Positions 1-20,719 of a DNA stretch of 20,719 bases are shown here, piece by piece; position 1 is the stretch's first letter; every line of letters starts with the position of its first letter. Position numbers and translations under genes: made by a program. The stretch is from a virus. The notes beneath the pieces were generated by a model that had not been told where the DNA came from, did not search any database, and worked only from the letters and a program-made list of their open reading frames with translations. The stretch covers positions 1-20,719 of the IMG/VR virus record IMGVR_UViG_3300012350_000066; one strand, written 5' to 3'.

Positions 1-204
1 GACCCGCGCCGAGACCCGCGTCGCGACCTACGCCGAGACCGGCGCCGCGATCTACGCCGCGACCCGCGCCGCGACCTACGCCGAGACCCGCGCCGAGACC
101 GGCGCCGCGATCTACGCCGCGACCCGCGCCGCGACCGACGACGCGACCTACGCCGAGACCCGCGTCGCGACCCGCGCCGCGACCGACGCCGAGACCCGCG
201 ACGC
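1..204 (+). repeat. Seventeen tandem 12-bp units coding a T-x-A-(A/E) tetrapeptide array
   Basis: From base 1 the sequence divides exactly into 17 units of 12 bp with consensus gacc(c/t)(g/a)cgccg(a/c). Units 3-6 and 7-11 show a higher-order pattern of about 48-60 bp (for example the pair gaccggcgccgc, gatctacgccgc recurs at 37-60 and 97-120). The unit is a multiple of three and has no stop in any frame, but only frame 2 continues into the conserved domain. It probably begins before the window. It is a coding repeat, not a CRISPR. Confidence 0.95.
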
Positions 205-859
205 CACAACACGCTTCCTTCTAGGCTGCTGCGCCGGTTGGGACAACTTGCGCAATGGGGGCAATCAGTGGAGCGGTTGGGTCTGCTTTCTGAGTTTCTT
301 CCGCCACATCGCGCAACTGCCGATCGATTACTCGAAATGGGACCACTACGAGGTCGCCGCGATCGCGGGGCCGCGATACATGACGCCGGACTTCTGCATA
401 GTTTCGGAACCTCCGCTGGTGCTCCGCGTAGATGATCGCAATCTGCCGCACTGCGAAGATGGTCCATCGCACCGCTGGGCAGACGGCATCGAGTTGTACT
501 ATTGGCACGGCGTCAAAGTGCCTAGGCGCTGGGTCCTGGAGCGTAAGACGGTGCCCGTTGTTGAGATTCTAGCCGAGCAAAATGCCGACATTAGAACCGC
601 CGGGCTGCAGATGGTAGGATGGCCCAGGATACTCGCAGAGATGACCGCCAAGGCGGTCGATGTCGACGACCCGGAGATAGGAACGCTCTACAGCGTGGAT
701 TTGCCCAACGAACCAGGGCAACGGATTCTCATGGCTCGGTGCGGTACGGGGCGGGACGTCGCTCTGCGTGTGCCTCCCACGATGAAAACGGCGCTAGAGG
801 CAAACGCGTGGACGTGGGGATTGTCGCCAGAGGAGTACAAGCCGGAGGTGCGCACATGA
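2..859 (+). CDS. DUF6745 family protein with N-terminal tetrapeptide repeats (5' end outside window)
   Basis: The frame is open from the window edge to a TGA at 857-859, so the start lies to the left. The first 68 or so visible residues are tetrapeptides of the form T-x-A-(A/E), coded by 12-bp repeats and probably helical. Then comes a compact domain with features I recall from DUF6745: a Trp-rich opening (NQWSGWVCFLSFF), the strip LHRDD/LHCEDGP-like as NLPHCEDGPSHRWADG, WHGVKVP, the helix VEILAEQNADIRTAGLQMVGW, and a C-terminal WTWGLSPEEY. The function of this family is unknown to me; members occur in phages and in high-GC bacteria, often with short N-terminal repeats. Here it is directly coupled (ATGA) to a RecT-like gene, which suggests an early or DNA-metabolism role, but that is inference. 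Family call fairly sure, role unknown. Confidence 0.8.
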   Translation, partial: TRAETRVATYAETGAAIYAATRAATYAETRAETGAAIYAATRAATDDATYAETRVATRAATDAETRDATTRFLLGCCAGWDNLRNGGNQWSGWVCFLSFFRHIAQLPIDYSKWDHYEVAAIAGPRYMTPDFCIVSEPPLVLRVDDRNLPHCEDGPSHRWADGIELYYWHGVKVPRRWVLERKTVPVVEILAEQNADIRTAGLQMVGWPRILAEMTAKAVDVDDPEIGTLYSVDLPNEPGQRILMARCGTGRDVALRVPPTMKTALEANAWTWGLSPEEYKPEVRT

Positions 860-1710
860 GTGAGAACGGATCCACAGCGATGGTGAAGCGTATCGGTGAC
901 CCCGCGCCACCGATGATCGACCCGCGCACAGCGGTGGCGGCCAGGAATTTGGACGACGTGCATCGCATGGCTATGGCCGTCGCCAAAAGCGGCCTCTACG
1001 GTGTGCAGTCGGTCGAAGAAGCAGAGATTCGGATGATCACTGGCATGGAGCTCGGCCTATCGATGCTCCAGTCCATCCGCGGCGTATATGTCATTAATAC
1101 TGGCGGCAGAAAGCTGCCAGGTCTTTATGCCGACATGATGGCTGGCGTTTGCAAGAGCCATCCGGAAACGTGCGAATACTTTCGCCTCGTCGACTCGACG
1201 CCGCTAAAGGCCATCTACGCGACCAAACGGGTCGGCGAGCCGAGCGAGACGGTGATGTCTTTTACGATGGACGATGCCCAGGCCGCCGGGCTGGTCAATA
1301 AGGACCCGTGGAAGAGCTACCCGGCCGCCATGCTGCGAGCACGCGCGAGCGCCGCGCTGGCCCGCGCCGTGTACCCCGATCTCCTAAACGGTCTCTATTG
1401 CACCGAAGAACTGCAGGACATGCGCAATGCGCCGCCTATGCCTATGCCAATCAGGACAGAGCTACTAACGGCGGACGGGGAAATCGTGCAATCATCGCCC
1501 GAGCTGGACGAGCAGCTGCACGCGTCGCTCGAGCAAGCGCAAAAAAAGCTATTTGATGGGCTGATGGTCGATCTGCTCGATGCGAGGTCGCCCGACATGC
1601 TCGACAAGGCGATGGCGGCTGTCGGTGCCGGCAAAGACAAGCTTTCGTCCGATCAGCTCACACAGCTGCGGGTGTGCGCGAAGGAGATGAAAGCACAGGT
1701 GTCCGGGTGA
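856..1710 (+). CDS. RecT-like phage recombinase / single-strand annealing protein
   Basis: The 284-residue protein starts at ATG 856, overlaps the upstream stop as ATGA, and has GGAGG at 844-848. This start is chosen over any earlier in-frame codon because of the ribosome site and overlap. Residues 60-110 (ITGMELGLSMLQSIRGVYVI ... LYADMMAGV ... CEYFRLVDS) and 150-185 (DPWKSYPAAMLRARA, ALARAVYPDLLNGLY) match a widespread phage family usually placed with RecT-like ssDNA-annealing proteins. Such proteins anneal complementary strands during phage recombination and replication. The next gene is a PD-(D/E)XK nuclease, the expected exonuclease partner. The C-terminal third (about 200-284) is charged and helical and not diagnostic. 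The annealing role is inferred from family and context; the exact superfamily (RecT, Erf or relative) is uncertain. Confidence 0.65.
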   Translation: MSENGSTAMVKRIGDPAPPMIDPRTAVAARNLDDVHRMAMAVAKSGLYGVQSVEEAEIRMITGMELGLSMLQSIRGVYVINTGGRKLPGLYADMMAGVCKSHPETCEYFRLVDSTPLKAIYATKRVGEPSETVMSFTMDDAQAAGLVNKDPWKSYPAAMLRARASAALARAVYPDLLNGLYCTEELQDMRNAPPMPMPIRTELLTADGEIVQSSPELDEQLHASLEQAQKKLFDGLMVDLLDARSPDMLDKAMAAVGAGKDKLSSDQLTQLRVCAKEMKAQVSG

Positions 1711-2372
1711 GATTCTCGCCAACCAGAATGTTCGTCGCTGAGGCTGGCTGCCTCTATCCATTTCGCCGAGATGTGCGTCCCCCTCCCGAGCGAGAAAATG
1801 CGAAGATGCGCCGCGGAAAAGATCTACACGTGGCAATCGAAAGGGCGCTGCTATCCCAGCCGGCAGTTGGCGATCGGCCGGAAGTCCTGCATGCATATCG
1901 CTGGGCCACCGAGCGATGGTCAGTGCTGCATTGCGAAACTCCGATCGGCATCGATCCGACCAACGGCACCGCTCGTCAGTACGATACCAAAGATGATATC
2001 CCAGACGATCACGTTGCGGTGGTCGTCGATGTGCACAGCCGCGAGGCGGCAGCCGTCTACGATTGGAAGACAGGTTCGCAATTCTCCAGCTTTTCCTATG
2101 CACCACAGGTCAAGCTCAATGGATATGCAGTCGCAGCGCTGCTCGGGGTGGAAGACGTGGAGAGCGGACTAGCCTACGTGAGCGCTCATGGCATCACGGC
2201 AAAGAGCTGGCTGCTGGACGCATTCGATCTGGCGCGCCAACGCCAACAGCTGCGCCTATGGGCAGCGCAAGCGCCAACGGCCGAGCCCACCCCTTGCGCT
2301 GCATGCAAATGGTGCCCGGCGCGGGCAATTTGCCCCGCGATGGTGGATAAGGAGGCAAAATGGACCGCGTAA
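1707..2372 (+). CDS. Cas4/RecB-like PD-(D/E)XK nuclease with cysteine cluster
   Basis: I take the GTG at 1707 as start because it overlaps the upstream TGA as GTGA and gives MRFSPTRMF, typical of the family N-terminus; an in-frame GTG at 1674 would lie deep inside the previous gene. Of 221 residues, visible motifs are RRGKDLHVAIE (His41, the conserved RGxxxHxxxE helix), VVVDVH (Asp108) and YDWKTG (Asp119, Lys121), which form the PD-(D/E)XK metal site. Q134 and Y140 follow in QVKLNGYA. Cys15 near the N-terminus plus Cys200, Cys203 and Cys209 near the C-terminus have the spacing of the Fe-S staple in Cas4/AddB nucleases; Cys197 is extra. Likely a DNA exonuclease that resects ends for the neighbouring annealing protein. 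It is not a CRISPR component: no cas genes or array are present. Confidence 0.8.
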   Translation: MRFSPTRMFVAEAGCLYPFRRDVRPPPERENAKMRRGKDLHVAIERALLSQPAVGDRPEVLHAYRWATERWSVLHCETPIGIDPTNGTARQYDTKDDIPDDHVAVVVDVHSREAAAVYDWKTGSQFSSFSYAPQVKLNGYAVAALLGVEDVESGLAYVSAHGITAKSWLLDAFDLARQRQQLRLWAAQAPTAEPTPCAACKWCPARAICPAMVDKEAKWTA

Positions 2373-2521
2373 ACGCGCGAGTTCTTTTCGTGATTCGCCC
2401 TGGTCAATCAATCGGTTCCTGGACCGGCTTTATCGTGCGCCAGCGCGCCTGGCCGGCGCTATGGCAAGCCATCTGGATGGATCTTCGCCGCATGATTCGG
2501 CGCTGGACTAATCGTGATTGA
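2360..2521 (+). CDS. Hypothetical small protein (53 aa)
   Basis: A short frame starts at ATG 2360, 13 bp inside the end of the nuclease gene, behind a strong AAGGAGG at 2349-2355 (spacing only 4-5 nt), and ends at TGA 2519-2521. The product is basic and rich in Trp and Arg (SWTGFIVRQRAWPALWQ, then RRMIRRW), with an amphipathic rather than membrane-like profile. I do not recognise a family. It is the last protein gene of the + strand operon; the promoter of the candidate small RNA follows 17 bp later. The ribosome site is the main support. Confidence 0.5.
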   Translation: MDRVNARVLFVIRPGQSIGSWTGFIVRQRAWPALWQAIWMDLRRMIRRWTNRD

Positions 2522-2538
2522 CCACGTGCGAATTATGC

Positions 2539-2567
2539 TTGACTGTTTGCAATGGGCGCGCTATACA
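2539..2567 (+). promoter_or_regulatory. Sigma70-like promoter for a candidate small RNA
   Basis: TTGACT (2539-2544) and TATACA (2562-2567) are separated by exactly 17 bp, with an A/T-rich patch (aattatgc) just upstream. This stands out in G+C-rich DNA. Transcription would start near 2573-2577. No start codon with a ribosome site follows, and a strong terminator lies about 115 bp downstream. Confidence 0.6.
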
Positions 2568-2570
2568 TAA

Positions 2571-2590
2571 TCTGTCAGCGCCAAGACAGA
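2571..2590. promoter_or_regulatory. Dyad at the predicted transcription start (possible operator or 5' hairpin)
   Basis: TCTGTC (2571-2576) and GACAGA (2585-2590) are perfect inverted repeats separated by 8 bp. The dyad covers the region just after the -10 box, so it could bind a repressor. Alternatively, the inner part could form a short 5' hairpin in the RNA. The two readings cannot be separated from sequence alone. Confidence 0.35.
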
Positions 2591-2709
2591 AACGAGGCGG
2601 AGCGGACAGGGCGGCTCGAGACAGCCCAACGGAGTGCGGCCGGAAATGCGCAGGGTGGAAAAGGGCAGCCGTGAATGTCCTAGCGAGCCGGGGCGATACC
2701 CCGGCTTTT
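2574..2709 (+). ncRNA. Candidate phage small RNA (about 135 nt)
   Basis: The stretch lies between a well-formed promoter and an intrinsic terminator and has no credible coding frame: the only long frame begins with TTG upstream of the promoter, lacks a ribosome site and runs through the terminator hairpin. Visible pairings are GGACA (2604-2608) with TGTCC (2676-2680), GGGC (2609-2612) with GCCC (2624-2627), TGCG (2635-2638) with CGCA (2649-2652), and the terminator stem. Five GGA trinucleotides lie between 2599 and 2659. I recognise no known RNA family. Its 3' end is antisense to the end of the zinc-ribbon gene on the other strand. Start coordinate is an estimate from the -10 box. Confidence 0.45.
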
Positions 2710-2928
2710 CTCTATCTCATCGGCCTGTGATGCGCTAACAAATCCGTCGCCATGACACGTCGCGCATCTGGTTAGCGCATAGAGGCCCCCGCCGTCCTCT
2801 CCGTACGAGATACCGTCAATGGGCTCCACACCACACATGCCAGACCCGAGACATTGCGGACAGCGCACGGGGTGCTGCTTGCCGGTCGGCAGTTCATCCT
2901 CGGGAAATAGGCCATGAATGCCAGTCAT
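2680..2928 (-). CDS. Small DnaJ-like zinc-ribbon protein (82 aa)
   Basis: The start ATG (2928-2926) overlaps the lysozyme stop as ATGA. Two half-sites, CPQCLGSG (with a further Cys three residues on) and CATCHGDG, are separated by about 30 residues; CxxCxGxG is the metal-binding unit of the DnaJ central domain, so a structural zinc is likely. No J-domain is present. It is the last gene of the late operon, after the lysozyme. Its role is unknown; small Cys-rich proteins of this type are common at the ends of phage operons. The 3' end overlaps the opposing terminator. Confidence 0.65.
   Translation of the reverse strand: MTGIHGLFPEDELPTGKQHPVRCPQCLGSGMCGVEPIDGISYGEDGGGLYALTRCATCHGDGFVSASQADEIEKSRGIAPAR
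2686..2710 (+). terminator. Intrinsic (Rho-independent) terminator
   Basis: Perfect 8-bp stem AGCCGGGG (2686-2693) / CCCCGGCT (2699-2706), 5-nt loop CGATA, followed by a U-rich tail (TTTCTCT). The tail is on the + strand only, so it ends rightward transcripts: the small RNA and any readthrough from the recombination operon. It lies inside the last codons of the oppositely oriented zinc-ribbon gene. No matching terminator for the leftward late operon was found. Confidence 0.85.
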
Positions 2929-3440
2929 GCGTCCGCATCGGGAGGATCTGCGCAGTGCTCCATGAGCTCTGCGAGCTGCTCACATCGGCCAGGGGTCTGC
3001 TTATGCCAGGCGGAATCCCGCATCTCCGCCGCCGCGCGCCCGAAATCGCCCATGCGAATCGCGGTCAGCATGTGGACAAAGCATCTGACCCCACCATCGC
3101 CCAACTGAAAGCACATGTCTGCCAAGACGAGCCTGGCATCGTCTGGTAACGATGCCCAGGTCTCTCGCCCCACAACATCGCCCGCATCGGTCAGCGCAGA
3201 GCCGGCGGTGTACTCGAGCAGCTTCTCGGCTTGCTCGAGAGTAATGGCCTGCGCGCCGGCCGCGATGGTCTCCGCCTGTGTCAGAGAGAGACCCAGGAGC
3301 GCCCGCATCGTCTCCACGGCATGGCCCTCGAGCAGGTACCCATAGCCAATGGTGGCGTGGCCCAGAGAATCGAGATAGCGAAAGGACCGCATGCCTTCCT
3401 CTCCGCGGAGACGGGCCATGAGCCGTTCAACCGCATTCAT
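2925..3440 (-). CDS. T4-type lysozyme (GH24 endolysin)
   Basis: The 171-residue protein aligns by eye along its length with T4 lysozyme. Glu15 (in RGEEGMR), Asp24 (RYLDSLG) and Thr30 (HATIGYG) match the catalytic E11, D20 and T26 with identical spacing, and the IGYGYLL, ITLEQAEKLL, MCFQLGDGGV and WHKQTPGR stretches match the conserved core. It cleaves the MurNAc-GlcNAc bond of peptidoglycan at the end of infection. There is no signal peptide or SAR segment, so release should need a holin. ATGA overlaps at both ends place it in a coupled lysis cassette. The length matches the family. Confidence 0.93.
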   Translation of the reverse strand: MNAVERLMARLRGEEGMRSFRYLDSLGHATIGYGYLLEGHAVETMRALLGLSLTQAETIAAGAQAITLEQAEKLLEYTAGSALTDAGDVVGRETWASLPDDARLVLADMCFQLGDGGVRCFVHMLTAIRMGDFGRAAAEMRDSAWHKQTPGRCEQLAELMEHCADPPDADA

Positions 3441-3691
3441 CGAGTAAACTCGTCCGCAATGCTCTGCGCGCGCGCTTGCGCGTCGGCGAGGATCGTAGCA
3501 ATGGCCGCCTTGCGGGCATCATCGTCTACGGCCAAGTCACGGGCCACCTTGACGAGCGCCGCAGTAGCCTCGGAATATGGCGTGGGCAATGTCGGCGCCA
3601 ACACATCGACGACCTTGTAGACATATTCGGCCGCCTCGCTGCCCGCGACCATTTCCAGAATGGCGATCAAATCATTCAGCGCTTGCGGCAT
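3437..3691 (-). CDS. Hypothetical small helical protein of the lysis cassette (84 aa)
   Basis: The start ATG at 3691 is chosen because AAGGAGG lies 5 nt upstream on the minus strand; the frame is open further upstream, but that part is antisense to nothing conserved and overlaps the next gene. The product is mostly alpha-helical by composition (MPQALNDLIAILEMVAGSE at the start, Ala-rich helix ARKAAIATILADAQARAQ near the end), acidic overall, and without a signal peptide or clear membrane segment. It overlaps the preceding gene by 20 bp and the lysozyme by ATGA. I do not recognise a family; position alone suggests a lysis or late accessory role. Confidence 0.75.
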   Translation of the reverse strand: MPQALNDLIAILEMVAGSEAAEYVYKVVDVLAPTLPTPYSEATAALVKVARDLAVDDDARKAAIATILADAQARAQSIADEFTR

Positions 3692-4151
3692 CGGAGCCTC
3701 CTTTGCAGTGGATGTTGATGGTGCACTTGGGAGCGGAGAGCTGGGCCTTGATTCGAGCTTCCTCGCATGACAGGCCAGCATCCAGACTATCATCGAGACT
3801 CTGTACGAGCCGATCGCAATCGGCCCTGACCTCCGCGGCCGCCAGAGGAACACTCGAGCAGGCGCCAAGAAAGAGCGCCACCCCGACGATGGGCGCCACT
3901 GGAGGCTTGCTCTTGCTCGTCGGCGTTTCCGCGGGTGTCGGGATATTGCGCAGTGTCGGCGGCGCCGGGTTATCGGGAGGAACGTTTGCCAAGTGCTTTA
4001 CCATACCGACGAGATCTGGCATCACCTTCAGGATTGCGCCGCCCACACGTGACTGGTCGTATCCGGCCGCGTGAATGAGCGATGCGACGACGCTGCCGGC
4101 GCTCACGATGACTCCCACCCATTGCTCAATTTGTTCCGCTGATAGACTCAT
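3672..4151 (-). CDS. Membrane protein with internal lipobox-like segment (holin or spanin candidate)
   Basis: The 159-residue protein has a hydrophobic segment at about 12-30 (VGVIVSAGSVVASLIHAAG), an amphipathic stretch, a Pro/Thr-rich linker at about 57-85, a second hydrophobic segment at 86-97 ending in a lipobox-like LFLGAC (Cys98) followed by SS, and a C-terminal part with four more Cys (112, 129, 143, 149). The segment after the linker looks like a small o-spanin-type lipoprotein, but no good start codon precedes it and it is fused to the N-terminal part. Gene position before the lysozyme fits a holin, antiholin or spanin. Start overlaps the upstream stop as ATGA. The function is inferred from topology and context only. 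Confidence 0.6.
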   Translation of the reverse strand: MSLSAEQIEQWVGVIVSAGSVVASLIHAAGYDQSRVGGAILKVMPDLVGMVKHLANVPPDNPAPPTLRNIPTPAETPTSKSKPPVAPIVGVALFLGACSSVPLAAAEVRADCDRLVQSLDDSLDAGLSCEEARIKAQLSAPKCTINIHCKGGSDAASAE

Positions 4152-4384
4152 GTTGCCTTTTCACCTTCCAATAGGGCCACTCGGTGTTCCAATAGAGTCA
4201 ACCGATGCGTGATTTCAATGCGTTCTTGATGCGTGGCCGTCACCTCGGCGGCCATCGCGCGGACGGCCAGCAGAATGTGGTCGAGCCGCTCAAAAATCAT
4301 GTCCTGCGAAGTCGCCAATTCGCCGAGTCGTTCCCCCATTTCGGCGAGCGATGAAGGAGCTTCTGATCGTTTCGGCGTGGTCAT
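4148..4384 (-). CDS. Small coiled-coil protein of the lysis cassette (78 aa)
   Basis: Both ends use ATGA overlaps. Heptad-like Leu/Ile spacing runs through most of the protein (LGELATSQDMIFERLDHILL, then ITHRLTLLEHRVALLEGEK), so a dimeric coiled coil is likely. No membrane segment is visible, unlike hemolysin XhlA-type proteins that have a C-terminal one. It may pair with the coiled-coil membrane protein encoded just upstream. I do not recognise a specific family. Confidence 0.7.
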   Translation of the reverse strand: MTTPKRSEAPSSLAEMGERLGELATSQDMIFERLDHILLAVRAMAAEVTATHQERIEITHRLTLLEHRVALLEGEKAT

Positions 4385-4689
4385 CGGCGTGGGCTACGCT
4401 CGGCCATTAATAGGTCGAGTTTGGTTTCTGTCTTGGCAAGTCGTTCGCTGACGACGGTCAGCCGCTCCGAGATTCCGCGAATGTCGGTTTGCAGCGTGCC
4501 GAGCTCCGCTCGTAGCTCGGCGGCGGAGAGCGTGATCTGATTTTTATCCGCATCGGCGCGCTCCACCTGCAGCAGCTGCGCAATGATACTGGTCGACGCA
4601 ATCAGGCACGTCCCCAGAATACCAAGGATGCCGTTTCTGCGTGCTCGCAGCTTGGAACGAATCAAATCGATTTCGCCGTCATCGCTCAT
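4381..4689 (-). CDS. Membrane-anchored coiled-coil protein (i-spanin-like candidate)
   Basis: The ATG at 4689 is chosen for its ATGA overlap with the upstream stop; the frame is open further upstream but becomes Arg/Cys-rich nonsense. The product has 102 residues: a charged N-terminus ending in RSKLRARR, one hydrophobic segment at about 20-41 (GILGILGTCLIASTSIIAQL), and a coiled coil from about 50 to 96 (LRAELGTLQTDIRGISERL and on). This N-in/C-out topology with a periplasmic coiled coil is that of i-spanins (Rz-like), which fuse inner and outer membranes in Gram-negative lysis. It could also be another membrane coiled-coil late protein. No clear ribosome site; coupling probably drives translation. 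Confidence 0.65.
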   Translation of the reverse strand: MSDDGEIDLIRSKLRARRNGILGILGTCLIASTSIIAQLLQVERADADKNQITLSAAELRAELGTLQTDIRGISERLTVVSERLAKTETKLDLLMAERSPRR

Positions 4690-4961
4690 GGGAACCAATC
4701 CGCGCCGAGCGGACCTCGGACGCCTGCCCCGATTGGGACCTGCCCCTCGGCTGCCAGGATTTCCGGCGATTCTTGCAGGGCCCATTGCAGTCCGGATGGG
4801 TGCGCAATCACGCCTGCGGCGTGCGTTGTGCTGCCCTGCGCGCCGGATACGTGGCGCCCCGCGCCTGCATCGACCCCCGCATGCGGATACCCAAGCTGCG
4901 AATCCATTGCCGTCTGCAGCGCTATCGCAGGCGCCTGCACAGCGAAGACAATCGCATTCAT
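4686..4961 (-). CDS. Hypothetical late protein (91 aa)
   Basis: Start and stop both overlap neighbours as ATGA, which is the main reason to accept it. The product begins MNAIVFAVQAPAIALQTAMD and is rich in Gly, Ala and His in the middle (AGAGRHVSGAQG, AAGVIAHPSG). There is no signal peptide, membrane segment or familiar motif. It lies between the LamG-like virion gene and the lysis cassette, so it could be a small structural or accessory protein. No family recognised. Confidence 0.7.
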   Translation of the reverse strand: MNAIVFAVQAPAIALQTAMDSQLGYPHAGVDAGAGRHVSGAQGSTTHAAGVIAHPSGLQWALQESPEILAAEGQVPIGAGVRGPLGADWFP

Positions 4962-5656
4962 GCGAGTAGCCCGAGACGCGCGCAGCCGGCTTTATGGATC
5001 CGAATCGCCACCGCATTGGGCAATAGGGTTGTGAAGAGCGCCCCGAAGAGCCAATCCATGTCGCTGCCTCCGGTGGCCGGCGACGCTCCTAGAAACACGG
5101 AACCCGTTGCGCCGGGCGCAGCCCACGACCCGAGTTGTGAGCTCATACTCTGTGCCACGCCGTTGACCATCCCAGTGACAATGCCGGATCCGCTTCCTCC
5201 AGAACCGATCGACCACATTTCGGGAACGGTCGTTGGCGTCGACCCCATAGCATGATCGGAGTTGCCGACAAATAACAAGTTACGCAGCCCGGTGGTCGTC
5301 TCCGCATTGAGCGAACTGCCGGCGCCCGCGCGAGCATTACCCATGATGCCATTATAGACGCCGGCCGCGATCGCTCGGACTCTGTGCGCCGACATATATG
5401 TGTGAGCGCCGGTGCCGATGAGGTCGATATTGGCGGCGAGTAAGGAATCAGCGTTAGCAAGCACAAACTGGACAGACGGCTGGCCGTTGTAGGTCGGTGC
5501 GCCAGTGTACAGTGGCTGATTGGCCGCGGTCGCCTGCAATAAGTCCACCGCCCCGGGCACTTGTGACGCCAGCGCAGAAACATCGGTCCCGTTGAGCGTA
5601 ACGCCAAGGGCCGCATCCCACATGGCCGCTAGGCCGTGCGCGGAGAAGCGTCGCAC
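4958..5656 (-). CDS. LamG/concanavalin-like phage virion protein, start uncertain
   Basis: The opening RRFSAHGLAAMWDAALGVTL followed by a Gln-Pro-Leu-Tyr strand and YNGQPSVQFVLANADSL resembles the start of LamG/ConA-like lectin domains in phage fibre proteins (pattern FSP-x-L-x-GL-x-LWLDA ... NG-x-P-x-x-x-F). The rest is Gly/Ser/Thr-rich beta sequence, and the likely role is a surface or receptor-binding accessory protein. The GTG at 5656 is the first in-frame start that keeps the conserved RRFS segment; ATG 5623 would begin inside the domain. Neither has a good ribosome site. A well-placed GAGGA and ATGATG at 5679 are in another frame (see findings), so the gene may carry a 1-base deletion or a sequence error. 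The stop overlaps the next gene as ATGA. Confidence 0.6.
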   Translation of the reverse strand: MRRFSAHGLAAMWDAALGVTLNGTDVSALASQVPGAVDLLQATAANQPLYTGAPTYNGQPSVQFVLANADSLLAANIDLIGTGAHTYMSAHRVRAIAAGVYNGIMGNARAGAGSSLNAETTTGLRNLLFVGNSDHAMGSTPTTVPEMWSIGSGGSGSGIVTGMVNGVAQSMSSQLGSWAAPGATGSVFLGASPATGGSDMDWLFGALFTTLLPNAVAIRIHKAGCARLGLLA

Positions 5657-5733
5657 GTCGCCACGCGAGCGTGCATCATAACATCCTCGCCGATGCCCGC
5701 CGAGCCATCGGCGCCTGGTGGAAGCCGACGTAA
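5629..5733 (-). other. Gap with two out-of-frame mini-ORFs before the LamG-like gene
   Basis: Between the stop at 5734 and GTG 5656 lie 77 bp, the longest gap in the late operon. A 10-codon frame (ATG 5708 to TGA 5678-5676) overlaps by ATGA a 16-codon frame (ATG 5679 to TAG 5631-5629) that has GAGGA 4 nt upstream. The second frame is one base out of register with the LamG-like gene and runs into its beginning. These may be remnants of the true start rather than separate genes. Confidence 0.4.
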
Positions 5734-6153
5734 TCACCGCAGGCGCGTGTTCAACGCCTCGCTGGCGACCGAAATATGCAAGATGACCCCCGCAATCGCG
5801 CTCTGATAGTGCAAAAACTTGCAGAGTACGCCGCTGTTGCCGCCCGTGCCCGGAGCCCATGGAATATGCAGGTCCCTGGCGCCGCCGGCCGGCAGATAGT
5901 CCGCCTGGGCGTTGTTCGCCGCGGTGGTGTTGGTACGGTCGATCGCCGTCCCATTGGTATCGGAAAACGCATACCAAACGTCGCCGCCCTCGGCCGTGAG
6001 CGAGAGAATCTGGTTCGAGTTGACTCCCTCGGCGAGCTCGACGACGGTGGTCACGTCCACGTTCGCCGCGGCCGTACCGACCGAGAGCGCGCGCACACGG
6101 CCTTGCCTAGGTCCGATGGGATTCAACGCCTGTACGCTAGTTTCGCCTGACAT
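5734..6153 (-). CDS. Hypothetical virion-associated protein (139 aa)
   Basis: AAAGGA lies about 10 nt upstream of ATG 6153, and the gene follows the 894-aa protein gene after a 14-bp gap. The product is mainly beta by composition: alternating hydrophobic strands (VDVTTVVELAEG, ILSLTAEGGDVWYAFSD, GVILHISVASEALNTRL) and a central Thr/Asn/Ala stretch. The pattern of DVWYAFSDTNGTAID and the C-terminal IAGVILHISVAS recalls small phage decoration or fibre-associated domains, but no family is recognised with confidence. There is no signal peptide or membrane segment. Confidence 0.75.
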   Translation of the reverse strand: MSGETSVQALNPIGPRQGRVRALSVGTAAANVDVTTVVELAEGVNSNQILSLTAEGGDVWYAFSDTNGTAIDRTNTTAANNAQADYLPAGGARDLHIPWAPGTGGNSGVLCKFLHYQSAIAGVILHISVASEALNTRLR

Positions 6154-6167
6154 TGTAATGGGTCCTT

Positions 6168-8852
6168 TCAGTGTCCGATCATGGACGCGGTGAGTGTGCC
6201 CATGCGCTTGGCGCCTAGGCCCGGTTGCGTGGGCATCGATGGTGAGCCCCGTTGTTTCTTTTGCGCCCCGTCCCCCATCTGCGGGCCGTACTTGCTCGCA
6301 AAGTCGATGCTGTAGGAGCGTCCCGCAGCGGCACCGAGATCAAAGAGCGAATCGAGGATGTCTTTTTGCCGCAGGGGAATCGCGTGCCCGGCGCTGTCGG
6401 CATCCGATACGCGCTGCATGGCCTCGCTCTGAAGCCACTGATACATGCGCGGATAGACGTTGCGGATCGCATCCATCTGCGGTCCGGACACGGTGCCCTG
6501 CGGGATGTTCGAAAGAACGTCGCGCGGCCGCATGACCGCGGTCCAGATCTGCGCATAGCCCATGACTTCCTCGCGGCTCGGCACGGGCTGACTCGCCCTC
6601 GGCGTGAGCGACTGCGGATCGTAGAGGCCGATAGGCATTTGCTTTTTGAGATACTCGATCGCCTTATTGGCGCTAGCATAGGCCGCCAAGGCGAGCGCCG
6701 GGTCCTGCACGCCCTGTGCGCCGAGCGCCGCCGTCACCCGCTCGGGAAGCGACTGCTCGGCATGCAGTAGATCTTGGACGCGATCCTTGTAGGCAAGCTC
6801 GGGCGTGTCGTGATTCGCTTGGAAAAGCTCGAGAGCGGAGAGCCTGCCCACCTGCTCGAGCGGCGCCTGCGCTTCACGCGCGACGTTGCCTAGCCCGGTG
6901 AAAAGACCATTGAGCGCGCCCGTGCCCGCCGCCTGGGTCGCGCCTGCCAGCCGCTCGGCGAGCGCCAGCCGCTCGACCATCTTGGCCGGGTTGGCCACCG
7001 CGCCGAGCACGCCTCCGAGCGCGCCCCCGCCGAAGCCGGCAAACGCATGCCCGACGAGCGCGCCGAGACCGATGCCGTCTTGCGCCCCGCCTCGCAGCTG
7101 GTCGAGCTTATTGACTGCCGTGATGGCCTGCCCAGCAGTGCCTAGCTCGTGTTGAAATCCCTCGACGCTATTGGTAATTGCCGTGAGCTCCGCCTGTTTC
7201 GCTTCGGTCAGGCCCCCCGCCTCGGCGAGCGACTGCGCCAGGTTTTGCGTCGCGGCCAGGTGCCGGTCGATGATGCTGTGGTCGAGATCCTTGGCCGGGT
7301 CGGTCAGGCCGCGCACGAAACCCGCGATCTTGCCGGGGTCCGCTCCACGCGTCGTTTCCCATCCCTCCTTTCCCGTCTCGGTGAGAAATCGCTGGTCAAA
7401 GAGCCTTTTGGTCCCCATCCACTCGGTAAAGGCCTTGTTCACCGAGGCTTGCATCTGGCCGGCTTGGCCCCATGCATCGTGCTCGAGCACGCCCTTCAGA
7501 TCGTCGTACATCTCTCGCGCCGCCTGCGCGGTGTCCGTCGCTCCGCCGGTGGAAAGCATCTGGCCGGCTCGAGTGACCTGGCGATTACCGATACGTTTTT
7601 TCAAGTCGTCGAGCGCCTTGAACATGTCGGCGCCATCGCCCGATTCGATGGCCTGCGAGACTTCGCGGTCGGCGCGCGAGAACGCGTTACTCATGCGCTT
7701 GACCGCGCCGCGATCGGTGTAGATGTCCGGCTGCGAGCGCATCTCGTCGAGCTTCTCCTTCGCGTTCTGGAGCCAGTCGGCGGCAAGCGACTGCTGCGCC
7801 GCAACGCTCTCCGGATCGCGCGCCACCGTCGCGGCGATGTTGTCCGCTTTGAGCTCGCGCCACTCGGGCGTCAGATTGCGCGTCGATTCCTCAATCTGAT
7901 TGACGTGCGTGCGCAGCGCCCGCTCGGCACCCTCGCGTGTCGCGTCTCCATCATAGGTCGCCAGCTGCCGGAATTTCTTGCCGGCGGGCGACATGTCCGT
8001 GAGTTCGGCAATCGTCTCCGGGTTCTTTCCGCTCGCCATGCCCATTAGCTTGGCGAGGGGCCCCGGTGGGCGTTTCACCGCCTGCGCGGATTCGGGTGTC
8101 ACTTCTTCGCCCGTCGTCTCGAGTATGCGCGTCGATGCCCGGCCGGCGACTTTGCCCACCAGCTCACCTAGGCCACTCATGCCGCCGCCGACTAGCGCAC
8201 CGCCGAGCGCGCCGTGCATCACGGCAGCCATGGCTTGCTCGCCGGTGAGCGCGCGGCCCTCATCATGTGCCTGTTGCGCCGCATCAGCGGTCGTCTGCGG
8301 CGTCATCGCGACTGCCCCGCCTAGCGCACCAGCTCCAATGCGTCCGGCCGCCGTAGTGGCTCCCACGGCCCCCTGCGCGGCGGCTCCGAGCCCTAGCGCT
8401 GGAGCCGAGCCAATGACCTGCCCGGCGATGTTGCCCACCTGTCCAGCGGTCGTTTGCGCGCGCGCGCCCGAGTTGACCTGCAGCTTCTGCAGCTGTGTCT
8501 CGACGTCCGCACCGTCGAGCGGCATGCCCTTTTCCGCAAAGACCTGCTTGATCGCGTGTCGTTGGATGGCTTTGATGGCCTCGTCGCCTGTCCAGCCCTC
8601 GAGCGGGTCCGACCCGGAAATGCCAGCCACCTTGGAGAGCGCGGTCACCGCCCGCGGAATGGCGGTGACCGCGTTGACCGTGCCCTTGAGGATTCCCTCG
8701 CTGGCCGCCACCACGGGATGCTTGGCGGCCTGAACGATCGCGTTGGCCTCCGCCTTGGTAACCGGCTTCCACCCGAGCGTGGCCGCCGTCTCCGCATCGT
8801 CCGGAGCGACTTGGACGACGGAGCCATCGGAGCGCTGAAAAAGGTCCGCCAT
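6168..8852 (-). CDS. Large internal virion / DNA-ejection-type protein (894 aa)
   Basis: ATG 8852 shares one base with the upstream stop (TGATG) and has GAGGG 6 nt upstream. The protein alternates Gly/Ala-rich hydrophobic tracts (about 145-180, 208-235 and 595-625, for example GLGALVGHAFAGFGGGALGG) with long charged helices (about 280-480 and 650-860). Such proteins in podoviruses are packed in the capsid and ejected to form a channel across the cell envelope; the size and position after the tail genes agree. I see no transglycosylase catalytic motif. Homology to a named ejection protein cannot be shown by eye, so this is a class-level call. A 13-bp perfect hairpin lies in the coding region near codons 60-71. 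Confidence 0.6.
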   Translation of the reverse strand: MADLFQRSDGSVVQVAPDDAETAATLGWKPVTKAEANAIVQAAKHPVVAASEGILKGTVNAVTAIPRAVTALSKVAGISGSDPLEGWTGDEAIKAIQRHAIKQVFAEKGMPLDGADVETQLQKLQVNSGARAQTTAGQVGNIAGQVIGSAPALGLGAAAQGAVGATTAAGRIGAGALGGAVAMTPQTTADAAQQAHDEGRALTGEQAMAAVMHGALGGALVGGGMSGLGELVGKVAGRASTRILETTGEEVTPESAQAVKRPPGPLAKLMGMASGKNPETIAELTDMSPAGKKFRQLATYDGDATREGAERALRTHVNQIEESTRNLTPEWRELKADNIAATVARDPESVAAQQSLAADWLQNAKEKLDEMRSQPDIYTDRGAVKRMSNAFSRADREVSQAIESGDGADMFKALDDLKKRIGNRQVTRAGQMLSTGGATDTAQAAREMYDDLKGVLEHDAWGQAGQMQASVNKAFTEWMGTKRLFDQRFLTETGKEGWETTRGADPGKIAGFVRGLTDPAKDLDHSIIDRHLAATQNLAQSLAEAGGLTEAKQAELTAITNSVEGFQHELGTAGQAITAVNKLDQLRGGAQDGIGLGALVGHAFAGFGGGALGGVLGAVANPAKMVERLALAERLAGATQAAGTGALNGLFTGLGNVAREAQAPLEQVGRLSALELFQANHDTPELAYKDRVQDLLHAEQSLPERVTAALGAQGVQDPALALAAYASANKAIEYLKKQMPIGLYDPQSLTPRASQPVPSREEVMGYAQIWTAVMRPRDVLSNIPQGTVSGPQMDAIRNVYPRMYQWLQSEAMQRVSDADSAGHAIPLRQKDILDSLFDLGAAAGRSYSIDFASKYGPQMGDGAQKKQRGSPSMPTQPGLGAKRMGTLTASMIGH
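8640..8673. repeat. 13-bp perfect inverted repeat inside a coding region
   Basis: CGCGGTCACCGCC (8640-8652) and GGCGGTGACCGCG (8661-8673) flank an 8-nt loop. On the minus strand the arms encode a mirrored peptide, AVTA-IPR-AVTA. There is no U tract on either side, so it is not an intrinsic terminator. It could be an mRNA structure element or a by-product of a duplicated Ala-Val-Thr-Ala motif. Confidence 0.8.
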
Positions 8853-10513
8853 CAGTCGCCCTCGTACGGGGTGACGGGGTGCGAGAATCCGAGCGGCGCG
8901 CCCTGGTCAGGTTCGCCGGTGCCCGACTTACGCAGCGTCTTCTTCTTGTCTTCGAGCACGCTGTTAAGCGTCTCGATTCCCTTGCGCGTCTGGCCCATCG
9001 CATCGGTCTTGACCCATGCGTCGGGATTGCCGATGATGCCCTGGATCTGCTTCATAACGGTTTCGTTCAGCCGAGTCGGGGTGAGCAGATGGGGAGCGAC
9101 CATGGTCACTACGCGCTGGATGCTGGCGAGCTCCTGGCGTCCTTCGGGCGAGAGATTGATGCCCTGGTTCAGCAGTTCGCGCGCGCGCCCTAGCTGTCGC
9201 TGCACGCCCGAGATGTCATCGATCGCCACTTCGGTCGGGTCGGCCTTGCGCGTGTTCGCCTCATTGTACGTTTTGAGCGCCTCGCTGTAGTTTTTAAAGC
9301 GGCCGATCGCCTGCTCGGGTGTCTGCCCACCGCCGCCGCTCGCGGGTTGGTACTTGTCTTCCACCTTGCGCGACGCCACGCCGAAAGATCGATCGCGGAA
9401 ATCAATGTCGCGCTTTTGCGCGGCGTCCGCCTGCGCGGCCAATCCGGCGCGCGCGTTCTCGATCACCTTCGGCGCGTTGGTCGCGTGCACCATGAATTGC
9501 ATCTGCGTATCGGCATAATTGTGCTGCAAATTCTCGAGCGCCTTTTGCGCAAGGTCCAGATCGCCAAAGTGGATCCGAAAGCGATTAAGCGCGTTATCCA
9601 CGTTGCCCTTACCGGACTCAATCGCCTCGCGCTGCTGGGCCACGTCGCGCGCGATGGCCGCATCGATGATGTCGCCCGCGGCGTTGGTCGATTGATGGCC
9701 CATCACTTGCGCATATTGGCCAATTGCGCGAAAGAGCGCCGCTGCGATGGTGCCAGACGTGCCTAGTTTCTCATCGAAGAGTCGGTTCGGATTGAAGCTT
9801 TTTTGATTTTGCTTGAGCTCCTGATCCATCTGGCTGTAATCGGCGAGATCTTTTTGCACCATGCCGTTCACCAGGTCGCGCTTTTTTTTCGCCACTGCGA
9901 TATTGGCCTGCTGCGGCACCATCGATGCCATCTCGGCATTGGCCGCGCCGAGCTCGCTCTCTCGATCGAGCTTGGCGCTGTTCACCGTCGCCTGGGCACG
10001 CTCCGCATCGTTCTGCCAAAATTGCTGCTGCTCGTCCGGGCTGAGGGGCCGGCGCACGTCGCTGATCGTTTCCTCGCGCTTTTGCGGCGTGAATCCCCCC
10101 TTGGTGGCGGGCTTATTCTGATCGGCCAGGAGCGACTTGCCGATGTTGTTCTGCAGAACGCCGGTAATGGCCTGGTTCTCGTTGCCCGGTGCTTGTCCGG
10201 GCGGCGCGGTCAGCTGCGCCGCTGATTGGCCGATCGGCGTGGTCGGTGGCGACTGCGCGTAAGACGGCAAGGCATCGCTCGTCGAGGACGACGAGCCCCT
10301 GCGCTCGCCTCCAGCCATGCCGGTCATCGCGGCGCCGAATGTGCCTCCGTTCGGTCCTCCGCCTTGCGCGAGGCGGAGGTCCGGCGCTCCTTGCTGCGCC
10401 AGGTTTTGGGCGGTGACCGGGTCGTACGCATAGCGCTGATTGCCATATTCGTCGGCGAAATACCCGGTGCCGGGAGCGGCGGATGGGTCCTGCTGAAACG
10501 CGACAATCGCCAT
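8852..10513 (-). CDS. Large helical virion protein, probable internal/ejection protein (553 aa)
   Basis: ATG 10513 has AAGG 9 nt upstream, and the gene ends in a TGATG overlap with the next. The first 130 residues are low-complexity (Gly/Ser/Pro/Gln). The rest is strongly helical and charged, with Gln-rich stretches (SPDEQQQFWQNDAERAQ, DLADYSQMDQELKQNQ, ARDVAQQREAIESG, NLQHNYADTQMQFM) and a C-terminal helical domain ending in a Lys-rich run. There is no signal peptide. Its place between two other Ala/Gly/Gln-rich virion proteins suggests an inner-core or ejection role in a podovirus-like particle. No specific family is recognised. Confidence 0.6.
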   Translation of the reverse strand: MAIVAFQQDPSAAPGTGYFADEYGNQRYAYDPVTAQNLAQQGAPDLRLAQGGGPNGGTFGAAMTGMAGGERRGSSSSTSDALPSYAQSPPTTPIGQSAAQLTAPPGQAPGNENQAITGVLQNNIGKSLLADQNKPATKGGFTPQKREETISDVRRPLSPDEQQQFWQNDAERAQATVNSAKLDRESELGAANAEMASMVPQQANIAVAKKKRDLVNGMVQKDLADYSQMDQELKQNQKSFNPNRLFDEKLGTSGTIAAALFRAIGQYAQVMGHQSTNAAGDIIDAAIARDVAQQREAIESGKGNVDNALNRFRIHFGDLDLAQKALENLQHNYADTQMQFMVHATNAPKVIENARAGLAAQADAAQKRDIDFRDRSFGVASRKVEDKYQPASGGGGQTPEQAIGRFKNYSEALKTYNEANTRKADPTEVAIDDISGVQRQLGRARELLNQGINLSPEGRQELASIQRVVTMVAPHLLTPTRLNETVMKQIQGIIGNPDAWVKTDAMGQTRKGIETLNSVLEDKKKTLRKSGTGEPDQGAPLGFSHPVTPYEGD

Positions 10514-10521
10514 GCGTCACC

Positions 10522-11025
10522 TTATCTCGGCAGCGTGCGCATGCCCGGGCTGGCCATGATTGCCGGTGGCCCCTGCATCGGCGCCATCGGCGTGAATGGA
10601 CGCGGAGCAAACGCGCTTGCCCCCTGCGGCGTCGCGGCGAACGGATTGGCCATCACAGGCGCTGCGCCTGGAGCCATCGGCGTGAGCGGCCGCTGCGGGA
10701 AGGCGAGCGCGCCCGAAGGAGCCTGACCAATGCCGTTGGCCATCACGGGCGCGCCACCGGGAGCCATCGGCGTGAGTGGCCGCTGAGGAAACACACTCGA
10801 GCCCTGCGGCGCCATGCCAAACGGATTGGCCATGACGGGCGCTCCCGGCGCGTGCATCATCGCCTGAAAGTGCGGGGCTTGCGGCATGCCTCCCGCAAAG
10901 GGATTGATGGGCGCCCCGCCGTATTGATTGCCGCCTGCGAATTGCTGCAGGCGCTGCATGTTGGGAAATGCCATAGGCTGGCCCGCGCCAGGTTGAAACA
11001 TTCTCGGGTCGAATCCTTGTGCCAT
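10522..11025 (-). CDS. Pro/Met/Ala-rich repeat protein (167 aa)
   Basis: ATG 11025 is chosen because TAGGAG (11038-11033) lies 7 nt upstream; the longer open frame is shadow. The first 60 residues are Gln/Gly/Met-rich (MFQPGAGQPMAFPNMQRLQQ). Residues 61-150 are three copies of a 30-residue unit (APVMAN ... PQRPLTPMAPG) with a fourth partial copy to about 160. Charged residues are nearly absent, and the protein is probably disordered or polyproline-like. Position among the internal virion genes suggests a small structural or linker protein. Unknown family. Confidence 0.75.
   Translation of the reverse strand: MAQGFDPRMFQPGAGQPMAFPNMQRLQQFAGGNQYGGAPINPFAGGMPQAPHFQAMMHAPGAPVMANPFGMAPQGSSVFPQRPLTPMAPGGAPVMANGIGQAPSGALAFPQRPLTPMAPGAAPVMANPFAATPQGASAFAPRPFTPMAPMQGPPAIMASPGMRTLPR
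10576..10845 (-). repeat. Three tandem 90-bp coding repeats
   Basis: Codons 61-90, 91-120 and 121-150 each encode a unit of GAPVMAN(P/G)-x6-8-(F/A)-PQRPLTPMAPG type. The spacing is exactly 90 bp, and DNA identity is visible in the segments reading gccatcggcgtgag and ggattggccatcac on the + strand. A degenerate fourth copy (GPPAIMAS) follows. Confidence 0.9.
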
Positions 11026-11035
11026 GATGAATCTC

Positions 11036-13714
11036 CTATGCCGATGATGCCGGCGCGGTCCTGTTGTTGCTGATGAGTGACGCGCCAAAGGAGCCCGCCG
11101 CAGAGAGGAGCGCCGCGTCCCCCGTGGCCTGCGCCTGCATCTGGGCAATGGCTACCCCCCGGTCCGCGCCGTACATTGACACGTACGATTGTAGCTGACT
11201 TTGCGCCATCTGGAGCTGAGTGCCTACCGTGTACTGATCGATGTTCGTGAGCGCGCCGGCTGTCTGCATGCCCACACCGGTCGCGTTGCTCAAAAGTTGA
11301 TTTCCCTGACCCGACAGTGCGGTGAACGCGTTCTGCCCGTTGCCCATCGCGGTGTTGCTGGCGCCATACATGCCCTGCGCAAAGCCGAGTCCGCTGGCGA
11401 GCGCCGATTGCCCAATCTGACCAAACGCCGCCGCCGAGTTGAGCCCGCTTTGATCGTAGCTCTGACCTAGCTGACCGTAGCCTAGTCCTAGCTGGCCGGC
11501 TTGATTGGTCAGCGATACGTTTTGATTGCCGAGCGCGCCGAGCGCGCCGGTGGTCAGGTTGCCCGCAGCAATCCCGAGATTTCCCGCGCCGAGCGTGTCC
11601 TGCGAGCCGAGCGTCGAATAGCCAAGACCGAGATTGCCAGTCGTGCCCATCGCGCTCAGGTTTTGCCCGGTCAGGCTGGTCAGTCCTTGTCCAGCGGCGT
11701 TCTGCGCGTTGGCATCGATCGTGGCGCCGGAGGTGTATGCGTTCTCGCCGAGCTGGCCGTAACCTAGGCCGAGCTGGCCGGTAGCCTGCATGGCCTGGAC
11801 TTGCTGCGCGCCCAGGCCCTGAAATCCTTGTGCGGCTGCTTCCGTGGCGCCCTGGCCGAGCTGCGCGCCGGTGGTCCGGTAGCCTTGGCCGAGCTGCAGG
11901 CCGGCTTGTGTGAGCTGGCCCGCGCCGGCAATCGCCGATTGGCCGAGCTGTGCGCCCTCGCCATAGAGATTGCCGCCGAGCGCGGAGTATTGCTGTCCTA
12001 GCCCTCCGAGCGCCGTCGCGGCGCCGATGTCCTGCCCGCGCAGCGCGCCGAGCGTGCCCTGTTCCGTGCTCATCGCAGAGAGCTGCTGGCCGCGCCAGTT
12101 GGCCGCTTCTTGGGCGCGCAGCTGCGCCAATTGCATGCCGGTTTGCTGCTCCGTTGCGGCGTTCGAAAACATCGCCTGACGTAGGTTATTCGCCTCGTCA
12201 CCTGCGCTGCGCCCCGATCGCGCCAGGGCAATCGCCTGCGACATGTTCGTGTCTTCCGATTGCCTGAGCTGCGCCTCGGCTGCCGAGGGCCCCGGGCCCT
12301 GCTGATAGAAATTCTGCAGCCGACCGACCGCGCCAAGTGCACTTTGCCGGTCGGTGCCGGAGTACCCAAGATTTTGCGCCCCCTGATTGCCGTAGTAGCT
12401 CGCGTTCGCGTTGGCCACCGAACCGAGCTGAGAAAGCCCCGCCTGATTGCCCATCCCCTCGCGTGCCAAGGCGCTCGCGTTTTGCCCGGTGATGTTCTCC
12501 ACGCCGCTCGCGGCGCTATTCAGGTAGGCCTGATTCTGTTCGCCCTGCTGCGCTAGTGCGCCATAGCCTTGTGCAGCCGTATTTTGCGACCCGGTCGCCG
12601 CCGCCCCGAAGCCAGCAGCCTGGTTGCCGTAGTAGTTGCTGGTGTTGAGCGCGCCAGCACCGATATTCGAGAGATTCGCATTTGCTTGAGCTCCCACGTT
12701 GCGCAGCTGGCCGAATGCATCCACCGCGCCGGCTCCGGTGTTGGCCGCCTGCTGGCCGTAGTAATTCGAGAGATTCTGATAGCCGCTGGCCGTCTGATTC
12801 GCGTTGGCCGCGCTCGTATTGAGCGCGCCGATGGCGCCTTGGGCCTGTTGGTTGATCCCGCCGAGCGCGTTGAATGTCGCGTTCTGCAAGTCCATCTGGT
12901 TGCCGAGCAAGCTGGCCTGCTGGCCACCGTAGTATGCGCTGGCCTGATTGGCCTGATTGCCAAGCGCGGTCATCGAGCTGAGACCGTATTGACCTAGGGC
13001 GTTATTGTAATCGAGCAGCGCCTGGCCCTGGCCGAGCCCTTGTTGGCCAAGCAGCTGCTCATTGCCCGCGACGCCCATCGCATTATTGAGTATTTGATTG
13101 CCCGAGTTGAACGCGGAGGCGGACGCATTGCCCAATGTCGCCTGCGCATTATTCCCGGCATTGAGCAACATGTTTTGGTCGACGAGCCCGACCGAAGCGA
13201 CATTGTTGAAAAGCCCCGCCGGCGTCATGCCGAAATTCGCGCCGAGCTGATACCCATTGTAATTCGGCGCCGCGCTTAAGGAGCCCCCCTGTCCCACTTG
13301 CTGGAGCGCCCCGTCTTGGCCCTGCACGACGGTGCCTGGCTTGGGAACTTCGCCTGGAGCAAGCGTCTGGCCGGTGGCCAGGTTGATATACGTGGTATAC
13401 TTGGCCGTATTGGCCGCTATCCACGCGTTAGCATCCCCCCCGGGATTGTCGGTCATCCACTGCACGACACCCTTTTCAAGGCCTGCGTTGTCGACGCTCA
13501 CCGAATAGGACGGTGAGCCCATCTGCGGTGTCTGAGGCGTGTACATGGGCGGCGCCGTACTGTCGTCGCCGCCAAACAGACCGCCCAGTAAGCCGATCCC
13601 GCCTCCGACCAGCGCCCCTATTCCGGTACCAATGCCAGGCACGACCGAGCCGATCGCGGCGCCCGCTACGGCGCCGCCGGCCGTGTCGTTAATGACCGTC
13701 TTTGCTTTTGCCAT
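11036..13714 (-). CDS. Gly/Gln/Ala/Asn-rich virion protein with glycine zipper and 47-residue repeats (892 aa)
   Basis: ATG 13714 has GAGGAG 6 nt upstream and shares a base with the upstream stop (TAATG). An N-terminal glycine-zipper hydrophobic segment at about 12-50 (GAAIGSVVPGIGTGIGALVG and on) could insert in a membrane. A small mixed region follows to about 150, then about 700 residues almost without charge, dominated by Ala, Gly, Gln, Asn, Leu and Ser. One charged island near 480-560 (GPGPSAAEAQLRQSED, ALARSGRSAGDEANNLRQ) recalls phage structural proteins with similar GPSAA-Q motifs. Residues 648-788 contain exact 47-residue repeats. The glycine zipper and neighbourhood suggest an ejected pore-forming protein, but this is inference. 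Confidence 0.65.
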   Translation of the reverse strand: MAKAKTVINDTAGGAVAGAAIGSVVPGIGTGIGALVGGGIGLLGGLFGGDDSTAPPMYTPQTPQMGSPSYSVSVDNAGLEKGVVQWMTDNPGGDANAWIAANTAKYTTYINLATGQTLAPGEVPKPGTVVQGQDGALQQVGQGGSLSAAPNYNGYQLGANFGMTPAGLFNNVASVGLVDQNMLLNAGNNAQATLGNASASAFNSGNQILNNAMGVAGNEQLLGQQGLGQGQALLDYNNALGQYGLSSMTALGNQANQASAYYGGQQASLLGNQMDLQNATFNALGGINQQAQGAIGALNTSAANANQTASGYQNLSNYYGQQAANTGAGAVDAFGQLRNVGAQANANLSNIGAGALNTSNYYGNQAAGFGAAATGSQNTAAQGYGALAQQGEQNQAYLNSAASGVENITGQNASALAREGMGNQAGLSQLGSVANANASYYGNQGAQNLGYSGTDRQSALGAVGRLQNFYQQGPGPSAAEAQLRQSEDTNMSQAIALARSGRSAGDEANNLRQAMFSNAATEQQTGMQLAQLRAQEAANWRGQQLSAMSTEQGTLGALRGQDIGAATALGGLGQQYSALGGNLYGEGAQLGQSAIAGAGQLTQAGLQLGQGYRTTGAQLGQGATEAAAQGFQGLGAQQVQAMQATGQLGLGYGQLGENAYTSGATIDANAQNAAGQGLTSLTGQNLSAMGTTGNLGLGYSTLGSQDTLGAGNLGIAAGNLTTGALGALGNQNVSLTNQAGQLGLGYGQLGQSYDQSGLNSAAAFGQIGQSALASGLGFAQGMYGASNTAMGNGQNAFTALSGQGNQLLSNATGVGMQTAGALTNIDQYTVGTQLQMAQSQLQSYVSMYGADRGVAIAQMQAQATGDAALLSAAGSFGASLISNNRTAPASSA
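11351..11773 (-). repeat. Three 141-bp (47-residue) protein-coding repeats
   Basis: The motif LGLGY(G/S)(Q/T)LG begins at residues 648, 695 and 742 (leucine codons ending at 11773, 11632 and 11491), exactly 47 residues apart. Each is preceded by a related helix: QQVQAMQATGQ, QNLSAMGTTGN, QNVSLTNQAGQ. More degenerate copies lie N-terminal (GLGQQYSALGG, LQLGQGYRTTG). Confidence 0.85.
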
Positions 13715-16700
13715 TAGGGGCTCCTCATCGTGTTAGGTTGTCGCTTTAGCCCGGCGGCCTGATATATCTCCATCGATAGGCCGTTTAATACCATTGTCGC
13801 GGACCCGCCTGGAGCGCCAGAGGAAATCGTCAAGCGTACGCGCACACCATCGCAACGCGGTTGCGTGAGCATATGATCCGCCCCGTCGATCGTGTCGCCT
13901 AAGCTGGTCGCAATGTTGAAATTCGACCAAAAGGCGCCGTCGGTAAAGTTTCTGCCCGAATCGTACGAAACATCAAGCGATAGGATCCAGCCGTTCGTCT
14001 GGTCGCGTGTCTCGCCAAGTATTTGTATACGTCGAATGCGCCCCCATCCGAGGGCGCCAAATGGTCGGATGTCGCCCGTGGTCACCTGACCTTGGACATT
14101 CGACGTGGAGCTCCCATCGGTATCCTGATAACTCGTGGTCGACTCGATAATCGAGCCGTCCACGACGAGCAGCCCATCATAGATCGCGAGAGCTTTGATC
14201 GCGCGCGCAAAAAACGAATCGACATACCATTCGCGAATGCGAATATCGTAGATGAGCAGGCGTCCGGACGCGCCTGCAGTATCGGTGCATGCGAAATAGA
14301 CGAGGCTCGAGTCCTGATCGAATGCCGTCGCCGAGATATAGGGGAATAGCGCCAGGGTGTCGCGCACCGGCTGACCGATCCACACTGGCGCGCCGCCACC
14401 GCGAGGCAACAAGTAGAGCCGATCCAGTGCGCCTTGAAAAAACACGCCTTCACCGGTGAGAATGATGGACTTGCCGTCGATGCACCCAATATCGCTCGGC
14501 AGTCTTGTTGGCGGAGCGAAGGAGCCGGCGCCCGTGTCGTCCGGGCCGTCGCCGGTGATCGTCCAGATGGATGACGACGTGAAGGCGATCCATGTGCCGT
14601 CCAGATGAGTAACCCCAGTGATATCCGCATCCAGCACGGCGCGCCATGGTGCATTATTGGTCCAGCTAATGGGCTCGCCCGCAAACTGGAGCTTGCTCCA
14701 TTGCAGCTGAGCGCGATTGTCCATGCCGCCGAGCAAGATCCGATTGCTGCCCGCGCAGCACCATTGTGCTGGCGGAGGGGAGTCGTTCTCCTGGATGCCG
14801 GACAGCCCCCCGCGCGCACCTTGCGTGTAAAGAACCTGGTTGACTCGAATCGATGTGTCCGGCAGAGCATCAGTGACCACGGTCCCGCCAGGGCCGCCAG
14901 CGACAATCGTGGCCTGGTAGAAGATTGTTCCGCCGGCCAGTGTGCGATAGACAACTGCAAAGATGTCGCTGGTTGAGTTACCGTTGATTTTGCCGGTAAT
15001 CTGGGGAGTCGTGATCCATATGGTTGTGCTCTGATTACCAGCAGTAAGTGTAATGGTGATCGGCAGGCTAGGTTTGCTACGATGCCGATACCCGAGAACA
15101 TCGGTCCATTCCCACACCACAACGTATTGATATGTGCTGGCAGCGGTCAATGATCCGCCAACGCCTTGAGCGCTACTTGTGATGAGCGGCGTTTCAGCAA
15201 AATCGACGTCTAGAACCGCCTGCCCGTCATATCGCATGATACGCGGTCCGGACAGGACCGTCTCTCCGTTGAGTTGCGCCGCCTGGAACGACGGGGCGAA
15301 CGGGCCGCTCTCTATGCGCACAAGTGCATAGCCAACGGTGAGGGAGCTCGCGAACGGTAGGCTGCCGATGACAGCGGTGAGATTCGGATCGGCATCGAGC
15401 GCCGCGACTGTCGCGAATTGTCGCCGGGGATCGGGCGGAACAGCGGCGGTCGTTTTGACTTGCTGCGAGACTCCATCGAGGATGACAGTCTCCGCCATGA
15501 TCGCCTGAGAATTGAGGCGGGGCGGAAGGGCGATTGCATATGATGCCCCCGGGGTGGCAGTGGCCAAATCCACATCTCCGCAGAAGCAGTACGCCCATCC
15601 CTGCTGCGAAAATGGCTTACTGATAAGGTACATATTGTCCACGATATCGACCACCGCGGTACCGCCGGCGTATATCTGGACGGAGTAATCATTGCCATTC
15701 GCGCCAGCGGCTTGATTCGCGGCGATCATATAGTTGTACGTCGCGTTCGGATGGGGACCGGCAACCGGATAGCCGCTGATTCGGTTCGTGGATGTCACGG
15801 CAGCAAAGGCCGCAATGAATCCTGTACCTCGGCGGAACAGCGCGCGCTTAAGATCGCCCACATAGGTTGTCGCGCCGTCAATGACAGCCAGTACGACATC
15901 GATCGTCGGGTTGACGCCTGCTGGGCTAATGGCACAGCGATTCTCGCTCGCCGTTGTGGTCACAGTGGATAGGAGCGTGAATACTCCCCCACTGTCGACG
16001 GTGCCGAACGTGACGGTATTCGCCGCGCTCTGATAGGCGAGATAGGCCTCCGCCGCGGAACCGCCAGCGGACACGTCAAAATAGATCGCTCGGCCGGTGA
16101 ACGCGGTGACACACGTGCCAGTAGCGATGGGTGAGCCAATGGTTGCATTGAAGGATGCGAACTGGATGGCATTGCTGCTGTTTCGCACATAGAATAACAC
16201 AGGCACACCGCTAATAACGGCCCACTTGGCCATGAGCGGGTTATCGGGCAGCGTGAGGTTTAGCAGCTGCGCGCCGGTCGCGAGATCCAACATCACATGC
16301 ACGGGTGGAGAGGCTGCGCAGTAAGAGACAAACAGGCGCTGCCCCACAGCGCAAATATCGGTGGATTGGAAGGCATTCGACGAACCGTTTGCCTGCACCC
16401 TCGAGACGCGAGGCACGCCTAGGGTACCTGCGATACCCGCACTTACATTTGCCGCTACCGGCGAGGCCATTACCTGAGTATAGAAGCCATTGGCATACCG
16501 GACGGCCTGCGGTGGGTTGGACGTATTGATAGAGACGATGTGCTTTTTGCGGAATGGGATCATCGCGCGTACGGCGTTTGGATCGGGCGCCCCGCTCGTG
16601 TTGTCTTTCTGGAGTGCGTGACGCATCCCTAGGCGCGCATCGCGTTCGTAGCGCACGTTGCTAACGCTGACGAAAAGGCCCTGCGGCAATAGCTTGCCGT

Positions 16701-16749
16701 CCACCTCATTGTGCTGGCCTTTGACGAACGGGATGTGAATTTCCGCCAT
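13714..16749 (-). CDS. Podovirus-like tail tube/nozzle protein, probable beta-propeller (1011 aa)
   Basis: The protein is beta-rich throughout. The best signal is at about 660-870: NRILLGGMDNRAQLQWSKL, AGEPISWTN, a VTHLDGTWIAFTSSSIWTIT strand pair, GCIDGKSIILTGEGVFFQG, LDRLYLLPRGG, and a LLIYDIRIREWYVDSFF blade. This is the blade pattern of phage tail nozzle proteins (T7 gp12-like/tubular protein B type), where a cell-independent order of display, test and read segments recurs. A fibronectin-like insertion is likely near 540-600 (YQYVVVWEWTDVLGYRHRSK). The C-terminal GEPI...SLDVSYDSGRNF domain is also beta. Order adaptor, nozzle, internal proteins fits a podovirus. Ribosome site is weak; the gene starts 3 bp after the upstream stop. 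Confidence 0.65.
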   Translation of the reverse strand: MAEIHIPFVKGQHNEVDGKLLPQGLFVSVSNVRYERDARLGMRHALQKDNTSGAPDPNAVRAMIPFRKKHIVSINTSNPPQAVRYANGFYTQVMASPVAANVSAGIAGTLGVPRVSRVQANGSSNAFQSTDICAVGQRLFVSYCAASPPVHVMLDLATGAQLLNLTLPDNPLMAKWAVISGVPVLFYVRNSSNAIQFASFNATIGSPIATGTCVTAFTGRAIYFDVSAGGSAAEAYLAYQSAANTVTFGTVDSGGVFTLLSTVTTTASENRCAISPAGVNPTIDVVLAVIDGATTYVGDLKRALFRRGTGFIAAFAAVTSTNRISGYPVAGPHPNATYNYMIAANQAAGANGNDYSVQIYAGGTAVVDIVDNMYLISKPFSQQGWAYCFCGDVDLATATPGASYAIALPPRLNSQAIMAETVILDGVSQQVKTTAAVPPDPRRQFATVAALDADPNLTAVIGSLPFASSLTVGYALVRIESGPFAPSFQAAQLNGETVLSGPRIMRYDGQAVLDVDFAETPLITSSAQGVGGSLTAASTYQYVVVWEWTDVLGYRHRSKPSLPITITLTAGNQSTTIWITTPQITGKINGNSTSDIFAVVYRTLAGGTIFYQATIVAGGPGGTVVTDALPDTSIRVNQVLYTQGARGGLSGIQENDSPPPAQWCCAGSNRILLGGMDNRAQLQWSKLQFAGEPISWTNNAPWRAVLDADITGVTHLDGTWIAFTSSSIWTITGDGPDDTGAGSFAPPTRLPSDIGCIDGKSIILTGEGVFFQGALDRLYLLPRGGGAPVWIGQPVRDTLALFPYISATAFDQDSSLVYFACTDTAGASGRLLIYDIRIREWYVDSFFARAIKALAIYDGLLVVDGSIIESTTSYQDTDGSSTSNVQGQVTTGDIRPFGALGWGRIRRIQILGETRDQTNGWILSLDVSYDSGRNFTDGAFWSNFNIATSLGDTIDGADHMLTQPRCDGVRVRLTISSGAPGGSATMVLNGLSMEIYQAAGLKRQPNTMRSP

Positions 16750-16752
16750 GGT

Positions 16753-18309
16753 TCACGTGTTCTTCAGGAAGACGGCGGTTATCTTGACGGAGCCAGCATT
16801 GACGCTGACCGTGGCGGTCCAGTTGTTGGCCGCCACGGCCTGCGGCACGGCCACCGGAAACGGGATTACGATGGGATCGGCGGGCGTGGCCGCGGCGGGC
16901 GGGAAATCGAACACCATGCGTGTCGTTCCGGCCGTGGCATCCTTGACTGTGATCGTCGCCGCTGCGGCATTGGTCGTCGTGATGATGAGCGCCGAAAGAT
17001 CGTTGAATACGCCAGCGGCGCCGGCCGTGATGATGGTGGTTTCCGCGACCGATGCGGCAATGTTGGTTGTCTGCACGCCCACGAGATCGCGCACGTGGCC
17101 AGGGGATATCACGAGCCGACCGGCCTTGTCGGCCATGAGGGCCACGGCGTTGCCCGCTGTGGCATTGACCGGGTTAGCGGTCGCCGCCTTGGCCCCGATC
17201 TGCAAAGCGTTGGCCGGCGGGGCTGCAGCGATGGCCCCGTCGAACGAGGCGCCTGCATTGCCTACGATGCCAATTTTTTGACCTCCCACCGCTGCCGTGC
17301 CAACGTTATTGCCGGCAACCTGGCCTATATTGATTGCAGTGTTGCTGTTCGGCGACAAGGTCACGACGAGGGCCGAATCGGTCGTTTGCACGGCCACGCT
17401 TGGGGCCTTTACGGTCGCCTGTCGCCAGGGGAACGTTGGGTCGCCAATCGAGATGTTGTTGCCCGCCGTATCGCCGAGCACGACCGCGTTGACGACGAGC
17501 AGCGCCGACGAGGACGGGCCGACCGCCCCGGCGACGGTGAGAAACCGAATGGGGAGCGACGTAACGTCCGGGCCCTGTGCGCCGGTCGCCATGGTCGCGA
17601 CAACGTTATCCCGGTCATCGATGCACCAATAGCCGACGTCGCCGCGGATGTAGACGTAGTACTTGTGCGCCGAGCTATCGAGCGGCTGCTTATTGTTGCC
17701 GCTCGATGAGAGGTCCTGGACATTGACGCGTGTGCCGCTCTGATACGAGACGGCCCACATTTTCCCCGCCGTGTCGACGAAGAACCCCATGGCGTTGGTG
17801 AGCGGGAGCGCCGCGGTGGGTGAGCCTGGCGCGGTGGCCAATCCCCAGAAGCGGACGGCGTTCAGCAGCACCGGGAACTCGATGTTGATATTGGTCTGGA
17901 AATCCAGAAACCCTGGAGCGCTCGGCTGAAACGCCGCCTGGCTGGCGATCATGGAGAAGCCATTGGCCGTCGTGCCTGAGCCACCGGTCATGCTCGCCGT
18001 GGAAAAGGCGAATGCCGTCCCCGCGCCTCCCGTCGTAGGGGCGCTCCAGATGTTGGTCGTGTCGATGGGGCCCGAATCGAACGTATCGACGAGCAGTTGG
18101 GATGACGCGAGCTGAACGCGCTGCTCGCCCCATGGAGAGATGCGGTATGCTCCCCCGACGCCAGTGGCTGTTGTCAGCGCCTGCGCCGGGGCGACCGAGC
18201 TCGGATGCAGCGTGACCACCAGTGGCAGATCGGTGCTCGCGGCGGCTGTTGAGGCGGGCTTGACCGTAGCAACGTTTGTCGGAGTAACCGGGTCATTGAT
18301 GGTCGCCAT
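16753..18309 (-). CDS. Beta-rich virion protein with repeated module (518 aa)
   Basis: ATG 18309 has AGGAG 7 nt upstream and lies one base after the upstream stop. An N-terminal segment (ATVKPASTAAASTDLPLVVT, residues 14-33) recurs at 298-317 (ATVKAPSVAVQTTDSALVVT); this module is frequent in phage structural proteins. Between them, residues 76-280 look like a LamG/jelly-roll domain (VDTFDSG, FLDFQTNINIEF, AMGFFVDTAGKMWAVSYQSG). The C-terminus (407-518: RDLVGVQTTNIAASVAET ... TITVKDATAGTTRMVFDFP ... VKITAVFLKN) is a recognisable but unnamed phage beta-sandwich. A fibre or decoration role is likely. No enzymatic residues are apparent. Confidence 0.7.
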   Translation of the reverse strand: MATINDPVTPTNVATVKPASTAAASTDLPLVVTLHPSSVAPAQALTTATGVGGAYRISPWGEQRVQLASSQLLVDTFDSGPIDTTNIWSAPTTGGAGTAFAFSTASMTGGSGTTANGFSMIASQAAFQPSAPGFLDFQTNINIEFPVLLNAVRFWGLATAPGSPTAALPLTNAMGFFVDTAGKMWAVSYQSGTRVNVQDLSSSGNNKQPLDSSAHKYYVYIRGDVGYWCIDDRDNVVATMATGAQGPDVTSLPIRFLTVAGAVGPSSSALLVVNAVVLGDTAGNNISIGDPTFPWRQATVKAPSVAVQTTDSALVVTLSPNSNTAINIGQVAGNNVGTAAVGGQKIGIVGNAGASFDGAIAAAPPANALQIGAKAATANPVNATAGNAVALMADKAGRLVISPGHVRDLVGVQTTNIAASVAETTIITAGAAGVFNDLSALIITTTNAAAATITVKDATAGTTRMVFDFPPAAATPADPIVIPFPVAVPQAVAANNWTATVSVNAGSVKITAVFLKNT

Positions 18310-18310
18310 G

Positions 18311-19177
18311 TCAGGCTCCTACCTGGTAGGCAAAGTTGTAGGTGCCGACGACAATCCCGCTCGCTTGCCAATACGCGCGAATCGTGGTCGCGTCCACGAC
18401 GTACCCGGTGAGCTCGATGCTGTCCATTTCGAACTCGTCGCGCGCATTGCCCTTGCTCGCAATCGGCTGCGCCGTCTGGACGAGCAGCACATCCTTGCCG
18501 GCGGTGAGCCCGGAAAGTCCTGTCAGGTCGAAATGGCCGCTCGTTCCACGGCCAATGTCCTTGGAGAACTGCGTAAAGGAAAGCCCCCCGCTCGCGGGAG
18601 TCTGCCATGTGCCATCGGCGCGCAAGAACTTTGCGGTGCCGCCGCCGCTCGCCGGCACATCGCCAGCCGCAGCCGGACCAAATAGTGTCGGGGTCACCAC
18701 GACCGCGCCGGTCGTGGGCGATACCGTGATGCCCGCACCGCCGCTAGTAACCGACGAGACGGAGCCACCGCCCCCCGCGCCTACCGGTGGACGCCACCAG
18801 CCAACGCCGTCGCTCATGTATTCGTAGCGCCCGGCGGTCGTCAGAACATCGGTCGCCGCGCCCTGCACGAGGCCTGTGGTGGGCTTGACCGTGACGGTCC
18901 CGGCCTCGAGCTCGACAGAGATGCGTCGGCCCGCATTGACGCTCGTGGCCACCGGGAGGGTTACTGCAAACGTGCCGCTGGCCACAACAACCTGATCGAG
19001 TAGCGCCGTCACGTCGGCCGTCTGTAGCGACGTGGGCGAGGCGAGCGGCGTTGCCTGCTGCGCAATGCGCCCGAGCGCCGCCGCGACGTTGTCCTCGAGT
19101 TGCGAGACACCGCGCTTGAGACCATCGCCCGTCGTGTCGAATTGCGACAGGCGCTTCAGATTCGGAGCGATGGGCAT
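18311..19177 (-). CDS. Phage tail fibre-like protein (288 aa)
   Basis: ATG 19177 shares the base pair overlap TGATG with the lipoprotein gene downstream in map terms but upstream in transcription. A short helical N-terminus (about 1-45, attachment or coiled coil) is followed by a Gly/Ser/Val beta region (GGGGSVSSVTSGGAGITVSP), then the typical fibre phrase GGGTAKFLRADGTWQTP (about 183-199), then a C-terminal beta domain (HFDLTGLSGLTAGKDVLLVQ ... DEFEMDSIELTGYVVDATTI ... GTYNFAYQVG) seen in many phage fibres. It probably contributes to host recognition or to trimeric fibre folding. At 288 residues it is short, so it may be a distal segment attached to another fibre protein. Confidence 0.75.
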   Translation of the reverse strand: MPIAPNLKRLSQFDTTGDGLKRGVSQLEDNVAAALGRIAQQATPLASPTSLQTADVTALLDQVVVASGTFAVTLPVATSVNAGRRISVELEAGTVTVKPTTGLVQGAATDVLTTAGRYEYMSDGVGWWRPPVGAGGGGSVSSVTSGGAGITVSPTTGAVVVTPTLFGPAAAGDVPASGGGTAKFLRADGTWQTPASGGLSFTQFSKDIGRGTSGHFDLTGLSGLTAGKDVLLVQTAQPIASKGNARDEFEMDSIELTGYVVDATTIRAYWQASGIVVGTYNFAYQVGA

Positions 19178-19866
19178 CAGTTATCCGCGTCGAAACTGAC
19201 CTGCAGGTAGAATCCGGTCCACGACATGCCGGCGTTGCTACCAGCCTCGTCGAGGCCGTAATATCCGGCGGTCACGTTGCCGCAGCCAAGGTCCGCCATG
19301 GTCCATGGCGCGTTGCTCTGTGGATTCTGCAAAGGATCATATGCCACCCATCCTGCGAAGTTTGCGGCCAGCGGCCAGAACGCCGCATTCACCACCGCCG
19401 CCCCGTGACCGATCGAGTCAGTAATCGCTGCCAGGTAGGCTATGCTATTGCCGGTGATGAGCTCGTAATTGTATACGACGTCGATGTTGCGCGGATTGGT
19501 GTATCCACACGTGTTATTTCCCACGACCAACGGCGGGAATTTGAATGCCGCAAACCCACTCCCGAATCCGTTCGAGGTGGGCATCCAAACGAAGTCCTGC
19601 GTGGAGAAGTTACGCAACGCCGTACCCTGATAGCTGGCGCCATCGCTGCAACCGCTAGGCCCGCACGAGCGTTCGGTCCAACCAGGCCCCTCGGTCCAAT
19701 CGCTGTGGCCGAGGTTGACCGCGCCCGTCTGCGGCAAGGGCGATGGATACATTGCAATGCTATGATGCGTGAGCGCTTGCGTCGTCTCGCCACTCTTCTC
19801 TTCGCCGGTCGGCAGTGTGCATGCCGCCAGGCTAGTCGCCAATATCAACACGATGGCTAGTCTCAT
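19177..19866 (-). CDS. Secreted lipoprotein encoded within the virion operon (229 aa)
   Basis: The N-terminus MRLAIVLILATSLAAC is a complete lipoprotein signal peptide: Arg2, hydrophobic core, lipobox LAAC with Cys16. Residue 17 is Thr, so outer-membrane sorting is expected. An acidic linker ending TTQAL (about 20-32) precedes a globular, Trp/Tyr/Gly-rich domain with Cys68, Cys73, Cys120 and Cys195, which may form disulfides. AAAGGAG lies about 11 nt upstream of ATG 19866. A lipoprotein between the adaptor and fibre genes is unusual; superinfection exclusion or receptor masking at the host surface is the commonest known job of phage lipoproteins, but here it is expressed with late genes. No family recognised for the mature domain. 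Confidence 0.75.
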   Translation of the reverse strand: MRLAIVLILATSLAACTLPTGEEKSGETTQALTHHSIAMYPSPLPQTGAVNLGHSDWTEGPGWTERSCGPSGCSDGASYQGTALRNFSTQDFVWMPTSNGFGSGFAAFKFPPLVVGNNTCGYTNPRNIDVVYNYELITGNSIAYLAAITDSIGHGAAVVNAAFWPLAANFAGWVAYDPLQNPQSNAPWTMADLGCGNVTAGYYGLDEAGSNAGMSWTGFYLQVSFDADN

Positions 19867-19884
19867 TTTTGTTCTTGCTCCTTT

Positions 19885-20676
19885 TCACCACACGTTTCCC
19901 GTTCGCCAGATCTCATCGTAAAGCTCCGTTGCTTCCTGTCCGACCACATCGATGCGCGTGATCGGGCCTTCTCGCTGCACGGCATTGGCCGCGTAGAGAA
20001 TGTCGTCTTGGACCTTTTCCCGCTCGGTCGCGGCGAGCTGTGCAATGCTCCCCATGCCGCCCTCGGCGCCGCCATCGGCCGTGGCGATCTTGTAGACCGC
20101 GTCCCAGATGACCCAATCATCCCAGCCCTCGACGCCGTCGAAGACGTCCGTATCATTTGCCTTGTCGACCCATGCGGGCACGTACCAGAGATTGTAAACG
20201 TAGGCTCGGTCCGTGGCTGGCAGCAGGCCGAGCAGGCCAGCTGCCACAGTGGTCGTCGATTCGACGCCCATGTTGTACAAAAAGAAGTTGCGAGGCGCCC
20301 CCGTCTGCGCGCCGAAAACATTGTAGAATTGCGTACGTTGGTCAAACGCGATGGCCTTGAGCGCGCGCCATCGATTGGTCGTCAGAAAGAGCTCTAGCCC
20401 GACCAGATGTGCCAAGTCCGCGGGCAAGGCGAGGTCTGTCCACGCCTTGCCCGCCGTCACTCCGCTCGCTGTCGAGCCGGTGGCAAGTTTGCAATACAAG
20501 CTCTTGGCGCCGTTGGTCTGCACCAAGCGGCGCCGAAGAGCCTGCCATGATTGATTGATCTCCGTATTCAGCCTGGCATTAGGCCAGCGCGCCGTTGTGC
20601 TCGTCGTGTCCGCGCCGATGTCCGCCAGGACTCGAATGCGACCACGCAGCACGGATAACGCAACTGGCCTTGCCAT
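19885..20676 (-). CDS. Head-tail adaptor (connector / gatekeeper-like) protein (263 aa)
   Basis: ATG 20676 has GGAGG 9 nt upstream and lies one base after the preceding stop. The protein has an N-terminal helix (LRGRIRVLADIGAD), the stretch RWPNARLNTEINQSWQALRR typical of connector proteins (start of the adaptor helix bundle, cf. P22 gp4 and T7 gp11 types), a central beta part, and a C-terminal GWDDWVIWDAVYKIATADGG plus a charged helix (LAATEREKVQDDILYAANAV), again as in phage adaptors. It would sit between portal and tail. Its place ahead of the nozzle gene agrees. Call rests on motif memory and gene order. Confidence 0.65.
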   Translation of the reverse strand: MARPVALSVLRGRIRVLADIGADTTSTTARWPNARLNTEINQSWQALRRRLVQTNGAKSLYCKLATGSTASGVTAGKAWTDLALPADLAHLVGLELFLTTNRWRALKAIAFDQRTQFYNVFGAQTGAPRNFFLYNMGVESTTTVAAGLLGLLPATDRAYVYNLWYVPAWVDKANDTDVFDGVEGWDDWVIWDAVYKIATADGGAEGGMGSIAQLAATEREKVQDDILYAANAVQREGPITRIDVVGQEATELYDEIWRTGNVW

Positions 20677-20677
20677 C

Positions 20678-20719
20678 TCAGTAATCCTCCGACTTGACGC
20701 ATGCCTTCACCGCATCCCA
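20678..20719 (-). CDS. 3' end of an upstream late gene (partial)
   Basis: Reading leftward from the window edge, the frame WDAVKACVKSEDY ends in TGA at 20680-20678, one base before the adaptor start, and its last codons contain the adaptor's GGAGG ribosome site. The tight spacing matches the rest of the operon. Thirteen residues are too few to assign a function. Confidence 0.45.
   Translation of the reverse strand, partial: WDAVKACVKSEDY

Follow-up and report, generated by a model that had tools for sequence, protein, structure and literature searches.

What does a predicted outer-membrane lipoprotein do in the middle of a phage tail gene cluster? The question is raised by an open reading frame in the virus record IMGVR_UViG_3300012350_000066, which is analysed here over its whole length of 20,719 bases (the window). 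The frame was confirmed on the minus strand, with the following genes around it:

19885..20676, minus strand: SU10-type adaptor (head-tail), P0003, 263 aa, upstream of the lipoprotein gene
19177..19866, minus strand: lipoprotein gene, 229 codons, ATG start, TGA stop
18311..19177, minus strand: fibre- or appendage-like gene, 288 aa, with an FLRADGTW motif, recognised by sequence style and by a match to phrog_37034 (E 0.0015, function unknown)
16753..18309, minus strand: 518-aa tail-region protein, no family match
13714..16749, minus strand: nozzle-like tail protein, 1011 aa, the most useful marker of kinship with other phages

The location between adaptor and fibre genes given by the first-pass annotation is supported, for the adaptor by homology and for the fibre by sequence style together with the weak PHROG match. 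The window adaptor has 26% identity to its counterpart in the viral contig L003 and no direct match to Pfam SU10_adaptor, a family that the counterpart on the Myxococcota contig G099:C39 matches at 1.4e-9; a two-row profile of the window and L003 proteins aligned to this G099:C39 adaptor at 96% in hhalign. The FLRADGTW motif presumably reflects a fibre or appendage role, and we infer a fibre function for the 288-aa protein. Searches of viral_contigs returned no relatives of the adaptor, 894-aa or 518-aa window proteins, and those of the phages collection none of the adaptor or the 1011-aa protein.

The lipoprotein gene itself is organised as follows:

19878..19883, minus strand: ribosome-binding site AAGGAG, 11 nt before the lipoprotein ATG and directly after the adaptor TGA
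19822..19866, minus strand: predicted type II signal peptide MRLAIVLILATSLAA, residues 1-15, with predicted cleavage before Cys16
19819..19821, minus strand: lipobox Cys16, the predicted lipidation site, with Thr (not Asp) at +2
19771..19818, minus strand: linker, residues 17-32, TLPTGEEKSGETTQAL, mildly acidic, with a TTQAL end
19180..19770, minus strand: mature domain, residues 33-229 (197 residues), orphan
19175..19179, minus strand: TGATG, overlap of the lipoprotein stop and the fibre start

Since there is no in-frame start further upstream, the signal peptide is not the product of a wrongly chosen start. We scored lipoboxes by a PROSITE-like rule of our own coding against random N-termini with the composition of the window proteins. 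The rule was passed by 0.2% of these, and by 0.0025% when a hydrophobic core with a Kyte-Doolittle mean of at least 2.0 was also demanded; the core of the lipoprotein reaches 2.5. It is the only coding-strand frame in the window that satisfies the rule, which four antisense frames on the plus strand also do with weaker cores (0.8-1.8). The lipobox signal peptide claimed earlier, MRLAIVLILATSLAA followed by Cys16, is thus borne out at a chance level of 0.2% to 0.0025%, and so is the linker ending in TTQAL, which had been called acidic and is only mildly so.

The same annotation described the remainder as a globular domain with cysteines. The cysteines are there, four of them besides that of the lipobox (68, 73, 120 and 195), compared with 0-1 in the neighbouring adaptor and fibre, whereas the globular part of the description gained nothing from two AlphaFold runs made without an alignment, which gave pLDDT values of 34.3 and 34.6, beta strands only and no usable model. 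The mature domain is 13.7% aromatic, the highest share among ten proteins measured, and nearly Lys-free (2% Lys+Arg), but no single composition figure is unique to it, as the lysozyme of the window has 2.3% Cys and an 892-aa protein 2.1% Lys+Arg. Its cadence may be that of common phage beta-sandwich proteins, an impression not used as evidence.

The gene appears to be read together with the tail genes. No promoter-like site was found on the minus strand within 18000-20719, and terminator-like sites amount to two overlapping ones inside the fibre gene and one inside the adaptor gene (three against 1.6 expected). The start region of the lipoprotein gene has no notable structure. Because the gene is read with the tail genes, the operon layout suggests late expression. 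Of the translational coupling to the fibre gene that had been proposed, the TGATG overlap is seen directly and the coupling proper is a likely consequence of it. Elsewhere in the window, a lysozyme gene (2925-3440) matches Pfam phage lysozyme at E 1.4e-8 and the PHROG tail-lysozyme at 1.4e-20. The frame 3672-4151 and that at L142:1293-1691 encode small proteins of the lysis region that contain an internal stretch resembling a lipobox and may be outer spanins. The former lies beside 4381-5016, whose Rz-like match is weak (E 0.028). RecT-like and PD-(D/E)XK nuclease-like genes were recognised by eye at 619-2372 on the plus strand, against the direction of the late genes; a 12-base tandem repeat (x17) at the record end (1-204) codes in some of its frames for a charged peptide of repetitive sequence, and a 90-base repeat of about three copies (10583-10842) lies inside a 208-aa minus-strand frame.

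The lipoprotein had nothing significant in Pfam, PHROGs, NCBIfam, PADLOC, PDB, phages, plasmids, viral_contigs or genome_contigs; viral_contigs was scanned three times with different stretches of the protein, and the pattern-based scans reach close relatives only. Nor was there a match at E<=1 among 50,697 phage records, while the ten genomes behind the named records gave matches only at E>=0.07, and the best non-self match in a phmmer search of 25,801 frames of fetched loci (E 0.064) was to an Arg-rich, apparently non-coding frame. Eight of 377 Myxococcota genomes gave matches at E<=0.01, the best at 0.0019, where chance alone predicts 3.8, roughly half as many. The frames of seven of the eight were viewed and none is a co-linear lipoprotein, and we rejected these matches as homologues. 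Sequence comparison thus leaves the mature domain an orphan, within the sensitivity of the tools used. The homology check that the first-pass annotation had proposed has thereby been run, and it did not reveal the domain as an ordinary virion protein lacking a signal peptide in related phages.

Related phages could be found through the 1011-aa protein, which has 30% identity to proteins of the viral contigs L002 and L003; these contigs are 99.5% identical over L002 and were therefore counted as a single lineage. Two of 282 genomes from the phylum of Minicystis also matched the protein (G099:C39, E 9e-53 over about 490 positions; G290:C136, 1e-23), compared with two of 277 from the phylum of Geomonas, which served as the control and gave matches at 1e-6 and 8e-6 that span less than 100 positions, a contrast that is indicative only, since the control search used a different, three-row profile including the G099 protein. 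G099:C39 is a contig of 36,725 bases from a Myxococcota genome and looks by eye like a whole temperate podophage, with terminase, portal, capsid, adaptor, small appendage, nozzle and lysis genes and an integrase-like gene at one end. Between adaptor and nozzle it carries a 126-residue gene, and L003 two genes, one small (about 100 residues) and one of 459 residues, all of them lacking a lipobox; the G290 contig stops just upstream of the nozzle gene, so that this interval is not readable there. The lipoprotein is thus missing from the slot in both readable lineages (L002/L003 and G099), which makes the gene look like an accessory addition to the cluster. An unrelated lipoprotein with several cysteines is encoded on G099:C39 (L143:4004-4450, minus strand, corresponding to 24004-24450 of the contig). 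Like that of the window it is free-standing, has a strong signal and belongs to a related podophage linked to Myxococcota, but it is only about 148 aa long, differs in sequence and lies upstream of the terminase region, outside the tail cluster.

The best genomic relative of the 1011-aa protein being that on G099:C39, a Myxococcota host is likely for the phage, though not proven, since this contig could be a co-binned phage and not a prophage. The first-pass annotation had arrived at a myxobacterial host from the style of the leader, and this argument did not hold. Among 132 predicted myxobacterial lipoproteins (Minicystis 31, Sorangium 21, Nannocystis 17, G187 13, Myxococcus 39, and 11 from twelve sampled mglA loci, mostly of Myxococcaceae) not one carries xQAL in the 45 residues that follow the lipobox Cys, and three have Q[AGS][LIV], compared with eight for scrambled forms; similar endings such as VSQEL in L286 and SEAEL in L289 are not diagnostic. 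Leader residues 1-36 matched 36 of 282 Myxococcota genomes and 11 of 297 from the phylum of Geomonas (E<=0.3), and a two-leader profile 105 of 222 and 35 of 228, respectively (E<=0.1). The 38 leader-profile matches that were inspected (30 + 8) contain no TTQAL class, and the Myxococcota excess consists of generic lipoprotein leaders and one separate family; the leader as a mark of the host was rejected. The separate family, CATPVGVxRVD lipoproteins (with variants such as CAAPIGV and CASPIGV), has mostly long frames and recurs across many Myxococcota genomes (members in L227, L229, L231, L234, L237, L243, L246, L247, L250, L252, L254 and L099). Another locus, L005 (BNCN01000011.1), is titled Comamonas sp. 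KCTC 72670 and encodes a protein 99% identical to MglA of Myxococcus xanthus, so the title may be wrong.

Phage lipoproteins encoded beside receptor-binding genes are known from other systems. The llp gene of T5 lies adjacent to and downstream of the gene for the receptor-binding protein, and Llp binds FhuA from the periplasm (PMC9586334); Rtp45, of about 6 kDa, targets LptDE (PMC12685063), likewise with a periplasmic side of action. The cor cassette is found immediately downstream of a tail fibre gene, Cor acts early in infection, and exclusion of this kind also stops progeny from adsorbing to the remnants of lysed cells (PMC13164509), while in Drexlerviridae the loci of receptor-binding proteins may adjoin cognate superinfection-exclusion genes (PMC8594841). 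Like Llp, Cor and Rtp45, the window protein is a phage-encoded predicted outer-membrane lipoprotein with its gene beside a receptor-binding or fibre gene, and it shares with Llp and Cor a type II signal peptide with a lipobox. Yet no significant sequence similarity to Llp or Cor was found (Pfam, PHROG, NCBIfam, phage records); with 213 residues after Cys16 the protein is several times larger than Rtp45; its gene lies upstream and not downstream of the fibre gene, in a podovirus-type tail cluster; and it is, from the gene position, probably expressed late, unlike Cor. By size and sequence it is not a member of the Llp/Cor group, but it may work like them.

We tentatively favour the possibility that this is an accessory gene of the moron type in a phage with a short tail, encoding an envelope lipoprotein that is made together with the tail proteins and masks the receptor of the phage, in superinfection exclusion or protection of progeny. 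Given the export signal, the lipobox, the linkage to the fibre gene and the accessory status, a receptor block by an envelope lipoprotein is the most economical mechanism, and by analogy the exclusion or progeny-protecting role, already proposed in the first-pass annotation, is consistent with the precedents; the gene position has clear parallels in T5 llp, cor and lambda lom. The protein would be exported by Sec, lipidated and, with Thr and not Asp at +2, delivered by Lol to the outer membrane, where its domain, stabilised by disulphides and placed on the cell surface or close to it, would bind, or interfere with, the receptor recognised by the adjoining fibre. An infected (or lysogenic) cell would then stop adsorbing the same phage, progeny would be spared from loss on envelope debris at lysis, and a blocker gene linked to the fibre gene would stay paired with the receptor specificity. 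Llp and Rtp45 act periplasmically, and the predicted lipoprotein may face either side of the membrane; its surface role is a supposition. In a myxobacterial host, TraAB outer membrane exchange might even pass the lipoprotein to kin, so that neighbours not yet infected would have their receptor masked before the infected cells lyse, an extension that we consider far-fetched.

The main rival, which we regard as rather doubtful, is that the protein changes the host surface for reasons unrelated to adsorption, such as lysogenic conversion, adhesion, protection or predation. Lambda offers a parallel in Lom and Bor, envelope proteins dispensable for plaque formation, of which the former is encoded in the tail-fibre gene cluster, with J and stf as the neighbours of lom, while bor is a lipoprotein gene (PMC10695390). 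These are phage-encoded envelope proteins as in the window, but Lom is a beta-barrel and not a lipoprotein, and Bor, which is one, is encoded beside the lysis genes. The phage in G099, with its integrase-like gene and a different lipoprotein elsewhere, likewise suggests that such phages collect lipoprotein genes. Against this reading, a separate promoter-like site on the coding strand is lacking, so that expression in a lysogen is not obvious, and no integrase was recognised by eye in the window, itself a fragment.

It is unlikely that the protein is linked to the virion, either as an exported, lipid-anchored factor for fibre assembly or trimming or as a tail component lipidated during envelope passage. 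The tight packing between adaptor and fibre genes with the TGATG overlap would suit such a role, but tail assembly is cytoplasmic, which puts an exported protein on the wrong side; its Cys content differs from that of adaptor and fibre, it is missing from the same interval in relatives, and inspection by eye showed no ribosome-binding site ahead of Met39, the first Met downstream of the Cys.

Capture from a host gene was also proposed in the first-pass annotation; a recent capture of a host lipoprotein gene with its cell function retained strikes us as improbable. The leader is an ordinary bacterial one and the GC1 of the gene (0.53) is the lowest of 19 window genes measured, yet its GC3 (0.72; other window genes 0.59-0.79) is phage-like, and the absence of a homologue from the 377 Myxococcota genomes, the ten further genomes and genome_contigs leaves capture without support. 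Finally, a counterpart of the SitA lipoproteins for outer membrane exchange between myxobacteria, which in Myxococcus are encoded on Mx-alpha prophages (PMC5562445) and thus resemble the window protein as lipoproteins on a phage-like element of a (here likely) myxobacterium, is scarcely credible, since the architecture fails: SitA has an N-terminal escort domain of about 375 aa, a C-terminal nuclease and a downstream immunity gene (PMC5562445, PMC8546572), whereas the window protein is far smaller (229 aa), has no escort domain and no Pfam nuclease, and is followed by a fibre-like gene.

In the literature examined, the superinfection-exclusion lipoproteins with a solved mechanism come from long-tailed coliphages, and in the parts of it covered by our search we saw no myxobacterial podophage described as having a lipoprotein gene between its adaptor and fibre genes, which is not proof of absence. 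Should the protein merely be a surface moron, its interest would be modest. If it acts like Llp or Cor, exclusion would be performed by a large and unrelated domain, and this in a phage with a short tail whose host group is little studied; the lipoprotein would then point to the receptor of the phage, and the link with the fibre gene could serve as a rule by which to search for more such proteins.
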